Assembly: GCF_000014005.1 (NCBI RefSeq)
Contig: NC_008009.1
Coordinates: 4,154,001-4,218,000 of the forward strand
DNA: 64,000 bases
Direction of reading: 5' to 3'
Origin: Candidatus Koribacter versatilis Ellin345
Lineage (GTDB): Bacteria > Acidobacteriota > Terriglobia > Terriglobales > Acidobacteriaceae
Shown here: positions 1 to 64,000 of the stretch, piece by piece
Numbering within the stretch: the stretch's first letter is position 1
Layout of the letters: the number at the start of each line of letters is the position of its first letter
Program-made: the position numbers and the translations under genes
Notes under the pieces: model-generated
The model's input: only the letters and a program-made list of their open reading frames with translations
What the model was told of the DNA's origin: nothing
Database searches by the model: none

Positions 1-795
1 CAGTTTTCCTATGCAGATTGGGCTGGCAATCCGGAGGATGAAGAACGCCACAAGCAGCACGCGCAGCGAAAGCTGGCCCAAATGAAAATGCAATGCGAGG
101 TATTTGAGCCTCGCGTTGTGGTGCCATGCGCAAGCTTTGTGTGGTTTTGTCACAAAGAAAACTACTTCATGAACGCTCACGCCAATCGCATTGGTGACGT
201 GCATCGATTCTGCACCGAGGACGTGAAGTGTGCCTCCGTGGTCCTGTATCCGGGAGACCAGTGGGAGGTGGTTACGGAGCACGACTCCGAGTCCGCTATC
301 CGCAAGTACAACGAAGACTACGCCAGTCTCCCTTCACGGCCCCTGGTGTCGTCCCCGGAGATTCCCATCGAGAAGCTGAAAGATGCCTATCGCAATTACA
401 TCCGCAAGGCGCGGGCCAAGAACACGCCAAAGCTCCTGGAACTCATCCCCGCCTCCGTGGTGTTTCTCAGTGATCTTGGGAAGAAAGTGCGAATTTCGAT
501 GAAGCATGGGATCGAAGTGCTTGCTGAGGGAGATGCCACGCCCGCTGATATCTCCTTGGGATCGGAATCTCTGCATTACTGCTACCTGTTCGACTGGGGT
601 GGCGCGACCTTGGGAGTCAACGGGCGATATACGGTGCCGCCGCAAGGACGTCCACGGCGCTTTTTCTGGAATTTCCAGGTCCAGTCCTACAACGCATCGG
701 GGGTTCGCTTCGACATGAAGATGGTGAGCATCATCGCCGCCAGAAAAATCTTGAGTAAGTTTGGAGTACCGGTGCTGGAAACACTCGACGTTTGA
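1..795 (+). CDS. MBL-fold-hydrolase-like protein, 5' end outside window
   Basis: The frame is open from the first base, so the protein begins upstream; 264 codons plus a stop are visible. The opening residues (QFSYADWAGNPEDE), then a basic helix, then FEPRVVVPCASFVWFCHKENYF with N-A-N-R shortly after, recall the C-terminal part of metallo-beta-lactamase-fold hydrolases of the UDP-MurNAc hydroxylase/UlaG-like kind. That assignment is from memory of the family pattern and is tentative, because the metal-binding HxHxDH region would lie outside the window. The second half (about residues 120-264) resembles a lipid- or sterol-carrier-like accessory domain only vaguely. It is followed 63 bases later by the C5-epimerase-like gene on the same strand, but no coupling is evident. 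Confidence 0.5.
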   Translation, partial: QFSYADWAGNPEDEERHKQHAQRKLAQMKMQCEVFEPRVVVPCASFVWFCHKENYFMNAHANRIGDVHRFCTEDVKCASVVLYPGDQWEVVTEHDSESAIRKYNEDYASLPSRPLVSSPEIPIEKLKDAYRNYIRKARAKNTPKLLELIPASVVFLSDLGKKVRISMKHGIEVLAEGDATPADISLGSESLHYCYLFDWGGATLGVNGRYTVPPQGRPRRFFWNFQVQSYNASGVRFDMKMVSIIAARKILSKFGVPVLETLDV

Positions 796-858
796 AGTGT
801 TTTCCATGCTGACAGTTTCAACTCACGGGCCCCTCTAGTTAGATTCGGAGATAAGGAA

Positions 859-2064
859 ATGAAAAGACTCGTGGTGTTCGGATTGCTCGTATTCCTGCAG
901 GTCTCTTTTACACGCGTCGCACACGGCCAATGCGTCGCATTGGGAACGGTCGCACCGGTCACCACTTATAGCGCCGCCGGCGTGTACCTGAGCAGTCTCA
1001 CCGACGGCAACATCGCTCACGGATCGAATATTCAGTTCGACGGGAACGGAATCCCGATGGTGCTAGCCAGCGGGGTATTCGTATACAACCCGGTGACGGT
1101 TTCACAGTGGGCGCTTCAGCAGTATTCCTACTCCGTCGCTTACGGTACCGCCGGTGCTCAAGCCAATCTCGTCAAGGGAGCGGACTGGCTGATGAGTGTT
1201 CAGGACGCCACGACCGGCATTTGGTACATCAACTATAGCTTCACCGTCGCCGGCATGGGAGTGACGCTCAGTCCGCCATGGGGCGGCGCAATGGCGCAGG
1301 GACAGGCGATTTCCGTACTGAGCCGTGCCTACCAGGTCACTCACGATGAGAAGTATTTAACGGCAGCCAGCAAAGCCCTGGCGCCGTTAGCGAAGAAGGT
1401 ATCCGAGGGCGGGCTCACCGACGATTTTTTTGGTGATCCCAACCTTCCGCATTACGAGGAATATCCCACCGTACCCGCCTCTTACACGTTGAATGGCTTT
1501 ATGTTCACGCTGGTTGGCCTGTACGATCTCTCGGCATTCGATGCGACGGCTCTGTCCATGTACAACGCCGGATTGAAGACCCTCGACGCGGAACTTCCGT
1601 ATCACGAAATGGGCGGGATCAGCGCGTACCATCTCGGTCACATAACGAATGCGCCCCGCGGGCCCCACGTCGCGTGGAGCTATCACCTGGTCCATCTCCA
1701 ACTACTGGGCGCGCTGAAGTACCTCAATCCGACGGACAAAGTGGTGAGTTTCTATTACGGCCAATGGTGTTCCTACCAGCGTGCACTCTCCCAAATCGTC
1801 CTCTCACCTGCTTCGGGAACCACTTTCAAGGCTGGACAGTTGTTTTATCTGAATGCCCAAATCAACCCGAATTACGCGATCGGGTTCGCGAATCTCACGG
1901 ATGGGGGCACACCGGTCTCCAAAGCGACGCTTGGCAATGGAAGAGCCATATTCCGGATTGATAATCCGACCGCCGGAACCCACAACTACCAGGTCTCCTA
2001 TACGTCGGACGGAACTGTTCCGAGCGTCACTTCGAACGTACTGTCGATCACTGTGACACCCTGA
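859..2064 (+). CDS. Exported D-glucuronyl C5-epimerase-like protein
   Basis: This 401-residue protein has a signal peptide (residues 1-23, MKRLVVFGLLVFLQVSF... ending VAHGQ). Around residues 134-150 it has the AMAQGQAISVLSRAY motif, followed near 195-225 by YEEYPT, SYTLNGF and GLYDL. These are hallmarks of the C-terminal alpha/alpha-barrel domain of heparan/heparosan glucuronyl C5-epimerases. The family inverts the C5 of uronic acid residues in polysaccharides; the substrate here is unknown. The last ~95 residues look like a beta-rich Ig-type appendage. A good ribosome site (GGAGATAAGG) precedes the ATG. A terminator follows directly, so it is probably monocistronic or the last gene of its unit. 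Confidence 0.78.
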   Translation: MKRLVVFGLLVFLQVSFTRVAHGQCVALGTVAPVTTYSAAGVYLSSLTDGNIAHGSNIQFDGNGIPMVLASGVFVYNPVTVSQWALQQYSYSVAYGTAGAQANLVKGADWLMSVQDATTGIWYINYSFTVAGMGVTLSPPWGGAMAQGQAISVLSRAYQVTHDEKYLTAASKALAPLAKKVSEGGLTDDFFGDPNLPHYEEYPTVPASYTLNGFMFTLVGLYDLSAFDATALSMYNAGLKTLDAELPYHEMGGISAYHLGHITNAPRGPHVAWSYHLVHLQLLGALKYLNPTDKVVSFYYGQWCSYQRALSQIVLSPASGTTFKAGQLFYLNAQINPNYAIGFANLTDGGTPVSKATLGNGRAIFRIDNPTAGTHNYQVSYTSDGTVPSVTSNVLSITVTP

Positions 2065-2078
2065 TTTGAGCGCATGAA

Positions 2079-2106
2079 AAACCCCGCCGTGTCGAAGGCG
2101 GGGTTT
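2079..2106 (+). terminator. Rho-independent-type hairpin after the C5-epimerase-like gene
   Basis: A perfect 10-bp stem (AAACCCCGCC / GGCGGGGTTT) with an 8-base loop starts 15 bases after the stop codon. The A-run on one flank and T-run on the other would let it act in both directions. Confidence 0.8.
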
Positions 2107-2364
2107 CCCTTAGGCCTCGTTCGACTCCCGAACGAGAAGTTGCGTTTGCTCACTTCAGGGCGAAGTGGCGTTGCAACGAAATGTAACGATGGCCTGAATT
2201 ACTTGTCACTGTAATTCGTGATTCGCGAAGAAACCGAAGTCACTTAGACTGTTTTGTCACACGACAATCCCGGCACCTAAGGGGTCGTGTCAATGAGCGT
2301 CATTGCGCATAGGGGATAATTTTGTAAGCAGATGTAAATTACAATCAGCGGAGGGTGATGCGAC

Positions 2365-2559
2365 ATGCAAGAACCGTTGTCTCCTCCGCCAAATTGCCCG
2401 GTATGCGGTAGTACCGAATTCTTACTAATTAATTGCCGAGCGGTCGGCCAGCACGCAGACTCCCAACATGCCTCAATACATGGTGTCCTGAGCTACAAGT
2501 GTTCCAACGGGCACGTCTTTTTGCCGAGAAATCCGCCAGAGCCTGAGACAAAAATTTAA
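2365..2559 (+). CDS. Small zinc-ribbon-like protein, function unknown
   Basis: This 64-residue protein has CPVCGS at residues 10-15, a cysteine at 25, and YKCSNGHVF near 46-54. The two Cys clusters are consistent with a single zinc ribbon. The ATG has an upstream purine-rich GGAGGGTGATG stretch that can serve as a ribosome site. Family unknown to me. It sits beside another small Cys-containing protein (2631-2819), and both are in an accessory-looking, lower-GC stretch. Confidence 0.5.
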   Translation: MQEPLSPPPNCPVCGSTEFLLINCRAVGQHADSQHASIHGVLSYKCSNGHVFLPRNPPEPETKI

Positions 2560-2630
2560 AAGAAGACCAACTGATTATTCCCTCATAGGTGATTGGAATT
2601 CATCCAACAGTCGGTAGGAGGACGCCTCCC

Positions 2631-2819
2631 GTGGAAAGTTCCCCGCTCCACGAAAAACTCACCGAGTTTCATCCCGGCTTCGATCACTCGACCAGTGACG
2701 ATGGCTTAGTCCTTCGTTCGGTCTGCCTGAGGTGTGGGCTGTTCATCTATAGCCGGTTTGATGGCCCACTGCGAGAGATCGAGCGGAATCACAAGAACGA
2801 GTGCCGCGAGACGCATTGA
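2631..2819 (+). CDS. Small zinc-finger-like protein, function unknown
   Basis: I choose the GTG at 2631 over an earlier in-frame GTG (2589) because AGGAGG lies about 10 bases upstream of it. The 62-residue product has a C-terminal CLRC followed about 20 residues later by HKNEC, a pattern that fits a small treble-clef or HxxxC zinc finger, as in many uncharacterised acidobacterial small proteins. No function can be assigned. It is on the same strand as 2365-2559 and 71 bases downstream, so the two may be co-transcribed. Confidence 0.5.
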   Translation: MESSPLHEKLTEFHPGFDHSTSDDGLVLRSVCLRCGLFIYSRFDGPLREIERNHKNECRETH

Positions 2820-3075
2820 TATCCCCGCCCACGAAGATCGGGGATGTGAGGGTAGTGCCGACTGAAGTGTCTGCCCAGGTCTCGAAAAGCGCGAGACCCG
2901 GGGCACCCAAGCAGTTTCGTGAAGGAAAGTAAAAAGGATGTTGACGCGAACAGACCTTGGGCCACCCGCCAGGAGTTTTGTGACTGCTGGTGTGTGCGTG
3001 TAAAGGACCGCCTCCCGGACTGCGTCCTGCCCGAGAAGCGCGCGAACGATATAGGGGTTCGTCGAACTGAATTCA

Positions 3076-3499
3076 TTAGTGAGGCAAGCCCAAGGTGCTG
3101 GCCTTGCCAATACAAACAAGGAAGACGTTGTGGTCGGATTCGATTACCAACCATTCCAGCATCCCGCCAGCTACGTAGTATTCGAAGTAAGGACACTCGG
3201 CAATGAGCCGTTCAAGGGCCGCAGCAGGAACTTTATAAACGGGGAGTTCCCCCATCGATTTCCGGGATGAGGAAGGTTCTTCCTTCCATCGACGGCAAAA
3301 CCGATGAAAGACTAAGGTTCGAGGAATCGTATTTGGTGCATGGAACCGCGAGGTCGAGCCACCACGCCCGAGGATTACCCCGAACGTAGCGCTCCCGAAG
3401 TTGGCCCACGACCTTGGCAGCAGTCACGTTTCCTAACCGCTCGAGCTCCAGTCCCAACCGAATAGCCGCTTCTTCGATCCGTACCTCAACTTCGCTCAT
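3076..3499 (-). pseudogene. Immunity-like small protein gene split by a +1 shift in a G5 run
   Basis: Two overlapping minus-strand frames together read as one protein. The first (start 3499, with AGGAG seven bases upstream) ends at 3233. Its sequence up to ...FLIPEID-G continues smoothly in the next frame as ELPVYKVPAAALERLIAECP, then FEYYVAGGMLEWLVIESDHN, to a stop at 3076. Removing one G from the five-G run (plus-strand C's at 3249-3253) restores a 140-residue protein. The pattern RAWW... FLIPEID... ECPYFEYY...EWL.IE.DHN recalls small bacterial immunity-type proteins (DUF6756-like) from memory. As written, either the gene is broken, or two coupled ORFs (267 and 180 nt, overlapping 23 nt) are made, or there is a sequencing error. 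Confidence 0.6.
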
Positions 3500-3655
3500 C
3501 GATCACTCCTGGTGTTCCGACCGCGGGTGGTCTGGGCTTGACCAGAGTGATCATAGTTCTGTCTTCTTTTCCTTCCAAGGAGTTTGGGTGGCGTGCAGGA
3601 AAGTACAAAACGACTCACTTCGCCATCCAGGGGCATAGGCGTGGACCGAGACGTT

Positions 3656-3802
3656 CTAATTTTTGCCGCTCGCTTTGCGGGAAGTAACTTTCCGCTTGGG
3701 CTCTGGCCGTGGCGTTTTCGGAGCCTGGAACGCTGCGGCCATAGCCGCATTGAAATTGGCTGCGGCTTCGCGTCCTTCGGTGTATTCTTTTGCCGACTTC
3801 AT
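3656..3802 (-). CDS. Small basic protein, function unknown
   Basis: This 48-residue ORF starts MKSAKEYTEGREAAANF and ends in a Lys/Arg/Pro-rich tail (PKRKVTSRKASGK). A GGAATCATGGGAG stretch upstream offers weak ribosome-site support. The helical EGREAAANFNAAMAAAF part, followed by PK, resembles short uncharacterised bacterial proteins with a helix-then-basic-tail layout. It lies 17 bases from the divergent gene that starts at 3820, so the two share a very short promoter region. No function proposed. Confidence 0.45.
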   Translation of the reverse strand: MKSAKEYTEGREAAANFNAAMAAAFQAPKTPRPEPKRKVTSRKASGKN

Positions 3803-3819
3803 AGGCACATTCTACTCCC

Positions 3820-4723
3820 ATGATTCCTCGCCAGTTTAAGAAGCTGCTAGAAGCACTTCTTTCGTCGCATGAGTCGTTAGTCAAAAGCACTGAATCCATC
3901 CATCAACAACTTGAACGACAACGCGAGGAGCAACAGATCCAGAAATACATAAAGCAGCAAACGCCACAGCCACCTATTCTTATCGATATAGCGGACAAAG
4001 ACGAAATAGGGGCTGGAAAGACAGAGCGCAGAGAGAATCGAACCCGCGACGAGAAGCACTTTGGAATTAACGTAACTCTCCAGATTTTGCTTGTCCTCGG
4101 ATCTTGGGGGGCTGTTATTGCCGCTGGCTATTATGCGCACGTCGCTAGTGGACAACTCTCCCAAATGAAAACTCAAACCGAGCAACTTAGGGCTCAAACG
4201 GAAGCGACGACGCGCCCTTGGGTCAAGGCCAAGATGACGGAATCTGGGCCCCATTATTTTCGACAATATTGGGGCTGAAGTAGGATTCACCATCGTGATC
4301 CAGAACGTCGGCCATTCTCCCGCGACCAACGTCGATGTACGAGTCGAGGTAGTGAACGCGAATGGCCCTAATGTTGTAGAAATTCAGCGACGACTTTGCC
4401 CTAAATCCGAGCCAATCGTGAATGGGTGGGGAAGAGCCCTCTTTCCCGGAGAACCAGAGCCAAGACCATTCATGGCTCAACTCACAAAGGATAAGCTTCA
4501 GGCTAAGTTTGAGGGGTTTCCCCAAGGAACCGTACTGCTCAACGTCGTCGGTTGCGTTGACTACACCATCAACCCAACCGAACACAAACAAACCGCCTTT
4601 TCGTACCTGGTCGTGGAAGTCGGCGCTAATGGGAAATCTCAGCCGATCATGAATGGTCGGTCTGTCCCCAAAGAAAAGGTACGGTTTTTTGACGGGGGCC
4701 CAGTCGGCGAATCCGCAGATTAG
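3820..4723 (+). pseudogene. Single-TM hypothetical protein, frameshifted at a CCCC run
   Basis: The first frame (3820-4278) encodes a charged N-terminus, a membrane helix near residues 88-108 and a coiled-coil-like stretch (QLSQMKTQTEQLRAQTEAT), then RPWVKAKMTESGP. At 4249-4252 (CCCC) the reading frame must move by one base to continue as IIFDNIGAEVGFTIVIQNVG and on to the stop at 4723. With the shift removed the protein is about 300 residues, with the TM-linker-beta-domain layout of common bacterial hypotheticals. The downstream gene 4811-5488 has the same layout (IQNVGHSPATNV versus WRNSGNTPAVNA; GCVDYTI versus GWMKYDDV). It may be decayed or a sequencing error. Confidence 0.65.
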
Positions 4724-4810
4724 CCCTGTCACGGCAAGATAAATTAGAAACGCCGCGACGCCCCATCCGAAAATCCCCAAGAAGTATTTTCCCTTATAGA
4801 GGATTAGCCA

Positions 4811-5488
4811 ATGACCGAAAGTGGCACACGAGAGACCGAGAATAAAGATCAGAACGCAAAGACTCTTGCTGGTGAAATTCATTGGGTGCACGTCGCGATG
4901 CTGGCGACTCAAGTCATACTTGGAGTTATTGGCCTTCTCGCGCTCGCCATCTATTTCTGCCAATTGCGGCAAATGATTGAACAGACCAAAATCAGCCGTA
5001 CATCGCTGGAATCCGTGCAGCGCGCATTTGTTTCTAATGGTGGATATCAGGGACTCAATGAGGCCGACGCCAAGGGAAATATCCAATCGCTGCTGCTCTC
5101 TCTGAAGTGGAGGAATAGCGGCAACACTCCAGCCGTCAACGCTAGATATCACGTCAACATCATTCAGGGAGAACTCCCTAGTGATTTCCGATTCCCGGAT
5201 CGAGACGCGAATGGGAATATAGTCACCGACAACGAGAGCATCCGGGGGTTCTATGCTCCACAAAGCGACTCTTACGCTATACCCCTGCGCATGACCCAGA
5301 GGCGCAGCGTCATCTACGGTTGGATGAAGTATGACGATGTGTTTGACCGCTCCCGCTCGCACATCACGCAGTTTTGCGACCAACTCACTTGGCTTCCAAC
5401 TCCTCCCAAAGAGCCCACTGCTACGCTCGTTAATCCGTGCCCCGTTCACAACTGCACGGATGAATGGTGCGGAGATCAAAAGCGTTAA
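4811..5488 (+). CDS. Single-TM hypothetical protein, paralogue of the preceding broken gene
   Basis: The 225-residue protein has a hydrophilic N-terminus, a membrane helix at about residues 33-53, a short coiled-coil linker (FCQLRQMIEQTKISRTSLES), and a C-terminal beta-rich domain starting around AFVSNGGY. This architecture is widespread in bacteria but unassigned. The C-terminus carries several cysteines (CDQ...NPCPVHNCTDEWCGD). It follows its frameshifted paralogue, and the same 12 bases (CCCTGTCACGGC) follow both stop codons, which supports tandem duplication. A long antisense frame covers both genes, but the family pattern is on this strand. Confidence 0.6.
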   Translation: MTESGTRETENKDQNAKTLAGEIHWVHVAMLATQVILGVIGLLALAIYFCQLRQMIEQTKISRTSLESVQRAFVSNGGYQGLNEADAKGNIQSLLLSLKWRNSGNTPAVNARYHVNIIQGELPSDFRFPDRDANGNIVTDNESIRGFYAPQSDSYAIPLRMTQRRSVIYGWMKYDDVFDRSRSHITQFCDQLTWLPTPPKEPTATLVNPCPVHNCTDEWCGDQKR

Positions 5489-5599
5489 CCCTGTCACGGC
5501 GATCCAGAGCGTAACGCAGATTGTGAGCCAAGTGTATAGAGACCTAGCTAATCTCGCGTTTTGAAGATTTTGCAATTCTCGAGGGGGGAGGGGGTACCC

Positions 5600-5920
5600 T
5601 CAAATTCCCTTCGCCATCCACTTCCCAAGCTGCCCGGTCATCATCAGCCAGAGCATCCGAAAATCGCTGATGAACGACCAGAACGGATAGCCGAAGGTCG
5701 CGGGCTTGTTCTTCTCGAGCAGGAAGTGGCCGGTCCAGGCGCAACCGTACGCGATGGGGAGCCACAAGAACGCCCACCACGGATGGCCTAAGGCGAACGC
5801 GAGAATGACGGTGAGGATGCCGAGCGAAGTGCCGGTTGCGTGCAGGGCGCGGTTGGCGGGATTTTTGTGCTGCTGCAGGTAGAAGACGAAGAACTCGTCG
5901 TAGGAATTGAACTGCGCCAT
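5600..5920 (-). CDS. DUF962/Mpo1-like membrane protein
   Basis: This 106-residue protein begins MAQFNSYDEFFVFYLQQHKN and contains NRALHATGT, then three hydrophobic helices. The F..FY...H.N..NR..H..GT signature identifies the DUF962 (YGL010w/Mpo1-like) family. In yeast Mpo1 is an iron-dependent dioxygenase of 2-hydroxy fatty acids; whether the bacterial protein does this is not known. The conserved histidines (HKN, LHATG, TGHFL) are present. It lies 33 bases downstream of the large histidine kinase on the same strand, so the two may be co-transcribed. Confidence 0.8.
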   Translation of the reverse strand: MAQFNSYDEFFVFYLQQHKNPANRALHATGTSLGILTVILAFALGHPWWAFLWLPIAYGCAWTGHFLLEKNKPATFGYPFWSFISDFRMLWLMMTGQLGKWMAKGI

Positions 5921-5953
5921 CGCTCAGCCTCGGAGCGGAATTCTAGCGCAGCT

Positions 5954-8917
5954 TCACGCCGGCTGCACCGACGGCGGCGGATACTTCGTTGACGGAAACA
6001 GCATGGAGAAAACGGTGCCAATCCCCTGGCGGCTGCGCACCCGGATTCTTCCCTTCGCTTTCTCGACCATGCCGCGCGTGACCCACAGGCCGAGGCCGGT
6101 GCCGACGTCGGACTTGGTGGTGAAGAACGGCGTGAAAAGTTTTTTGCGAACTTCTTCATTCATGCCGATGCCTGAATCGCCCACGGTGAGCCGCACCGCT
6201 TTGCCGCCGGTCTTGAGGTCTACCACGCGGCGCGCTCGGATCCAGATGCGGCCGCCGTCGTTCGACGCGTCGATCGCGTTCACGAGCAAATTCGCAAGCA
6301 CCTGGCGCATTTCGCCGGCGAGGCCGCGGATCGTGAGGTCCGACTGCACGTCGAGCTTGAGTTCGAGCGACTTGTAGAGCAGCTTGCGCTGGTAGAGGTT
6401 CACGACGTCCTGCACGATGTCGGGAACGCTCATCAGGATTGGGCCGCTGCTGTCGCGATAGAAGCCGAGCGTCTGCCGCGCGATGTGCGATACGCGGCCC
6501 AGTTCCTGGTCAGCAATCTCCAGATAGGAGCGAACCTGGTCTGAGACGCCGTCGGTCGTCTTGGCGAGATAGATGAAGTTCGTGACCGCTTCGAGAGGAT
6601 TGTTGATCTCGTGCGCGATGGTCGCAGCAAGGCGTCCGGTCGCGGCGAGCTTCTCGGAACTGCGCAACGCCTCTTCCGCTTTGCGCCGCTCGGTGATGTC
6701 CATGGTCACGCCGTCGAAGCGCACCGGGTTCCCGGTCTCGTCGTAGAACCCGCGGCCCACCGCGCGCACCCAGCGCACCTCGCCTGTCGGCGAGACAGCG
6801 CGATGGTCAACGTCGTAACGCTTCTTTTGGTTGATGGAGGTTTCGATCGCCTGGCGGGTTCGTTCGCGGTCCTCGGGATGGAGGATCCGATAGAAATCGT
6901 CGACCGTGACTTTGGCGTCGGGCGGCAACCAGAAGTGCTCCTTCACGCGCTCATCCCAACCGAGAACGTCGAACGGCAAGTCGCAATACCAGAAGCCCAG
7001 GTCAGCGGCGTCCACGGCGAGGTTGAAGCGCTCCTCGGCACGCTTGAGTTCCGTCTCCGCCTCGCGCCGCGCGGTCGTGTCCATGGTGATGCCGAGACCC
7101 GAAAGCGCTGTGCCATCCTCACCCAGCATGATCTGGCCTTGCGTGAACGACCACCGCTGAGCGCCGTCTTGCCTGATAAGGCGATGCTCGATCTTGAAGG
7201 GGCCGCCCTGACGAAGCGCACGATCGAGTTCGGCAACAACGGCGGGGCGGTCGTCGGGGTGGACCGCGTTCACCCAGTTCTTCAGCCGGTCGGCGGAGAC
7301 TGCAGCGTCGAAGGAAGGGACCTCCATGGACCACGTGACTTTGTCGGTCGGGATGTCCCAGAACCAGGTGCCCATGTTGGCGGCCTTCTGCGCCTCGCGG
7401 AACTTCTGGTCGCTGATGCGCAGGGCTTCGTCGGCAAGCTTGCGTTCGGTTATGTCGATGCTGAGGACGATCAGGCGCTCCGGGCGCGCGGTTTCCGCGT
7501 GATACACCACGTGGCCGCGCCCCTGCACCCATCGCACACCGAGCGGGCTCTGGACGCGATACTCCACGAAGTAGGCTTTGGCATTCTGGACGCAGCTCTC
7601 GAGCTCGTTGCGGACGATGTCGCGGTCGTCGGGATGGATTTGACGCTCCCAATCGGCGCGGCTCTTGATCTCCGACGGGTCGCACCCGAACACCGGCCAG
7701 CTGCCCGGCGAGAACCGGATTTCATCGGTACGGAAATCCAGTTCCCAGGTCGCGAGCTGCGCCGCCTGCTGGGCGATAGCGAGCCGCTGCTGCACTTCCT
7801 CGGATGAAGCCAACTGTCTCGCAATACGATCGTTGAGCTGTGCGTTGTCGATGGCGGCCGCTGCCTGCGCGGCGATGCTCTCGACCAGGTGCTGTGCTTC
7901 CAGGGTGAACCGGTTCGGCTCAGAATGGCCAAAGAACAGTCCGCCGAGCACCTTCCCCGAGCGCGAAACCACCGGCACCGCGAGATAGCTGCACACGGGC
8001 AGGTGCCCTTCCGGCATGCCGTGGTAGGGAGCGTTCTTGCCATATCGCGGATCCTTGCGCACATCCGCCAGCCGCACCGTGCCTTCGCCGGCGAACGTTG
8101 GGCCGAAGACGGCGGTATTGCGCGGCATGGGAAATTTCTCGAAGGCTTCGCGGGGTGCGCCAGAGAGCGTGTACAACATGTAGCTCTCGCCATCGGCGCG
8201 GATTTCGTTGTAGAAAAACGCTCCGAAAGCGGCACCGCTGAATTCTCGCGCGGTGTCCGTTGCCGCCTGCACGATCTTGTGGAGGTCGCGCTCGGCAGCA
8301 AGGAGAATGCCCGTGTCGTTGAGCGTCTCAATTTGTTTCTGATAGCGCAGCCGCTGCGATTCGGAGCGATGACGCTCGATTGCGATGCCCGCAGTGCGAG
8401 CGAGAAGATCGATAGCCTGGCGCGCCCGGTCGGTCGGTGACGCAGGTTCAAGGGTGTAGATACCGAGCGTGCCAAGAACATCGCCATTCGATGCAAAGAT
8501 CGGCATGGACCAGGCGCCGCGCAGTCCAAGCGGCAACGCGAGGTGCTTCAGCGCGGACCAGGAGGGCGCAGTGTCAATGTCTTCGACGAAAACCGGCTTC
8601 TTGCAGAACGCGGCCTTGCCGCAGGAGCCGACTTCGGGACCAATCGCGGTGCCATGAATCAGCTTGTTATATGTATCGGGAAGGCTAGGCGCAGCGCCGT
8701 GCATCAAGCGCGTTCCTGACTCGTCGAGCAAGAGGATCGAGCAACGAACTTCGGTGTCGCAGTACTCCTCGGCGGCGTGCGCAATCTCTGTTAACACCTT
8801 CTCCAGAGAGGCGCCGCGCGCTATGAACTCGAGAATTTTGTTTTCGCGCGCGAGAAGACGAATGGCGTGTTCGGACGCATCGACGTGCGCAGCGAGTTCA
8901 GGATTTAATCCACTCAT
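5954..8917 (-). CDS. Cytoplasmic hybrid-less sensor histidine kinase, GAF-GAF-PAS-PAS-PAS-HisKA-HATPase
   Basis: The 987-residue protein contains, in order, two GAF domains (about 30-190 and 205-365), three PAS/PAC modules of the PAS_3 kind with HPDDR/HPEDR motifs and DITERK/DTTARR/DITERR ends (about 380-745), a HisKA helix with phospho-acceptor His769 in AHEINNPLE, and a HATPase_c domain (NLLVNAID, GDSGIGM, GTGLGL). There is no membrane helix, so it senses cytoplasmic or diffusible signals. A GTG 26 codons upstream (8995) is rejected as start because it lies inside the terminator hairpin of the upstream acsA gene. No response regulator is adjacent; a stand-alone receiver lies at 15949-16329. 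Confidence 0.88.
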   Translation of the reverse strand: MSGLNPELAAHVDASEHAIRLLARENKILEFIARGASLEKVLTEIAHAAEEYCDTEVRCSILLLDESGTRLMHGAAPSLPDTYNKLIHGTAIGPEVGSCGKAAFCKKPVFVEDIDTAPSWSALKHLALPLGLRGAWSMPIFASNGDVLGTLGIYTLEPASPTDRARQAIDLLARTAGIAIERHRSESQRLRYQKQIETLNDTGILLAAERDLHKIVQAATDTAREFSGAAFGAFFYNEIRADGESYMLYTLSGAPREAFEKFPMPRNTAVFGPTFAGEGTVRLADVRKDPRYGKNAPYHGMPEGHLPVCSYLAVPVVSRSGKVLGGLFFGHSEPNRFTLEAQHLVESIAAQAAAAIDNAQLNDRIARQLASSEEVQQRLAIAQQAAQLATWELDFRTDEIRFSPGSWPVFGCDPSEIKSRADWERQIHPDDRDIVRNELESCVQNAKAYFVEYRVQSPLGVRWVQGRGHVVYHAETARPERLIVLSIDITERKLADEALRISDQKFREAQKAANMGTWFWDIPTDKVTWSMEVPSFDAAVSADRLKNWVNAVHPDDRPAVVAELDRALRQGGPFKIEHRLIRQDGAQRWSFTQGQIMLGEDGTALSGLGITMDTTARREAETELKRAEERFNLAVDAADLGFWYCDLPFDVLGWDERVKEHFWLPPDAKVTVDDFYRILHPEDRERTRQAIETSINQKKRYDVDHRAVSPTGEVRWVRAVGRGFYDETGNPVRFDGVTMDITERRKAEEALRSSEKLAATGRLAATIAHEINNPLEAVTNFIYLAKTTDGVSDQVRSYLEIADQELGRVSHIARQTLGFYRDSSGPILMSVPDIVQDVVNLYQRKLLYKSLELKLDVQSDLTIRGLAGEMRQVLANLLVNAIDASNDGGRIWIRARRVVDLKTGGKAVRLTVGDSGIGMNEEVRKKLFTPFFTTKSDVGTGLGLWVTRGMVEKAKGRIRVRSRQGIGTVFSMLFPSTKYPPPSVQPA

Positions 8918-8988
8918 GAGACGGGGCACAACTGTCGAGAAGACAGTTGGATGCAAGTATTGCGGGCCGAGTTGTCTGCTAAGGAAAA

Positions 8989-9013
8989 CGGGCACGCGTT
9001 TCGAACGTGCCCG
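8989..9013 (-). terminator. Terminator of acsA
   Basis: An 8-bp stem CGGGCACG/CGTGCCCG with a 9-base loop (TTCGAAACG on the minus strand) is followed on the minus strand by GTTTTCC. It lies 31 bases beyond the acsA stop codon. Confidence 0.75.
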
Positions 9014-9043
9014 CCTTGCCTGTTTTTGAACCTACGCAGTCTA

Positions 9044-11002
<1,959 letters not shown>

Positions 11003-11060
11003 GATCTGGGTTCCTTCCTGTATTTACCCCACTACGGACGTGCTTGGAATACTAAAACAA

Positions 11061-11086
11061 GCGGCCCGTCGTGGAAAACGGACCGC
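11061..11086 (-). terminator. Terminator between the two acyl-CoA synthetase genes
   Basis: On the minus strand GCGGTCCGT/ACGGGCCGC (one G-T pair) forms a 9-bp stem followed by TTGTTTTA, 29 bases past the stop of the upstream synthetase. It suggests acsA can be transcribed separately. Confidence 0.65.
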
Positions 11087-11114
11087 ATAAATCTGAGTAC
11101 TTGAACCCGAGCTG

Positions 11115-13025
11115 CTACTGCTCCAGTGTCGAAAGATCGCCGATGTCCGCTCCGGTTTCACGCGCCTTTAACAACCGGCGCATGATCTTGCCGCTTCGTG
11201 TTTTCGGTAGTGATGGAACGAAGTCAATCGCTGACGGCGTGGCGATCGGGCCAAGTTCGCGGCGAACGTGGTCCACCAGCGCGGCTTTCAGGTTGTCGCT
11301 GGCGTTGTGGCCGGCGCGGAGCTGCACGAAAGCCTTGATGGACTCGCCCTTCAGCGCGTCGGGGATGCCAATCGCTGCGGCTTCCGCAACCGCCGGGTGC
11401 GAAACCAAGGCGCTTTCCACTTCCGCGGTACCAATACGGTGGCCTGCGACGTTGAGCACGTCGTCGGCGCGGCCGATCACCGCGATGTAGCCATCTTTGT
11501 CGCGAACGGCGACGTCGCCGGTCATGTAGCAGCCGGGGATCTCCTGCCACTCGCGTTCCCAGCGGGCGTCGTTCTTCCAGATTGTGCGCATCATGTGCGG
11601 GAAAGGTCGTTTCAAGATCAATCGGCCCTGCACACCATCGGGCGAACGCTTCCCTTCCATGTCCACCACGTCGGCTTCGACACCGGGCAGCGGCAATCCA
11701 GCTTTACCAGCGCGCATGGCCTTGGTGACGGGCGTACCAAGGGTCGGACCGCCGAGTTCGGTCTGCCACCAGTTATCAATGACGTATCCCCATTTGCCGT
11801 CGCCGGCGATATAGGTCTGCGCCCAGCGCCAAGCTTCGGGATTCAGCGGCTCGCCCGCGCAGGCGACTACGCGCAGTGTTGTCAGGTCGTAAGACAACGG
11901 CAGCGATTCGCCGAAGCGCATAAACATGCGGATGGCTGTCGGCGCCGTGAACATCTTGGTCACGCCGTAGCGCTCGATGATCTGCCACGCCGCAGAGGGT
12001 TCGGGATAATCAATCGCGCCTTCGCGCAAAAGAGTGGTGACACCCGCGCAGAGCGGCGCATACACGATGTAGGAGTGGCCAACGATCCAGCCGGTGTCCG
12101 AAGTGTTCCAGAAAATGTCCTGCTCGCCGATATCGAGGAAGCTGCGCAGGTGATAGGTGGTGCCAACCATGAATCCGCCGTGGACGTGGACCACACCCTT
12201 CGGTTTTCCCGTGGTTCCCGAGGTATAGAGGATGAACAGCGGATCCTCGGCGTCCATCTCTTCCGCCGGACATTCCGAGGAAAACTTCATCAGCGCGAAG
12301 AAATCGATCTCGCGTCTGCTCGCGGCTTCGAATTGCCCCTTGCTGCGCTGGTACACGACGACGTGCTCAACGAACTCCAGGCCGTCAATCGCTTCATCCA
12401 CGATCGGTTTCAACGCGACCGTCTTACCGCGACGATAGGTACATTCACCGGCGATGACGACCTTCGCCTGCGCATCTTCAATGCGATCGCGAAGTGCCTG
12501 GTGACCCAGACCTGCATAGACAACCGAGTGAATCGCACCGACACGGGCGCATGCCAGCATCGCGACGATGCATTCGATGGTGAGCGGCATGTAGATCACA
12601 ACGCGATCGCCCTTGTTGACGTCAATCGAACGCAGGCCGTTGGCGAAGCGGCACACCATGCGATAGAGCTGGCCATAAGTCACGACCCGCTCTGAGCCGT
12701 CTTCGCAGAGCCAGATGTAAGCAACTCGATTGCGGCGCTCCGACTTCGCATGACGATCGAGGGCGTTTAGCGTGATGTTAGTCTTGCCGCCGAGAAACCA
12801 CTTGTGGTGCGCGCCGTTCGCCTCGCTCACTGTTTGAAATGGTTTGGTCCAGCGAAAGTTCTTCGCGTATTCGCCCCAGAAGGCGTCGTTGTCGGCGATC
12901 GAGCGCGCGTATTCCTCGTCCCAGTGCTGGAGCAGGGCCTCTTTGACCACGATCTGCGGGGCGTCGTACTGCTCTTCTTTGGCTACGTAACTCTGAACGC
13001 CGGGTGCGGGCGCAACCGTGGACAT
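11115..13025 (-). CDS. Acetyl-CoA synthetase paralogue (AMP-forming acyl-CoA ligase)
   Basis: The 636-residue protein (ATG at 13025, with GAGGAGG six bases upstream) aligns by eye with its neighbour acsA: a WTKPF N-terminal region, the [16 protein letters not shown]-loop, DNWWQTELGGP, and C-terminal [12 protein letters not shown] with Lys613. The substrate-pocket tryptophan is retained, which favours acetate or propionate. Differences at the pocket (ELGGP instead of ETGAI) and only moderate similarity to acsA suggest a divergent paralogue, for example propionyl-CoA synthetase or a low-affinity isozyme. An upstream in-frame ATG at 13115 lacks a ribosome site. A CRP-like palindrome sits about 385 bases upstream. 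Confidence 0.85.
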   Translation of the reverse strand: MSTVAPAPGVQSYVAKEEQYDAPQIVVKEALLQHWDEEYARSIADNDAFWGEYAKNFRWTKPFQTVSEANGAHHKWFLGGKTNITLNALDRHAKSERRNRVAYIWLCEDGSERVVTYGQLYRMVCRFANGLRSIDVNKGDRVVIYMPLTIECIVAMLACARVGAIHSVVYAGLGHQALRDRIEDAQAKVVIAGECTYRRGKTVALKPIVDEAIDGLEFVEHVVVYQRSKGQFEAASRREIDFFALMKFSSECPAEEMDAEDPLFILYTSGTTGKPKGVVHVHGGFMVGTTYHLRSFLDIGEQDIFWNTSDTGWIVGHSYIVYAPLCAGVTTLLREGAIDYPEPSAAWQIIERYGVTKMFTAPTAIRMFMRFGESLPLSYDLTTLRVVACAGEPLNPEAWRWAQTYIAGDGKWGYVIDNWWQTELGGPTLGTPVTKAMRAGKAGLPLPGVEADVVDMEGKRSPDGVQGRLILKRPFPHMMRTIWKNDARWEREWQEIPGCYMTGDVAVRDKDGYIAVIGRADDVLNVAGHRIGTAEVESALVSHPAVAEAAAIGIPDALKGESIKAFVQLRAGHNASDNLKAALVDHVRRELGPIATPSAIDFVPSLPKTRSGKIMRRLLKARETGADIGDLSTLEQ

Positions 13026-13446
13026 AACTTCCTCCTCAGATTCGGGGTCGTTTGTATAACGGAATAAGTGGGTTTTCCAGCGGAGATGTGGCGGGGAGAG
13101 GGGGGAACTTTTCAAAGTGGCAACGGCGTGCGGGAAACGACATCCTCAACCCCTGCGCTGTGACATCTACTGCGGGCCCGAAGGTACTACAAGCAGGCGG
13201 AGAACTCTTGTGGGGTGTAGGAGGATGGTCGGAAGTTCAACCGCGAGTGCTGGAATCGATGTTCCATCCAGAAGGCGTTCCCTGGAATCGCCTATTCAAC
13301 CTGGGCACTACGGTCGTTTATGACCTGCGCTCCCCGCCTGCTCTTATTAAGTTGCCATCATTCTGCCGTGCGCATCGATGCTGGTCTATGCGGTAGGTCA
13401 CGACCGAGCGTGACGTACGTCACAATTTTCGGCCACGGAAAATGGA
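13026..13446. other. Intergenic region with no convincing gene
   Basis: About 420 bases separate the synthetase paralogue from the next minus-strand gene. Short frames here lack ribosome sites and protein-like composition. The only notable element is the CRP-like palindrome at 13409-13424. Confidence 0.5.
13409..13424. promoter_or_regulatory. CRP/FNR-type palindrome
   Basis: CGTGACGTACGTCACA contains the perfect 14-bp palindrome GTGACGTACGTCAC and matches the CRP consensus TGTGA-N6-TCACA at 9 of 10 positions. It lies between two minus-strand genes, so the promoter of the acetyl-CoA synthetase paralogue is the likeliest target. A near-identical site is at 46072-46087. Confidence 0.5.
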
Positions 13447-13448
13447 AA

Positions 13449-13470
13449 CGCGCCGCAGTTTCGCGGCGCG
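13449..13470 (-). terminator. Terminator of the exported lectin-like gene
   Basis: Perfect 8-bp stem CGCGCCGC/GCGGCGCG with a 6-base loop, followed on the minus strand by GTTTCCATTTT, 22 bases past the stop codon at 13493. Confidence 0.7.
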
Positions 13471-13492
13471 TCCGGTCGTGCAAAGCGCATGA

Positions 13493-14497
13493 TTACTGAT
13501 AATTGACGTTCATTTTGTCGACGTAAACCGCGTAACTGGTTGGAACTCCGTTCAGGTCGAGTTGGAAGCCGTTGGTGAAGGACGCCCAGGTCTGGCCGCT
13601 GTAAGTGGCGGCGCGCGTGATGTTCACTGCCGTGCGCACGCCATCAATCGTGAGCGCGTCGTGGACGCTGGAAGTCCCGTCCTCGTGGTACTCGGCAACG
13701 ATATGGTGCCAGGTGTCGGGGGCGAACCCGGTGAACGGAATCGTGGTCGCGACCCACGTGTTGTTGGTGTAGTCGAAGGTGCGCCACTTCTTGCTCGCGT
13801 AGTCGGCCTGCCACGCAAAATTATGAATGTATCCACTCAGCGTGTGCTGACATTCGAACTCGATCGCCTGGGGAGACTTCGCGCTCGCCGACGGCACGTA
13901 CAGGTAGAAGTCGTAAACCAGGCTCTTCAGGTTGGACTTGGGAGCGGTGTGCTCGAGCCACCAGTAGCCGTTTGTGTACGGGAACGCTCCCCCGATATTG
14001 AACTGCGATGACGTTGAGAGGTTATTGATGGCGGGTGTGGTTATGCCGCGGACCATTGAATAGGTCGCGACTTTGCCTTTGGCTCCCGGATTGCCGCAGT
14101 TACCGCAGGTCTTCCAGTCGCTGGACTCATGAAGGTTGCTCAGGGTCGTTCCGGGTGGGGGTGTCACCGTGATGGTCTTTACCGACTTAGCGCTGGTGGC
14201 TCCGAAACCCAAGGCCTGCACCGCGATCCGGTGGGCTCCCACTGGCAAGTCGAGCGACACGTTCAAAGTTGTGCCTTGTACTTCGGTCGATTTCACGCCA
14301 TCCACATAGAGCTGAAGAACTGAGACCGGAGCGTTCACGGTCGCAACGATAGGAATCGGAGAAACTCCGCTGGCCGCTGTCGGCTGGAGGATGGTGACAA
14401 TGGCGGCTGGTCTGGGATTCGGAGGCATGGGACTTTGTCCCGCCCCGGTGGCCAGGGCCGCGCAGAATACCAATACAGCCCCAAAAAGAGTCTTCAT
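13493..14497 (-). CDS. Exported Ig-like / concanavalin-like protein, function unknown
   Basis: The ATG at 14497 is preceded by GGGAGAGCAC and opens a signal peptide (MKTLFGAVLVFCAALATGAGQ). Residues ~35-110 form a bacterial Ig-like domain (VDGVKSTEVQGTTLNVSLDL, then HRIAVQALG). Residues ~125-334 are beta-rich with many Trp/Tyr and a DTWHHIVAEYHEDG segment and C-terminal YAVYVDKMNVNYQ, resembling a LamG/concanavalin-like jelly roll. A CGNCGNPG motif joins the two. Such proteins are frequent in Terriglobia secretomes and may bind or process polysaccharide, but no catalytic residues are recognisable. It has its own terminator. Confidence 0.7.
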   Translation of the reverse strand: MKTLFGAVLVFCAALATGAGQSPMPPNPRPAAIVTILQPTAASGVSPIPIVATVNAPVSVLQLYVDGVKSTEVQGTTLNVSLDLPVGAHRIAVQALGFGATSAKSVKTITVTPPPGTTLSNLHESSDWKTCGNCGNPGAKGKVATYSMVRGITTPAINNLSTSSQFNIGGAFPYTNGYWWLEHTAPKSNLKSLVYDFYLYVPSASAKSPQAIEFECQHTLSGYIHNFAWQADYASKKWRTFDYTNNTWVATTIPFTGFAPDTWHHIVAEYHEDGTSSVHDALTIDGVRTAVNITRAATYSGQTWASFTNGFQLDLNGVPTSYAVYVDKMNVNYQ

Positions 14498-14824
14498 TCG
14501 TGCTCTCCCCAAGAGGATCAGAATTGGCAGGCGTCTCAGCGCTGCTAAGCGGCCACGCTCGCTTCACGTTCGCGATGTAATGCTCTGTGTCCGTAACTGG
14601 GTAATCATGCGTGAAGAAGGAGGAACTCTGAATTCACAGAACACCCTAGGTTATTGGGTTAAGAGTACTAGGTGAGAGTACACGCCCGTTTACGCGCAGG
14701 GTCATGTCCTTCCCTCGGGGATTCACCCTGCCCAAACTACGCAATTCACCTAATCCGAATTAGCCATTGAATCGTTTTAAACGCGGAAGTACACTGGCAC
14801 GCACTTTTCGGCGGAGGTGCAACA
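14498..14824. other. Divergent intergenic region, nothing coding seen
   Basis: About 325 bases between the divergent lectin-like and chitinase-like genes. It should hold both promoters, but I could not identify convincing -35/-10 pairs. No RNA gene or repeat was recognised. Confidence 0.4.
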
Positions 14825-15952
14825 ATGACGCTTGCGAAACGAGTTTTTGGGTTGTTACTGATCGTCTTTGTATCGCTTCCCGCGTTCGCGGCAGGGCGCA
14901 AGCGGCTGCTCGCCTACTATCCCGATTGGGCGAAAGACCAAACGCCCGCGTACGACGCGTCGAAAATTCCCTACACCAAACTCACGCATATCCTGCATGC
15001 GTTTCTGCTGCTCGATCCATCGGGAAACGGCGCGCTGCAAATCGATCCCGAACTGATCGAGCCTGCGCTGACCCGCAACGCACATAAGGCCGGCGTGAAA
15101 GTAATGATCTCGATCGGCGGCGCCGATGCCGAACAGGCCACCGCGTTCGCAACCATCGCCGCCAGCGCGCATTTGCGCAATACATTTGCGAAGAACCTGC
15201 ATGCATTCCTTGTCGCGCACGACTACGACGGTGTGGACATTGACTGGGAGGTTCCCAACGCGCCCGACGACACAACGCACTGCACGCAGCTGATGGAAGC
15301 CCTCCGTCATGAATTGCCCTCGCCACGCTGGTTGATCTCGATGGCGATTCCCTCGGATCCGCGCGGATATGGGACAGGCTTCGATGTCCCTGCACTGGCG
15401 CCGCTTCTCGACTTCATTAACGTGATGACCTACGACTTCACCGGGCCGTGGATGGACGAAGCCGGACTGAACTCTCCGCTCTACCAGGACCCGAACGACC
15501 CCGAGCAGGCGGGAAGCCTGAAGACTTCGATGGACCTGTTTCACGGGATCTACGGAGTGCCGCGTGCGAAGCTGAACATCGGCACGGCGTTCTACGGCTA
15601 TGAGTTCGATAACGTGCGGCGGCTTTGGAACTACTGTCCGAGTGGCGATTGCAGTGCTGCCCCGTCGTGGAACTACGGCACGTACATCAAGCAGCGGGTG
15701 AATGCGAAAGGCTGGAAGCGCTATTGGGACGGCTCAGCGCAGTCGCCGTACCTGTTGTATCAAGGCACGGGCGGCAAGGATGGGCTGATTAGCTACGACG
15801 ATCCGATCTCGACCGCGTTGAAGACGTACTACGTTCTGAAGACGCGGGACTTTGGCGGAATGTTTATGTGGGACCTCAGTGGCGATTACGACGGGAAATC
15901 ACAAGACCTGCTCGATGCGATGTACGCGGTTTCAGCGCTTGTAAGTCACTAG
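14825..15952 (+). CDS. Exported glycoside hydrolase family 18 (chitinase-like)
   Basis: The 375-residue protein has a signal peptide (residues 1-22, ending PAFAAG), a (beta/alpha)8-barrel opening strand LLAYYPDW, KVMISIGGA in strand 3, and the GH18 catalytic signature DGVDIDWE (residues 135-142; acid Glu142 and Asp140 present). MTYDF and the late MFMWDLSGD strand are also typical. The family cleaves chitin or peptidoglycan-like N-acetylglucosamine polymers by substrate-assisted catalysis. No chitin-binding domain is attached. GCGGAGGTG is the ribosome site. Its stop codon shares CTAG with the convergent receiver gene. Confidence 0.92.
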   Translation: MTLAKRVFGLLLIVFVSLPAFAAGRKRLLAYYPDWAKDQTPAYDASKIPYTKLTHILHAFLLLDPSGNGALQIDPELIEPALTRNAHKAGVKVMISIGGADAEQATAFATIAASAHLRNTFAKNLHAFLVAHDYDGVDIDWEVPNAPDDTTHCTQLMEALRHELPSPRWLISMAIPSDPRGYGTGFDVPALAPLLDFINVMTYDFTGPWMDEAGLNSPLYQDPNDPEQAGSLKTSMDLFHGIYGVPRAKLNIGTAFYGYEFDNVRRLWNYCPSGDCSAAPSWNYGTYIKQRVNAKGWKRYWDGSAQSPYLLYQGTGGKDGLISYDDPISTALKTYYVLKTRDFGGMFMWDLSGDYDGKSQDLLDAMYAVSALVSH

Positions 15953-16329
15953 CTCTCAGCCGGTGCAAGCGCCCGCCAGAGATCGTTAGCGAAAAGTACG
16001 GGATCGGGATTCTTGGCGACGTATGCGTCCGCACCCATGTACATGCAGACGTCGATCTCGTTTTTCGCCTTCAGGTGGCTGGTGACAATGACGCGCTTCG
16101 GGCGCAATTTGGGCTCACGCTTCAGGGTTCGCAGGATCTCATAACCGTTCACGAACGGCAGGTTCAGGTCGAGTACGAGGCCGTCGAGAGGGTGGCGATG
16201 GTTGCGCAGGGCATCCAAGGCAAAACTGCCGTCGGTGACGTGCTCTACATCCATTCCGTAGAGCTGAAGATATTCGTCTAGCAGTTCCGCTTCGGCGCGG
16301 TTGTCTTCCACCAGCAGGACATGGGGCAT
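15949..16329 (-). CDS. Stand-alone response-regulator receiver domain
   Basis: This 126-residue protein is only a CheY-like receiver: acidic pair Glu8-Asp9, phospho-acceptor Asp54 (LVLDLNLPF), Thr83 and Lys106 (YVAKNP). There is no output domain, as in the receivers that act as phosphate shuttles or bind partner proteins. The LDLNLP...NGYEILRTLK pattern is that of the Rcp1-like subgroup often paired with phytochrome or PAS histidine kinases. It has no kinase neighbour; the nearest candidate partner is the PAS/GAF kinase at 5954-8917. The gene overlaps the convergent GH18 gene by four bases. Confidence 0.9.
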   Translation of the reverse strand: MPHVLLVEDNRAEAELLDEYLQLYGMDVEHVTDGSFALDALRNHRHPLDGLVLDLNLPFVNGYEILRTLKREPKLRPKRVIVTSHLKAKNEIDVCMYMGADAYVAKNPDPVLFANDLWRALAPAES

Positions 16330-16404
16330 GCAGGTTGGAAGACCTCGGCCTGCAGGAACGTTGCCCAGGAGAACTCAGCAATCGCGCAGAACAGGCCAAA
16401 TTCT

Positions 16405-19341
16405 TTAGAACGCGAACTGCACCTGGAAATCGATACGCCGGTTATACGCGCCGCTGCCGAATGGTCCGCCGGCGAGCGCGGTGGATTGTCCGAAGAACGG
16501 CGAGTTCACATTGCCAACCGGAGCTGCGCGATTCACATTGTTGAACAGGTTCCGTACCAGCACATTGAAGGTCAGGTTGTAACGCCGGTCGGAGACATCG
16601 CCGCCGCCACCGCGGCCGCCGCCACCAGCACCGAACGGATTGCCGCCCGGTCCATGCATGTGGCCGCCAGGGGGACCACCTTGCCCTCCGCCGGCATTGG
16701 CGTCGTTCGCAGCTTTCTTCTCAAGCTTCGGCCCGACTCCGAAGGTCTTGCCAAAGCGCATGTTGAAGGTGAACTGCTCCGGGGCCTGCCCGTAGTTGAT
16801 GGGCACCAGCGTTTCGCTTGGTAACGGCGTGAGGTCGAGCAAGCCAAATGGCGTCATCTTCAAGTTGCCGCTGTTGACGGCGCCCGCGAATGCCGGCCGA
16901 TCGTTGTAGATCGAATCGAGGTTGAAATCCTGGCCTAGCACCACGTTGTAAGGTCCGCCGGAATTCCATATCACGAAAGGACTGAAGCGGAAGAGCCACG
17001 GCAAGCCCATACTTCCGCCGAACATCATCCGGTGCCGGACATCGAAGGAGGAGCGTCCATAGTCCGCGGAGATGTCCGCCGAATCGGTAACAAAGCCACC
17101 GCTGTTCACGTCGCCGTGAGCTTGGCTGTAAGTGTAGTTTCCGAAGATTGTGTACCGGCTGCCAGCGCGCCAATTGATGTTCGCCATCAGTTGGTTCTGT
17201 TTGAAGATGCCCTGACTGAAATATTGATAGATATTTCCGAGGGCTGGGTTGTAGTCGTCGAAGTACGGCGCGTTGGCGTTGATCTGCACCATCTGGTGCA
17301 CGCCGCGGGTGTTGATGTAAGTCAGCGCACCGGTGGCATTCTTCCAAAGTTGCCGCTCAAGGCTCGCCGCCGCCTGCATGGTGTAGGGCGCACGCAAATG
17401 CGAAGCGAATTCGTAGGTCGTGCCATGCGCCGTAGTCCCGCCTGGAACACTGCAATTGCCTTGCGCATCGCAGATCGGCGCCGTGGAATCGAAGAACTGC
17501 GGGCTCTGCACAATGTACTGCTGTTGCAGCACGCCATTCAGGCGATCGGTATTGAGAATCGAGCCAATCCCGACGCGGTCGTAGAACATGCCATAGCCGG
17601 CGCGCAGCACGGTCTTACCGCTCTTTCCAAAACCCCAGGCAATTCCGAGGCGCGGCGCCCAATCGCTGTGATCGTGGATCGCGTTCTGGGTCTCCCAGCG
17701 CAGGCCGTAGCTCAGCGTAAAGTTCGGCTTCAGCTTGTATTCATCCTGGAAGTACAGGCCCGTATCAAAGTAAGTCGAAACCACGGCGGGTGTGCCGAAC
17801 GTCTGCGAGTACTGGCTGGCGCCGCCGCACTGATCGGGCTGCGGCGTGATCGAGCTTCCCGGAGGCGGTGTGCACATTGCCTGGATCGCCGCCCAGTCAG
17901 GCCCGTTGGGCCCGGCATGATCGATTCCATATTGCGTGATCGCGTATGACTGCAGCGACGAGAACGTGTACGTCCCGTTGAAGTTCGAATTCACCGAACT
18001 GGCTTCACGCGTAGCGCGAAGGCGTCCTCCGAACTTGAACATGTGCTTGCCGTGGACCCACGAGGTGTAGTTCTGAAACTCGTAGCGGTCCTGGTGATCG
18101 TTGTAATAGCCGCTGGAATTGCCGCCATCAGTGAATGCACCCTGCACATTGATCAGGGGAATGGTGTTGAGCGGTGTTTGTTCAGTGAGATCGCGCACGT
18201 ATTGGAACCGCGTCTCGTTGATGACGTGCGAGTTCAACACCTGCGTATCGCTGATCTGGAAGGTGTGCTCGGGGCTGCGCAAATTGTAGGCAACCGTCGG
18301 CAATGAATACCCGCCGATGCCGCTGTTTGTGTCCTCTTCGAGCCAGTACTGGTAGCGCAGAGTAAGGGTGTTGTTCTGAGAAACCTGGTAGTCGAAGCGC
18401 GGGCTGATATTGGTGCGGGTGCGGGGCGTATTGACCGCTGCGTTCACGTTCAGGGGATCGTAGGTCGTGGGATCGAGCGTCTGCGCAAATACGATTGACT
18501 GGTCGGTGATGTTGCGCCGCTCGAAGTTAAACGAGAACGATGCCTTCTTCGAAATGACTGGGCCGCCGATATTAAACGAGTACTGCTCGCTGTGGTAAGG
18601 CGGGATCGGCGTGCCATTCTGCGTTGCGTATGGGTTCGTCGCGTTAAAGGCGTCGTCATTGCCCATCACCATGACTTGGCCGTGGAACTTGTCGAGGCCG
18701 GGCTTGGTGAAGATCTCAATGCGACCGTAACCGAGCTTGTCGTACTCCGCCGAGAACGGGTTCTGGTTGATGCGGATTTCGCGGATGGAAGCCTTGGGAG
18801 GCAACTGGCCGCCAGTGAAACCGTCAATGTACATCTGCCCGCCGTTCGGTCCGGCTGCGGGCCCGGCGAGAGCTTCCAGCTCACTCTGGAGTTCGTCCGG
18901 ATCGTCGGAGAGTGCCTCGAGATCTTTCCCCTTGAGAACGAGCGCGGAAGCGTTGTTCGTCGAGGACGTGTCAACGGCGTTGGTGTCTTCCTGGACCTGC
19001 ACCTGTTGCTTCTCGACCTCGATCTGCATCGCAACATCGAGTTGCTGCGGCAAGCCGGCCGTGACGTTCACGGCAGACTCGGTGTCGTCGGCGAAACCCT
19101 TTGCGGTGATAGTTACGGTGTACGATCCGGGGGCGAGTCCATGCACTTCGTAGGCGCCCTGCGCATTCGTCTTTGCAGAGGATTGTTTGCCATCAGCCGT
19201 GGACGCCGTAACTGTCGCGTTCTGCACCACCGCACCCGATGGGTCCGTAACTCTTCCGCGCAGTGAACCTGTTGTGGTCTGCGCCATCGCTGAAGCCAGC
19301 GACAAAATCAAAAAGAAAAAAAACAGCAGTCTTACTCGCAT
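16405..19341 (-). CDS. TonB-dependent receptor with carboxypeptidase-regulatory-like domain
   Basis: The 978-residue outer-membrane protein starts at 19341 with a signal peptide (MRVRLLFFFFLILSLASAMA). Residues ~24-105 form a carboxypeptidase-D-like regulatory domain (SLRGRVTDPSGAVV ... GAYEVHGLAPGSYTV), followed by a plug domain and a long beta-barrel ending in FQVQFAF with terminal Phe. This is the Oar-like architecture expanded in Acidobacteria. Near the C-terminus, about 90 residues from the end, is an unusual Gly/Pro/His-rich insert (GGPPGGHMHGPGG ... GGGGRGGGGD). It lies 59 bases downstream of a DUF5666 protein carrying a similar Gly-rich segment, probably in one operon. Substrate unknown. 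Confidence 0.9.
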   Translation of the reverse strand: MRVRLLFFFFLILSLASAMAQTTTGSLRGRVTDPSGAVVQNATVTASTADGKQSSAKTNAQGAYEVHGLAPGSYTVTITAKGFADDTESAVNVTAGLPQQLDVAMQIEVEKQQVQVQEDTNAVDTSSTNNASALVLKGKDLEALSDDPDELQSELEALAGPAAGPNGGQMYIDGFTGGQLPPKASIREIRINQNPFSAEYDKLGYGRIEIFTKPGLDKFHGQVMVMGNDDAFNATNPYATQNGTPIPPYHSEQYSFNIGGPVISKKASFSFNFERRNITDQSIVFAQTLDPTTYDPLNVNAAVNTPRTRTNISPRFDYQVSQNNTLTLRYQYWLEEDTNSGIGGYSLPTVAYNLRSPEHTFQISDTQVLNSHVINETRFQYVRDLTEQTPLNTIPLINVQGAFTDGGNSSGYYNDHQDRYEFQNYTSWVHGKHMFKFGGRLRATREASSVNSNFNGTYTFSSLQSYAITQYGIDHAGPNGPDWAAIQAMCTPPPGSSITPQPDQCGGASQYSQTFGTPAVVSTYFDTGLYFQDEYKLKPNFTLSYGLRWETQNAIHDHSDWAPRLGIAWGFGKSGKTVLRAGYGMFYDRVGIGSILNTDRLNGVLQQQYIVQSPQFFDSTAPICDAQGNCSVPGGTTAHGTTYEFASHLRAPYTMQAAASLERQLWKNATGALTYINTRGVHQMVQINANAPYFDDYNPALGNIYQYFSQGIFKQNQLMANINWRAGSRYTIFGNYTYSQAHGDVNSGGFVTDSADISADYGRSSFDVRHRMMFGGSMGLPWLFRFSPFVIWNSGGPYNVVLGQDFNLDSIYNDRPAFAGAVNSGNLKMTPFGLLDLTPLPSETLVPINYGQAPEQFTFNMRFGKTFGVGPKLEKKAANDANAGGGQGGPPGGHMHGPGGNPFGAGGGGRGGGGDVSDRRYNLTFNVLVRNLFNNVNRAAPVGNVNSPFFGQSTALAGGPFGSGAYNRRIDFQVQFAF

Positions 19342-19400
19342 ACGATTGCTAACTCTTCTCCCGCAGCCACACTTGTGCGGCTCCAACGATCGCGATTCTT

Positions 19401-20627
19401 TTACTGCGCCAAATCTCCGCCACCACCACTGCCGCCCAGGTTCCACGGCGACAGGATCGTGGAAGTATCGCCGCCCTTCGGCGAAGCCGACAGGATCGGA
19501 TCCACACCCGACAGCAGAGTGATCACCGTGGGCGCGGAATTCGCCGAACCTTCCGTCGCCACGATCATCACGGCATCGCCCTTTTGAAGATCTGTTAATT
19601 GGACGACCGGAGCTCGATTCAGTACCTGTTGCAGCATGTCGCCACCACCGCCGCGAGCTCCACCACCCTGGCCGCCGGCCCAGTTTCCTTGGCCACCTTG
19701 AGCCGACTGCTCACCACCAGCGCCAGGCTGTCTTGCGCCTTGTCCGGCCGCGCCTGGTGCTCCAGTAGTTGCTGCGGCCCCGGGCGCGCCCGCCGCTGCT
19801 CCCGCAGTCGGAGTTCCTTTCAGTCGTGCGGCGATACGTTGCGCCATCATCTCCGGCAGCTTGCGCATTTGCGAATCTGAGGCAATGGTTACCGTGACTG
19901 GTTTCTTCGTTGCCAGGTCCGTGACGGTAACCCGGTTCTTCTCTTTGTCCACCGATTGCACGGTGCCGGCAACACTGCGGAAGCTTCCCGAGACGATTTC
20001 CTCGGCGGCGATGTCGGTTCCATCTGCGTTCTTATTGCCGCGCGCGCGAAGTTGGTCGCCCTTCTTCACTTCCGCCAGCGTGCTCTTTGTCGCATCGTCA
20101 AACTTGACCGAATCCGGCGAGTAGCGGCGGACGACCGTGGTCGGCGTCGTGTGTACGACGACGTCTTTCTTCTGGCCTCCCGCTGCCATCATCGAGAGCG
20201 TGATTGTGCCCGCGTTTGCGTCGACTGCACTGACGAGTCCGCCAACACTGCGGCGCTGCCAATCCTGTCGCTCCTGCTCCTGCTTGTTGGCGATGTCGCC
20301 CTTCTTCATCAGCACCACGGTCGAAGCCGCAATCGACTTCCCGTCCGCCGAAGCCTTACCTGACGCCAACGCGCGATCGCCCACCTGCGCCTCTGAGAAC
20401 TGCACTGGCGTGGCTTCCTTCAGGCTCTTTTGCCCGGGCTCGCTGCGCAGGACCTTGGTTGCGTCGGAAACCGTGATGCTGGTCTCGACACCCGCATCAT
20501 TCTTCAGCGTGAATGTGCTTCCGGAGATGGACTGCACCGTTCCCACGGCTTTGGTGTTGGCGGTGGCAGCATCCTGCGCCACCGCAAATCCGACGGAAAT
20601 GAGAAATACGAGGAACCAATTTTTCAT
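19401..20627 (-). CDS. Exported DUF5666-type repeat protein with Gly-rich tail
   Basis: The 408-residue protein has a signal peptide (MKNWFLVFLISVGFAVAQ) and repeated small beta-barrel units of the pattern GTVQSISGSTFTLKN / GLVSAVDANAGTITL / GTVQSVDKEKNRVTVTD, each with a following RARGNK or RALASGK segment, typical of DUF5666 (OB-like) repeats. Residues ~270-335 are an Ala/Gly/Gln-rich low-complexity region ending GGGARGGGGD, followed by one more unit. Binding partner unknown. It is immediately upstream of the TonB receptor gene in the same orientation, which suggests a shared transcript and possible functional link at the outer membrane. Confidence 0.75.
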   Translation of the reverse strand: MKNWFLVFLISVGFAVAQDAATANTKAVGTVQSISGSTFTLKNDAGVETSITVSDATKVLRSEPGQKSLKEATPVQFSEAQVGDRALASGKASADGKSIAASTVVLMKKGDIANKQEQERQDWQRRSVGGLVSAVDANAGTITLSMMAAGGQKKDVVVHTTPTTVVRRYSPDSVKFDDATKSTLAEVKKGDQLRARGNKNADGTDIAAEEIVSGSFRSVAGTVQSVDKEKNRVTVTDLATKKPVTVTIASDSQMRKLPEMMAQRIAARLKGTPTAGAAAGAPGAAATTGAPGAAGQGARQPGAGGEQSAQGGQGNWAGGQGGGARGGGGDMLQQVLNRAPVVQLTDLQKGDAVMIVATEGSANSAPTVITLLSGVDPILSASPKGGDTSTILSPWNLGGSGGGGDLAQ

Positions 20628-20761
20628 ACGCGCGACACACGCATCCGAAGCTTATTTGGCTACCTAAATGGTATTGCCAGAACGTACCTGAGTCTGTGGC
20701 GAATTTGTGCTTTTTTGTAAGGAAATGAGCCAGAATTCAGTTGCGTAACTATGCAACCCGG

Positions 20762-21112
20762 CTATTGCTTGCCCTGCTTCAATTGCTGCTTCCAGCCGAG
20801 AATGCGCGCGCGGTTCGATTCTTCTTCCGCTTCCGGGATCATGCCTTTTTTCTGGTAGAGAATCGACAGAGAGGTGTGCGCCAGCACGTCGTCGGGATCG
20901 ACTTCCGCAATCCGCTTGGCTGTGGCGATTGCTTCATCAAAGCGCGAAAGGTCCTGGTAGACACGCGCCAACCCGTGCAGGGCATCAACGAAAGTCGCAT
21001 CCGCCTCGACCGCTTCCCGGTACTTCGCGATCGCACCTTCGGCGTTGCCATCGGCATAGAGATCGAGGGCTGCGTAGTAGTGGTCTTCGGCGAGTTGTCG
21101 CGCCTCACTCAT
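20762..21112 (-). CDS. Small TPR-repeat protein
   Basis: This 116-residue protein contains three TPR motifs (ARQLAEDHYYAALDLYADGN; DALHGLARVYQDLSRFDEAI; AHTSLSILYQKKGMIPEAEE), with no signal peptide or membrane helix. It would form a short alpha-solenoid protein-binding scaffold in the cytoplasm. A TAGAAT hexamer lies 8 bases before the ATG on the minus strand, so the mRNA may be nearly leaderless. The divergent 77-residue gene starts 79 bases away. Partner unknown. Confidence 0.8.
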   Translation of the reverse strand: MSEARQLAEDHYYAALDLYADGNAEGAIAKYREAVEADATFVDALHGLARVYQDLSRFDEAIATAKRIAEVDPDDVLAHTSLSILYQKKGMIPEAEEESNRARILGWKQQLKQGKQ

Positions 21113-21191
21113 CGAACTTCATTCTATCTTGTCATCCTTAGTGAAGCGCTCTCGCCAATGCTCTCTCGCATATGGAATACTGATTTGAAGC

Positions 21192-21425
21192 ATGTGGAAC
21201 ATCGTCCGATTTCTCTGGAACGCCACCAAGGGCCACCATCTCGCGCCCTGGCGCAGCCCCTATCTCCGATGGCGCCTGGAAACCTATAGCGGCATCAAGA
21301 TGACGCACATCGGTTTTCTTGAGTTTTGGGGAATTATGTGGCGCGAGCGCAAACAGATGGCGCAGTTTTTGAAATGGACGGGCGAGATGAAGCAGTACGC
21401 CAGGGTGAAGCCGAAGAACCCCTAG
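21192..21425 (+). CDS. Conserved small hypothetical protein
   Basis: The 77-residue product is basic and rich in Trp/Tyr (MWNIVRFLWNATKGHHLAPW ... YLRWRLETYSGIKM). It has no clear membrane helix or known domain; the LAPWRSPYLRWRLETYSG pattern recalls small proteins recurrent in Terriglobia, from memory. Its stop codon shares a CTAG with the convergent SAM hydroxide adenosyltransferase gene. Function unknown. Confidence 0.6.
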   Translation: MWNIVRFLWNATKGHHLAPWRSPYLRWRLETYSGIKMTHIGFLEFWGIMWRERKQMAQFLKWTGEMKQYARVKPKNP

Positions 21426-22210
21426 CCGAACTTCACCACAACTTCGCTTCCCTTATTCGCTTGCGCTGCTTGGGCTGCCGATCCACGATTGACGGAAATT
21501 TCTATAAACCCGCCGCTGCCGATGATCGCGAACGCCTCGCCCTTGGCGCCTTCCGCGTAATTCGAAAGCAGCTTCGTGACCGTCGCGTTGCCCACCTTGA
21601 TCTGGAACTCGCCGCCAAAAATCCCGCCGACGTCAGCGGGCATGAGATTGGTGATGAGGCTGCCGAACTTGTCCACCTTAAGCACGATCCCGCGAACCTC
21701 GTTGCCTTCGCCGGCCTTGGCACGGGGCGCCGCGAAGCGGAGATAATCGTCGACGGCCTCGCCGAATTTAATCGGCTCCACGCCTTTGCTCATCCACGCC
21801 GCTACCGGTGCGAACACGTCGCGGCCATGGAAGGTTTGGCTCACAGGCTGCACGAAGTAGTGCGACGAGGTGATATGTCGCGCCGTGATGCGTTCTTCGC
21901 GGTCATAGACGAGCGAAAGCACGCCGTTGTCCGGCGCCACGAAGAAATGTGTCCCCGCGCTCACCAGGATCGGCCGCCGGCTGGTTCCCACGCCCGGATC
22001 CACAACCACGACGTGGATCGTGTCCTTTGGCCAATAGGAATACGCCTGCGCGATCGTCAGCGCGCCATCCAGCAAGTCGTACGACTGCACCGAGTGCGAA
22101 ATGTCCACCACGGTGGCCGACGGATTGATGTTGTAAATGACGCCCTTCATCGCGCCAACGTAGTAGTCGCTGACGCCGAAGTCTGTTGTCAGGGTAATGA
22201 AGCGGGCCAC
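21422..22210 (-). CDS. S-adenosyl-L-methionine hydroxide adenosyltransferase family protein
   Basis: The 262-residue protein opens with FITLTTDFGVSDYYVGAMKG and has VDISH, VVVVDPGVG, FVAPDNG and KVDKFGSLITN motifs, the signature of the DUF62/SAM hydrolase (SAM hydroxide adenosyltransferase, fluorinase-fold) family. The enzyme splits SAM to adenosine and methionine using hydroxide derived from water. The chlorinase/fluorinase loops are not evident, so hydrolase activity is expected. The start is GTG, with GGAGAACTC just upstream. A large inverted repeat lies upstream at 22289-22370. Confidence 0.9.
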   Translation of the reverse strand: MARFITLTTDFGVSDYYVGAMKGVIYNINPSATVVDISHSVQSYDLLDGALTIAQAYSYWPKDTIHVVVVDPGVGTSRRPILVSAGTHFFVAPDNGVLSLVYDREERITARHITSSHYFVQPVSQTFHGRDVFAPVAAWMSKGVEPIKFGEAVDDYLRFAAPRAKAGEGNEVRGIVLKVDKFGSLITNLMPADVGGIFGGEFQIKVGNATVTKLLSNYAEGAKGEAFAIIGSGGFIEISVNRGSAAQAAQANKGSEVVVKFG

Positions 22211-22288
22211 GAGTTCTCCGTGTGAGAAGTAACTCGGACGTTAACGCTTTGGAGAAGAGCGCGTCAAGTTACCGACGGCAAACAGCTG

Positions 22289-22370
22289 TTAACCACGAAG
22301 GACACAAAGGGCCACGAAGGAACTTGAAGTTCAAAAACCCTTCGTGAACCCTTGTGGCCTTCGTGGTTAA
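22289..22370. repeat. Long imperfect inverted repeat (CACGAAGG-type)
   Basis: Two 32-base arms (22289-22320 and 22339-22370) match at 28 of 32 positions in inverted orientation around an 18-base spacer. Each arm begins or ends with TTAACCACGAAGG and contains internal near-repeats of CACGAAGG. It can fold into a long hairpin between the DUF4097 gene end and the SAM hydrolase gene start, both on the minus strand. Confidence 0.85.
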
Positions 22371-22381
22371 AGATTTGGAAG

Positions 22382-23290
22382 TTAGTCGATCTCGATATCG
22401 CCTGACCCGGTGTGCACTTCCACCTTCGGACCGCCGTTGCCAACTTTGCCGTGGATCTCGTGCTTTGAGAGCTTGCCCTGAACCGTGACTGGCTTGCTGA
22501 GCTTCAGATCGCCCGAGCCCGTCGAGGCTTCGAGGTCGAAGTTCGAGGCATCGGCGAGTTGTAGCGTGACGCCGCCAGAGCCCGTTTGCACGAACCAGTT
22601 GCTGGTAGGGCTGCCATTAGCGCGGACATCGCCACTACCGGTCTTCGCCCTCAACGATCCCTTCGCACCCTCAACGCGAATCCCGCCCGAACCAGTGTGA
22701 ACATCCACATCGCCTGGTGCGTTCAACCGAATATCCATGTCGCCGCTGCCGGTTGACGCTACGAACGGCGCGCCAACATTTTCAGCTCGAATGTGCCCGC
22801 TGCCGGTGTGCGAGTGGACTTCCGCACCGATGTCGCGCAGGTTCACGTCGCCCGATCCGGTGTCGGCTTCCAACGACCCGCCAGTCCCCTGCACATCAAT
22901 GTTGCCCGAACCGGTATTCGCCTTCACGCGCGTATTCGCCGGCGCGGTGATCTCGTAGCTGATCGAAATGTTCCGCCGAAGTTCCGGATCGTCAATACGG
23001 CCGATCTTGACCAGCGATCCCATTTGCGAGATCGGAGGGTTCTGCTCAATGCGCTTGATCTTTTCTTCGCTATTCGAAGCCCAACCCGAGGCGTGGATAT
23101 GTCCCACGATGTGCACGGTATTGCCCGAGCCGGGATGCACGTGAATGTCGCCCGACCCGGTGGAGACGTCGAGGTCCACGGTTCCGCTCACGGTTAAGTC
23201 TTTTGTGAACTGCCCGTCAGCCGCGAATGCAATTTGGGTGACGCAGAGAAAGGAGAGAACTACCAGGAATGACAGCGCGGCACGTTTCAT
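22382..23290 (-). CDS. Exported DUF4097-type beta-solenoid protein
   Basis: The 302-residue protein starts at 23290 with a signal peptide (MKRAALSFLVVLSFLCVTQIAFA). The mature part is a run of short repeats built on TGSG: ten TGSG cores plus one PGSG, spaced about 16-25 residues, for example STGSGDIHV, DTGSGDVNL, HTGSGHIRA, QTGSGGVTL and the final HTGSGDIEID. This fits the DUF4097/adhesin-like beta-helix often annotated as lia- or polymer-forming putative adhesins. It is 63 bases downstream of a membrane-fusion protein gene and probably in the same transcript. Role unknown; an envelope scaffold or adhesin is plausible. Confidence 0.8.
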   Translation of the reverse strand: MKRAALSFLVVLSFLCVTQIAFAADGQFTKDLTVSGTVDLDVSTGSGDIHVHPGSGNTVHIVGHIHASGWASNSEEKIKRIEQNPPISQMGSLVKIGRIDDPELRRNISISYEITAPANTRVKANTGSGNIDVQGTGGSLEADTGSGDVNLRDIGAEVHSHTGSGHIRAENVGAPFVASTGSGDMDIRLNAPGDVDVHTGSGGIRVEGAKGSLRAKTGSGDVRANGSPTSNWFVQTGSGGVTLQLADASNFDLEASTGSGDLKLSKPVTVQGKLSKHEIHGKVGNGGPKVEVHTGSGDIEID

Positions 23291-23353
23291 GTCTGCCCTC
23301 GTGTACCACGGCGGAGGCGCCACTCGGCACCTCCGCGTCTGGAGAATTATGCG

Positions 23354-24556
23354 CTACTGCAGCACGACTTGATCTTTTTCTTTGAGCCCGGAAAGCACTT
23401 CGGTCTTGGCTCCGTTCGAGATGCCAATCTGTACCGCGACCTTCTTCTTGCCGTCCTTCGCCTTCGGGTCCGGCGTTTCAACCGACGCCTTCTTCTCGCG
23501 GTCGTAGATGATCGCGCCCTCCGGAATCATCAGCACATTCTTGTGCTCTTCGAGGATGATTTCGGCGTTGGCGGTCATTGCAGCCTTCAGTTCGCCGCCA
23601 GGGTTGTTGATCGACACGCGCACTTCGAACGTGGTGACGTTGTCTTTTTCCACGCCCATCGGCGAGATCTTCGTCACCTTGCCCTGGAAGGTCTTGTCCT
23701 TAAAGCTCTCAACCTTGATGCGGGCCGCCTCGCCGATGTACACCTTCGCGATGTCGCTCTCGTCCACTTTGCCCTTCACATAGACTTCGCTCGTGTCGCC
23801 AAGCGTCATCACCAGAGTTGCGGAAGATCCCAACACCAGGATCGAGCTGACGGCGTCGCCTACTTCCACGTCACGCGAGAGCACGATGCCGTCAATTGGA
23901 GCGACGATCGTGGTATAGCTCAGCTGCTCGTTCAACTGCGCCAGGGTCGCCTGCGCCTTCTGCACGTCGGCTTGCGCCTGCGCTTCCTTCGCCTTGTTGA
24001 CGGTTACCTGGGCGCGGGCAACGTTCTGCTTGTTCGTTGCCATCTCGTAGGCACGCTGCGAGTCGTCCAGTGCCGACTGCGAAACCACGCCGTCTTTGGC
24101 CATGCTCTTGGCCCGCTCGTAGGCGCGCTGCAAGGTCGGAATATCTACGCCCGCTGCATCTACCTTCGAACGCTCATAATCAGCTTCGGCCGCGTGCATG
24201 TTCGACTCCGCAGACTCCAACTGCGCCTTCTGCGAACGAACCTGCGCGATGATTTCGTCTTTATCGAGTTCCGCGAGCAACTGGCCGGCCTTCACTTTGT
24301 CGCCGTACTCCACGTACAACTTCTTCACAATGCCGCTGGCCTTCGACTTGATTTCGACCTTGGTGATCGGCTCGACCTTGCCGGTCGCGACCACGCTCTT
24401 GGCCAGGTCGCCCTTCTCCACGGCAGCGATCTTGGTCGGGTCAATCTTTGCTCCACCGCTGGTCGCCATACCAACGCCAACCACTACGAGCACCAGCACG
24501 AATACGATGACTCCGCCGATGATCCATTTCTTCTTCTTATTCTTGCCGTTTGCCAT
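23354..24556 (-). CDS. HlyD/MacA-type periplasmic membrane-fusion protein
   Basis: The 400-residue protein (ATG at 24556, GGAGG six bases upstream) has an N-terminal membrane anchor (residues 11-32), a lipoyl-like half (VEIKSKASGIVKKLYVEYGD), a long coiled-coil hairpin (~100-195, Ala/Gln/Lys-rich), the second lipoyl half (TIVAPIDGIVLSRDVEVGD), a beta-barrel and a membrane-proximal domain. That is the full MFP layout for ABC (MacAB-type) or RND exporters. Unusually, no ATPase, permease or outer-membrane factor gene follows; the next gene is a DUF4097 protein. It may work with a transporter encoded elsewhere. Confidence 0.9.
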   Translation of the reverse strand: MANGKNKKKKWIIGGVIVFVLVLVVVGVGMATSGGAKIDPTKIAAVEKGDLAKSVVATGKVEPITKVEIKSKASGIVKKLYVEYGDKVKAGQLLAELDKDEIIAQVRSQKAQLESAESNMHAAEADYERSKVDAAGVDIPTLQRAYERAKSMAKDGVVSQSALDDSQRAYEMATNKQNVARAQVTVNKAKEAQAQADVQKAQATLAQLNEQLSYTTIVAPIDGIVLSRDVEVGDAVSSILVLGSSATLVMTLGDTSEVYVKGKVDESDIAKVYIGEAARIKVESFKDKTFQGKVTKISPMGVEKDNVTTFEVRVSINNPGGELKAAMTANAEIILEEHKNVLMIPEGAIIYDREKKASVETPDPKAKDGKKKVAVQIGISNGAKTEVLSGLKEKDQVVLQ

Positions 24557-24805
24557 AGCGACCTCCAGGTAGTAATTCTCTCTGGAATTCAATACGTGGT
24601 TAATGCACCGTTAGTTCCAGAAATCCAGGGACGGCTTAGGGACGAAGCGCGATTTGGCACCGCATTGTCAGCCTTGTATTGTTCGCAGCTTGCCGTAAGA
24701 ACCAGCTTACTTCGCAATCGCCATCCAACTCGCGTCAGGATGTTAAAATCTGTCCATTCAGCCGTCCGTTTGTCCGCTTTTGGACACCGCGGCCCCTGGA
24801 GCTAG

Positions 24806-26173
24806 ATGGTCACCTACACGCTGCTGCGACTCATCGCAGTGGCTTTCCTGGTAGCGCTCAACGCCTTCTTCGTAGCGGCGGAGTTCGCCCTCGTCAGCGT
24901 GCGCGATACCAGGCTCCAGCAACTCATCGACGCGGGCAAGATTGGCGCCCGCACCGTCGAGCGCCTGCACAATCGCCTCGACGAAGTTCTTGCCGCGGTT
25001 CAACTCGGCGTCACCATCGCCAGTTTGGCGCTCGGCTGGATTGGCGAACTGGCGATTGCGGTCATACTTGAACCGCATTTCGTCCACCTGCCGCATGGGC
25101 TTTACTACGCACACGGGCTAGCGGCGACGATCTCGTTCACGATCATTACCTTCTTCCACGTTACGCTCGGCGAAGTCGTGCCCAAGACATTGGCGCTGCA
25201 GCGCGCTGAACAAGTGGCGCTCGCGGTCGCGACGCCGATGGAAGTTTTCATCGCTGTCGCGCGGCCGCTGCTGGCGGTGATGCGCATGGCAGCACGTTTC
25301 GTTCTGCGTTTGTTCGGCACCAAGGAAATGCGCGAAGGCGGCGTGCACTCACCCGAGGAACTCAAGCTGATGGTGACGGCGAGCCGCAAGTTCGGCCTTG
25401 TGCCGAGACTCCAGGAAGAAATGATCAACCGCGCCATCGATTTGGAAAATATCTCGGTGCGCGAGATCATGGTGCCACGACCGGACATCTTCTCGCTCCC
25501 CGGCCACATGACGCTCGACGAAGCCGTGCAGCGCGTTGTGGACGAACAACACTCGCGCATTCCGATCTACGACGCCGAGCGCGGCCCCGAGCACATTATC
25601 GGTGTGCTCTACGCCAAAGATCTCATGCGCTGGATGCGCTATCGCATCGCGCGTCTCCAACAGAACCGCCCAGCGCGTATCGCGTCGAATCTCAAGGTCC
25701 AGCACATCATGCGCGAGGTGCTCGTCGTTCCTGAGACCAAGCCGCTCACCGACCTCCTCGAAGAATTCAAAGAACGCAAGCGGCACCTTGCCGTCGTCGT
25801 CGATGAGTTCGGTTCGACCGCCGGCGTGGTTACGGTTGAAGATGTGCTCGAAGAACTGGTCGGCGAAATCGAAGACGAGCACGACGTTCCCGAAGAATCG
25901 GCGCTCACTCCCGGGGGCACCACCTTGGTTCTCGACGGCGGTATCAACATCCGCGATCTCGAGTCGCAATACCAGGTGCGTTTGCCGCGCGACGAAGGCT
26001 TCGAGACCCTTGCCGGCTTCGTCATGACCCGGCTGCAACGCATTCCGCGCGAAGGCGACAGCTTCGCCTTCCACAACTATCGTTTCACCGTGCTCGAGAT
26101 GGAAGGCCGCCGCATTGATAGCGTCAAACTCGAACTGATCCAGCAAGCCGAAGAACTGGAGCAGCCGACCTAA
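24806..26173 (+). CDS. CNNM/CorC (hemolysin C family) transporter-associated protein
   Basis: The 455-residue protein has an N-terminal DUF21/CNNM membrane domain (residues ~1-190, starting LNAFFVAAEFALVSVRDTRL), a CBS pair (about 205-335, with IMVPRPDIFSL and VVDEFGSTAGVVTVEDVLEE) and a C-terminal CorC_HlyC domain (LDGGINIRDL ... RIPREGDSF). Family members are implicated in Mg2+/Co2+ efflux or resistance. A second, shorter paralogue is at 28955-30223. The stop codon overlaps the ATG of the following permease (TAATG), which implies translational coupling. Confidence 0.92.
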   Translation: MVTYTLLRLIAVAFLVALNAFFVAAEFALVSVRDTRLQQLIDAGKIGARTVERLHNRLDEVLAAVQLGVTIASLALGWIGELAIAVILEPHFVHLPHGLYYAHGLAATISFTIITFFHVTLGEVVPKTLALQRAEQVALAVATPMEVFIAVARPLLAVMRMAARFVLRLFGTKEMREGGVHSPEELKLMVTASRKFGLVPRLQEEMINRAIDLENISVREIMVPRPDIFSLPGHMTLDEAVQRVVDEQHSRIPIYDAERGPEHIIGVLYAKDLMRWMRYRIARLQQNRPARIASNLKVQHIMREVLVVPETKPLTDLLEEFKERKRHLAVVVDEFGSTAGVVTVEDVLEELVGEIEDEHDVPEESALTPGGTTLVLDGGINIRDLESQYQVRLPRDEGFETLAGFVMTRLQRIPREGDSFAFHNYRFTVLEMEGRRIDSVKLELIQQAEELEQPT

Positions 26174-27090
26174 TGCTTCGCTACCTCGCGCAGCGCGTGG
26201 CCTACATGGTTCCCGTCGTGTGGCTCGTGGTTTCGGTGGTGTTCCTGCTGATCCATCTTGTCCCCGGCGATCCCATTCAGCAGATGCTCGGCGAAGGCGC
26301 GGCCGTAAACGATCTCCAGGCCGCACGCCACGCTTACGGCCTCGATGTCCCCATCGGCAAGCAATATGTGAATTACTGGAAGGGCGCACTCCACGGCGAT
26401 CTCGGTAAATCGATTCGTCTGAATCAGCCTGTCGCCAAGACCATTGCGCAAGCTTATCCACCGACGATCCTGCTGACCTTCGCCGCGCTTTTCGTCGCCC
26501 TTTGCCTCTCGATTCCCGCAGGCGTGCACTCTGCGCTGCATCGCAATCAATGGAGCGATCGCCTGCTGAGTTTCGTCACGCTCCTCGGTCTATCGTTTCC
26601 AAACTTTGCGCTTGGGCCGATCCTTATCTTGTTCTTTGCAATTAAGCTCGGGTTTCTGCCGGTCTCCGGCATCGGCACCTTTGAACATCTCGTGCTTCCG
26701 GCAATCACCATGGGCGGCGCGCTGGCCGCGATCCTTGCGCGCATGGTGCGGACCTCAATGCTCGAAGAACTCAGCCAAGATTACATCCGTACCGCGCGCG
26801 CCAAAGGCCTGCCCGAACGCACGGTCGTGTACCGCCACGCGCTGCGCAATGCGCTCATCCCCGTCTTAACTGTGGTTGGATTGCAATTCGGAGCACTGCT
26901 CGCCGGCGCTATCGTCACCGAAACGATCTTCTCCTGGCCCGGCATCGGCCGCCTGACCATCACGGCCATCAACAACCGCGACTACTTCTTAGTCGAAGGC
27001 TGCATCCTCGCGATCGGGTTAACGTATGTCGCGGTGAATTTTCTGACAGACCTGCTGTATTCCGCGGTGAACCCGAGAATTAGGGCGTAA
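26173..27090 (+). CDS. Peptide/nickel-type ABC transporter permease (DppB/OppB family)
   Basis: The 305-residue inner-membrane protein begins MLRYLAQRVAYMVPVVWLVV, contains HLVPGDP, and has a BPD_transp_1 domain with the EAA-like loop YIRTARAKGLPERTVVYRHA. It shows six predicted membrane helices. It should pair with a DppC-type permease, two ATPases and a solute-binding protein, but none of these is adjacent; instead it overlaps a CorC gene by one base and is followed by a repeat and a convergent gene. It may be an orphan subunit working with components elsewhere. Confidence 0.9.
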   Translation: MLRYLAQRVAYMVPVVWLVVSVVFLLIHLVPGDPIQQMLGEGAAVNDLQAARHAYGLDVPIGKQYVNYWKGALHGDLGKSIRLNQPVAKTIAQAYPPTILLTFAALFVALCLSIPAGVHSALHRNQWSDRLLSFVTLLGLSFPNFALGPILILFFAIKLGFLPVSGIGTFEHLVLPAITMGGALAAILARMVRTSMLEELSQDYIRTARAKGLPERTVVYRHALRNALIPVLTVVGLQFGALLAGAIVTETIFSWPGIGRLTITAINNRDYFLVEGCILAIGLTYVAVNFLTDLLYSAVNPRIRA

Positions 27091-27098
27091 TTTGTTCT

Positions 27099-27150
27099 GT
27101 CATGCTGAACGGAGTCGCGCAGAGCGCGACGCAGTCGAAGCACCCCTATC
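27099..27150 (+). repeat. Dispersed GTCATCCTGAGC-type intergenic repeat, copy 1
   Basis: GTCATGCTGAACGGAG, then an internal hairpin GTCGCGC-AGA-GCGCGAC, then GCAGTCGAAGCACCCCTATC. It sits between the convergent DppB and 27171-27887 genes. Same family as copies at 52441, 62315 and 62985, with degraded inverted copies near 32887 and 33231. Confidence 0.8.
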
Positions 27151-27170
27151 GGTCACGCCAACGCCGGGAA

Positions 27171-27887
27171 CTACTGCCCTCCCGCCACGACCTCAAACGT
27201 ATTCGAGCTGGCGCTGAACACTGACGGATCCACGTTCACCGTCTCCAGCGAGTCCACATCCGCACGTAGGCGGATCACCTGCGTATTGCCATCGCCGTCA
27301 GCCACCAGCGCAATGCCCTCATACGCCAGCGGCAATCCGCCGCCGAGCGTGCTCACCTGGCGGAAGAGGCTCTCGATCCCGCTGTCCTGACGCAGCCGGT
27401 ATTCGAACATCAGCCAGTTCATCAGGTCGAAGTCTTTGAGGTCGCTCGCCACCCACAACTCGTGCGTGATCGTGCCGTGCCTCAGGTCACCATCAACCTC
27501 GTAATCGAAATCTGAACTGAAGCGAAAGTGCGTCGTCGGATGCCCAAGCATTACCGGCCCAGCTTCCTGCAATGTCTTCCTGGTGACGATGTTCTTCACC
27601 GTCGCACCCGGCGTCGCCGGTTTCGTCAGCAGCAATTTCACCTGGTGATGTGTCGTCGGATCCACGTTGAACGCGATCGCGCCATATCGATCGGCATCGA
27701 TCTCCTGCTCGGGATTGAAGCCTTCTGCAAAAATGAACTTGGCCTTTGCGCCTTGCAGCCACGCGTTCTGAACCACGTCTATGCGCTTGCTGGAATCTAC
27801 GGTCTCGAGCCTGAGGGTGTAACGCACGCCCGCGAACGCGGAGGCGGAAAGAAGGACAGCAACTATAAAGGGGAAGAACTTTCTCAC
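27171..27887 (-). CDS. Exported hypothetical protein
   Basis: I choose the GTG at 27887 because it opens directly into a signal peptide (MRKFFPFIVAVLLSASAFAG); an earlier in-frame ATG at 27941 would put 18 extra residues in front. The 238-residue product is beta-rich with no recognised domain: VRYTLRLETVDSSKRIDVVQ, then DRYGAIAFNVDPTTHHQVKL, and later THELWVASDLKDFDLMNWLM. The mid-part could be a LolA-like or DUF4412-like periplasmic fold, but this is a guess. It lies 93 bases downstream of era on the same strand. Confidence 0.6.
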   Translation of the reverse strand: MRKFFPFIVAVLLSASAFAGVRYTLRLETVDSSKRIDVVQNAWLQGAKAKFIFAEGFNPEQEIDADRYGAIAFNVDPTTHHQVKLLLTKPATPGATVKNIVTRKTLQEAGPVMLGHPTTHFRFSSDFDYEVDGDLRHGTITHELWVASDLKDFDLMNWLMFEYRLRQDSGIESLFRQVSTLGGGLPLAYEGIALVADGDGNTQVIRLRADVDSLETVNVDPSVFSASSNTFEVVAGGQ

Positions 27888-27980
27888 AACACACCTGCTA
27901 CGCAGCGGGACGAGTGGCTTGGGAAGCTGCGTTATCAGCAAGGTAGCACTGGAAGGTAACCAGGTTAAGAGTACTGCGGC

Positions 27981-28955
27981 CTAGTGCTTGCGTCGGCCAC
28001 CTGGTACATGACCTTTAGGGTTTATCGCGTCACGATCTGGGATCAAGCTGGTGCTCAGCTCTTCGAGTTGCCGGTGCCAATCGAGTTGGTCCACGAAGTG
28101 CCGAGAGTCGCGCCAGCCCGCTTGGACCTTCACGAAGAGTTCGAGGAAAACCTTCGTGTTCAGGATCTTCTCCAACTCGCGCCGCGCATTCGTTCCAATG
28201 CGTTTCAAGGACTCGCCGCCGCGCCCGATGATGATTGCCTTCTGCCCGTCGCGCTCGACGAAAATGGCCGCTGCAATCTTGGTGAGGCTCCGCTTCTCTT
28301 CCCACTGCTCCACCATCACCGTCGTCGCATAGGGAACTTCCTGGTGCGCGCAGACCAGCACTTGTTCGCGGATGATCTCCGCCGCCAGGAAGCGCTCCGG
28401 CTGATCGGTGATCTGGTCGTCCGGAAAATAGTGCGGGCCGACGGGAAGGCTCTGCAGGACTTTCTTGCGCAGGATGTCGAGACCACTGCCCTTCGCCGCG
28501 GAGATCGGAATGATCTCTTTGAAGTCGTGCAGCGTCGAGAACTGCGTGATGATCTCCAGCAGCTTCGGCTTGGCGATGAGATCGATCTTGTTCAGCAGCA
28601 GCATCACCGGCTGGCCAGTCTTCTTCACCAGCGACAGCGTGTACTCGTCTTCCTTCTCGAACTTGTGGGTTACGTCGTGGATGTAGAGCAGCAGGTCGCA
28701 GCCTTCGAGGGCGTCATAAACTTCCTGCATCATGCGCTTGTTCAGCGTCTTGTCTGGCTTGTGAACACCAGGCGTATCGACGAGAACGATCTGCCCTTTC
28801 TTTGGCACCGTAACGATGCCCTGGATGCGATTGCGCGTGGTCTGCGGCTTGTGGGTAACGATGGCGATCTTCTCGCCCACGAGCGCATTCAGCAGCGTGC
28901 TCTTGCCTGCGTTCGGTCGGCCGATAATGGAGACAAATCCCGAGCGGAAGGGCAT
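27981..28955 (-). CDS. era: GTPase Era
   Basis: This 324-residue protein has the G1 GRPNAGKS (12-19), T-rich switch I (KPQTTRNRIQG), DTPG (60-63) and NKID (122-125) motifs, and a C-terminal KH domain with VIIGRGGESLKRIG-like GXXG loop (KAIIIGRGGE). Era binds 16S rRNA near the 3' end and promotes 30S assembly. Its ATG overlaps the stop of the CorC-family gene (TGATG), so it is the distal gene of the ybeY-corC-era unit. Confidence 0.96.
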   Translation of the reverse strand: MPFRSGFVSIIGRPNAGKSTLLNALVGEKIAIVTHKPQTTRNRIQGIVTVPKKGQIVLVDTPGVHKPDKTLNKRMMQEVYDALEGCDLLLYIHDVTHKFEKEDEYTLSLVKKTGQPVMLLLNKIDLIAKPKLLEIITQFSTLHDFKEIIPISAAKGSGLDILRKKVLQSLPVGPHYFPDDQITDQPERFLAAEIIREQVLVCAHQEVPYATTVMVEQWEEKRSLTKIAAAIFVERDGQKAIIIGRGGESLKRIGTNARRELEKILNTKVFLELFVKVQAGWRDSRHFVDQLDWHRQLEELSTSLIPDRDAINPKGHVPGGRRKH

Positions 28956-30223
28956 CAGGCTTGCACCTGGTCGGGGGTTTGGGTCGCCTCGCTGATGCGC
29001 AGCCGTTCGATGCGGCGATCGGTAGAAGCCAACACTTCAAATCGCAATCCGAGGTTCTCCACCACTTCTCCAGGCTGCGGGATGCGTCCCGCTATCTCGC
29101 TGACGAGGCCCGCAACGGTCGAGGATTCATGATCTTCATCCACACGTACACCAAATAGTTCGTTCAAACGGTCCACATCCATGCTTCCCGGCACAACATA
29201 AGTGTGCTCGCCTTCTTTCACAATGTCGGTTTCGTCCTCGTCGCGCAGTTCGCCGACGATCTCCTCAATCAAATCTTCAATCGTGACTAAGCCGGCGACG
29301 CTGCCGTATTCGTCGATCACCACGGCCATGCGGACGTTGTCCCGCTGCATCTCGCGCAGTAGCTCACTGCCGCGCTTCGTCTCTGGAACGAACATCAGTT
29401 CCTCGCGGACGAGGTCGCCAACTTTTCGTGTACGAGCATCGGTATCGGCAATCTGCAGCAAGTCGCGCGAGAAGACGATGCCCACAAGATTGTCGATCGA
29501 ACCGCGAAACACTGGAATCCGCGAATAGCCTTGGTCGCGCAGCGCATCGGTTAATTGTTCGAGGGTCCAGTCTGTCGGCACCGCGAAAATCCGCGGCCGC
29601 GGTGTCATCACCTCGCGCACCGTCTTATCGCCAAACTCAACCACCGACTGGATCAAATGGCGATCGCTCTCTTCGAGAATGCCCTCTTCCGTTCCGGCTT
29701 CAATCAGCGCATCCACGGCTTCCGAGGGATGCTCCGGCTCTTCTTCCGCGTTTTCCTTCGCCAGCGCCGCGACGGAGATGGTGAAGCCCAACATGATCGT
29801 CACCGGAATCGCGAGATAAATCATCAGGCGGAAGAGCCAAACAAAGTTCTTCGCCCACTCGCCGCGCGTCCGCGCAAAGAGCAGGTATGGCACCAGGCGG
29901 CTGCAGATCACGATGACGAACACAAGCACCAACGCGGCCTGCAAGAGCTCAAGTCCAGACCACGGATGCGAGAACACGGTGTACGCCATGAGGAACGCGA
30001 TCGTTCCCAGCAACATTTGCGGCAAGACGGCCATGGCCAGCGCCGCGCGCTGCGGATTGCGTCCCAACTTCGGCTCGATGTTGGACTCGAAGTAGTCGAT
30101 GTTCTCCTGGAACTCACGCGAGAGGAACTTGCCCGCTTCCTTGAAGACGCGGTCAACGTACGACACCAGCGTCAGCAGCGCCATGAGCAGCAGCAGGATC
30201 ACCACATGCCAGAAGGTGATCAT
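28955..30223 (-). CDS. CorC/HlyC family protein, CNNM-CBS-CorC
   Basis: The 422-residue protein has a long N-terminal membrane region (helices about 4-22, 65-85, 95-115, 130-155), a CBS pair (EVMTPRPRIFAV ... VVIDEYGSVAGLVTIEDLIEE) and a C-terminal CorC_HlyC domain. It lies in the conserved phoH-ybeY-corC-era neighbourhood, overlapping ybeY by four bases (ATGA) and era by one. The CNNM part is divergent compared with the paralogue at 24806-26173. Role: likely divalent-cation efflux or an envelope function. Confidence 0.88.
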   Translation of the reverse strand: MITFWHVVILLLLMALLTLVSYVDRVFKEAGKFLSREFQENIDYFESNIEPKLGRNPQRAALAMAVLPQMLLGTIAFLMAYTVFSHPWSGLELLQAALVLVFVIVICSRLVPYLLFARTRGEWAKNFVWLFRLMIYLAIPVTIMLGFTISVAALAKENAEEEPEHPSEAVDALIEAGTEEGILEESDRHLIQSVVEFGDKTVREVMTPRPRIFAVPTDWTLEQLTDALRDQGYSRIPVFRGSIDNLVGIVFSRDLLQIADTDARTRKVGDLVREELMFVPETKRGSELLREMQRDNVRMAVVIDEYGSVAGLVTIEDLIEEIVGELRDEDETDIVKEGEHTYVVPGSMDVDRLNELFGVRVDEDHESSTVAGLVSEIAGRIPQPGEVVENLGLRFEVLASTDRRIERLRISEATQTPDQVQA

Positions 30224-30678
30224 CGCTTCTTCCTCTTGGCGGCCTTCTTTGCCGGCTTCGTGGTGCGCTCGATTAATGAAGAGGGCAGCTTCAACTTGTC
30301 GCGCAGCTCGCTTTCGAGTGCTTCCATCTCGCCCTTATCACGTTCGTGATCGTGGCCGGCGAGATGCAACACGCCATGCAGAATCAGGATGCGCAGCTCT
30401 TCATCCAGCGAATGGCCGAGTTCGTAGGCGTATTCGCTGGCGATATCGGATGAGATGGCAATATCCCCGGCTTCGCCATCCACAATGGCCGGAAACGATA
30501 GGACGTCAGTAGCTTTATCCTTGCGGCGGAAGCGCCGGTTCAGGCCGCGTAGTTCGTCACTGGAAGTGACCAGGACTTGTACTTGTCCTCTCACTCCAGC
30601 GGCCTTACGCGCGCGGGTCAGGAACAATGACAGCGATTGCTCGCTCACGCCCGCCAGTTTTTTCTTCAGAATGATCAA
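30220..30678 (-). CDS. ybeY: Endoribonuclease YbeY (16S rRNA maturation)
   Basis: This 152-residue protein carries the zinc-binding HGVLHLAGHDH motif (His101, His105, His111), plus FRRKDKATDVLSFP upstream. YbeY is a single-strand endoribonuclease for 16S 3'-end processing and ribosome quality control. The best start is TTG at 30678; there is no clear ribosome site, and a GTG at 30648 is the alternative. A strong terminator hairpin ends 16 bases before this start. The Lys-rich C-terminal tail (KPAKKAAKRKKR) is longer than in E. coli. Confidence 0.92.
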   Translation of the reverse strand: MIILKKKLAGVSEQSLSLFLTRARKAAGVRGQVQVLVTSSDELRGLNRRFRRKDKATDVLSFPAIVDGEAGDIAISSDIASEYAYELGHSLDEELRILILHGVLHLAGHDHERDKGEMEALESELRDKLKLPSSLIERTTKPAKKAAKRKKR

Positions 30679-30694
30679 GTCGTTAAAAGTAAAA

Positions 30695-30718
30695 CGGGAG
30701 GGCGCAAAAGCCCTCCCG
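30695..30718 (-). terminator. Terminator or attenuator between phoH and ybeY
   Basis: On the minus strand a perfect 9-bp stem CGGGAGGGC/GCCCTCCCG with a 6-base loop is followed by GTTTTAC. It lies within the 56-base phoH-ybeY gap, immediately before ybeY. Confidence 0.8.
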
Positions 30719-30734
30719 CACTATGGTACCAAGT

Positions 30735-31814
30735 TTACTCGCTGATGGTGTCGGTTCCCTGCGGCGTAAGCGGCGGCATCACCGGCGCAATTTGCGACTG
30801 ATCGGCCTCTTTCCGCGGGTTTCCGTTGGAAATCGGCTTCGTCTCCAGCGCCAGATCAAGCTGCTCCGCGCTCGCCTTCTTCTTGTCGTCGTAGGCGCGG
30901 ATGATGCGCTGCACCAGGTGATGGCGCACGACGTCGCCGTCGTCGAAGTAAGTGAAGTTGATTCCTTCCACCTTCTTCAGGATCTCGCTCGCCTCCACCA
31001 AGCCACTGCGCGCGGCGTTGGGCAAGTCGATCTGGGTCACGTCGCCGGTGATCACCGCCTTGGAGTTGAAGCCCAGACGCGTCAGGAACATTTTCATCTG
31101 CTCGCTGGTCGTGTTCTGCGCTTCGTCGAGGATCACGAACGCGTCGTTCAGCGTACGGCCGCGCATAAAGGCGATGGGTGCAATCTCGATCACGTTCTTC
31201 TCGAGATAGCGGTCGATCTTCTCCGGATCGACCATGTCATAAAGCGCGTCGTACAGCGGACGAAGGTACGGATCCACTTTCTCCTGCAACGTTCCGGGCA
31301 GGAAGCCCAGGCGTTCGCCGGCTTCCACCGCGGGACGCGCCAGGACAATGCGGTTCACCCGCTTCGCCATCAGCGCCGAGATCGCCATCGCGACCGCGAG
31401 GTAGGTCTTGCCGGTTCCGGCTGGACCGATGCCGAACACCATGTCGTTCTTCTCAATGGCCTCGAGATAGCGCCGCTGGTTGATGCTCTTCGGCTGCACC
31501 GTGCGCTTGCCGAACGAACGCTGGCGTCCTGCTTCAGCCAGGCCACGAAGCGTAGCTGTCTGGTCGTGCGTGAGCACGCGGAGCATGTCGCCAAGGTCGC
31601 CGTTCTGGAAGACGTGTCCGCTGCGCTGCAGGTGTTCGAAGTCGCTGAACACTTTTTCGGCGCGGGTCACATTCTCCTGTTCGCCCTCAATCTGAATCGA
31701 ATCGGACCGGAGATCGATACGGACTTTCATGCCGGTCTCGAGTGTCCGGAGGTTCTCGTCACGCGTTCCAAAGAGCGTTTCGATGTTCGGGCTGATCTCG
31801 ATGTTCTTCTTCAT
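30735..31814 (-). CDS. PhoH family ATPase (YbeZ-like)
   Basis: The 359-residue protein has an N-terminal nucleic-acid-binding part (residues ~1-70), then the PhoH P-loop domain with GPAGTGKTYLA (Walker A, 130-140), LARPAVEAGE and FVILDEAQNTT (Walker B). PhoH/YbeZ proteins are RNA-associated ATPases that work with YbeY in rRNA processing, in keeping with the adjacent ybeY. It heads the phoH-ybeY-corC-era cluster, though a terminator separates it from ybeY. Confidence 0.93.
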   Translation of the reverse strand: MKKNIEISPNIETLFGTRDENLRTLETGMKVRIDLRSDSIQIEGEQENVTRAEKVFSDFEHLQRSGHVFQNGDLGDMLRVLTHDQTATLRGLAEAGRQRSFGKRTVQPKSINQRRYLEAIEKNDMVFGIGPAGTGKTYLAVAMAISALMAKRVNRIVLARPAVEAGERLGFLPGTLQEKVDPYLRPLYDALYDMVDPEKIDRYLEKNVIEIAPIAFMRGRTLNDAFVILDEAQNTTSEQMKMFLTRLGFNSKAVITGDVTQIDLPNAARSGLVEASEILKKVEGINFTYFDDGDVVRHHLVQRIIRAYDDKKKASAEQLDLALETKPISNGNPRKEADQSQIAPVMPPLTPQGTDTISE

Positions 31815-32183
31815 TGAGTCTGGGTTTAACCCTCCAAAATGTTACGGCAAATGGGCACGACGATGCGCACGCCCGATTTCTGGGCGCACAAGGCATTTCT
31901 GTTTTCGTTGGGAAGATCGAGCGGGATAGGAGCCGATCGAATCGCGAACAACGGGCTGGAATTGCCTCCGATGTTCGGGAGAGTATCCCGGCTGGTTCCG
32001 GGAGTCAACCGGTTCTTTGCGGCAGTTCCACCGAAAACACCCGGAATTCTGAGTACCACTCGTTACCTCATACCTAGAAGATTAGATGTCGGAATTCGGC
32101 AAAAGGAACTCGGTCTAGGTATTCGAGAAGGGAGAGTACGCGTGCCCAATGGAGGAAAGATGAAATCCGAGAGGTGAGCTGTT
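31815..32183. other. Divergent intergenic region, no supported gene
   Basis: About 370 bases upstream of phoH and of the exported protein at 32184. Open frames on both strands here lack ribosome sites and protein-like composition. It presumably carries the phoH promoter. Confidence 0.4.
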
Positions 32184-32885
32184 TTGAGGGTTGCGGTGTC
32201 TAATGTACTCAGGATGCGGCCGAAAAACACAGTCTTCCGGACGTCGCTGCTTTTGCTGTTTGCGCTCGTCTCTGCGCTTCCAATGGCTTCATCGGTACTG
32301 CCGACAACCCTGAAGGGCCTGACCACATCAGCGGAGCTGGTTGTGGTTGGCAAGGTCTCGCGTGTCCTTAAGGTTAAAGGCGTTTCGATTGCGGAGTTCG
32401 AGGTTTCGGAGACCCTCAAAGGCCAGCGCTACGAAAAGATCTACTATCTTGCGCAACCCAGTTGGACTTGCGACATCGCCGATGCGATCGTGGGCGAGAA
32501 GTCCCTCTTGTTTCTGGAACACTACGCGTTTCGTCCGCCGGTTGAGGTCGTCGAGGAGCCGAAAGCCGGCGTCGTAAGCCTCGATCGATTTTCCTCGGAG
32601 TTCGAAGAGCCTCGCGGGTTTCGAGAAGGCGTTATGGAACTGACCGGAAACACACCGTTCTTCGAGATTCACTGGTCTGGCCGCGGACGCATGCCGATTC
32701 GAACGGTCAACGGCCGCGAGTTAGCGACGTTGTGGGTAGGCGACGTTGCTTTGCCGAAGGACATTCACACCTTCGCAGGTCCCGAGCCGAAATACAGCTT
32801 CATCCGCTCAGTGGCGCTGGCGGAAATCGTCGAGTTCGTTCGGACGAATACAAAAGCGAGAATAGTCCTCAAGCTTCATCGATAG
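32184..32885 (+). CDS. Exported hypothetical protein
   Basis: Two starts are possible: TTG at 32184, preceded by a good GAGGTGA ribosome site, and ATG at 32214, which opens directly into a signal peptide (MRPKNTVFRTSLLLLFALVS). The 233-residue (or 223) protein has a beta-rich body: LTTSAELVVVGKVSRVLKVKGV, EFEVSETLKGQ, EKSLLFLEHYA. The VVGKV ... V.E.LKG...  LVFL pattern resembles OB-like exported domains common in soil bacteria, but no named family is certain. A degraded repeat copy follows the stop. Confidence 0.6.
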   Translation: MRVAVSNVLRMRPKNTVFRTSLLLLFALVSALPMASSVLPTTLKGLTTSAELVVVGKVSRVLKVKGVSIAEFEVSETLKGQRYEKIYYLAQPSWTCDIADAIVGEKSLLFLEHYAFRPPVEVVEEPKAGVVSLDRFSSEFEEPRGFREGVMELTGNTPFFEIHWSGRGRMPIRTVNGRELATLWVGDVALPKDIHTFAGPEPKYSFIRSVALAEIVEFVRTNTKARIVLKLHR

Positions 32886-32886
32886 C

Positions 32887-32945
32887 GATAGGGATGGTTC
32901 GACTGCGAACGCTGATCGTTGTCCGCGTTCTCCGCTCACCATGAC
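32887..32945 (-). repeat. Degraded GTCATCCTGAGC-type repeat, copy 2 (inverted)
   Basis: Read on the minus strand it runs GTCATGGTGAGCGGAG ... GCAGTCGAACCATCCCTATC, matching both ends of the family consensus, with a longer, decayed centre. Confidence 0.6.
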
Positions 32946-33230
32946 AGGAGTGGCTCCTAACTAATGAGTACCCCTCCCCCTCGGAAAAAATGCAAAATCT
33001 TGAAAATGCGCGACTTAGCCGTCACATGGCTCGCAAAATATTCCATCCAAAGCACTTATAGGCAAAATATTCAAAACATTGGAGTTGCCGGGTGGTTAGC
33101 GACTTGTCAAAGAGCGTAGTACTGCTCAGGGGCAATGCCCCACATGCGCAGGTTACGAATGTCTTGTCGCGATGTCTGTCCCACAAATCGGGAGGAGTGG
33201 GAACGGAGGTGGGAGAGCGGAAGGCGTAGC

Positions 33231-33266
33231 GATAGGGATGATTCGACTGGAATGTCGCTCCACAAT
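33231..33266 (-). repeat. Fragment of the GTCATCCTGAGC-type repeat (inverted)
   Basis: Only the CAGTCGAATCATCCCTATC end is clear. It adjoins the 3' end of the minus-strand membrane protein gene. The ~280 bases before it (32946-33230) show no gene. Confidence 0.4.
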
Positions 33267-33268
33267 GA

Positions 33269-33571
33269 TTATCGGGCGCCTATGAAGACGAACCCAGCGA
33301 CACCCAACGACACATAGAAAAACGACAGCACCATATACCTCCAATCTCTTCTACCAACCACGGCGGAGATGGAGACTGAGATGAGCAAGAGCAAGGAAGC
33401 TTCGAGCAGAACGGTACGGGAAAGAGATGAATGACGGCCGTGAAACTTGATAAACGCCCCAAACCAATTGACGGCTAATCCGCTGACGATAAGTATCCAG
33501 TAGATTGCGGGTCGTCCATCAAGGCGCCGCAACTCCACCGACGAAATCTCCCCACCCCCTCCGTTGCTCAT
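33269..33571 (-). CDS. Small membrane protein, function unknown
   Basis: I start it at the ATG 33571, which has GAAAGGA six bases upstream, rather than a far-upstream in-frame ATG. The 100-residue product has a short cytoplasmic head (MSNGGGGEISSVELRRLDGR) and three hydrophobic segments (about 24-42, 52-68, 77-97). No domain is recognised. It follows recQ on the same strand (gap 74). Confidence 0.55.
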   Translation of the reverse strand: MSNGGGGEISSVELRRLDGRPAIYWILIVSGLAVNWFGAFIKFHGRHSSLSRTVLLEASLLLLISVSISAVVGRRDWRYMVLSFFYVSLGVAGFVFIGAR

Positions 33572-33645
33572 CTTTTTCCTTTCTCGGAGTTTGAACATAT
33601 CAGGATCAGGTATTTTACCTTGGGCCCAACTGCTGCGCCCGTTGT

Positions 33646-35580
<1,935 letters not shown>

Positions 35581-35670
35581 GGCTTGGGTCTGAAGCTTTC
35601 CTAGCGTACCTCACCGGCCTGTGCAAGCCGTGGCCACGAGAATCACACGATGGTGAAATATCGGAATTTC

Positions 35671-35699
35671 TTGTCGGTTCAGGCGCTCGGGTCTAGACT
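35671..35699 (+). promoter_or_regulatory. Sigma70-like promoter
   Basis: TTGTCG (35671-35676), a 17-base spacer and TAGACT (35694-35699) precede the ATG at 35711 by only 11 bases. No ribosome site is visible, so a near-leaderless mRNA is implied. Confidence 0.4.
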
Positions 35700-35710
35700 T
35701 CGTTGCAGTT

Positions 35711-36235
35711 ATGAGCTTCCGCCAGCGCATCGAGCGTGTCGTGAGTTTTGGCTCACTCATACTCGTGTGCGTGTGGATCTTTCGTGCGCTTTACGGAATT
35801 GCAGTTGGGATCTACACCGGCCATGCGCGAGAGGTATTGATGCCATGGATCTGGATGCTGGTCGCGACTTGCGTAGGGGAGGTTCTGGGTTACCTCTACT
35901 TGAACTATTACCCATCCACATTTTCCGACCATCGCGCAATTGATGCGCCGCCGGAACCAGAACCACCCAAAGTCGAGCAGTTCGTTCTCAAGTTCAAGAA
36001 GATGGTCCAGGTCTTCTTCGTGATAACGGTCACGTTCATGATCGCGTTAAATGCGTTCGAGGACCTTACTGGAAAAATCGGCTGGCACGTCGCATTCGCG
36101 ATATGGGTGATCGTCTTGACCGGCTTTATGACTTGGCTGCTGATACTCGAACTCTACATTCGTTATGCCAGTTCCATTCTTAGTGAGCGCAATGTAACGC
36201 CCGTGCCGTTCACGCGACGCCGCGCTCGATCCTGA
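35711..36235 (+). CDS. Hypothetical multi-pass membrane protein
   Basis: The 174-residue protein has four predicted helices (about 12-34, 44-64, 98-118, 125-150) separated by a Pro/Glu-rich loop (PPEPEPPKVEQF), and a basic C-terminus (FTRRRARS). No known family is recognised. It lies divergently from recQ and upstream of another small membrane protein, with a gap of 32 bases, suggesting a two-gene unit. Confidence 0.6.
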   Translation: MSFRQRIERVVSFGSLILVCVWIFRALYGIAVGIYTGHAREVLMPWIWMLVATCVGEVLGYLYLNYYPSTFSDHRAIDAPPEPEPPKVEQFVLKFKKMVQVFFVITVTFMIALNAFEDLTGKIGWHVAFAIWVIVLTGFMTWLLILELYIRYASSILSERNVTPVPFTRRRARS

Positions 36236-36267
36236 ACTCCAGTTGATCTACAATCCCCACCCATCCG

Positions 36268-36675
36268 ATGCTTTCACATTCACCGACTTACGCGCGACTA
36301 CTTTGGAGCTCTTCCTTATTCTCAGCAGGGTTCCTGATCTGGATCGCGGAATCGGTCTCAGGCGAGTCGCAATCGGGCTTCAGTGTTTTAGCTTGGTGTG
36401 GGCTCGGGTGGGCGGTGTACTCGGTGACTGCAACCTACTACACGCGTCGTTGGGCCCTTCGCGCCGCCTTGTCAGCGGTCACTCCTGAAAACGCCCGCGA
36501 GAAGTGGTGGCTTGCCCAGGTCTTAGGTTTTTCCGGCTCGCTCTCAATCGTTCTCGGCGGTTTCGTGGCTCGGATCGGCTGCGCACCTCGGTGGTTCACG
36601 GCCGCCCTTTTCGTGATCGGTTGCGTTTTCTTACTCATTTGGAAGCCATCACCACCTCCGATTGTCGGGCAATAA
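36268..36675 (+). CDS. Hypothetical membrane protein
   Basis: The 135-residue protein is largely hydrophobic, with four likely helices (about 10-28, 37-55, 82-102, 108-127) and a Pro-rich C-terminus (KPSPPPIVGQ). No family is recognised. Its stop codon lies just before a terminator hairpin that serves the convergent cytochrome gene. Confidence 0.55.
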   Translation: MLSHSPTYARLLWSSSLFSAGFLIWIAESVSGESQSGFSVLAWCGLGWAVYSVTATYYTRRWALRAALSAVTPENAREKWWLAQVLGFSGSLSIVLGGFVARIGCAPRWFTAALFVIGCVFLLIWKPSPPPIVGQ

Positions 36676-36679
36676 AAAT

Positions 36680-36701
36680 GGGCGCGATCCCCGTCGCGCC
36701 C
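36680..36701 (-). terminator. Terminator of the di-haem oxidoreductase gene
   Basis: An 8-bp stem GGGCGCGA/TCGCGCCC with a 6-base loop, followed on the minus strand by ATTTTTATT, lies 26 bases beyond the stop at 36727. Confidence 0.75.
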
Positions 36702-36726
36702 ACACTCTCTACCCCTAGAGAGAAAC

Positions 36727-38286
36727 CTATTCTGGATCTCCCGGATCGTTGAACAGCACCGTCAGCTTAATGCTGCCGTGGCCAACTTGCGGGAAGTTCG
36801 GGTTGGTGCGATCGCCAGGATCGAGGGTTGAGGCGGTATCGTCCGGCGGGAAGAGCACCAGCGAGTTCAGGAAGGCCTGGATCGCCTGGGAGTCTTCGCG
36901 GCGCAGGCGGGCGTACGCGTTTCGCGAGTGTTGCGACTCCCCACCATGCCGCAGGATCACGTCGTCCAGGGTTATGCTGCGCCCATCGTGTCCGTACGGC
37001 GCAGTGCTTCCCACGCCCCACAGCGGACGCGTCATGAACGTCTTCTGCATCGTGCCGTCCCAGTTGCGTTCGTAGAACATCGGGCCGAGATCGTGGCGCT
37101 TAAAGTCGGTGAAGAGGTCCTTCACCACGAACGATCCGCCCGCGGGCTGCTTCAACGTTGGCTGGCCGGAACCGTCGTCGGTGACTTTGATCAGCGGCGT
37201 TGCGGTCGCGAACAAGCTGTTAAAGTTGCCGCGGGTGGGGTCGTACACCGTCTCCAGGTCCGCGACGCGACGGTCGTGATTGATGGTCAGGTTGGCGACG
37301 TGACACTGGGCGCAGCCGATGTCGTTAAAGATGCGCCGTCCCTCGCGGACTTGCGACGTTTGCTCGCCGTGTCCAGGCTTGAAGTAGTTGAGAAGATAGA
37401 ACTCGAGGTGGTCGACCAGCGCCGGGTCTACGTTTCCGTGTGCGGCATCGGGCGACGGAGGCGGAGTGATGGTGTCCTTCATGCCATCGAGCACCATGCC
37501 GGAGGGCGTCACCACCCGGGCGCCTGCGCTGGCCGCCGCTACGTCCGGATCGTAGGCATCGAGCATCCCCATTTCTTTCCGGAACGCACCGACAATGAAG
37601 GCACGCATCGAGAAATCGCTGCCTTCGGCGGAGAATGGCTTCACGCGCAGGTCCGGGTCAACACCGGATACCTTCGACGTATCGAACGAGCCGTTGGGAT
37701 TCGCAGTGATGGATCCGAAGCTGATGCCTTTGCTCACCAGCGCCTTGGTGATCGGGCGATGGTAGGTCTCGGCCTGGAGTTGGGCCACGGTGCGGATCAT
37801 CCGCAGGTCGCCGGTGATCTCGTCGCCGAGCATCTCGCGGAGGCCGAGGCCAAAGAGGTGTGGAGCGTCGCGGCTGTCGGGACGGGTGTTGACGTTGCCG
37901 CCTACGCCGGCAGAGCCGCGCGGGCGTCCATGGCAGAGCGCGCAACTGTCAGAGAGTCCTGCGCCGATAGCGTTATTGAGGCCGATATCGCCGACACCGT
38001 CGCTGTCGTTCGGGCCGGTACCCTCCAACCGGGTGAATTTGCGCTGGAAGAGCTGACGTCCGCGCCGGACCGACCGGAACGGATCGCGATTGATGATGAA
38101 GACCGACGAGTCTGGCGTATTCCAGTCGCCGCGTCCCGCGCCAACTTCTAGCGAGAGAGACTTATTAATGCCGGCCTTAGCGGTGCTGGTCGCCTGGGTG
38201 TTGTCCACAAGTTGCGCCCACGCAAGTCCGCTTGGTAAGGCCAGTCCTAGACCCACGATACGAAGGATTCTTTGCCATCCACACAT
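36727..38286 (-). CDS. Exported di-haem oxidoreductase (c-type cytochrome, DUF1111-like)
   Basis: The 519-residue protein has a signal peptide (residues 1-24, ending GLAWA) and two c-type haem motifs, CALCH (115-119) and CAQCH (325-329). The C-terminal MTRPLWGVGSTAPYGHDGRS ... LDDVILRHGGE segment matches the di-haem oxidoreductase (DHOR, MauG/cytochrome-peroxidase-related) superfamily. It would act in the periplasm as a peroxidase or thiol oxidoreductase-like enzyme; the substrate is unknown. CAGGAGG precedes the ATG. A small gene (38305-38538) ends 18 bases upstream on the same strand. Confidence 0.85.
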   Translation of the reverse strand: MCGWQRILRIVGLGLALPSGLAWAQLVDNTQATSTAKAGINKSLSLEVGAGRGDWNTPDSSVFIINRDPFRSVRRGRQLFQRKFTRLEGTGPNDSDGVGDIGLNNAIGAGLSDSCALCHGRPRGSAGVGGNVNTRPDSRDAPHLFGLGLREMLGDEITGDLRMIRTVAQLQAETYHRPITKALVSKGISFGSITANPNGSFDTSKVSGVDPDLRVKPFSAEGSDFSMRAFIVGAFRKEMGMLDAYDPDVAAASAGARVVTPSGMVLDGMKDTITPPPSPDAAHGNVDPALVDHLEFYLLNYFKPGHGEQTSQVREGRRIFNDIGCAQCHVANLTINHDRRVADLETVYDPTRGNFNSLFATATPLIKVTDDGSGQPTLKQPAGGSFVVKDLFTDFKRHDLGPMFYERNWDGTMQKTFMTRPLWGVGSTAPYGHDGRSITLDDVILRHGGESQHSRNAYARLRREDSQAIQAFLNSLVLFPPDDTASTLDPGDRTNPNFPQVGHGSIKLTVLFNDPGDPE

Positions 38287-38304
38287 GGCGGACCTCCTGA
38301 AGGT

Positions 38305-38538
38305 TTAACCAACAAATCCAGTACGGAGGAAGCGGCGCACTGATTCCCCAATCAGTGCCCGCCAACCCGCTGACTTCAACGGCACGGTTCCGGCTGCCCC
38401 AGACACGCCCCCGATCGAGTGCGACGGTTCGATAAGCTTCACAACTTCCGTTTCCGCTTCGGTTCGTTCCGTCCACACCCGGGTCCCCTTCGAGTGCGTC
38501 ATGACCAGTACCCGGTCCGTTTGGATCGTGATTCGCAT
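38305..38538 (-). CDS. Small hypothetical protein upstream of the di-haem oxidoreductase
   Basis: The 77-residue product (MRITIQTDRVLVMTHSKGTR ... VWTERTEAETEVVKLIEPSH) resembles, from memory, a family of small acidobacterial proteins with a MKI.I.TERVL... start followed by a CxxC site and a helix. Here the expected cysteines are replaced (VWTERTEAE), so it could be a diverged, non-metal form. The start is uncertain: an in-frame ATG at 38583 would add 15 residues, and neither has a strong ribosome site. It ends 18 bases before the cytochrome gene start, so co-transcription is likely. Confidence 0.45.
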   Translation of the reverse strand: MRITIQTDRVLVMTHSKGTRVWTERTEAETEVVKLIEPSHSIGGVSGAAGTVPLKSAGWRALIGESVRRFLRTGFVG

Positions 38539-38722
38539 TTTTTTGCCGAATCGCCATCGCTCGCTGCTGAAGCCGTTCAACATTGCCGCAGAAGATGGCC
38601 TAATCGGGTGAGACCTGCAACAGATCTGCAGCTGACTTTGTAAGCTGCTGCTGCAATTGGAGTTAGAGAGCCGTCTGAATTCCGTGCTAAAATCCCCGGC
38701 TACCTGTCGAGGATGGCGGGTT

Positions 38723-41560
38723 ATGGAACTTCCCTCCAATGAAGCCAAAGTCGTCGCCTTTGGCCTCTTCAAAGCTGACCTCAACGCCCGTTCCCTGACC
38801 AAGGGAGGCGCCTCCGTGCGTCTGCAGGACCAACCTTTCGAGGTGCTGGGTCTTCTCCTGGAGCGTCCCGGGGAAATCGTCAGCCGGGAGGAGATCCGCC
38901 AGCGGCTTTGGTCGTCGGATACGTTCGTCGAGTTCGACGATGGTTTGAATACAGCTATAAAGAAGTTGCGCACCGCCCTGGGAGACAGCGCCCTCAACCC
39001 GCGCTTTGTCGAAACCGTTCCCCGGCGGGGATATAGGTTTATCGCCCCAGTGTCGGTTCTGTCGCCGGTGGCCACGCCCGAACCTGAGTCGCAAACTGAG
39101 GATGTGGTCATCGCCTCCCGGGAGCGCTCGCAAATCACCATTACCCAGCCGCATCATCCGGTTTTCTGGAGCACCGTCGCGCTGGGGCTGGCGATCTCGT
39201 TCCTCGCCGGCGGGTGGTACTACCGCTCCCGCTCCGGATCAGACTCGGTGGTAAGCGCTGCGCCGATCCGCATGCGTCCGGCGGTGGCTGTTCTTGGCTT
39301 CCATGATTTGACCGGCCGACGAGATACTGCGTGGCTTTCCACCGCCATCGCCCAGATGCTTTGCACCGAACTCGGCGCTGGCGAGCAGTTGCGCATGGTT
39401 TCCGGCGAGCAAGTCGCGCGCGCTCGCAAGGAAGTGGCGTGGGACCGCGAAGATACGCTGGAAAAGGCGTCACTTACCAAGCTGCGGTCGAGATTGGGGT
39501 CGGATTACGTCGTAATTGGCGCGTATACCGTGGTGGATTCGCCGGCCGGTCCACAAATCCGACTGGATGTGCGCCTTCAGGACGCCCGCGCCGGTGAAAC
39601 GCTTCTGGAAGAATCCGATACCGGCAACCAGTCCGAGCTATTTGCGTTGGTTTCGCATACCGGTCAGCGTCTGCGCGACCGGCTTGGCATTGACCGCGCC
39701 AACGGCGATCACGACGCCCAGATTCGCGCCTCTCTGCCGAAGAACGTTGAGGCCGCACGCCTCTACTCCGAGGGTGTCGCGCAATTGCGCGATGGCAACG
39801 CCGTCCAAGCCCGCGATTTGTTGACGAAAGCCATCGCCATCGAGCCAGAGCACGCACTTTCGCACGCTGCGCTCGCCGAGGCCTGGACGATGCTCGGTTA
39901 TGACTCGCGCGCCAGCCAGGAAGTCCAACTCGCGTTCAATCTCTCGCAGGACCTTTCGCGCGAGACCAAGCTCTCCATCGAAGGCCGCTACCGCGCATTG
40001 GCCCACGACTATCCCAAGGCAATTGAGATTTATCGCAAGCTGCGCGACCTCTATCCCGATAACATTGATTACGCGCTGGTTCTCGCGCGGGTGCAGAACA
40101 AGGGTGGGTTGCCGAAAGACGCGCTCCTGACCATCGCGACGATGCGGCAGATTCCCGGGACGGCCAGCCATGACCCGCGCATAGATCTCGCCGAGGCGTC
40201 GGCTGCCGAGACGCTCAGCGACTTCCAGCGGAGCCTGCAGGCGGCCTCCGTCGCCGCGGTTAAGGCTGAATCCGAGGGACGCACGCAAGTCGTGTTGGAG
40301 GCCCGCGCCAAGCAGATCTGGGATTACGATCGCCTCGGCGATTTCGATAAAGCGATGGCCGCCGCCAAGAGCAGCGTGGAACTAGCCAAGGCCAGTGGCA
40401 ACGAACGCGAAATGGCCACCATGCAACACACCATGGGTCATCTGGAATACGACCAGGGTGATCTGCCGGGAGCCGTACGCGATTACGAGGCCGCACTTCG
40501 CGAGTTCCGCAAACTTGGGGCGCTGTGGGACACCGCCTCCTGCGCCCACAATCTCGGCGTCGTCTACCAGGACCAGGGACTGACTCAACAGGCGCGCACC
40601 TATATGGAAGAGGCCCTGCGCATTCAGCGTGAGATCAACGATGAACGCGGCGTCGCCTCCGATCTCGACGATCTCAGCAACATCCTGCTCAGCACCGGAG
40701 ACCTCGACGCAGCCCTGCGCATGAAGCAGGAGGCGCTGCAAATCTTCCAGAAGCTCGGCAACCGCATGGGCGAATCAATTACCCTCGGCAATCTTGCCGA
40801 GGTGTACCTCGCGAAAGGCGATCTCGCCGCCGCCAAGGACAGCTACGACCATTCCTACGCGCTTAAACAGCAGATCGGTTACAAGCGCGGCTATGGATAC
40901 AGTCTCTCCGGCATCGCCAACATCCTTATATTGCAGGACAAACTGGCCGAGGCGCAGACCACCGCCAACCAGGCATTGGCGGCGCGCCAGGAACAGAAAG
41001 ATGAGAGCAACATCCAGCTGAGCCGCGCGCAACTCGCGGAGATCGCCCTTGAACAGGGCCAGAACGATGTCTCGGTTTCGCTCGCAGGCGAGACGACGAA
41101 ATACTTCGACAAGCAGCATGCCCCCGCCAGTTCGACCTACAGCTACGCGGTCCTCGCGCGCGGATTAGCGCAGCAAGGCAAATCCGGCGAAGCGCTAACC
41201 AACGCCCAACGTTCACTCACGATCTCGAAACAAACCGGGGACCTGATCACTAACTTCGGCTCGCAACTCGCGCTGGCAGAATCGCAAGCTGCCGCCGGAC
41301 AGAAGCCCGCCGCCGTGCACACGCTGCAAGCGTTGCAATCCCGCGCACACGCCGCCGGTGTCGTTCGGTATGAACTCGAAGCCCGGTTACGCTTAGCCGA
41401 ACTACAGGGGGACGGCGCCTCTGCGCAGCGTCAACTTGATGAAGTACACCGCGACGCCGCGGCACGCGGATTCCTGCTGATCGCGAGGAAGGCGGCGGGA
41501 AGTCGGGCGCAAATCGCGGCAGTTGCGCACGTACCGGATATCCCGTCTGCGCGACATTAG
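38723..41560 (+). CDS. CadC-type winged-helix transmembrane regulator with TPR sensor
   Basis: The 945-residue protein (ATG at 38723, GGATGGCGGG upstream) has an N-terminal OmpR/PhoB-type winged helix (residues ~10-105: FGLFKADLNARSLTKGG, FEVLGLLLERPGEIVSREE, NPRFVETVPRRGYRFIAPV), one membrane helix (~148-168), a TolB-N-like alpha/beta domain (~190-330, AVLGFHDLTGRRDTAWLSTA) and about ten TPR repeats to the end. This one-component, membrane-anchored regulator class is expanded in Acidobacteria. DNA binding would be cytoplasmic and the TPR sensor periplasmic. The target is unknown; the divergent small gene/cytochrome unit is a candidate. Confidence 0.88.
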   Translation: MELPSNEAKVVAFGLFKADLNARSLTKGGASVRLQDQPFEVLGLLLERPGEIVSREEIRQRLWSSDTFVEFDDGLNTAIKKLRTALGDSALNPRFVETVPRRGYRFIAPVSVLSPVATPEPESQTEDVVIASRERSQITITQPHHPVFWSTVALGLAISFLAGGWYYRSRSGSDSVVSAAPIRMRPAVAVLGFHDLTGRRDTAWLSTAIAQMLCTELGAGEQLRMVSGEQVARARKEVAWDREDTLEKASLTKLRSRLGSDYVVIGAYTVVDSPAGPQIRLDVRLQDARAGETLLEESDTGNQSELFALVSHTGQRLRDRLGIDRANGDHDAQIRASLPKNVEAARLYSEGVAQLRDGNAVQARDLLTKAIAIEPEHALSHAALAEAWTMLGYDSRASQEVQLAFNLSQDLSRETKLSIEGRYRALAHDYPKAIEIYRKLRDLYPDNIDYALVLARVQNKGGLPKDALLTIATMRQIPGTASHDPRIDLAEASAAETLSDFQRSLQAASVAAVKAESEGRTQVVLEARAKQIWDYDRLGDFDKAMAAAKSSVELAKASGNEREMATMQHTMGHLEYDQGDLPGAVRDYEAALREFRKLGALWDTASCAHNLGVVYQDQGLTQQARTYMEEALRIQREINDERGVASDLDDLSNILLSTGDLDAALRMKQEALQIFQKLGNRMGESITLGNLAEVYLAKGDLAAAKDSYDHSYALKQQIGYKRGYGYSLSGIANILILQDKLAEAQTTANQALAARQEQKDESNIQLSRAQLAEIALEQGQNDVSVSLAGETTKYFDKQHAPASSTYSYAVLARGLAQQGKSGEALTNAQRSLTISKQTGDLITNFGSQLALAESQAAAGQKPAAVHTLQALQSRAHAAGVVRYELEARLRLAELQGDGASAQRQLDEVHRDAAARGFLLIARKAAGSRAQIAAVAHVPDIPSARH

Positions 41561-41578
41561 CCAGCAAGAACCGCACCG

Positions 41579-42367
41579 TCAGACCCAACTCGATCTCCTC
41601 TGAGTTCGCTTAGGTCCGGAAATCTCTCCCATAATGCGGTCTTCAAGATCTTTCAATTCCGAGCGGAGCGTCTGAGCGACACGTCTTGCTTCCTTTGCGA
41701 ACGCCGGCAACTCATCTATGTGAACGACTCGTATGCAGGTCCCGAAATTCTTCGGAGGATCCGTGCTGAATAGGAATTCCCCGCGACGCGTTTGCTCCAA
41801 ACGAAGATTGTCGTGCTCATCTAGATAACAGACACATATCGGTGAATCCACGACAAGCACGGGAAATGCGAATCCTACAACGTAATTCCTGCCCGAACGG
41901 CCAGAAACCCAATCAGCTGTGGCCTTGGCGAGGCCAATCGATGCTGCATAAGCCGTGTCAGTTTCGCTCAGAGCTTGCTTCAGTGCGTAACCTAATAAGC
42001 CAGATTTCGTAAGCCAAGGTACCTTCTCGACGAGGACATCGATTTTCCGAACCAACGCCTCGTGTCCTTGTTGCGACGTCCGGGCGAACGCCATACTGCG
42101 GCTGTATCCGTCGAGAACGTGTTCTGATGAAAGCAATATCCAAGGTTTCTTAGTTGACTTGCACTCAACCACAAACGCTATACCGACAACCCCGACAGGA
42201 TCGGGGTCAATCGCGAGCACATCAATTTCTCGCGCTTTGCCAGTCTCCGGATCTGTATAGTGGCTCGATTGGCGAACATCAAAACCCTCACTTCGAAAGA
42301 CTGCGGCCGCGCGCATTTCGAGCGGGAATCCTTGATTCTCCAACCACTCTCTAACTTTTTCGATCAT
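41579..42367 (-). CDS. PD-(D/E)XK nuclease-fold protein, orphan
   Basis: The 262-residue protein (ATG 42367) begins MIEKVREWLENQGFPLEMRA and has EIDVLAIDP followed by FVVECKSTKKPW, the D...ECK core of the PD-(D/E)XK nuclease fold seen in Mrr-like restriction endonucleases and related enzymes. The rest (SGRNYVVGFAFPVLVVDSPI) is a beta-rich C-terminal part unknown to me. No methyltransferase or helicase partner is adjacent, so it may be a solitary Mrr-like or repair nuclease. The region is lower in GC than its surroundings, which fits horizontal acquisition. Confidence 0.65.
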   Translation of the reverse strand: MIEKVREWLENQGFPLEMRAAAVFRSEGFDVRQSSHYTDPETGKAREIDVLAIDPDPVGVVGIAFVVECKSTKKPWILLSSEHVLDGYSRSMAFARTSQQGHEALVRKIDVLVEKVPWLTKSGLLGYALKQALSETDTAYAASIGLAKATADWVSGRSGRNYVVGFAFPVLVVDSPICVCYLDEHDNLRLEQTRRGEFLFSTDPPKNFGTCIRVVHIDELPAFAKEARRVAQTLRSELKDLEDRIMGEISGPKRTQRRSSWV

Positions 42368-42496
42368 TCGCCCACCCCGAATTCCATTCCGAGCGCGCAA
42401 TGATAGCGCACTCCTGTTTGCCCTTCCGCCCAAAATCCCGTAAAATACTCTTTCGGCAAACTGTCGAGATTCTTGGTAGAGGACACCTGCAACTCA

Positions 42497-42766
42497 ATGG
42501 CAAATCATTATTCGGCGCTCAAGCGCGCACGTCAGACTGAAACCCGCACCGCGCGCAATCGCGCCAATACCTCCCGCATGCGCACCCAGCTTCGCGCGCT
42601 GCGCACCGCCATCGCCGGCGGCGATGCCGCACAGGTTAAGACCGAGTTCAGCGGCACCGTGTCCCTGCTCGACAAGGCCGTCCAAAAGGGCGTGCTCCAC
42701 AAGAACACTGCCAGCCGCTATAAGGCGCGCCTCAGCGCACGCGTCAAGGCGAAGACCTCCAAGTAG
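42497..42766 (+). CDS. rpsT: 30S ribosomal protein S20
   Basis: The 89-residue protein starts [20 protein letters not shown] and continues with [19 protein letters not shown] and a C-terminal [16 protein letters not shown], the complete S20 pattern. S20 binds 16S rRNA early in 30S assembly. The ATG at 42497 is chosen over an upstream in-frame start because the family begins with MAN/MANH. A terminator follows within 25 bases, so it is monocistronic. Confidence 0.96.
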
Positions 42767-42788
42767 TTACGCATTCCCGTTTCTTCCG

Positions 42789-42820
42789 ACGGCAGGCCTG
42801 GAGCCTGCCGTTTCTTTTTC
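42789..42820 (+). terminator. Terminator of rpsT
   Basis: Perfect 9-bp stem ACGGCAGGC/GCCTGCCGT with a 5-base loop, followed by TTCTTTTTC. Confidence 0.9.
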
Positions 42821-42926
42821 CGAAAATCTCGCTGCTTTCGACTTCTGGGCAATTGAACTATGCTCACCATCCCCTTTATCATCAGTCTTTCCATCAACTC
42901 TCCTATTCGTCCGCCGAAAGGACATC

Positions 42927-44750
42927 ATGCCGTATCCCGCGTCTGTGTTTGGGCCTGCCGTACGTAACCAAGTTCTCCGTTCCCTTTTATTGATTGCTCT
43001 CATTCCGGCTGCTCTTTTCTTGAGCGCCTGCGGCGGCAGTAGTTCCAGCACGACAGCAACTACCGGAGTCGCGCCAGTCTTCACCAGCACGGCTCCGACC
43101 ATCGCGCGCGAAGGCGTTCTGTATACCTACGACGTCACCACGACGACGTCGGACGGCAGCACGGTGACCTACGCGGCAACCACTGTCCCGAGCGGCGCCA
43201 CCTTCGATGGCGCCACCTTGAAGTGGACGCCTACCCACGCCGAATCGCGTATCTCGAACTCATTCACAATCACTGCTACCACCAGCAATAACGGAACCGC
43301 CACGCAGTTCTTCAGCGTCACGCCAAATGGCAATATTGACGGTACCGCCGTTGATCACGCCGTCACGGGCAGTGGCTTGAAAAATTACAACCAGGACCTC
43401 AGCGGTTCTGTCGTCGAAGCCCTCGTTCCCGATGGCAAGGGTGGCTACAACACGGTGAGAGGATCGGGCAAGGATGACGGCACCTTCAGTGTGGGCAACA
43501 TCGGCACCGGCAGCTTCTGGCTGCATGTGCAGCAGCCGGAGGTCGGTACTCTCCAGGACAATTACATCTGGACCAACGCCAGTGATGTCGACCTCGGCAT
43601 GCTGCTCGGCCAACGACCGGATGTTGTGCAGGAGAAGCTCGGCCAGACCATCACGACAAGCTTCGATCTCGCCGTTGCCCCTAAGAGCGAAGACTCTCTC
43701 GCGTGGGCAAGTCCAGATGCAGGTGCTTTTGGAAACGGCCTGCCGACTTCTTTCACGCAACATCTTGTGTCAACGTTCCCGCAGTCGGGCGGCCTCATCG
43801 ATAGTGCCAAGGGAGATCGCGGCTTCTTTGTTCATTACTCGCCAACGTCCACTGGCCTCGGCGTAGCCGTTGATGCTGCCGAATACGACAGTATTACGCA
43901 GACTGATGGCGGAACAACGAACCTGACCACCAATACCGCTGCGCTCAGCGGAACCAGCACCGCCAATCCGGTGATCAAGATCACGCAGTGGGACGCGCTG
44001 TATGCGGGTCTGCCTGGGGTTACCCCTCTTCTAAAAGAGTTCGACTTCTACGACGCACGCTATCCCGGAACGGAAGGCCCCGCGGGCGGTATCGACATTG
44101 CCTATGGTCCAGACCTGCGAAACGTCACCACGGACACAGACCTGGGCAGTTTTAGCTATGCCATGATTTCCAAGACCGGCGTTCCCTACACCCAGTTTCT
44201 CGACTACGGCCTCCGCATCATTAATGTCGGTTCGAGCAATTTTGAATTTGTCGTCGGCGGCGCAATCTTCACCAACGCAGTGCCGACCTCTGCCACTCCG
44301 ATCGTTCCGGTTATAAGTTTGCCGCGCTCCGTAACCGTGGATGGCAAAGATTTCCTGAGCGACCAGACCAACATTTCGTTGAGCCCACAAATCTCGTGGT
44401 CCACTCCGTCGACGGGCACTCCAACGTCGTACGCTTTGTACGTCTACGACACAAGCAAGTTCAACGCGATCGCGTCGTTTTATACCAATGGAAACAGCGT
44501 GACTGTGCCGGCCGGGATGCTGCACGCCGGCTCCACCTACATCTTTTATTTGGAGGCTTTCCTGTCCCAGAGTACGACGTTTGCAACAGCGCCGTTTCGC
44601 ACAGGAACCAGCCAGGCAATCTCGTTTGTCGTTTCCGGCATAATGACCACGGCCGGAGGCGCCAGTGCGTCAGGCGTGCCCTCCGAGACGAAACAGAAGT
44701 TTAGGGTTACGCCTCGTTTCGTGGGAGCACCGAAGGTTGCAAAGCAATAG
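42927..44750 (+). CDS. Ig-fold lipoprotein, function unknown
   Basis: The 607-residue protein starts at 42927 (AAAGGA upstream). The N-terminal region ends in a lipobox, LSACGG, so it is a predicted lipoprotein. Next comes a putative Ig domain (VFTSTAPTIAREGVLYTYDV ... ATFDGATLKWTPTHAE), the He_PIG type, followed by a DUF-like beta-rich region (~130-520) and a last fibronectin-like segment (ISWSTPSTGTPTSYALYVYD). No catalytic site is recognised. A role in surface binding or envelope structure is plausible. A terminator follows closely. Confidence 0.72.
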   Translation: MPYPASVFGPAVRNQVLRSLLLIALIPAALFLSACGGSSSSTTATTGVAPVFTSTAPTIAREGVLYTYDVTTTTSDGSTVTYAATTVPSGATFDGATLKWTPTHAESRISNSFTITATTSNNGTATQFFSVTPNGNIDGTAVDHAVTGSGLKNYNQDLSGSVVEALVPDGKGGYNTVRGSGKDDGTFSVGNIGTGSFWLHVQQPEVGTLQDNYIWTNASDVDLGMLLGQRPDVVQEKLGQTITTSFDLAVAPKSEDSLAWASPDAGAFGNGLPTSFTQHLVSTFPQSGGLIDSAKGDRGFFVHYSPTSTGLGVAVDAAEYDSITQTDGGTTNLTTNTAALSGTSTANPVIKITQWDALYAGLPGVTPLLKEFDFYDARYPGTEGPAGGIDIAYGPDLRNVTTDTDLGSFSYAMISKTGVPYTQFLDYGLRIINVGSSNFEFVVGGAIFTNAVPTSATPIVPVISLPRSVTVDGKDFLSDQTNISLSPQISWSTPSTGTPTSYALYVYDTSKFNAIASFYTNGNSVTVPAGMLHAGSTYIFYLEAFLSQSTTFATAPFRTGTSQAISFVVSGIMTTAGGASASGVPSETKQKFRVTPRFVGAPKVAKQ

Positions 44751-44769
44751 AAGGTTCGGAAGCGGAGCG

Positions 44770-44792
44770 CGGCAGGCTTCGGCCTGCCGTTT
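44770..44792 (+). terminator. Terminator after the Ig-fold lipoprotein gene
   Basis: 8-bp stem CGGCAGGC/GCCTGCCG with a short loop, followed by TTTGCG, 20 bases past the stop codon. Confidence 0.6.
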
Positions 44793-45066
44793 GCGCTGGC
44801 GCTTTGAGGGTGTAGTCGTGGTTCTCCCACCCTTGTGTGACGTAAATCGCCTTCCGAGCTATTCCTCTCCGCACACGATCGACTTAGTCTGTTCTCGTAC
44901 GATGCAGTTGGGCCACGACAGTATCCTTTCGAAGATTTCTCAGTACGTAGTTGGGCTCTACAGCAATACAGATTTTGGGCTCCGGGACATTTAAGCAGTT
45001 AGCTCTTCAAGACAAGAAATCAGTATGCAATTCGCTTCAAGCCTCGGGACACACCCGAGGCTTTTT
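44793..45066 (+). ncRNA. Possible small RNA or orphan transcript
   Basis: No credible ORF lies here, yet a strong plus-strand terminator (AAGCCTCGGG-ACACA-CCCGAGGCTT followed by TTTT; 45039-45066) sits 250 bases after the previous terminator. That implies a separate plus-strand transcript ending here. A short 30-codon frame at 44902 (MQLGHDSILSKISQ) lacks a ribosome site. Identity is unknown. Confidence 0.35.
45039..45066 (+). terminator. Strong Rho-independent terminator
   Basis: 10-bp stem AAGCCTCGGG/CCCGAGGCTT, 5-base loop, then a TTTT run. No annotated plus-strand gene immediately precedes it. Confidence 0.85.
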
Positions 45067-45088
45067 TGCGTTCCGTCCCCAATAAAAA

Positions 45089-45110
45089 CGCCCCGACCGA
45101 AGCCGGGGCG
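45089..45110 (-). terminator. Terminator of the Cys-rich protein gene
   Basis: Stem CGCCCCG/CGGGGCG around ACCGAAGC, followed on the minus strand by TTTTTATT, 22 bases past the stop at 45132. Confidence 0.85.
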
Positions 45111-45131
45111 CAACTCAGGAGGTTCCGAAAA

Positions 45132-45482
45132 CTAGCTGGCTTTGTCCATCTTGCAATGATCGCCGCAGCAGGCCTTGCCGGCCTTGGCCATCTCGCATTT
45201 GCCGTCTTTGCAGCACGACTTGCCCTTAGCCATGTCCTTCATGCCTTTGCAGCAGTCCTTGTTGCAGCTCATTTTGCCGTCTTTCATATCGCAGCATTTG
45301 CCATCCGTGCAGCAGCCGCCGTCTTTCGAACAGCTCTTGGCGTCTGCTTTCGCGCCATCATGGCTGCAACACGAACACGCTTTGCTATCTGTGGATGCCG
45401 CTGGCGCCGCGGACTGTGCCACCATGCCGATCGCGAACAACATCACGACGAACATCACGAAAATCGCATACTTCGGTTTCAT
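45132..45482 (-). CDS. Exported Cys-rich (metallothionein-like) protein
   Basis: The 116-residue protein (ATG 45482, AGAGGA upstream) has a signal peptide (MKPKYAIFVMFVVMLFAIGM, cleaved near VAQSAA). The mature ~90 residues contain about 17 cysteines, mostly as CC pairs (ACSCCSHDGAK, GGCCTDGKCCDMKDGK, NKDCCKGMKD, KSCCKDGKCEM, KACCGDHCKM), with many Lys, Asp and Met. This composition predicts soft-metal (Cu, Zn, Cd) binding in the periplasm. I know no named family. It lies 107 bases downstream of another metal-ligand-rich exported protein on the same strand. Confidence 0.75.
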   Translation of the reverse strand: MKPKYAIFVMFVVMLFAIGMVAQSAAPAASTDSKACSCCSHDGAKADAKSCSKDGGCCTDGKCCDMKDGKMSCNKDCCKGMKDMAKGKSCCKDGKCEMAKAGKACCGDHCKMDKAS

Positions 45483-45589
45483 AAAATCCTCTTTCCAGTG
45501 TCTGATACCGCGGGGAAACACCGCTGCCATGTACATGCAGCGTAGGAAATGTGCGGATCGTGCCTTCAGGCGAAGGCTATGGAAGAGGT

Positions 45590-46036
45590 CTAAACGCGCA
45601 GGTCGGCTTTGGCTTCGAAGACAGGTTTCTGGTAGCGCAACCCAGCGCGTTCCCATATCACGCCGGAATGAGCATTTTCTTCATTCAGGAGGTTGATCGC
45701 ATGGGCGGTCGCGAAGGCGCGTGCCTGCCCATCATCAAGATATTTGGTGGTTCCGCTGATCGCCTGGTCGGCGTGCATCATCATGCAGCCGTCCATGGTG
45801 TCGCAGTCGCTGTCGCCGTGCATCCGGTAGCAAACGATGACCAGGATTTCTTTCGGCGGACAGCATTTGTGCGATGCCATCCCCGCCACATGCGGGTGCG
45901 GCATCATCACCGTGCGATAGGCCATCTTGTCGCAGCTCGGCGCGTGCAACATGGTCATCGGCGCGCACATCGCGCTCACCGACCACATCAGCAACGCAAC
46001 CAGCACAACGCTCGAGATGGCTCTACGGAACTGCAT
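45590..46036 (-). CDS. Exported Met/His/Cys-rich protein, probably metal-related
   Basis: The 148-residue protein has a signal peptide (MQFRRAISSVVLVALLMWSVSAMC) and then a run of possible metal ligands: APMTMLHAPSC, MMPHPHVAGMASHKCCPP, and DCDTMDGCMMMHAD. The C-terminal third has few such residues. No family known. The pattern suggests copper or similar metal handling outside the cytoplasm. A perfect CRP-type site lies 36 bases before its start codon. It is upstream of the Cys-rich gene, so the two could be one operon. Confidence 0.6.
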   Translation of the reverse strand: MQFRRAISSVVLVALLMWSVSAMCAPMTMLHAPSCDKMAYRTVMMPHPHVAGMASHKCCPPKEILVIVCYRMHGDSDCDTMDGCMMMHADQAISGTTKYLDDGQARAFATAHAINLLNEENAHSGVIWERAGLRYQKPVFEAKADLRV

Positions 46037-46071
46037 CGTGGTTCATTCTCTGCTTCGCATCACGAACAGGC

Positions 46072-46087
46072 TGTGACGCACGTCACA
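46072..46087 (-). promoter_or_regulatory. Perfect CRP-type site (TGTGA-N6-TCACA)
   Basis: TGTGACGCACGTCACA matches the consensus fully and is centred 43 bases before the start of the Met/His/Cys-rich gene. A GAGAAT -10-like hexamer on the minus strand (46045-46050) places the site near -41 of a start adjacent to the ATG, class-II geometry. Confidence 0.5.
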
Positions 46088-46099
46088 TGATACGCAGAT

Positions 46100-46603
46100 T
46101 TACAGTACGTTGTTCCTTAGCCTGTACCCCGGATTCATCAGCCCCGTCGGCGGATAGATCTCATCACCCACGTATATAAATCCCAGTTTCTCCAGCACCC
46201 GCCACGACGGCCGGTTGTCCGGATGATGTCCTGCGAACAACTCCTTCACCTGCATCACATTGAACGCATACTGGATCACCGCCCGTCCCGCCTCTTCCGC
46301 CAGGCCCTTGCCCCAAAACTCCGGCCGCAGATGAAATCCCAACTCATAGATATTTTCATAAGGACGCAGCCCACAGCATCCCACGAACTCGCCGCTCTCC
46401 AGCCAGAAGATCGGCCAATATTGCACGGTGAACTCTTCTTGCTGGGCGATTTCTCGTCGCAAGCGCTCGGCGACCTGCTCGGCTGTCATCCCCCCGGCGA
46501 TAAACTTCGTGACTCGCGCGTCGCCCCACAACTGCTGCGCCAGTGGCAGATCTTCCTGGTGCCAATGCCGCCACCCCAGGTGCTGACTTTTCAGGAAAAA
46601 CAT
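46100..46603 (-). CDS. GNAT acetyltransferase, RimJ/RimL type
   Basis: The 167-residue protein (ATG at 46603) shows LGWRHWHQEDLPLAQQLW, WLESGEFVGCCGLRPYE, YELGFHLRPEFWGKGLAEEA (acetyl-CoA-binding R-x-x-G-x-G/A region) and the C-terminal NRPSWRVLEKLGF motif of RimJ/RimL N-acetyltransferases. Substrate could be a protein N-terminus or a small amine; not determinable. It is divergent from a second GNAT gene, with only 25 bases between starts. Confidence 0.85.
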   Translation of the reverse strand: MFFLKSQHLGWRHWHQEDLPLAQQLWGDARVTKFIAGGMTAEQVAERLRREIAQQEEFTVQYWPIFWLESGEFVGCCGLRPYENIYELGFHLRPEFWGKGLAEEAGRAVIQYAFNVMQVKELFAGHHPDNRPSWRVLEKLGFIYVGDEIYPPTGLMNPGYRLRNNVL

Positions 46604-46612
46604 GGCACGAGA

Positions 46613-46620
46613 GTTATAAC
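46613..46620. promoter_or_regulatory. Palindromic -10 element for both divergent GNAT genes
   Basis: GTTATAAC is a perfect palindrome, giving TATAAC on each strand, 8-9 bases before the plus start (46629) and the minus start (46603). Neither gene has a ribosome site, so both mRNAs would be near leaderless. No good -35 is visible for either. Confidence 0.4.
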
Positions 46621-46628
46621 CTAGTTGC

Positions 46629-47084
46629 ATGTCGTTCACGTTCCGCGAAGCCACCCTCGCCGATCTCGAAACGCTTGTTTACCACCGCTACGCCATGTGG
46701 CGCGACATGGGCCGTCCGGCGTCGGTTCTCGAAGCCGTGAATGATGCCGCGCGCGTATACTTCACCGCCGCACTTCCCAGCGGTGGCTATGTCGGTTGGC
46801 TCGCCGAAGCCGACGGCAAAATCGTGGGCGGCGGCGGTGTTGTTATCAGCGAATGGCCTGGCAACCCCGGCTCCACGCTGGCTAAGCGCGCGATGATCCT
46901 CAACATGTTCGTCGAACCCGAATATCGCCGCCGGGGCATAGCCCGTGCGCTGATGGTCGCGATGATTGACTGGTGCAAAGCGCAGGGCTTCCCTTCCGTC
47001 GGCCTGCACGCCAGCGATGAAGGGCGTCCGCTCTATGAATCCCTCGGATTCGGGCCAACCAATGAAATGCGGCTCACGCTTTGA
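46629..47084 (+). CDS. GNAT family acetyltransferase
   Basis: The 151-residue protein has the GNAT fold pattern: MSFTFREATLADLETLVYHR, a WLAEADGKIVGGGGVVI beta strand pair, LNMFVEPEYRRRGIARALM (motif A, R/Q-x-x-G-x-A), and the C-terminal GFPSVGLHASDEGRPLYESL. It belongs to the single-domain N-acetyltransferases; substrate unknown. It is divergent from the RimJ/L-type gene, sharing a palindromic -10 box. Confidence 0.88.
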   Translation: MSFTFREATLADLETLVYHRYAMWRDMGRPASVLEAVNDAARVYFTAALPSGGYVGWLAEADGKIVGGGGVVISEWPGNPGSTLAKRAMILNMFVEPEYRRRGIARALMVAMIDWCKAQGFPSVGLHASDEGRPLYESLGFGPTNEMRLTL

Positions 47085-47107
47085 GGGAATGCCTTAATAT
47101 TTCCTGA

Positions 47108-48523
47108 ATGTCTTCGCGACGCATCATCGCGTTCCTATTGCTTTCGGCGGCCCTCGGATTGGGACAGCTTAAGCCTGCGCACGACATCACTTACTCCGAA
47201 GCGAAGCCTGTCCTCAACGATTTTTCCGACGACCCACCCGCTGACCTCCGCGGCCTCACGCCGGCGCAGGTGCAGGCGAAGTGGCCCGCCTACGTTAGCG
47301 AGCAGGACCGCTCCACCCGCGAGCGCCTGCTCCAAGGCGACGAAGACTCGCTGGTAAATCTGTTGCTCTACGGAACCTCGTTCACGAAAGAGCCGCGATT
47401 GACCGCCGAGTTCCTGAAGCAAAACGGTATGAGCATCAATCCTGCTCAGCGCAGCGTTGTTTCCGACATCCTCTCGCGGCGAGCCAACGATGTGATCGCC
47501 GCCATGGCATCGCCAAATGCGGGCGAACGCCTGCGCTACATGCGCGGCCTGATGCAAAAGCGCGGACAGAATGTCGACACTCCCGCAGCGCGCGAAAAAC
47601 TCCACGCTTATCTGCTCGCCGCGGTCTCACGCGTGTATTCCGAGTTCTCGCAATTCGAGGAAAAATTGCAGCAGGCCCGGGAGGCTGGCGACACCGGCGT
47701 TGAGTTCGCCATTCGCAGCACGCTCTTCCAGCAGCGCGGCATCTCGCTCGATACCTCGATCATGCCCGACTACGCGCTTGAAGAAGCGCTGAAAGAAATC
47801 CTCCGCGTCCATCTTTTTGCGAGGGACGGCATCCACCGCGTCGCCGTGATCGGCCCCGGACTTGACTTTACCGATAAGGCGGAAGGCTTCGACTTCTATC
47901 CGCAGCAGACGACACAACCGTTCCTGTTGCTCGATTCCCTGATCCGCATCGGGCTTTCAAATCCAGACCAGGTCGAACTGACCACGCTCGACATCAGCCC
48001 GCGAGTGAACGAACACGTGGCTGCGATGCGCCGCAACGCGAGTCAGGGCAAGCCCTACGACATTCAAATGCCGCTGCGTGGAGACAAGAACTGGACCGCC
48101 GGCGCTCGCGAATTCTGGCAGAATGCCGGATCCAAAATCGCTGCGGCGACGAAGGCCGTAACCGTGCCGCCGTCGGAGGGCAAGGTAGAAATTCGCGCCA
48201 TCCGTGTGCCGACTGCCACGGTGCTGCGCATTCATCCGCGCGACGAGAATGTGGTGTGGCAGCGACTCCCGCTGAACGAAGACGAGAAATACGATCTCAT
48301 CGTCGCCACCAACATCCTGGTTTATTACGACGAATTCCACCAGGCGCTCGCACTCGCCAACATCCAATCCATGCTCAAGCCCGGCGGCCTGCTCCTCACC
48401 AACGACGGCCTGCCAGACGTCCAGACCCTAAGCATCCACCAGATCGGTGGTTCCAGCACCGCCTATTCCGACGAGAAAGAAGACGGCGACCACATCATCT
48501 GGTATCAATACAAGCCGCGCTAA
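47108..48523 (+). CDS. SAM-methyltransferase-like protein with an N-terminal signal peptide
   Basis: The 471-residue protein starts with a hydrophobic leader (MSSRRIIAFLLLSAALGLGQ), which looks like a signal peptide. Near residues 240-250 there is VAVIGPGLDF and later LDISPRV (SAM-binding motif I and acidic residue), and YDLIVATNILVYYDEFHQAL then MLKPGGLLLTND (motifs IV-V of CheR-like methyltransferases). A periplasmic SAM enzyme would be unusual, because SAM is cytoplasmic; the leader may instead be a mis-assigned start or the enzyme may be inactive. TAATAT lies 7 bases before the ATG. Confidence 0.65.
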   Translation: MSSRRIIAFLLLSAALGLGQLKPAHDITYSEAKPVLNDFSDDPPADLRGLTPAQVQAKWPAYVSEQDRSTRERLLQGDEDSLVNLLLYGTSFTKEPRLTAEFLKQNGMSINPAQRSVVSDILSRRANDVIAAMASPNAGERLRYMRGLMQKRGQNVDTPAAREKLHAYLLAAVSRVYSEFSQFEEKLQQAREAGDTGVEFAIRSTLFQQRGISLDTSIMPDYALEEALKEILRVHLFARDGIHRVAVIGPGLDFTDKAEGFDFYPQQTTQPFLLLDSLIRIGLSNPDQVELTTLDISPRVNEHVAAMRRNASQGKPYDIQMPLRGDKNWTAGAREFWQNAGSKIAAATKAVTVPPSEGKVEIRAIRVPTATVLRIHPRDENVVWQRLPLNEDEKYDLIVATNILVYYDEFHQALALANIQSMLKPGGLLLTNDGLPDVQTLSIHQIGGSSTAYSDEKEDGDHIIWYQYKPR

Positions 48524-48588
48524 AGCTTGGAGACATCAACTACGCTCTTCCGCTCGTTCTAGTCTCCCTGTATCTTGTCTCAATCCTT

Positions 48589-50028
48589 ATGTCCAGCGAC
48601 GCTCGTAAACCAGCTACTATCGCGCTTCTTCTCGTACTCATCCTTGGCGCCGTTGGCTACATTGGATACTCGGTCTACGCGCGGCAACAAGAAATTGCGG
48701 CGGGACAACCTCGCAAGACCTCGCCAGTTCCCGACATTCCAGACGATCCGCGCACGATCATTGCAAGTTGGACGGCCGACACCAACACCGACGTCGATGC
48801 CATGGAGCGGTATCAACTCGCCGCCGCGGAAGCCCTGGCCAAGGGTCAATACGACGATCTCGAACACATAGCAGACGAAGCCCGCTCCAGGAAAACCCGC
48901 TTCGCTGGTGGCACGTGGAAGCTGCTCGAGCTCTATCGCGGTCTCAGCAAGCCAATCGGAGGAGATAACGCAACCGATGCCGATTGGCAGGCATTGATCG
49001 GCAATCTCCAGACGTGGACCAAGAAGAACTCTGAATCCATCACAGCGCGCGTCGCCCTCGCCGATGCCTATCTCAACTATGGCTTCTTTGCCCGCGGCGA
49101 CGACGTGGCCGACAATGTCACCGAGTCTGGCGCTCGCCTCTTTTCTGAGCGCGCCCAACAGGCCCGCGACACCCTCGAAGAAGCCCATCGTCTCCGCGGA
49201 GACGATCCGCACTGGTACTACGCGATGCTGCGCGTGGCGCTGCAACAGGGATGGAAGCAGAGCGAAGAAGCAGCGGTTTTCGATAAGGCCGTTGCTTACG
49301 AGCCCACCTATTACACCTACTATCGCGAACGTGGTCGATATCTCCAGCGGAAGTGGTACGGCAAGAGCGGTCAATTCCAGCAGTTCGCCGATGACATCGC
49401 GGATCGCATCGGCGGCGACGAAGGCGATCGCATTTACTTCGAAATCGCCGCGACCTGCCAATGCGCCTATGATCAAGAGTTCAAGCAGATGAAATGGGTC
49501 CGGGTGAAGCGCGGCTATGAAAAGATCCAGTCGAAGTATGACGCCTCACTCGTGAAGATGAACCAGATGGCGTGGCTCGCCACCCAGAACTGGGACCCGA
49601 TGTACGCCGCGCCGCTTTTCCCGCAAATCGGCAGCAGCTACTCCATAGCAACTTGGCAACACAAGAAGTACTTCATCGGCGCAAAGGACTGGACCAACGC
49701 CTTCCTCATGCCCGGAGGAGATTACCCCATTGCGGCCCGCGCCAATCTCAAAACCGATGTTGGACGTGCCTATGCCAAGGCAGTAAATGCTGAATTCAAT
49801 AGCAAGTACTCCAAAATTCTCAATGACTGCCGTACTCAAGTTGCAGACCAGCTGCGCGCCTTCGACATCTACGCCGATGTGCAACAGGATGGCACTCTCT
49901 TCAACATCAATCCGCACCCGAAGAACCAGTTCAGTGATTGCGTAGCGCCGAAAATCGACCGTCAAGTCGTGGCGCGTCCACCAAATCCAAACTACTGGGT
50001 CAGGCTGAACGTTCCTGAGCACGAATAG
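48589..50028 (+). CDS. Membrane-anchored hypothetical protein (helical-repeat, DUF4034-like)
   Basis: The 479-residue protein (ATG at 48589) has an N-terminal membrane helix (residues ~8-28), a Pro-rich linker and a long helical domain rich in Tyr/Trp (WKLLELYRGLS, YYAMLRVALQQGW, YYTYYRERGRYLQ). This resembles DUF4034-like or TPR-like helical repeats, from memory and not certain. The C-terminal ~100 residues contain several cysteines. It is 65 bases downstream of the methyltransferase-like gene on the same strand, and may be functionally linked. Confidence 0.55.
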   Translation: MSSDARKPATIALLLVLILGAVGYIGYSVYARQQEIAAGQPRKTSPVPDIPDDPRTIIASWTADTNTDVDAMERYQLAAAEALAKGQYDDLEHIADEARSRKTRFAGGTWKLLELYRGLSKPIGGDNATDADWQALIGNLQTWTKKNSESITARVALADAYLNYGFFARGDDVADNVTESGARLFSERAQQARDTLEEAHRLRGDDPHWYYAMLRVALQQGWKQSEEAAVFDKAVAYEPTYYTYYRERGRYLQRKWYGKSGQFQQFADDIADRIGGDEGDRIYFEIAATCQCAYDQEFKQMKWVRVKRGYEKIQSKYDASLVKMNQMAWLATQNWDPMYAAPLFPQIGSSYSIATWQHKKYFIGAKDWTNAFLMPGGDYPIAARANLKTDVGRAYAKAVNAEFNSKYSKILNDCRTQVADQLRAFDIYADVQQDGTLFNINPHPKNQFSDCVAPKIDRQVVARPPNPNYWVRLNVPEHE

Positions 50029-50032
50029 GAAA

Positions 50033-50050
50033 AGGCGCCGCGAGGCGCCT
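50033..50050 (-). terminator. Terminator of the phytase/esterase-like gene
   Basis: Stem AGGCGCC/GGCGCCT with a 4-base loop, followed on the minus strand by TTTTCC, 25 bases past the stop at 50075. Confidence 0.6.
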
Positions 50051-50074
50051 CTCCTACGAAACATCCAGTTCGTT

Positions 50075-51475
50075 TTACCCCTCCCATGGGAACCGTTCTA
50101 CGTGCTGCGGCACATACACCGAGCCGGCGAGATCGGCATCCGTGAACCCGAACACGAAGTACTGGTTCGGGTTGCTGTTGGTGATGCCGGCGTAGTCCTG
50201 CAGGAAGTCGTTATCATTCGCGACCCAGATGGTATGAATCGTCTTGCCCTTCTGGCGCACATCCGATCCAAAGGTTACGCCTTCGAGCTTCGCGGGAATC
50301 TGCATGGAGACAATGCCGTTGGCGTTGAGAATACCGACGATGTCCAGGAACAACGACTTCGGCGTGGAAGCCGCCGCTGCCGCCGCATCTGCGGATGTCA
50401 TGCCCGTGATGTCGATCGCCTTAGCGAGGTCAATCTTGTAGAGCTTCTTCACTACGGCTGTCGAGCCATCGCCCAGCCCATTGCCATCGCGTTCATCCAC
50501 GATGAACTCGTGATTGTTCAGCGCGATGATATCGCTCACGCCGGAGCCGTCGGTCAACAAATATCCGAACTCATGAATGACTTTGCCTGATGCGATATCG
50601 ATGACAGCCATCCGCAGCAACTTCTTCTGCTTCGCCGCGGCATCCTGGATCGTCGCTGCCTGCAGAATGCCGACCAGTTTCCTGCCGTCTGGCGTAATCG
50701 CCAGCCCTTCCATGCCTTTGTTGGGCACGCGTCCGCTGGTGTTCGCGGCCTGCTCCGAAGCCGTCGTAGTGTTCTTGTGCGCTACATAGAACTCTGGCGG
50801 AAGCTGGAAGCTCCGAATGCGCTCACCCGTCAAGCGGCTGAACTGGTAAACATACGGGCCGTATTCGTCGGAGATGAACACCGACCATCCATCGTTGGAA
50901 ACGCGGATCGACTCGGCATCGAGGCGCGCGTCGAATTGATCGTCGGAACCAGTCGCCGAGTTGAAGTCGTCAGAACGTCCCGAGAAGTAATGACGGAAAT
51001 GTGAATTGATTGGGGGCACGCCCGAAGGGACACCGTAGGCGGTGCCATCGCCATAGTGCAGCGGCGCCAGCGCAAACAGTAGCGTTGTATCCTTCAGCTT
51101 CGGCTCCACGCGGAACGGCAGCGTCCCATGTGGGTTCGGCAGAAGCTGCATCTGGATGGTGTGGAAGCGCTCGACGTACGAGGCGGTGTCGTCAATCAGG
51201 GAGTTGTAGCTGACGGCATTGGGACCGCGGTCCGGAACCGCAAGGAACGTATCGCCGGAAACATACGTCAATCCCGACCCCAGACCGCCCAGCAGGTTCG
51301 CGGACACGCCATTCTCGAGGGTGTAATTCAAGCCCGACAAGTCTTTGTAATAACCGGCGCGCGAAGTGGTCAGCGTGCCGCGGGCAATAAGGTTTGGCTG
51401 TGCCTGGGCCTGGGTCGCGGCAATCGAGCCACACGCAAGGACAATTGCGCAGAAACGGAGCAATGCATCTCTCAC
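50075..51475 (-). CDS. Exported phytase/esterase-like beta-propeller protein
   Basis: The 466-residue protein has a signal peptide (MRDALLRFCAIVLACGSIAATQAQA) and motifs of the esterase-like/phytase-like family (PF13449 type): GGLGSGLTYVSGDTFLAVPD RGPN near residue 64-88, then LDAESIRVSNDGWSVFISDEYGP, and later NKGMEGLAITPDGRKLVGIL. These define a six-bladed propeller that hydrolyses phosphate or carboxyl esters in related proteins; the exact substrate is not determinable. Probably periplasmic. Confidence 0.75.
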   Translation of the reverse strand: MRDALLRFCAIVLACGSIAATQAQAQPNLIARGTLTTSRAGYYKDLSGLNYTLENGVSANLLGGLGSGLTYVSGDTFLAVPDRGPNAVSYNSLIDDTASYVERFHTIQMQLLPNPHGTLPFRVEPKLKDTTLLFALAPLHYGDGTAYGVPSGVPPINSHFRHYFSGRSDDFNSATGSDDQFDARLDAESIRVSNDGWSVFISDEYGPYVYQFSRLTGERIRSFQLPPEFYVAHKNTTTASEQAANTSGRVPNKGMEGLAITPDGRKLVGILQAATIQDAAAKQKKLLRMAVIDIASGKVIHEFGYLLTDGSGVSDIIALNNHEFIVDERDGNGLGDGSTAVVKKLYKIDLAKAIDITGMTSADAAAAAASTPKSLFLDIVGILNANGIVSMQIPAKLEGVTFGSDVRQKGKTIHTIWVANDNDFLQDYAGITNSNPNQYFVFGFTDADLAGSVYVPQHVERFPWEG

Positions 51476-51804
51476 GGATCGGTTCTCCTATGCTTTTCTC
51501 TTGGTCTAGCGACCAGCGGAAAGTCTAAGGAGACACGCTGCTGCCTAGGTAAACGTACGTTGAATTTTGCAGACCCATAACGATTGCTTACAGATAGCCG
51601 ATCATCGATGTCTCTGCTCGCCGATGATTGCTTAGCCGAGGCAACCTTCTGCACGATTGCTATGTTCCGCAACTGAGTGGGGATGCTGTGACTCTCGTTT
51701 CAAGCCAACTCGCTCCTGAACTCCCGCCATCCGAACAGATGGCCCACGAGTAGTAAGGCCGCCGCGGCCCAGCATGGACGCCGCAAGACCCAGGAGGGAA
51801 ACAC
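51476..51804. other. Divergent intergenic region, nothing coding seen
   Basis: About 330 bases between the phytase-like gene and the BON lipoprotein. It must contain both promoters; no ORF, repeat or RNA gene was recognised. A GAGGG stretch just before 51805 is the BON gene ribosome site. Confidence 0.4.
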
Positions 51805-52371
51805 ATGAAACGCAGTGCACTCGCAGTTCTCTTCGCGTTGCTGCTCGCCGTATTCGCGACCACCGCATGCAACAACAAAGCGACCGAACACGCCGACGTA
51901 AAAGACAAAGTTGATAGCGCCATGACGCAGGGCAATCTCGGCGTCGTGAAAGTCGCGCAGGACCGCGACAAGGGCGTCCTCACGCTGACCGGCGACGTTA
52001 TCTCCGCCGACGACAAAGCCCGCGCCGAACAGATCGCCAAAGAAAACGCTCCTGATTACACCGTCGCCAACGAACTCGGCGTGCGTCCGCAGGAAGCCGA
52101 TGCCAGCCAGCTCAAAGGCGTAGACGACAAGCTCGACGACGGCATCAAGGACAACTTCAAGGCCTCGATCAAGGCCCACAAGGCCCTCGATGACCAGAGC
52201 ATCCGCGCCGACGTGAAGAACGGCACCATCGTTCTGAAGGGCAGCGTCAAGACGTCTACACAGAAGATGGAAGCTGCGAAGCTCGCCAAGGCCGTTCCGA
52301 ACGTGAAGCAAGTCGTCAACGAACTCGAAGTGAAGTCCGACAAGAGCTCGACCTCCGCCTCCGCGGAGTAA
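51805..52371 (+). CDS. BON-domain lipoprotein
   Basis: The 188-residue protein has a lipoprotein leader with lipobox (LLLAVFATTACNNK) and two BON domains: residues ~32-93 (VKDKVDSAMTQGNLGVVKVAQDRDKGVLTLTGDV) and ~110-178 (LDDGIKDNFKASIKAHKALD ... VKNGTIVLKGSVKTSTQKME). BON domains bind phospholipid, and OsmY-like proteins respond to osmotic or envelope stress. It is likely anchored in the outer membrane. GGAGGG lies upstream. A strong terminator follows, so it is monocistronic. Confidence 0.9.
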   Translation: MKRSALAVLFALLLAVFATTACNNKATEHADVKDKVDSAMTQGNLGVVKVAQDRDKGVLTLTGDVISADDKARAEQIAKENAPDYTVANELGVRPQEADASQLKGVDDKLDDGIKDNFKASIKAHKALDDQSIRADVKNGTIVLKGSVKTSTQKMEAAKLAKAVPNVKQVVNELEVKSDKSSTSASAE

Positions 52372-52399
52372 GTTCGGCTACTCAATATCTTCTGAGGGT

Positions 52400-52440
52400 G
52401 CCCCATTCTTATCCGTGCAGCGGATAGGGTGGGGCCTTTT
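52400..52440 (+). terminator. Strong terminator after the BON lipoprotein gene
   Basis: Stem GCCCCATTCTTATCCG / CGGATAGGGTGGGGC (one bulge) followed by CTTTT, 29 bases past the stop codon. Confidence 0.9.
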
Positions 52441-52490
52441 GTCATCCTGAGCGAAGCACGCGAAGCGTGCGAAGTCGAAGGACCCCTATC
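52441..52490 (+). repeat. Dispersed GTCATCCTGAGC-type repeat, copy 4
   Basis: GTCATCCTGAGCGAAGC, internal hairpin GCACGCG-A-AGCGTGC, then GAAGTCGAAGGACCCCTATC. It abuts the BON terminator. This copy is closest to the consensus. Confidence 0.85.
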
Positions 52491-52525
52491 CCACCACAGA
52501 TTTTTGAGATTGTCCTGCGAGCTAA

Positions 52526-53401
52526 CTACTGGCTGCGATACACAACCTTCAACCGATCATTCTCCAGCGTCCGCGCAATCTGTTTGCGCGCGTGGATGGC
52601 CCACGGCCCATTGGCGTCCAGCTTGGTATAGGTGCGCCAATGCTTGAGCGCCTTGCGCGGCATCTTCAACTTCTCAAAGGCAAGCGCCAGGTTGTAATGC
52701 GCGTCCGCGTAAGTGGGCGCAAGAATAATCGCAGTCCGATACGCCCGCACGGCTTCGTCCAAACGTCCGGTTTCATCGAGAACGTTGCCGAGATCGAAGT
52801 ATGCCAGCGCGTAACGCGAATCGATTTCGACGGCCTTGCGGTAGTGCATCTCGGCATCATCGAATTCGCCGCGGTTGTAATACACCGTGCCGAGGTTGAT
52901 GTGCGCCGCCGCATGGTTCGGCTCAATTTCCAGGACCTTCATATAGGCCGCGATCGCTTCGTCCTGGCTGTTCGGATCTTCTTCCAGCGCCACGCCGCGC
53001 GCAAAGAATTCGCTCGCGGTCTGCGCCGAATACATGCGCCGCACGTTGGCCGATACCAGTTGCCCGACCGGCGCAAACTCCATCATGTACTGCCCGCCGA
53101 TGGGATCCATCGACATGCCTTCATGCCGGAACGCGACTCTTCCGCGCACCGTGATCGCCGACGCCTCCAGCAGCGGATTCTCCAACCCAGCCACCTGCTT
53201 CTGCATGGCCTGCAGTGATTCGCGAATCGCCGTCGGGCGCACTTTTTGCGCCCGCAGGTCCCGAACTTTTTTCACTTGAAGGAGATCGAAGAAGGAATAC
53301 ATCTCGGACGAAGCAAGCAAGCCCGCCTTTTCCCAGCCAATCAGTTGCTTGGCCGAGATATGCAGGATGCGCAACACGTCCGCTCGATGGTAACGATGCA
53401 T
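52526..53401 (-). CDS. MerR-type HTH fused to TPR repeats
   Basis: From the ATG at 53401 (an in-frame TTG at 53431 is an alternative) the 291-residue protein has a MerR-like N-terminal winged helix (MHRYHRADVLRILHISAKQL, GWEKAGLLASSEMYSFFDLL, then VKKVRDLRAQKVRPTAIRE), and from ~130 four to five TPR repeats (GVALEEDPNSQDEAIAAYMK ... AHINLGTVYYNRGEFDDAEM ... AHYNLALAFEKLKMPRKALK). A MerR-TPR fusion is unusual, because MerR proteins normally carry a C-terminal ligand- or metal-binding helix. The TPRs may serve as a protein-interaction sensor. It may bind DNA as a dimer. No target is suggested. Confidence 0.75.
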   Translation of the reverse strand: MHRYHRADVLRILHISAKQLIGWEKAGLLASSEMYSFFDLLQVKKVRDLRAQKVRPTAIRESLQAMQKQVAGLENPLLEASAITVRGRVAFRHEGMSMDPIGGQYMMEFAPVGQLVSANVRRMYSAQTASEFFARGVALEEDPNSQDEAIAAYMKVLEIEPNHAAAHINLGTVYYNRGEFDDAEMHYRKAVEIDSRYALAYFDLGNVLDETGRLDEAVRAYRTAIILAPTYADAHYNLALAFEKLKMPRKALKHWRTYTKLDANGPWAIHARKQIARTLENDRLKVVYRSQ

Positions 53402-53552
53402 CGGGTAGAGTTCAGCTCCAGCCACTGTCAATTATGCGAGCCTGTTACTCCGGAATCAAGGGGCAAGCCCTTCTAAGTAAACAATTTCTGAGGAAAAACC
53501 CGTGCGAATTTACATTCGCGCGAAATGGAGAATCTCCGTGCATCATTGCGAC

Positions 53553-53571
53553 TACAAGTATAGCATCTGTA
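53553..53571 (+). promoter_or_regulatory. Possible operator of the ParDE-like pair
   Basis: Imperfect inverted repeat TACAAG-TATAGCAT-CTGTA, 16 bases before the antitoxin start. TATAGC in its centre could be the -10. Speculative. Confidence 0.25.
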
Positions 53572-53586
53572 TTCGGAGCAGTTCTT

Positions 53587-53835
53587 ATGCCTGAAAACCA
53601 ACCCATCACCCTGCGACTCGATCCGAAGTTGACGAAAAAACTCGACAAACTTGCGGAAGCCACCCAGCGCAGCCGCACATTTCTGCTCACAGAAGCGGTG
53701 AAAGATTATCTATCGATCAACGAATGGCAGATCGAAGAAATTCAGAAGGGTTTGCAGGAAGCTGATGCAGGAGACTTCGCAACCGACGAAGAAGTAGAGC
53801 AGGTCTTCAAGAAATACAGACGCCGTGCAGGTTAA
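53587..53835 (+). CDS. Ribbon-helix-helix antitoxin, ParD/CopG-like
   Basis: The 82-residue protein opens ITLRLDPKLTKKLDKLAE, a ribbon-helix-helix DNA-binding pattern, followed by TFLLTEAVKDYL and an acidic C-terminal tail (LQEADAGDFATDEEVEQVFK) that would neutralise the toxin. It is followed by an overlapping (11 bases) RelE/ParE-type gene, so it is the antitoxin of a type II toxin-antitoxin pair that autoregulates its promoter. GGAG lies upstream of the ATG. Confidence 0.85.
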   Translation: MPENQPITLRLDPKLTKKLDKLAEATQRSRTFLLTEAVKDYLSINEWQIEEIQKGLQEADAGDFATDEEVEQVFKKYRRRAG

Positions 53836-54109
53836 GTGGCTCCGTCGGGCCCTCTCCAACCTTCGCGATGAGGTTGACTACATTTCTCGCGATAACCCGA
53901 CAGCGGCGGAAAACACGGCGGAACTCATCGCTTCCGCTGTGAGCCATCTCGCGCAATTTCCTGCGATGGGACGCGTGGGCAGAGTCTACGGGACACGAGA
54001 ACTAGTGATTGCCAATACTCCGTACGTGGTCCCCTACCGCGTACGTGACAATCGCATTGAAATTATCCGGGTGTTCCACGCTTCGCGTCGTTGGCCGGAC
54101 TCGTTCTAG
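53825..54109 (+). CDS. ParE/RelE-superfamily toxin
   Basis: The 94-residue protein starts at GTG 53825 within the antitoxin's last codons. It shows KWLRRALSNLRDEVDYISRD, SHLAQFPAMGRVGRVYGTREL and YVVPYRVRDNRIEIIRVFHASRRWP, the ParE/RelE-like toxin fold. ParE-type toxins poison DNA gyrase and RelE-type toxins cleave ribosome-bound mRNA; the RVFHASRRWP end is common to both. It shares a CTAG stop with the convergent 54106 gene. Confidence 0.87.
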   Translation: MQVKWLRRALSNLRDEVDYISRDNPTAAENTAELIASAVSHLAQFPAMGRVGRVYGTRELVIANTPYVVPYRVRDNRIEIIRVFHASRRWPDSF

Positions 54110-55029
54110 TTTCCTCGATCCGCCACGCTCTTTCCCCACCACTGCAGCACCCGCATCGCCCGCAGTGTATTCCACCGGCTCGGCTCGCCGACGTTCTCTC
54201 CGGTTGGAACCGTGATCGCCTCGTTATACGCCTGGTCAAGAATCCAGCGTCCGTCGCTCTGCCGCTTGCTCTCGATAATCCGGATCGCATCGCTCATCCG
54301 ACCATCGGGCTCCACACCAGCCGCTCGGAAATAGTCGAGCCCACGCAGCACGTCGTAGTGATACCGCGGCGGAAACGCAAACTCCAGGAACTCCGGATTT
54401 GCGACTTCGCCGGTCGTGAGCCGCCTGAACAGACCGCGCCGAAGCAGGTACTCTTCCGCACACCGCCTTGCCGCCGTGACGTCTGTCCTAATTCCCACGG
54501 CGAGCTCAAACTCGCGTAATCCCTCCAGCACGCAGATCGTCGAGTGAAACGACGACCGCGTACTCTTCGGCGCATCGCAATTCCATCCGCCATCCGCGAG
54601 TTGTTCACTCAACAACCGAGACGCCAGGCTCTCCGACGGCCGCCCGAAGTACGACCCCGCCGCCAACGCGCCGCCATTGATGCACGGCTCGGTTTCGCCC
54701 TCGACAAACGGCTTGCCGCCCAAGTCCTCTGCCCAGCGAAACCCCGTGTGCAACCGCTCGACCGCCGAGGCCACTGCCGGATCGCTCGAATCCGCGCCGG
54801 TTGCTCGCAGCAACTGCATCATGAAGAGTGTCGGCAGCCAGTCCGGCTCATCCGGTAAATGCCAGGCGCCATCGGAGCCCTGTGCCGCCAGCACCGCCGC
54901 GCCAATTCCCTCGTGCGGAACCCGCGCCCGTTCTGCTGCTATCTTGGCCGGAGCAGCGTCGGTCAGGTCGCGCATCACCTGCCAGCGAATCGCCGGATCG
55001 CCTTCTAGAAGCCAGGAAATCGTATCCAT
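54106..55029 (-). CDS. Terpenoid-cyclase-fold (squalene/oxidosqualene-cyclase-like) protein
   Basis: The 307-residue protein is an alpha/alpha toroid with motifs resembling prenyltransferase/squalene-cyclase repeats: VLAAQGSDGAWHLPD, LSEQLADGGWNCDAPKSTRS (QxxDGGW), IIESKRQSDGRWILDQAY. Three or more QxxDGxW-like repeats are visible. At 307 residues it is much shorter than full cyclases (~600) and lacks the DxDD motif, so it is probably not a hopanoid cyclase but a related helical-barrel protein. It has a 24-base gap to an upstream membrane protein. Confidence 0.7.
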   Translation of the reverse strand: MDTISWLLEGDPAIRWQVMRDLTDAAPAKIAAERARVPHEGIGAAVLAAQGSDGAWHLPDEPDWLPTLFMMQLLRATGADSSDPAVASAVERLHTGFRWAEDLGGKPFVEGETEPCINGGALAAGSYFGRPSESLASRLLSEQLADGGWNCDAPKSTRSSFHSTICVLEGLREFELAVGIRTDVTAARRCAEEYLLRRGLFRRLTTGEVANPEFLEFAFPPRYHYDVLRGLDYFRAAGVEPDGRMSDAIRIIESKRQSDGRWILDQAYNEAITVPTGENVGEPSRWNTLRAMRVLQWWGKSVADRGN

Positions 55030-55053
55030 GGCGGCGATGGTATCAACTTCCGG

Positions 55054-55470
55054 CTACGTCCTGCCCGACAACGCCGCCGCCGTCACCAAGCACACCGCAA
55101 TCACCGCCGAGAACACCACTGGCACGACGAAGAAATATCGCCAACTCAGCACCCCGTTGACCGCAAAGCAAGCTGCCAGCGCCCAGCCCACACCGCGCAT
55201 GGCCACCAGGGTTTCTCCCCGCAAACCTCCAAGTTGCCACGCCACCACGGCCGCGAACAGCAGCAACACCGAGACAAATAGTCCGAAGCCAACGTAGAAA
55301 TCCCAGTACGAGCGCGTAAATCCCTGCACTGCGAAATGGCTCGATTGCATGGTGGAGACCAGCGAATCAATGCCCCACTTCGGATCAACCTGTCGAAACC
55401 CCAGCGTGTGCCCTACGGCGAACAACACCAGCAACACGGACGCGATGCGATAGAAGATGGACGCTTTCAA
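55054..55470 (-). CDS. Hypothetical four-helix membrane protein
   Basis: The 138-residue protein has four predicted helices (about 5-22, 60-82, 90-105, 114-134) and a FAVGHTLGFRQVDPKWG stretch seen in small membrane proteins of the LIC_13387-like group. It is the first gene of a probable two-gene unit with the terpenoid-cyclase-fold protein, 24 bases apart. Function unknown. Confidence 0.65.
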   Translation of the reverse strand: MKASIFYRIASVLLVLFAVGHTLGFRQVDPKWGIDSLVSTMQSSHFAVQGFTRSYWDFYVGFGLFVSVLLLFAAVVAWQLGGLRGETLVAMRGVGWALAACFAVNGVLSWRYFFVVPVVFSAVIAVCLVTAAALSGRT

Positions 55471-55542
55471 GCGGGTCCCTCTCTCAACAGATTTTGAGAA
55501 AGAACAATAACAGTTCTCGATTGCTCTTCCCCAAAATCAAAA

Positions 55543-55564
55543 ACGCCCAGCTCTCGCCGGGCGT
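55543..55564 (-). terminator. Terminator of the VWFA protein gene
   Basis: Stem ACGCCC/GGGCGT around GGCGAGAGCT on the minus strand, followed by TTTTTGA, 20 bases past the stop at 55584. Confidence 0.7.
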
Positions 55565-55583
55565 CTCGAAATAACCAACCGCT

Positions 55584-56783
55584 CTATTCCACCTGGTGTT
55601 TCGCCGAATACCCTTCGCGATACGCCAGCACTGTCTTCAACTCTTTGCCCTTCTCGTTTTTCACGATGAGCGGCTTACCGCTGCCGTCGCCGGCCACCAG
55701 TTCCACTTTCACTTTGCGGTAGGAACCGTCCTGCTTATGGTTCACCGGGTGGTACGAGATGGTGTACTGGTTTCGCACCCGTGCTGCGATGTCCTTAAAG
55801 ATGTCGGGGAACTCGCCTTCGAAGCGCGGTTTGTAGTGCTGGCCGCCGGTAAGCTTGGCGTATTCGTTCATTTCGTTGTCAGCCTGCAGGTAATCGAGTT
55901 CTCGCATCGATCCCATCCCGTGCGCCTCGGCCCAGATCAAGAAGGCTGCGCCGGTGCTGATCGAGAAGATCGTCACATTTGGAGTCGCTTTCACTTTCTT
56001 CAAAATCTGGTCCAGGTTGATGCGGCTGAACGTGTCGCGTCCCGAACTTACCAGGACGATTTCCTTGCGGCCTTCCACGCGGTCCAACCGGTCCAGCGTG
56101 TCGTAGAGTGCGTCGAAAACGTTCACTTCGCTGAAGCCCGGAATCCGCAGGGTATTGAGGGCGCCGTAAATCTGACGCTTGTCCTGGGTAAAGTCCACCA
56201 GGATGTGCGTCCTCATATCGAACTCGGTTACCGCCACCCAGTCGTCCTTCTTCAGGTTGGCCGCGAAGTTATACGACGCCACCAGCGCGTCGTTCATGAA
56301 CGCATAGCTGCCGTTCGCGAATTCCACCAGCAATACTGCCGTGATCGGTGCCTCGGTCTGCGCGAAGTTGGTGATCTTCTGTTCCACGCCATCTTCGTAG
56401 ATGCGGAAATTCTCTTTCTTCAGCCCGGGGATGAACCCACCGTCTTTCGTGTTCGCCGAGACGTCAATGTTCACCAGCGGCACGTCCACGCTGATGGAAT
56501 AGCTCGGTGAGTCGGAGCTTGGCGTCTTCGGCCGCGGCGGCGGTGGCGGCACCGGCTTTTCCGTCTTTTTCGGAATCGCCATGGGGCCGGTATCGCCCGC
56601 AGGGCCACCGGCTTCCGGAACTTCTGGCTGCTGCTGTTGACCGCTTTGCGATTGCGACTGGGCAAGCGCTACCTGCGGCGGGAGGACTAACCCGGCTATC
56701 ACCGCTGCCGTAGCAGAAGCGGCGCATGCCTCCTGTGCGATCGAGCTAAGCCATTTTTTAAGGTGTTTATAGGGCAACGTCAT
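55584..56783 (-). CDS. Exported VWFA-related acidobacterial domain protein
   Basis: The 399-residue protein has a signal-like N-terminus (residues ~1-42, VIAGLVLPPQVALAQS), a Pro/Gln-rich linker (PPPPPRPKTP), then a VWFA-like domain from ~100 (PLVNIDVSANTKDGGFIPGL ... FRIYEDGVEQKITNF ... ITAVLLVEFANGSYAFMND) and later KEIVLVSSGRDTFSRINLDQ. The MIDAS DxSxS motif of classical VWFA domains is degenerate (LVEFANGS), typical of this acidobacterial subgroup. It is a hallmark of the phylum. Its role in adhesion or complex assembly is inferred, not shown. Confidence 0.85.
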   Translation of the reverse strand: MTLPYKHLKKWLSSIAQEACAASATAAVIAGLVLPPQVALAQSQSQSGQQQQPEVPEAGGPAGDTGPMAIPKKTEKPVPPPPPRPKTPSSDSPSYSISVDVPLVNIDVSANTKDGGFIPGLKKENFRIYEDGVEQKITNFAQTEAPITAVLLVEFANGSYAFMNDALVASYNFAANLKKDDWVAVTEFDMRTHILVDFTQDKRQIYGALNTLRIPGFSEVNVFDALYDTLDRLDRVEGRKEIVLVSSGRDTFSRINLDQILKKVKATPNVTIFSISTGAAFLIWAEAHGMGSMRELDYLQADNEMNEYAKLTGGQHYKPRFEGEFPDIFKDIAARVRNQYTISYHPVNHKQDGSYRKVKVELVAGDGSGKPLIVKNEKGKELKTVLAYREGYSAKHQVE

Positions 56784-56969
56784 GGGTATTGAAGACCAGC
56801 CTCTTTGCTAGTATAGATGCACTCAGTCCACTCTCGATGTTGCTGTGGGGCAGTTCGACAAAGCCTTACATCGTTGCTCACAATCGTTGTGGGCCATCGT
56901 CCATTTTCAGAGTGGCTCTTGTTTCCTGACGACGGCGCGGCGACTTTGTAACGCTGTCCAGGTGGTTGA

Positions 56970-58763
56970 ATGAAATTTGCTGTTCGCTTCGTCGCTTCCC
57001 TCCTGCTGGCTGCCTCCAGCGCATTCGCCCAGAACCCTGCTCCCAACGTCCCCATCATGCCCTTGAGTGAAATCAAGACCGGCATGAAGGGCGTGGCCTA
57101 CACCGTGTTCGAAGGCACCAAGCCCGAGCCTATGGATGTCCAGGTTCTCGGCGTCCTTCGCAACATGACCGGCCCCAAGAGCGACGTCATCCTCGTCCGC
57201 CTCCAGGGCAAGAAGCCTGAATACACCGGCGTAGTCGCGGGCATGAGCGGCAGCCCTGTCTATATCGACGGAAAACTGGTGGGCGCGATAGCGTATCGCA
57301 TCGGCGAATTCTCCAAGGAGCCGATCGCTGGCGTCACTCCAATTGGCCAGATGCTCGAAATCAACGCCATGGACGAAGCCCCAGCTGATACCGAAGCCAG
57401 TTCGCGGAAGCCTGAAATGCAGGCTACTCGCACCGGCGGCCCCGGCGTCTCCTCTGACGCTGCCGGCTCTGCTAACAGCTTCGCCAGCGTCATGCAGCCC
57501 ATCGCCACTCCGCTGGTCTTCAGCGGCTTCGACGAAAACGCTATCAAGATGTTCGCCCCGCAGTTCGCCTCCGCCGGCGTTACGCCGGTCATGGGCGCAG
57601 GCTCCGTGGACACCAGCATCAAGCAGCCTGAACCTCTCGTACCCGGCTCCGCCGTCAGCGCCCTGTTCGTCCGCGGCGACATGAGCATCGCCGGAACCTG
57701 CACCGTCACGTATGTCGACGCCCAGCGCCTGCTTGCCTGCGGCCACCCGATCCTCAACTATGGCTCGGTCAATATGCCGATGACCAAGGCGGAAGTCCTC
57801 GCAACCCTGCCTTCGCCGGCCAATGCCTTCAAGATCGTCAACGCCACCGAACCGGTCGGCGCCTTCGTCCAGGACCGCCACACCGGCATCCTCGGCCGCT
57901 TCGGCACCGAGCCCAAGATGATCCCGGTCACGCTGACCTTCCACGGCACCTCGAAGCCCAAAACGTTCCACTACGAAGTGCTGAACAACGCCAAGATCAC
58001 GCCTGTCGCGATGATGGCCACCGTCTTCAACGCCCTCCAAGGCATGAATGAATACGGCGAGGACACCACCTATCGCATGCAGGGCGACATCGACGTTGCC
58101 GGCTTCCCCAAACTCGACCTCCAGAACATGTTCGCGCCCACCGATGGCGGCCAGCCCACGGCTTATAGCATCGCCATCTCGCTCGGCGAAAAGTTCAACC
58201 GCATCTTCGACAATCCTTACGAGACCCCGAACATCAAAGGTGTCGAGCTGAACTTCGACCTCGTAAAAGACCGCCGCTGGGCACGCCTCGAAACCGCGCG
58301 AACCGACGTGACCGAAGTCCGTCCAGGCGACGAGATCACCATCGAGACGGTCCTTCGCCCCTATCGCGGCGAGCAGGTCGTTCGCGAAATACCGATCAAG
58401 ATCCCGACCAGCAGCCCGAAGGGCCAGCTTCGCATCCTCGTATCGGATGGCGATACTCTCGACAAGATGCGCCGCACCGGCTCCAACGCCAACCGCCGCT
58501 TCGACCTCGGCGCCACCATCGCGATCCTGAATAAAGAACACGAGAACAGCCGCATCTACGTCTCGCTCTTAGAGGCGAACCCGCAAGCCATGGTGCAAGA
58601 CAAAGTCATGCCCACGTTACCCGTAAGCGTAATGAACGTGATGGAAGGCATGCGCGGCACGCAGGACATGGTCGTAGTAGCCGAGTCCAGCGTGAACGAA
58701 GCCAGCACCCCAGTCGACTATGTAGTAGCCGGCGCGCAGGTCATCACCATCGACGTGAAGTAG
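56970..58763 (+). CDS. Exported SpoIVB/S55-peptidase-like protein
   Basis: The 597-residue protein has a signal peptide (MKFAVRFVASLLLAASSAFAQ), then VVAGMSGSPVYIDGKLVGAI (residues 88-107, with the S55 Ser at 95), and much later GTCTVTYVDAQRLLACGHPI (His259) resembling the GHxI stretch of SpoIVB. In B. subtilis SpoIVB the His motif precedes the Ser motif, so the order here is reversed. The C-terminal half is beta-rich. It may be a periplasmic protease or a pseudo-protease. It has a good ribosome site (AGGTGG). Confidence 0.75.
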   Translation: MKFAVRFVASLLLAASSAFAQNPAPNVPIMPLSEIKTGMKGVAYTVFEGTKPEPMDVQVLGVLRNMTGPKSDVILVRLQGKKPEYTGVVAGMSGSPVYIDGKLVGAIAYRIGEFSKEPIAGVTPIGQMLEINAMDEAPADTEASSRKPEMQATRTGGPGVSSDAAGSANSFASVMQPIATPLVFSGFDENAIKMFAPQFASAGVTPVMGAGSVDTSIKQPEPLVPGSAVSALFVRGDMSIAGTCTVTYVDAQRLLACGHPILNYGSVNMPMTKAEVLATLPSPANAFKIVNATEPVGAFVQDRHTGILGRFGTEPKMIPVTLTFHGTSKPKTFHYEVLNNAKITPVAMMATVFNALQGMNEYGEDTTYRMQGDIDVAGFPKLDLQNMFAPTDGGQPTAYSIAISLGEKFNRIFDNPYETPNIKGVELNFDLVKDRRWARLETARTDVTEVRPGDEITIETVLRPYRGEQVVREIPIKIPTSSPKGQLRILVSDGDTLDKMRRTGSNANRRFDLGATIAILNKEHENSRIYVSLLEANPQAMVQDKVMPTLPVSVMNVMEGMRGTQDMVVVAESSVNEASTPVDYVVAGAQVITIDVK

Positions 58764-58845
58764 GTTCGCGTTACGTTCTTCCGAAGGCGAGCCTCTCGTG
58801 CTCGCCTTTACTTTTGCGTCTGTCAAAAACTTTTCGCTTCCCCTC

Positions 58846-58890
58846 TTGACACTTCCATTCCATTGCCATATACATAGCAATACAATGTAT
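58846..58890 (+). promoter_or_regulatory. Sigma70-like promoter with inverted-repeat operator for padR
   Basis: TTGACA (58846-58851), 17-base spacer, TATACA (58869-58874), then the ATG at 58885, so the leader is about 4 bases. ATACAT (58870-58875) and ATGTAT (58885-58890) form an inverted repeat around the start, as in PadR autoregulatory operators. Confidence 0.6.
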
Positions 58891-59262
58891 CTTGCAAAGC
58901 GAGACAACGGAGAAGACCGATGGGAAGCCCAGCTCCGTAAAGGCGCCCTCGAGATGGCCATCCTGGCCACGCTCTGGCAAAGCAAAGCCTATGGTCTGGA
59001 GATCATCCGCACCCTCGAGGAGCGCTCGCAACTGGTGCTCGCCGAAGGCACCATCTATCCGATTCTCAGCCGGCTGAAGGAAGACGCCTTCCTCACCTCG
59101 GAGTGGGTAGAAGCCGACGCCGGACATCCGCGCAAGTACTACGCGCTGACCAAGGCCGGTCGCGAGCGCCTGCAAAAAATGGCGGAAGCGTGGGTCGATT
59201 TCTCCCGCAATCTCAGTCGCCTCGTCGCCCCCGTACTTTCGAAAAAGGAGTTACCGCAATGA
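58885..59262 (+). CDS. PadR family transcriptional regulator
   Basis: The 125-residue protein starts at the ATG 58885 (leaderless) and shows QLRKGALEMAILATLWQSKA, YGLEIIRTLEERSQLVLAEG, TIYPILSRLKEDAFLTSEWV and HPRKYYALTKAG, the winged-helix PadR signature. PadR proteins repress targets and often respond to small molecules or envelope stress. The stop overlaps the start of the next gene (ATGA), so it is coupled to a DUF1700-type protein. It is the regulator of this two-gene module. Confidence 0.92.
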   Translation: MYLAKRDNGEDRWEAQLRKGALEMAILATLWQSKAYGLEIIRTLEERSQLVLAEGTIYPILSRLKEDAFLTSEWVEADAGHPRKYYALTKAGRERLQKMAEAWVDFSRNLSRLVAPVLSKKELPQ

Positions 59263-59858
59263 CGAGCCAGGAATATTTGCAAAGCCTGCGTTCTTACCTC
59301 AAGTCGCTGCCCGCGGAAACCCGCGAAGAGATCCTCTTGGAGATCTCCTCCCACATTCAGGACGCCCTCTCGCAACCAGGCGCGGCGCTCGACGCCATCC
59401 TCGCCCGCCTCGGGCCACCCGATCGCGTCGCCGCCGCCTACCGCGACAACCTCTTGCTCCGTCGCGCTCGCCTTAGCATTTCGCCAGTCGTCATGGCGCG
59501 CACCGTCGCCAGGCTCGCCACCAAAGGCATCTTCGGTTTCGTCGTTTTCCTCTGCGCGACCGTCGGCTATTGCGTCGGCGGAGGCTTCGTCCTCGTCGCG
59601 CTGTGCAAGCCCATCTTCCCGAATCACACCGGCATGTGGATCGGAGGCCCGGAAAGCTTCACCATGGGAGTACAGTTCTTTCCCCCTGCGCCGCCCGCCC
59701 ACGAAGCGCTGGGAAACTACATCATTCCGCTCGCGCTTTTCCTGGGATGCCTGCTGATCCTCGTCACGACCATGGTCATTCGTTTCGTGCTGCGCACCTC
59801 CCGCCAGTGGGAGGTGCAGCTCGCACTTCCGCAGCAACGCGCCGCCCAGGCGGGTTAG
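59259..59858 (+). CDS. DUF1700/HAAS-type membrane protein
   Basis: The 199-residue protein starts with a HAAS-like cytoplasmic segment (MTSQEYLQSLRSYLKSLPAE, then EEILLEISSHIQDALSQPG and LARLGPPDRVAAAY), characteristic of DUF1700/HAAS proteins, followed by three or four membrane helices (about 90-112, 150-172). In related bacteria, PadR-DUF1700 pairs form envelope-stress modules. The ATG overlaps the PadR stop by four bases, indicating translational coupling. Confidence 0.82.
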   Translation: MTSQEYLQSLRSYLKSLPAETREEILLEISSHIQDALSQPGAALDAILARLGPPDRVAAAYRDNLLLRRARLSISPVVMARTVARLATKGIFGFVVFLCATVGYCVGGGFVLVALCKPIFPNHTGMWIGGPESFTMGVQFFPPAPPAHEALGNYIIPLALFLGCLLILVTTMVIRFVLRTSRQWEVQLALPQQRAAQAG

Positions 59859-59909
59859 GACGTTCCCTATAGAGCAAACTGCGCCCACCGGTGGTACGCT
59901 GATGTAGTA

Positions 59910-62285
59910 ATGAGATCGGTCAAGACCGCGGTTTTCCTGCTTCTTCTCTCCTCCCTCGCCTTCGCCGAAGGCACCCGCACGTGGGTCCAATCCAAGTACG
60001 ACGAATTTGAGAAAGGCAGCGCCAAGGGCGTCGCCATCCGGTCCGACGGCTCGCTCGAACTCGCGCCCACGTTCAAGCCGGTCTTTACCTCGCCCTCGAC
60101 CTACATCTGGTCGATCGTCTCCGACAACCAGGGCAACATCTTTGCCGCCGCCGGATCCCCCGCGCGCGTCTACCGCATCAACGCCGGCAAAGCGACGATC
60201 GTCTTCGCACCGACGGAGCTTCAAGTCCAGGCCCTCGCGCTCGCCGATGACGGCACCCTCTTTGCCGCGACTTCGCCTGACGGCCGCATCTACAAAATCG
60301 TGCGTAAAGGCACGCCCGCACAGGCCACGCAAGCCGCGCAGCCGACCGTCAACACTGCGCAGAACGCCGCTGCCAACGAGCCCGGAGGCAATCGCCAGCA
60401 AGCCAGCCTCCCGGTTGATCCCGACTACACCGCGACGATTTTTTTCGAACCGAAAACCAAGTACATCTGGGACCTCGCACTCGACGCGCAGGGCCGCCTC
60501 TACGTCGCTACCGGCGATAACGGCGAAATCTTCCGCGTGGACCGCAACGGCCAGGGCAGCGTCTTCTTTAAGTCCGACGAAGCCCACATCCGCACCCTCG
60601 CCGTGGACAACAAACAGAACCTCATCGCCGGCAGCGATGGCAGCGGCCTGATCTACCGCATCTCGCCGCAAGGCGAAGGCTTCGTTCTTTACTCAGCGCC
60701 GAAAAAAGAAATCACCGCGCTCGCCGTAGACCAGCAGGGCAACATATATGCTGCTGGCGTGGGTGAGAAGCGAGCCGGCAGCAATCCGTCGAACCCACAA
60801 CCTTCGCCCGGCACCGTCACGCCCGTACAAACCCCAGCAGGAATCCAGCAGGGCATCTCGATCCCGTTACAAACGCTCTCCGTCACCGGCGGTTCCGACG
60901 TCTATCGCATTGCGAGTGATGGTTCACCGCGCCGCATCTGGACCTCGGCCACCGACATCGTTTACACCCTCGCCTTCGATGCCTCCGGCCGCCTCATCGC
61001 CGGTAGCGGCAACCGCGGACGCCTCTACTCCATCGCTCCCGACGGCACCTTCGCCGACCTGCTCCAGGCCAGCGCCAGCCAGGTCACAGCGATTGCACGC
61101 GCTGCCGACGGTGGTCTCCACGTCGCCACCAGCAACCTCGGCAAAATTTTCGACATGGGTCCCACCGCTGGTTCCGATGGCACCTTCGAAAGCGACGTCT
61201 ATGACGCGCACATCTTCTCCAAGTGGGGACGCGCCCAAGTCCGCGGCACCGGCAACATCGAGTTCTTCGCGCGCAGCGGCAACGTCGACAATCCCGACCG
61301 CAACTGGAGCCCGTGGCGCAAAGTCGATCTCCAGCGCGAACTCGCTGTGGATACGCCGCCCGCGCGCTTCATTCAATGGCGCGCCGTGCTGCATGAAGGC
61401 AATCCCGGTCCGTCGCTCGACAGCGTGACACTCTTCTATCTTCCGAAAAATGTCGCCCCGGTGATCGAGAACGTTTACGTGCAAACGGGCGCGAAGTTTG
61501 GCAGCGTCGCCCGTACCGACAACAACACCGTTGCCGTCGGCCCGCAACAAAATGTTCCCGTGAAGTTTGAGACCATCCCCAACGCCACGCGCGATCGTAG
61601 CTCTATCGCTGTGCGGTGGGAGGCCCACGACGACAACGATGACGACCTCGTCTACAGCCTCTGGTATCGCGGCGATGGCGAATCGCGCTGGAAATTGCTG
61701 CAAGATAATCTCAGCGACAAGTGGTTCTCCTTCGACAGCGGCCTGCTCCCCGACGGCGGCTACACCATCCGCGTCGTCGCCTCCGACGCGCCTTCACACA
61801 CGCCGCAGGATTCGCTGAGCGCTCAGAAAGAAAGCCCGCGCTTCGAAGTCGACGGCACCGCTCCGGTCGTGCAAAACCTTGCCGCCGTCTATGACGGCAA
61901 CAATATCCACACCACCTTCCGCGCCGAAGACAGTTTCTCCGTCATCGACCACGCCGAATACTCGGTGGACGCCGGCGACTGGCAAACCGTCGAACCCGTC
62001 GGACAAATCTCCGACAGCCGCATCGAGAACTACGACTTCACCGTGCCGATCAACGTCGCCGCTCCGATCGTGACGCCGAATCCGCTGGAAGGCGTCCCCG
62101 AATCGGCAATCCGCGACGCCACGAACAAACGCAAGAAGAACACGAAAAACGCGCCCGATTTGCTCATCGCGCCAGCCACTCCCGTGCAGGAAGAACACAT
62201 CGTAGTCGTCCGCATCTACGACAAGTTCGACAACATGGCCAGCGCCAAAGTAATAGTCCGCAACCTGCCCCCGGCAAAGAAGTAG
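59910..62285 (+). CDS. Exported beta-propeller (NHL/SMP-30-like) protein
   Basis: The 791-residue protein has a signal peptide (MRSVKTAVFLLLLSSLAFAEG) and repeats typical of beta-propeller blades: YIWSIVSDNQGNIFAAAG, VQALALADDGTLFAATSPDG, YIWDLALDAQGRLYVATGDN, IRTLAVDNKQNLIAGSDGSG, and ITALAVDQQGNIYAAGVG. A later part (residues ~430-700) is beta-sandwich, Ig/fibronectin-like. An interaction or carbohydrate-binding role is likely, but no catalytic residues are recognised. Confidence 0.78.
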   Translation: MRSVKTAVFLLLLSSLAFAEGTRTWVQSKYDEFEKGSAKGVAIRSDGSLELAPTFKPVFTSPSTYIWSIVSDNQGNIFAAAGSPARVYRINAGKATIVFAPTELQVQALALADDGTLFAATSPDGRIYKIVRKGTPAQATQAAQPTVNTAQNAAANEPGGNRQQASLPVDPDYTATIFFEPKTKYIWDLALDAQGRLYVATGDNGEIFRVDRNGQGSVFFKSDEAHIRTLAVDNKQNLIAGSDGSGLIYRISPQGEGFVLYSAPKKEITALAVDQQGNIYAAGVGEKRAGSNPSNPQPSPGTVTPVQTPAGIQQGISIPLQTLSVTGGSDVYRIASDGSPRRIWTSATDIVYTLAFDASGRLIAGSGNRGRLYSIAPDGTFADLLQASASQVTAIARAADGGLHVATSNLGKIFDMGPTAGSDGTFESDVYDAHIFSKWGRAQVRGTGNIEFFARSGNVDNPDRNWSPWRKVDLQRELAVDTPPARFIQWRAVLHEGNPGPSLDSVTLFYLPKNVAPVIENVYVQTGAKFGSVARTDNNTVAVGPQQNVPVKFETIPNATRDRSSIAVRWEAHDDNDDDLVYSLWYRGDGESRWKLLQDNLSDKWFSFDSGLLPDGGYTIRVVASDAPSHTPQDSLSAQKESPRFEVDGTAPVVQNLAAVYDGNNIHTTFRAEDSFSVIDHAEYSVDAGDWQTVEPVGQISDSRIENYDFTVPINVAAPIVTPNPLEGVPESAIRDATNKRKKNTKNAPDLLIAPATPVQEEHIVVVRIYDKFDNMASAKVIVRNLPPAKK

Positions 62286-62314
62286 ATCGGGTTGTCAAAT
62301 AATTTTCGAGTTCT

Positions 62315-62367
62315 GTCATCCTGAGCGGAGTTTCGCGCAGCGAAACGGAGTCGAAGGACCCCTGTCC
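62315..62367 (+). repeat. Dispersed GTCATCCTGAGC-type repeat, copy 5
   Basis: GTCATCCTGAGCGGA, internal hairpin GTTTCGC-GCA-GCGAAAC, then GGAGTCGAAGGACCCCTGTC. It lies between the propeller gene and the methyltransferase-like gene. Confidence 0.85.
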
Positions 62368-62403
62368 CCGCGACTCTTTCTCCGACGAACCGTAAAATAA
62401 ACC

Positions 62404-62994
62404 GTGCGCTCTCTCCTCGCCACTCTCGCCCTCATCGCCTGCGCCGTCTACGCGACGATCCCGCTCTTCTGGTTCACCCTCCACCCCTTCACCAAACACT
62501 GGCGCGCCCGCGGACGCCACTCCTTCAAGCTCATCCTCCCCCTCTGGCTCGCGTACATCGTCATCGCGATCGCCGTTCTCTATCCGTGGCGCAACCAATC
62601 GCTCTACACCACGCCCTACGCCTATATTCCTGGCGGCTTACTCGTCCTCACCGGTCTGCTCCTCTACGTGCTCTCCTCGCGCGGCTTCACTCACGTCCAA
62701 CTCTCCGGCCTCGCCGAGGTCGAACCCGACCGCCACGCCCAGCGCCTCGTCACCACCGGCATTCGCGCGCGCGTCAGGCACCCCATCTATCTCGGCCACC
62801 TCTGCGAACTCCTCGGCTGGACCATCTGCTTCGGCACCGTCTCTCTTATTGCGCTCAGCGCATTCGCCATCGTGACGGGCTACTTCATGCTTCGCCTCGA
62901 AGATCGCGAACTAGAAGACCGCTTCGGCCCCGAATATACCGCCTACCGCCAGCGCGTCCCCGCCATTATTCCCCGCGTTTTCCTGTCATCCTGA
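62404..62994 (+). CDS. Isoprenylcysteine carboxyl methyltransferase-like membrane protein
   Basis: The 196-residue protein begins at GTG 62404 and has five or so membrane helices and the ICMT/PEMT-type signature RVRHPIYLGHLCELLGW, LEDRELEDRFGPEYTAYRQR and VPAIIP. Such membrane methyltransferases use SAM; in bacteria substrates are lipid or isoprenoid-like. TAAAAT lies five bases before the GTG, so it may be leaderless. Its last codons and stop (VFLSS then TGA) are provided by the next repeat copy. Confidence 0.82.
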   Translation: MRSLLATLALIACAVYATIPLFWFTLHPFTKHWRARGRHSFKLILPLWLAYIVIAIAVLYPWRNQSLYTTPYAYIPGGLLVLTGLLLYVLSSRGFTHVQLSGLAEVEPDRHAQRLVTTGIRARVRHPIYLGHLCELLGWTICFGTVSLIALSAFAIVTGYFMLRLEDRELEDRFGPEYTAYRQRVPAIIPRVFLSS

Positions 62995-63034
62995 GCGAAG
63001 GCGTGCAGCGCGACGCAGTCGAAGGATCCCTATC
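62985..63034 (+). repeat. Dispersed GTCATCCTGAGC-type repeat, copy 6, overlapping a gene end
   Basis: GTCATCCTGAGCGAAGGCGTGCAGCGCGACGC, then AGTCGAAGGATCCCTATC. The TGA of the preceding gene (62992-62994) lies inside the repeat's CCTGAGC. Confidence 0.85.
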
Positions 63035-63069
63035 GCGACCACGATCCCCCTATTCGCTACAATGAACTG

Positions 63070-64000
63070 TTGAAATTCGAACTCTTCATCGCGACCCGCT
63101 ATCTCCGCGCCAAGCGCCGTCAGGCGGTCATCGGCGTCATCACCGGGATCTCCATCATCGGCGTGGCCGCCGGCGTCGCATCGCTCATCATCGCGCTCGC
63201 GATCAATAACGGTTTCCGTTCCGATCTCCAGGCGCGTCTGCTCGGCTCCATGTCGCACATCAACCTCATGCGTCTGCAAAACGACGGCATCAAGAACTGG
63301 CGCGATCTTCTTGCGAAGCTGGAAAAGCAGCCGCACGTCGTCGCCGGAGCTCCCGCGATCTACGAACAGGTCTTGATTTCCCGCGGCGCACGCGCACAAG
63401 GCGCACTCCTCAAGGGCATCGTTCCCGCCGATGAACGCCGCGTCAGCGCGCTACTCGACAACGTGAAATTCGGATCCGCCGACGCTCTCGATTCCTCGCA
63501 GAACGGCGAAGGCGCGCCCAAGACGCTCTCCGACGAAGTCACGCAATCCCTGCCGCCGATCGTCCTAGGCAAAGATATGGCCGACACCCTCGGCGCAACC
63601 ACCGGCTCGGTCGTGCTCGTCACCAGCCCGCAAGGCGAACTGACCCCCTTCGGCATCGTGCCGAAATACCAGCGCTTCAAGGTTGTCGGGATCTTCGAGT
63701 CCGGCTTCTACGACTACGACTCTTCCTGGGGCCTGACCCGTCTTGACGACGCGCAAAAACTCTTTGGCCTTGGTGACATCGTCCCCGTCCTGGAATTCAA
63801 AGTAGATGACATCTATAAAGCCCCGCAGATCGCCGACCAACTCGTCGACGTCGCCGGCCAGGGCTTCGGCGCCAAGAACTGGATGGAACAGAACCAGGCG
63901 CTCTTCCGCGCGCTCCGCCTTGAAAAAGTCGTGACTTTCATCACCATCGGCCTGATCGTGTTCGTCGCCGCGCTCAACATCCTCATCTCGCTCATCATGA
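63070..64000 (+). CDS. LolC/LolE-type lipoprotein-release ABC permease, 3' end outside window
   Basis: The frame is open to the window end: TTG at 63070 encodes MKFELFIATRYLRAKRRQAV, the common start of LolC/E-like permeases, followed by a membrane helix (IGVITGISIIGVAAGVASLI) and a periplasmic domain with FRSDLQARLLGSMSHINLMR and, at the end, VVTFITIGLIVFVAALNILI. These proteins extract lipoproteins from the inner membrane, together with LolD. The start is uncertain (TTG, no ribosome site; TACAAT lies 7 bases upstream). Confidence 0.85.
   Translation, partial: MKFELFIATRYLRAKRRQAVIGVITGISIIGVAAGVASLIIALAINNGFRSDLQARLLGSMSHINLMRLQNDGIKNWRDLLAKLEKQPHVVAGAPAIYEQVLISRGARAQGALLKGIVPADERRVSALLDNVKFGSADALDSSQNGEGAPKTLSDEVTQSLPPIVLGKDMADTLGATTGSVVLVTSPQGELTPFGIVPKYQRFKVVGIFESGFYDYDSSWGLTRLDDAQKLFGLGDIVPVLEFKVDDIYKAPQIADQLVDVAGQGFGAKNWMEQNQALFRALRLEKVVTFITIGLIVFVAALNILISLIM

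Follow-up and report, generated by a model that had tools for sequence, protein, structure and literature searches.

A probable copper-responsive leader protein and a putative cysteine-rich metal store

CutF of Rhodobacter capsulatus is a short Sec-exported protein that heads a metal operon and acts on a multicopper oxidase gene. To turn on the downstream gene in copper, it needs a Cys motif, its C-terminus, and export during translation (PMC9973294). The features by which CutF-like proteins are recognized include a length below 150 residues, an N-terminal Sec signal peptide, a Cys/His metal motif in the mature part, and a PP within the last 15 residues, and CutF proper adds an mRNA stem-loop that shields the SD of the following gene and a slowing of translation that depends on metal (PMC9973294). 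Outer-membrane efflux genes are described there as the commonest neighbours of CutF-like proteins (PMC9973294). CruR of Bordetella pertussis is likewise encoded by an upstream exported ORF that acts on the downstream gene; its CXXC stands at a fixed spacing from the arrest motif (PMC9426467), and it arrests in vitro (PMC12992588). CruR and CutF share an architecture with opposite sign, and both proteins are degraded after export and not accumulated (PMC9973294, PMC9426467). CopL (NF033807) and CzcI, whose genes open copper or HME-RND operons, are small, exported, and ligand-rich. Metallothioneins of bacteria and Csp1, an exported copper store built as a four-helix bundle, carry many cysteines and are expected to store Cu(I) as thiolates.

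The present analysis concerns a pair of genes in Candidatus Koribacter versatilis Ellin345, whose genome is a single contig of 5,650,368 bases; the stretch analysed, here called the window, comprises 64,000 nucleotides of this contig (NC_008009.1, positions 4,154,001 to 4,218,000). The favoured reading, to which a probability of about 60% is given, is that the first gene encodes a copper-sensing leader that controls the second, encoding an exported Cu(I) sponge (the effector), and that the unit stands under a Crp/Fnr-type operator.

The window leader resembles CutF as a short, putatively Sec-exported protein with a Cys motif and a special C-terminus at the head of a putative metal operon, with the next gene nearby on the same strand (107 nt). 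At 148 residues it is shorter than 150 residues, and it carries a Cys/His motif in its mature part. In contrast to CutF, it has no PP in its tail, ends in DLR[IV]-TAG, and has no DUF2946 match, and its target would be an exported Cys-rich protein instead of a multicopper oxidase. With CruR it shares the upstream exported ORF placed to act on a downstream gene and a constant interval between a Cys motif and a motif at the C-terminus, but CXXC and RAPP are absent, the spacing is 57–67 residues compared with 45 plus a short tail in CruR, and the downstream gene is another one. CopL and CzcI are alike in being small, exported, ligand-rich, and encoded first in the operon. Because the PP is lacking and DUF2946 does not match, the leader is set beside CutF, CruR, and CopL and not counted as a member of these families. 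The effector resembles metallothioneins and Csp1 in its many cysteines and presumed thiolate storage, whereas it differs from them in arranging CC pairs in a Lys/Asp/Gly-rich chain, in having a putative signal peptide, in being predicted to be unstructured, and in matching no profile. In a limited literature search, neither this pair nor such leaders in Acidobacteriota were found described, and the main text of the CutF paper (PMC9973294) makes no mention of Acidobacteriota.

The gene pair and its conservation

The features of the locus are collected in Table 1. A preliminary description of this DNA, made from the sequence alone, had noted a Cys-pair-rich exported protein and a Met/His/Cys-rich exported one in the same orientation; both ORFs were confirmed, and the Cys count agrees. 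The effector has 17 Cys, six CC pairs among them, in the 94 residues past its putative signal peptide, and the 125 residues counted in the leader include 7 Cys, 8 His, and 11 Met. Signal peptides were assigned by visual reading and from helices predicted at the N-terminus; the N-terminus of the leader is hydrophobic by eye, and its structure model contains a confident helix at residues 2–23. Third codon positions have a G+C content of 0.75 and 0.77 in the two genes versus 0.50 and 0.44 at second positions, which supports the coding status of both ORFs. A single two-gene transcript is likely, because the effector gene is followed by a hairpin and T run resembling a terminator; no sigma-70-type promoter was found by a simple scan at the locus. 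Around the pair lie ordinary genes (GNAT acetyltransferases, methyltransferase-like, TPR, and phytase-like), and none of those adjoining the pair in the window is a metal gene.

Table 1. Features of the leader–effector locus and further Crp/Fnr-type palindromes in the window (positions within the 64,000-nt stretch)
Feature	Position	Strand	Remarks
Crp/Fnr-type palindrome GTGACGTGCGTCAC	46073..46086	minus	50 nt 5' of leader start codon
Candidate -10-like hexamer GAGAAT	46045..46050	minus	22 nt past operator; would give class II spacing, centre about -41.5
Leader (putative sensor) gene	45590..46036	minus	first gene, read from 46036 down to 45590; 148 aa, putative signal peptide, Met/His/Cys-rich middle, tail KPVFEAKADLRV then TAG
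Post-stop segment CCUCUUCC	45581..45588	minus	directly past leader stop codon; pairs with effector SD in predicted fold
Effector SD region GGAAAGAGG	45488..45496	minus
Effector gene	45132..45482	minus	116 aa, exported-looking Cys-pair (metallothionein-like) protein; start at 45482, 107 nt downstream of leader, same strand
Intrinsic-terminator-like hairpin with T run	45088..45111	minus	3' of effector gene, end of unit
Other palindromes	13410-13423, 36020-36033, 43971-43984, 63931-63944

That neither protein belongs to a known family, as first described, holds at the profile level. No Pfam family, DUF2946 included, was found for the leader, the effector has no meaningful Pfam score, NCBIfam gave no match for either protein, and Rfam gave 0 matches at the locus. 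The CopL family NF033807 does not match the window leader itself, and it matches two of ten leader relatives weakly (best E 0.0056). In searches against PDB sequences, the best match of the effector has an E of 0.72 and the leader profile has none; the predicted models of both proteins are unstructured and show no fold (mean pLDDT 46.4 and 53.6).

Single-sequence searches with the window leader recovered no relatives: a scan of genome contigs gave 13 pattern stretches and no relative, and a search at E <= 0.1 gave 22 of 396 genomes, of which the 21 besides its own looked spurious when read. The leader family was instead uncovered by reading the DNA 5' of the Cys-rich gene in relatives. When single effector sequences were searched against 200 genomes of the order, three clear relatives emerged, and a four-row effector profile matched 16 of 397 genomes, 12 of which (its own included) contain a real Cys-rich exported ORF; the matches in G423, G461, G491, and G544 were dropped for having no fitting ORF with more than 4% Cys. 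In all 12 genuine matches, a Met/His/Cys-rich exported ORF lies directly upstream on the same strand. The leader profile, which matched 33 of 397 genomes and whose weak matches were used only where the leader was readable, added eight pairs (G717, G632, G603, G582, G418, G576, G732, and G687); G696 and G622 (stop inside) were not counted. At one locus (L081, in G696), a deletion seems to have fused the leader with the end of the effector, which may be real or an assembly fault.

Co-occurrence in other Acidobacteriota, a check proposed in the preliminary description, turned out in favour of the pair: the two genes are adjacent, in the same order and on the same strand, in 20 genomes including their own, all labelled as the window's own family, and the named contigs bearing the pair are metagenome-assembled genomes of Acidobacteriaceae or Acidobacteriota. 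The cysteines, whose lack of conservation had been named as a point against the idea, account for seven of the nine invariant columns in a ten-row alignment of the effector, for which the idea is not refuted on this ground.

Leader anatomy and relatives in CusCBA-type operons

The weaker matches of the leader profile are short exported proteins ending in SPPxSPPxxISxLR[IV], here called cus-type leaders as distinct from the pair-type leaders that precede an effector. At all seven loci followed, an outer-membrane efflux gene lies directly 3' of the cus-type leader and is followed by a CusB-type adaptor and, in six of the seven, where the stretch reached that far, by a CusA-type pump. These assignments have profile support from OEP at three loci, from HlyD_D23/YtkA for the adaptor at two, and from CusA/CzcA TIGR00914 at four (1065–1110 bits), and none of the seven cus-type leaders matches Pfam up to an E of 10. 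For the pump at L090, the score is 1078 bits against E. coli CusA and 498 against ZneA, and the methionines of its LYMP, PLxM, and RxDM motifs, those of the CusA copper path, align with E. coli CusA. Across the phylum, a cus-type leader profile matched 30 of 392 genomes, one match per genome being followed, and a CusC-type gene lies directly downstream at 21 of the 30 loci examined (L160 and L163-L166 are unassigned within the 30); at L152, L153, L155, and L156 there is a leader-like sequence, but about 1.5 kb of neighbouring DNA contains no CusC. The CusC-adjacent loci span four families by label (f1, f8-independent: f23, f25, f55, and the window's own family). At loci L090-L096 and L137-L162, CusCBA-type operons through Acidobacteriota are thus headed by short exported proteins whose family has no name.

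Copper, first suggested as a possibility, is the best guess for the metal, because the leader relatives precede CusC at 21 of 30 loci and the pumps inspected are closest to E. coli CusA. At the window, the copper role is assigned by association, since the single leader of this genome adjoins no pump; the one CusA/CzcA-family pump above the curated cut-off in the genome lies away from the leader.

Both types of leader share a constrained anatomy. The last Cys lies 57–67 residues before the C-terminus in 47 of 49 leaders, the exceptions being a decayed copy in G735 and L096, which carries an extra Cys, and CC at 58-59 and C84 are conserved or nearly so. In 17 representatives anchored at the C-terminus, identity is 0.08–0.09 (near random) in the linker and 0.78 over the last three residues. 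All 21 pair-type leaders end in [LM]R[IV]; of the cus-type leaders, 25 of 28 end in LR[IVL], L145 and L154 being left out of the latter tail counts. Since synonymous codon changes occur inside the tail, the peptide is what is kept. The stop codon is TAG in 20 of 21 pair-type and 19 of 28 cus-type leaders, versus 43 of 116 confident genes at nearby loci; the preference has a binomial probability of 8e-8 for 19 of 20 leaders, in related genomes whose counts are non-independent. Within the last 15 residues, a PP is present in 26 of 28 cus-type leaders but in 10 of 21 of the pair type, and the window tail, YQKPVFEAKADLRV, lacks it there. The window form of the tail looks derived, because L057 and L078 carry both a PP and a KPVFDLKTDLRI-like tail of the window type. 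Several relatives are 150–157 residues long.

This anatomy bears on whether both proteins could be periplasmic metal buffers or chaperones, with the leader passing Cu(I) to the Cys-rich store much as SilE or CusF might feed a sponge. The two proteins are exported-looking and ligand-rich, always occur together in the 20 genomes, and are both modelled as unstructured, as such a system would allow; yet it would have no need for a fixed spacer of 57–67 residues of random sequence, for a conserved stop-adjacent tail, or for a preference for TAG, and the place of the leader relatives in front of CusC is one that known cis-acting leaders occupy (PMC9973294). A buffering function for both proteins is thus considered unlikely. 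The preliminary description had taken the two for a periplasmic metal-buffering pair, of which it stands that they are conserved, exported-looking, ligand-rich, and belong together; the leader as a buffer does not fit an anatomy that resembles a cis-acting leader or sensor. Judged by the fixed distance from its cysteines to the C-terminus, the stop-adjacent tail, and its position as the first gene of the operon, the leader is probably a sensor.

In G735, a genome of the same genus that is 93% complete, the leader (L097:7868-8302) has lost most of its cysteines, the CC included (the Cys 35, 58, 59, 78, and 83-84 region), while keeping its operator and tail. A terminator-like hairpin stands where the effector would be, and the effector profile has no match in that genome. 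Decay of the cysteines is what might be expected of a cis-acting sensor with no other work, as far as a single case can suggest.

Intergenic RNA and the Crp/Fnr-type operator

In the window, the predicted intergenic fold, in which the segment past the leader stop codon pairs with the effector SD, has a z of -2.24; four of 200 shuffles are equally stable, and the SD pairing has a p of 0.03. Over 19 loci, the post-stop/SD duplex has a mean z of -0.42, and the SD pairing is 0.70 versus 0.61 in shuffles and 0.72 at eight ordinary gene starts of the window; p is 0.03 or lower at four of the 19 (the window, L031, L071, and L078). Anti-SD pairing as a family-wide law, striking by eye, failed against shuffles. 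The modelled folds are consistent with an SD-masking hairpin that may act in the window and is not supported across the family, and control of termination is equally possible.

Of the 21 pair-type leaders, 18 are preceded by the strict operator site GTGAYNNNNRTCAC, which stands at -50 to -54 in 13 of them, at -69 in four, and at -83 in one; among the remaining leaders, L060 has one mismatch, L059 has a half-like site, and L078 has none. Only two of seven cus-type leaders have GTGAYNNNNRTCAC on their 5' side. Among 16 leaders, the hexamer consensus has A at position 2 in 13, A at position 4 in 12, and T at position 6 in 12, and if GAGAAT serves as the -10 element in the window, the transcript would start about 2 nt before the leader start codon. 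The genome contains 81 GTGAYNNNNRTCAC sites versus 8 for the reversed pattern, and the window contains five palindrome sites versus 0.21 expected. In the window, an acyl-CoA-synthetase-like ORF on the minus strand has the 13410 site 295 nt upstream of it, and the other three outside the pair's locus are inside ORFs. Of the 39 genome sites inspected, window ones included, 18 fall inside ORFs by crude gene calls and 21 outside, where the neighbours include pyruvate:ferredoxin oxidoreductase, a TPR protein, a multihaem cytochrome with ResB, a ferredoxin, nuoA, a radical SAM protein, and cytochrome c. Such a neighbourhood suggests low-oxygen control.

At about 1.824 Mb in the same genome as the pair, a full Crp/Fnr gene (L128:512-1228) is followed by an ORF consisting of a cNMP-binding domain only (L128:1396-1890), with the palindrome between them. 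In G448 (L031, 1-8000), the pair sits after radical SAM, Crp/Fnr, ScdA-like, and NO-reductase-like ORFs, the last two recognized by eye, and the palindrome precedes several genes of that upstream cluster.

The operator context also touches on the direction of control. In a CruR-like arrangement, metal would relieve an arrest and lead to Rho-dependent termination, so that the effector would be switched off and the module would serve metal supply, for example to low-oxygen respiratory enzymes. CruR and CutF share their architecture with opposite sign (PMC9973294, PMC9426467), the Crp/Fnr context would suit such a role, with the G448 module standing after a cluster that has Crp/Fnr-type and other operators, and the SD-masking hairpin has no family-wide support; however, a protein with 17 Cys suits storage or detoxification more than uptake, and the leader relatives precede efflux operons, which makes repression by metal quite unlikely.

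Proteins rich in CC pairs bind many thiophilic metals, and the effector could serve in redox, nitrosative, or zinc/cadmium protection instead of copper handling. The Crp/Fnr-type operator and the position of the G448 module after NO-reductase-like and ScdA-like ORFs, as read by eye, would agree with such a function, but the tie of the leader relatives to CusA-type pumps bearing copper-path methionines argues for copper, and a role in any of these other stresses appears improbable. The notion that the two are unrelated low-complexity exported proteins and neighbours by chance has almost nothing left to commend it and was rejected: low-complexity Cys/Lys sequence does yield spurious matches, as in the four of 16 effector-profile matches without a Cys-rich ORF, but gene order and strand are constant in 20 genomes, with an intergenic distance of 76–165 nt at the 19 loci measured.

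Proposed mechanism and its implications

In the favoured reading, that of a copper-sensing leader and an exported sponge, the leader would be a Sec-exported short protein of the CutF/CruR/CopL type. Its Cys/Met/His region would encounter metal outside the cytoplasm, most likely Cu(I), at a time when the C-terminal tail is still inside the ribosome. Binding of the metal would alter the speed at which the tail, ...DLRV-UAG, is finished, and would thereby change the translation or transcription of the next gene. From the likeness to CutF, we infer that the effector is switched on with copper. The effector itself would be an exported unstructured Cys-pair protein that binds metal through thiolates in the periplasm as a metallothionein-like sponge. 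A Crp/Fnr-family regulator bound at about -41.5 would activate the unit and so join it to an anaerobic or respiratory regulon, with induction at low oxygen. Cu(I) is most harmful at low oxygen. Within this reading, the conserved pair and its order, the operator, the tail, the distance from the last Cys to the end, and the tie of the relatives to CusCBA-type operons are seen in the sequences themselves, and the ribosome arrest, copper as the metal, the direction of control, metal binding by the effector, and induction at low oxygen are deduced from them.

A more specific proposal, offered tentatively and at odds clearly below even, is that these leaders constitute a class of metal-sensing arrest leaders in which arrest would occur at termination on LR[IV]-UAG and not on PP, with the metal site kept at a constant reach of 57–67 residues beyond ribosome and translocon, and that the window form evolved from PP-bearing CusCBA leaders of Acidobacteriota and moved to an exported metallothionein also under Crp/Fnr control. 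If the termination-arrest reading were true, both the oxygen state and extracytoplasmic copper would be read before the sponge is made. On the favoured reading, copper-sensing nascent-chain control would extend to Acidobacteriota, a dominant soil phylum, and to a target of a new kind, an exported metallothionein-like protein, with an arrest motif at the termination site suggested and a fixed spacer that would place the metal site beyond the translocon. Copper defence would also be tied to a Crp/Fnr regulon, and two otherwise "hypothetical" families would gain names.

Effector-like sequences outside the phylum

A Capnocytophaga exported Cys/Lys-rich protein (L053:2520-2960) resembles the effector, and a protein of Chitinophagales (L054:5677-6243) seems, by eye, to join an exported heavy-metal-associated domain to a tail with CCKxxKC motifs like those of the effector. 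Both are probably look-alikes and not relatives, and the tail of the latter, judged from its sequence, suggests convergent use of the CCKxxKC motif for metal.
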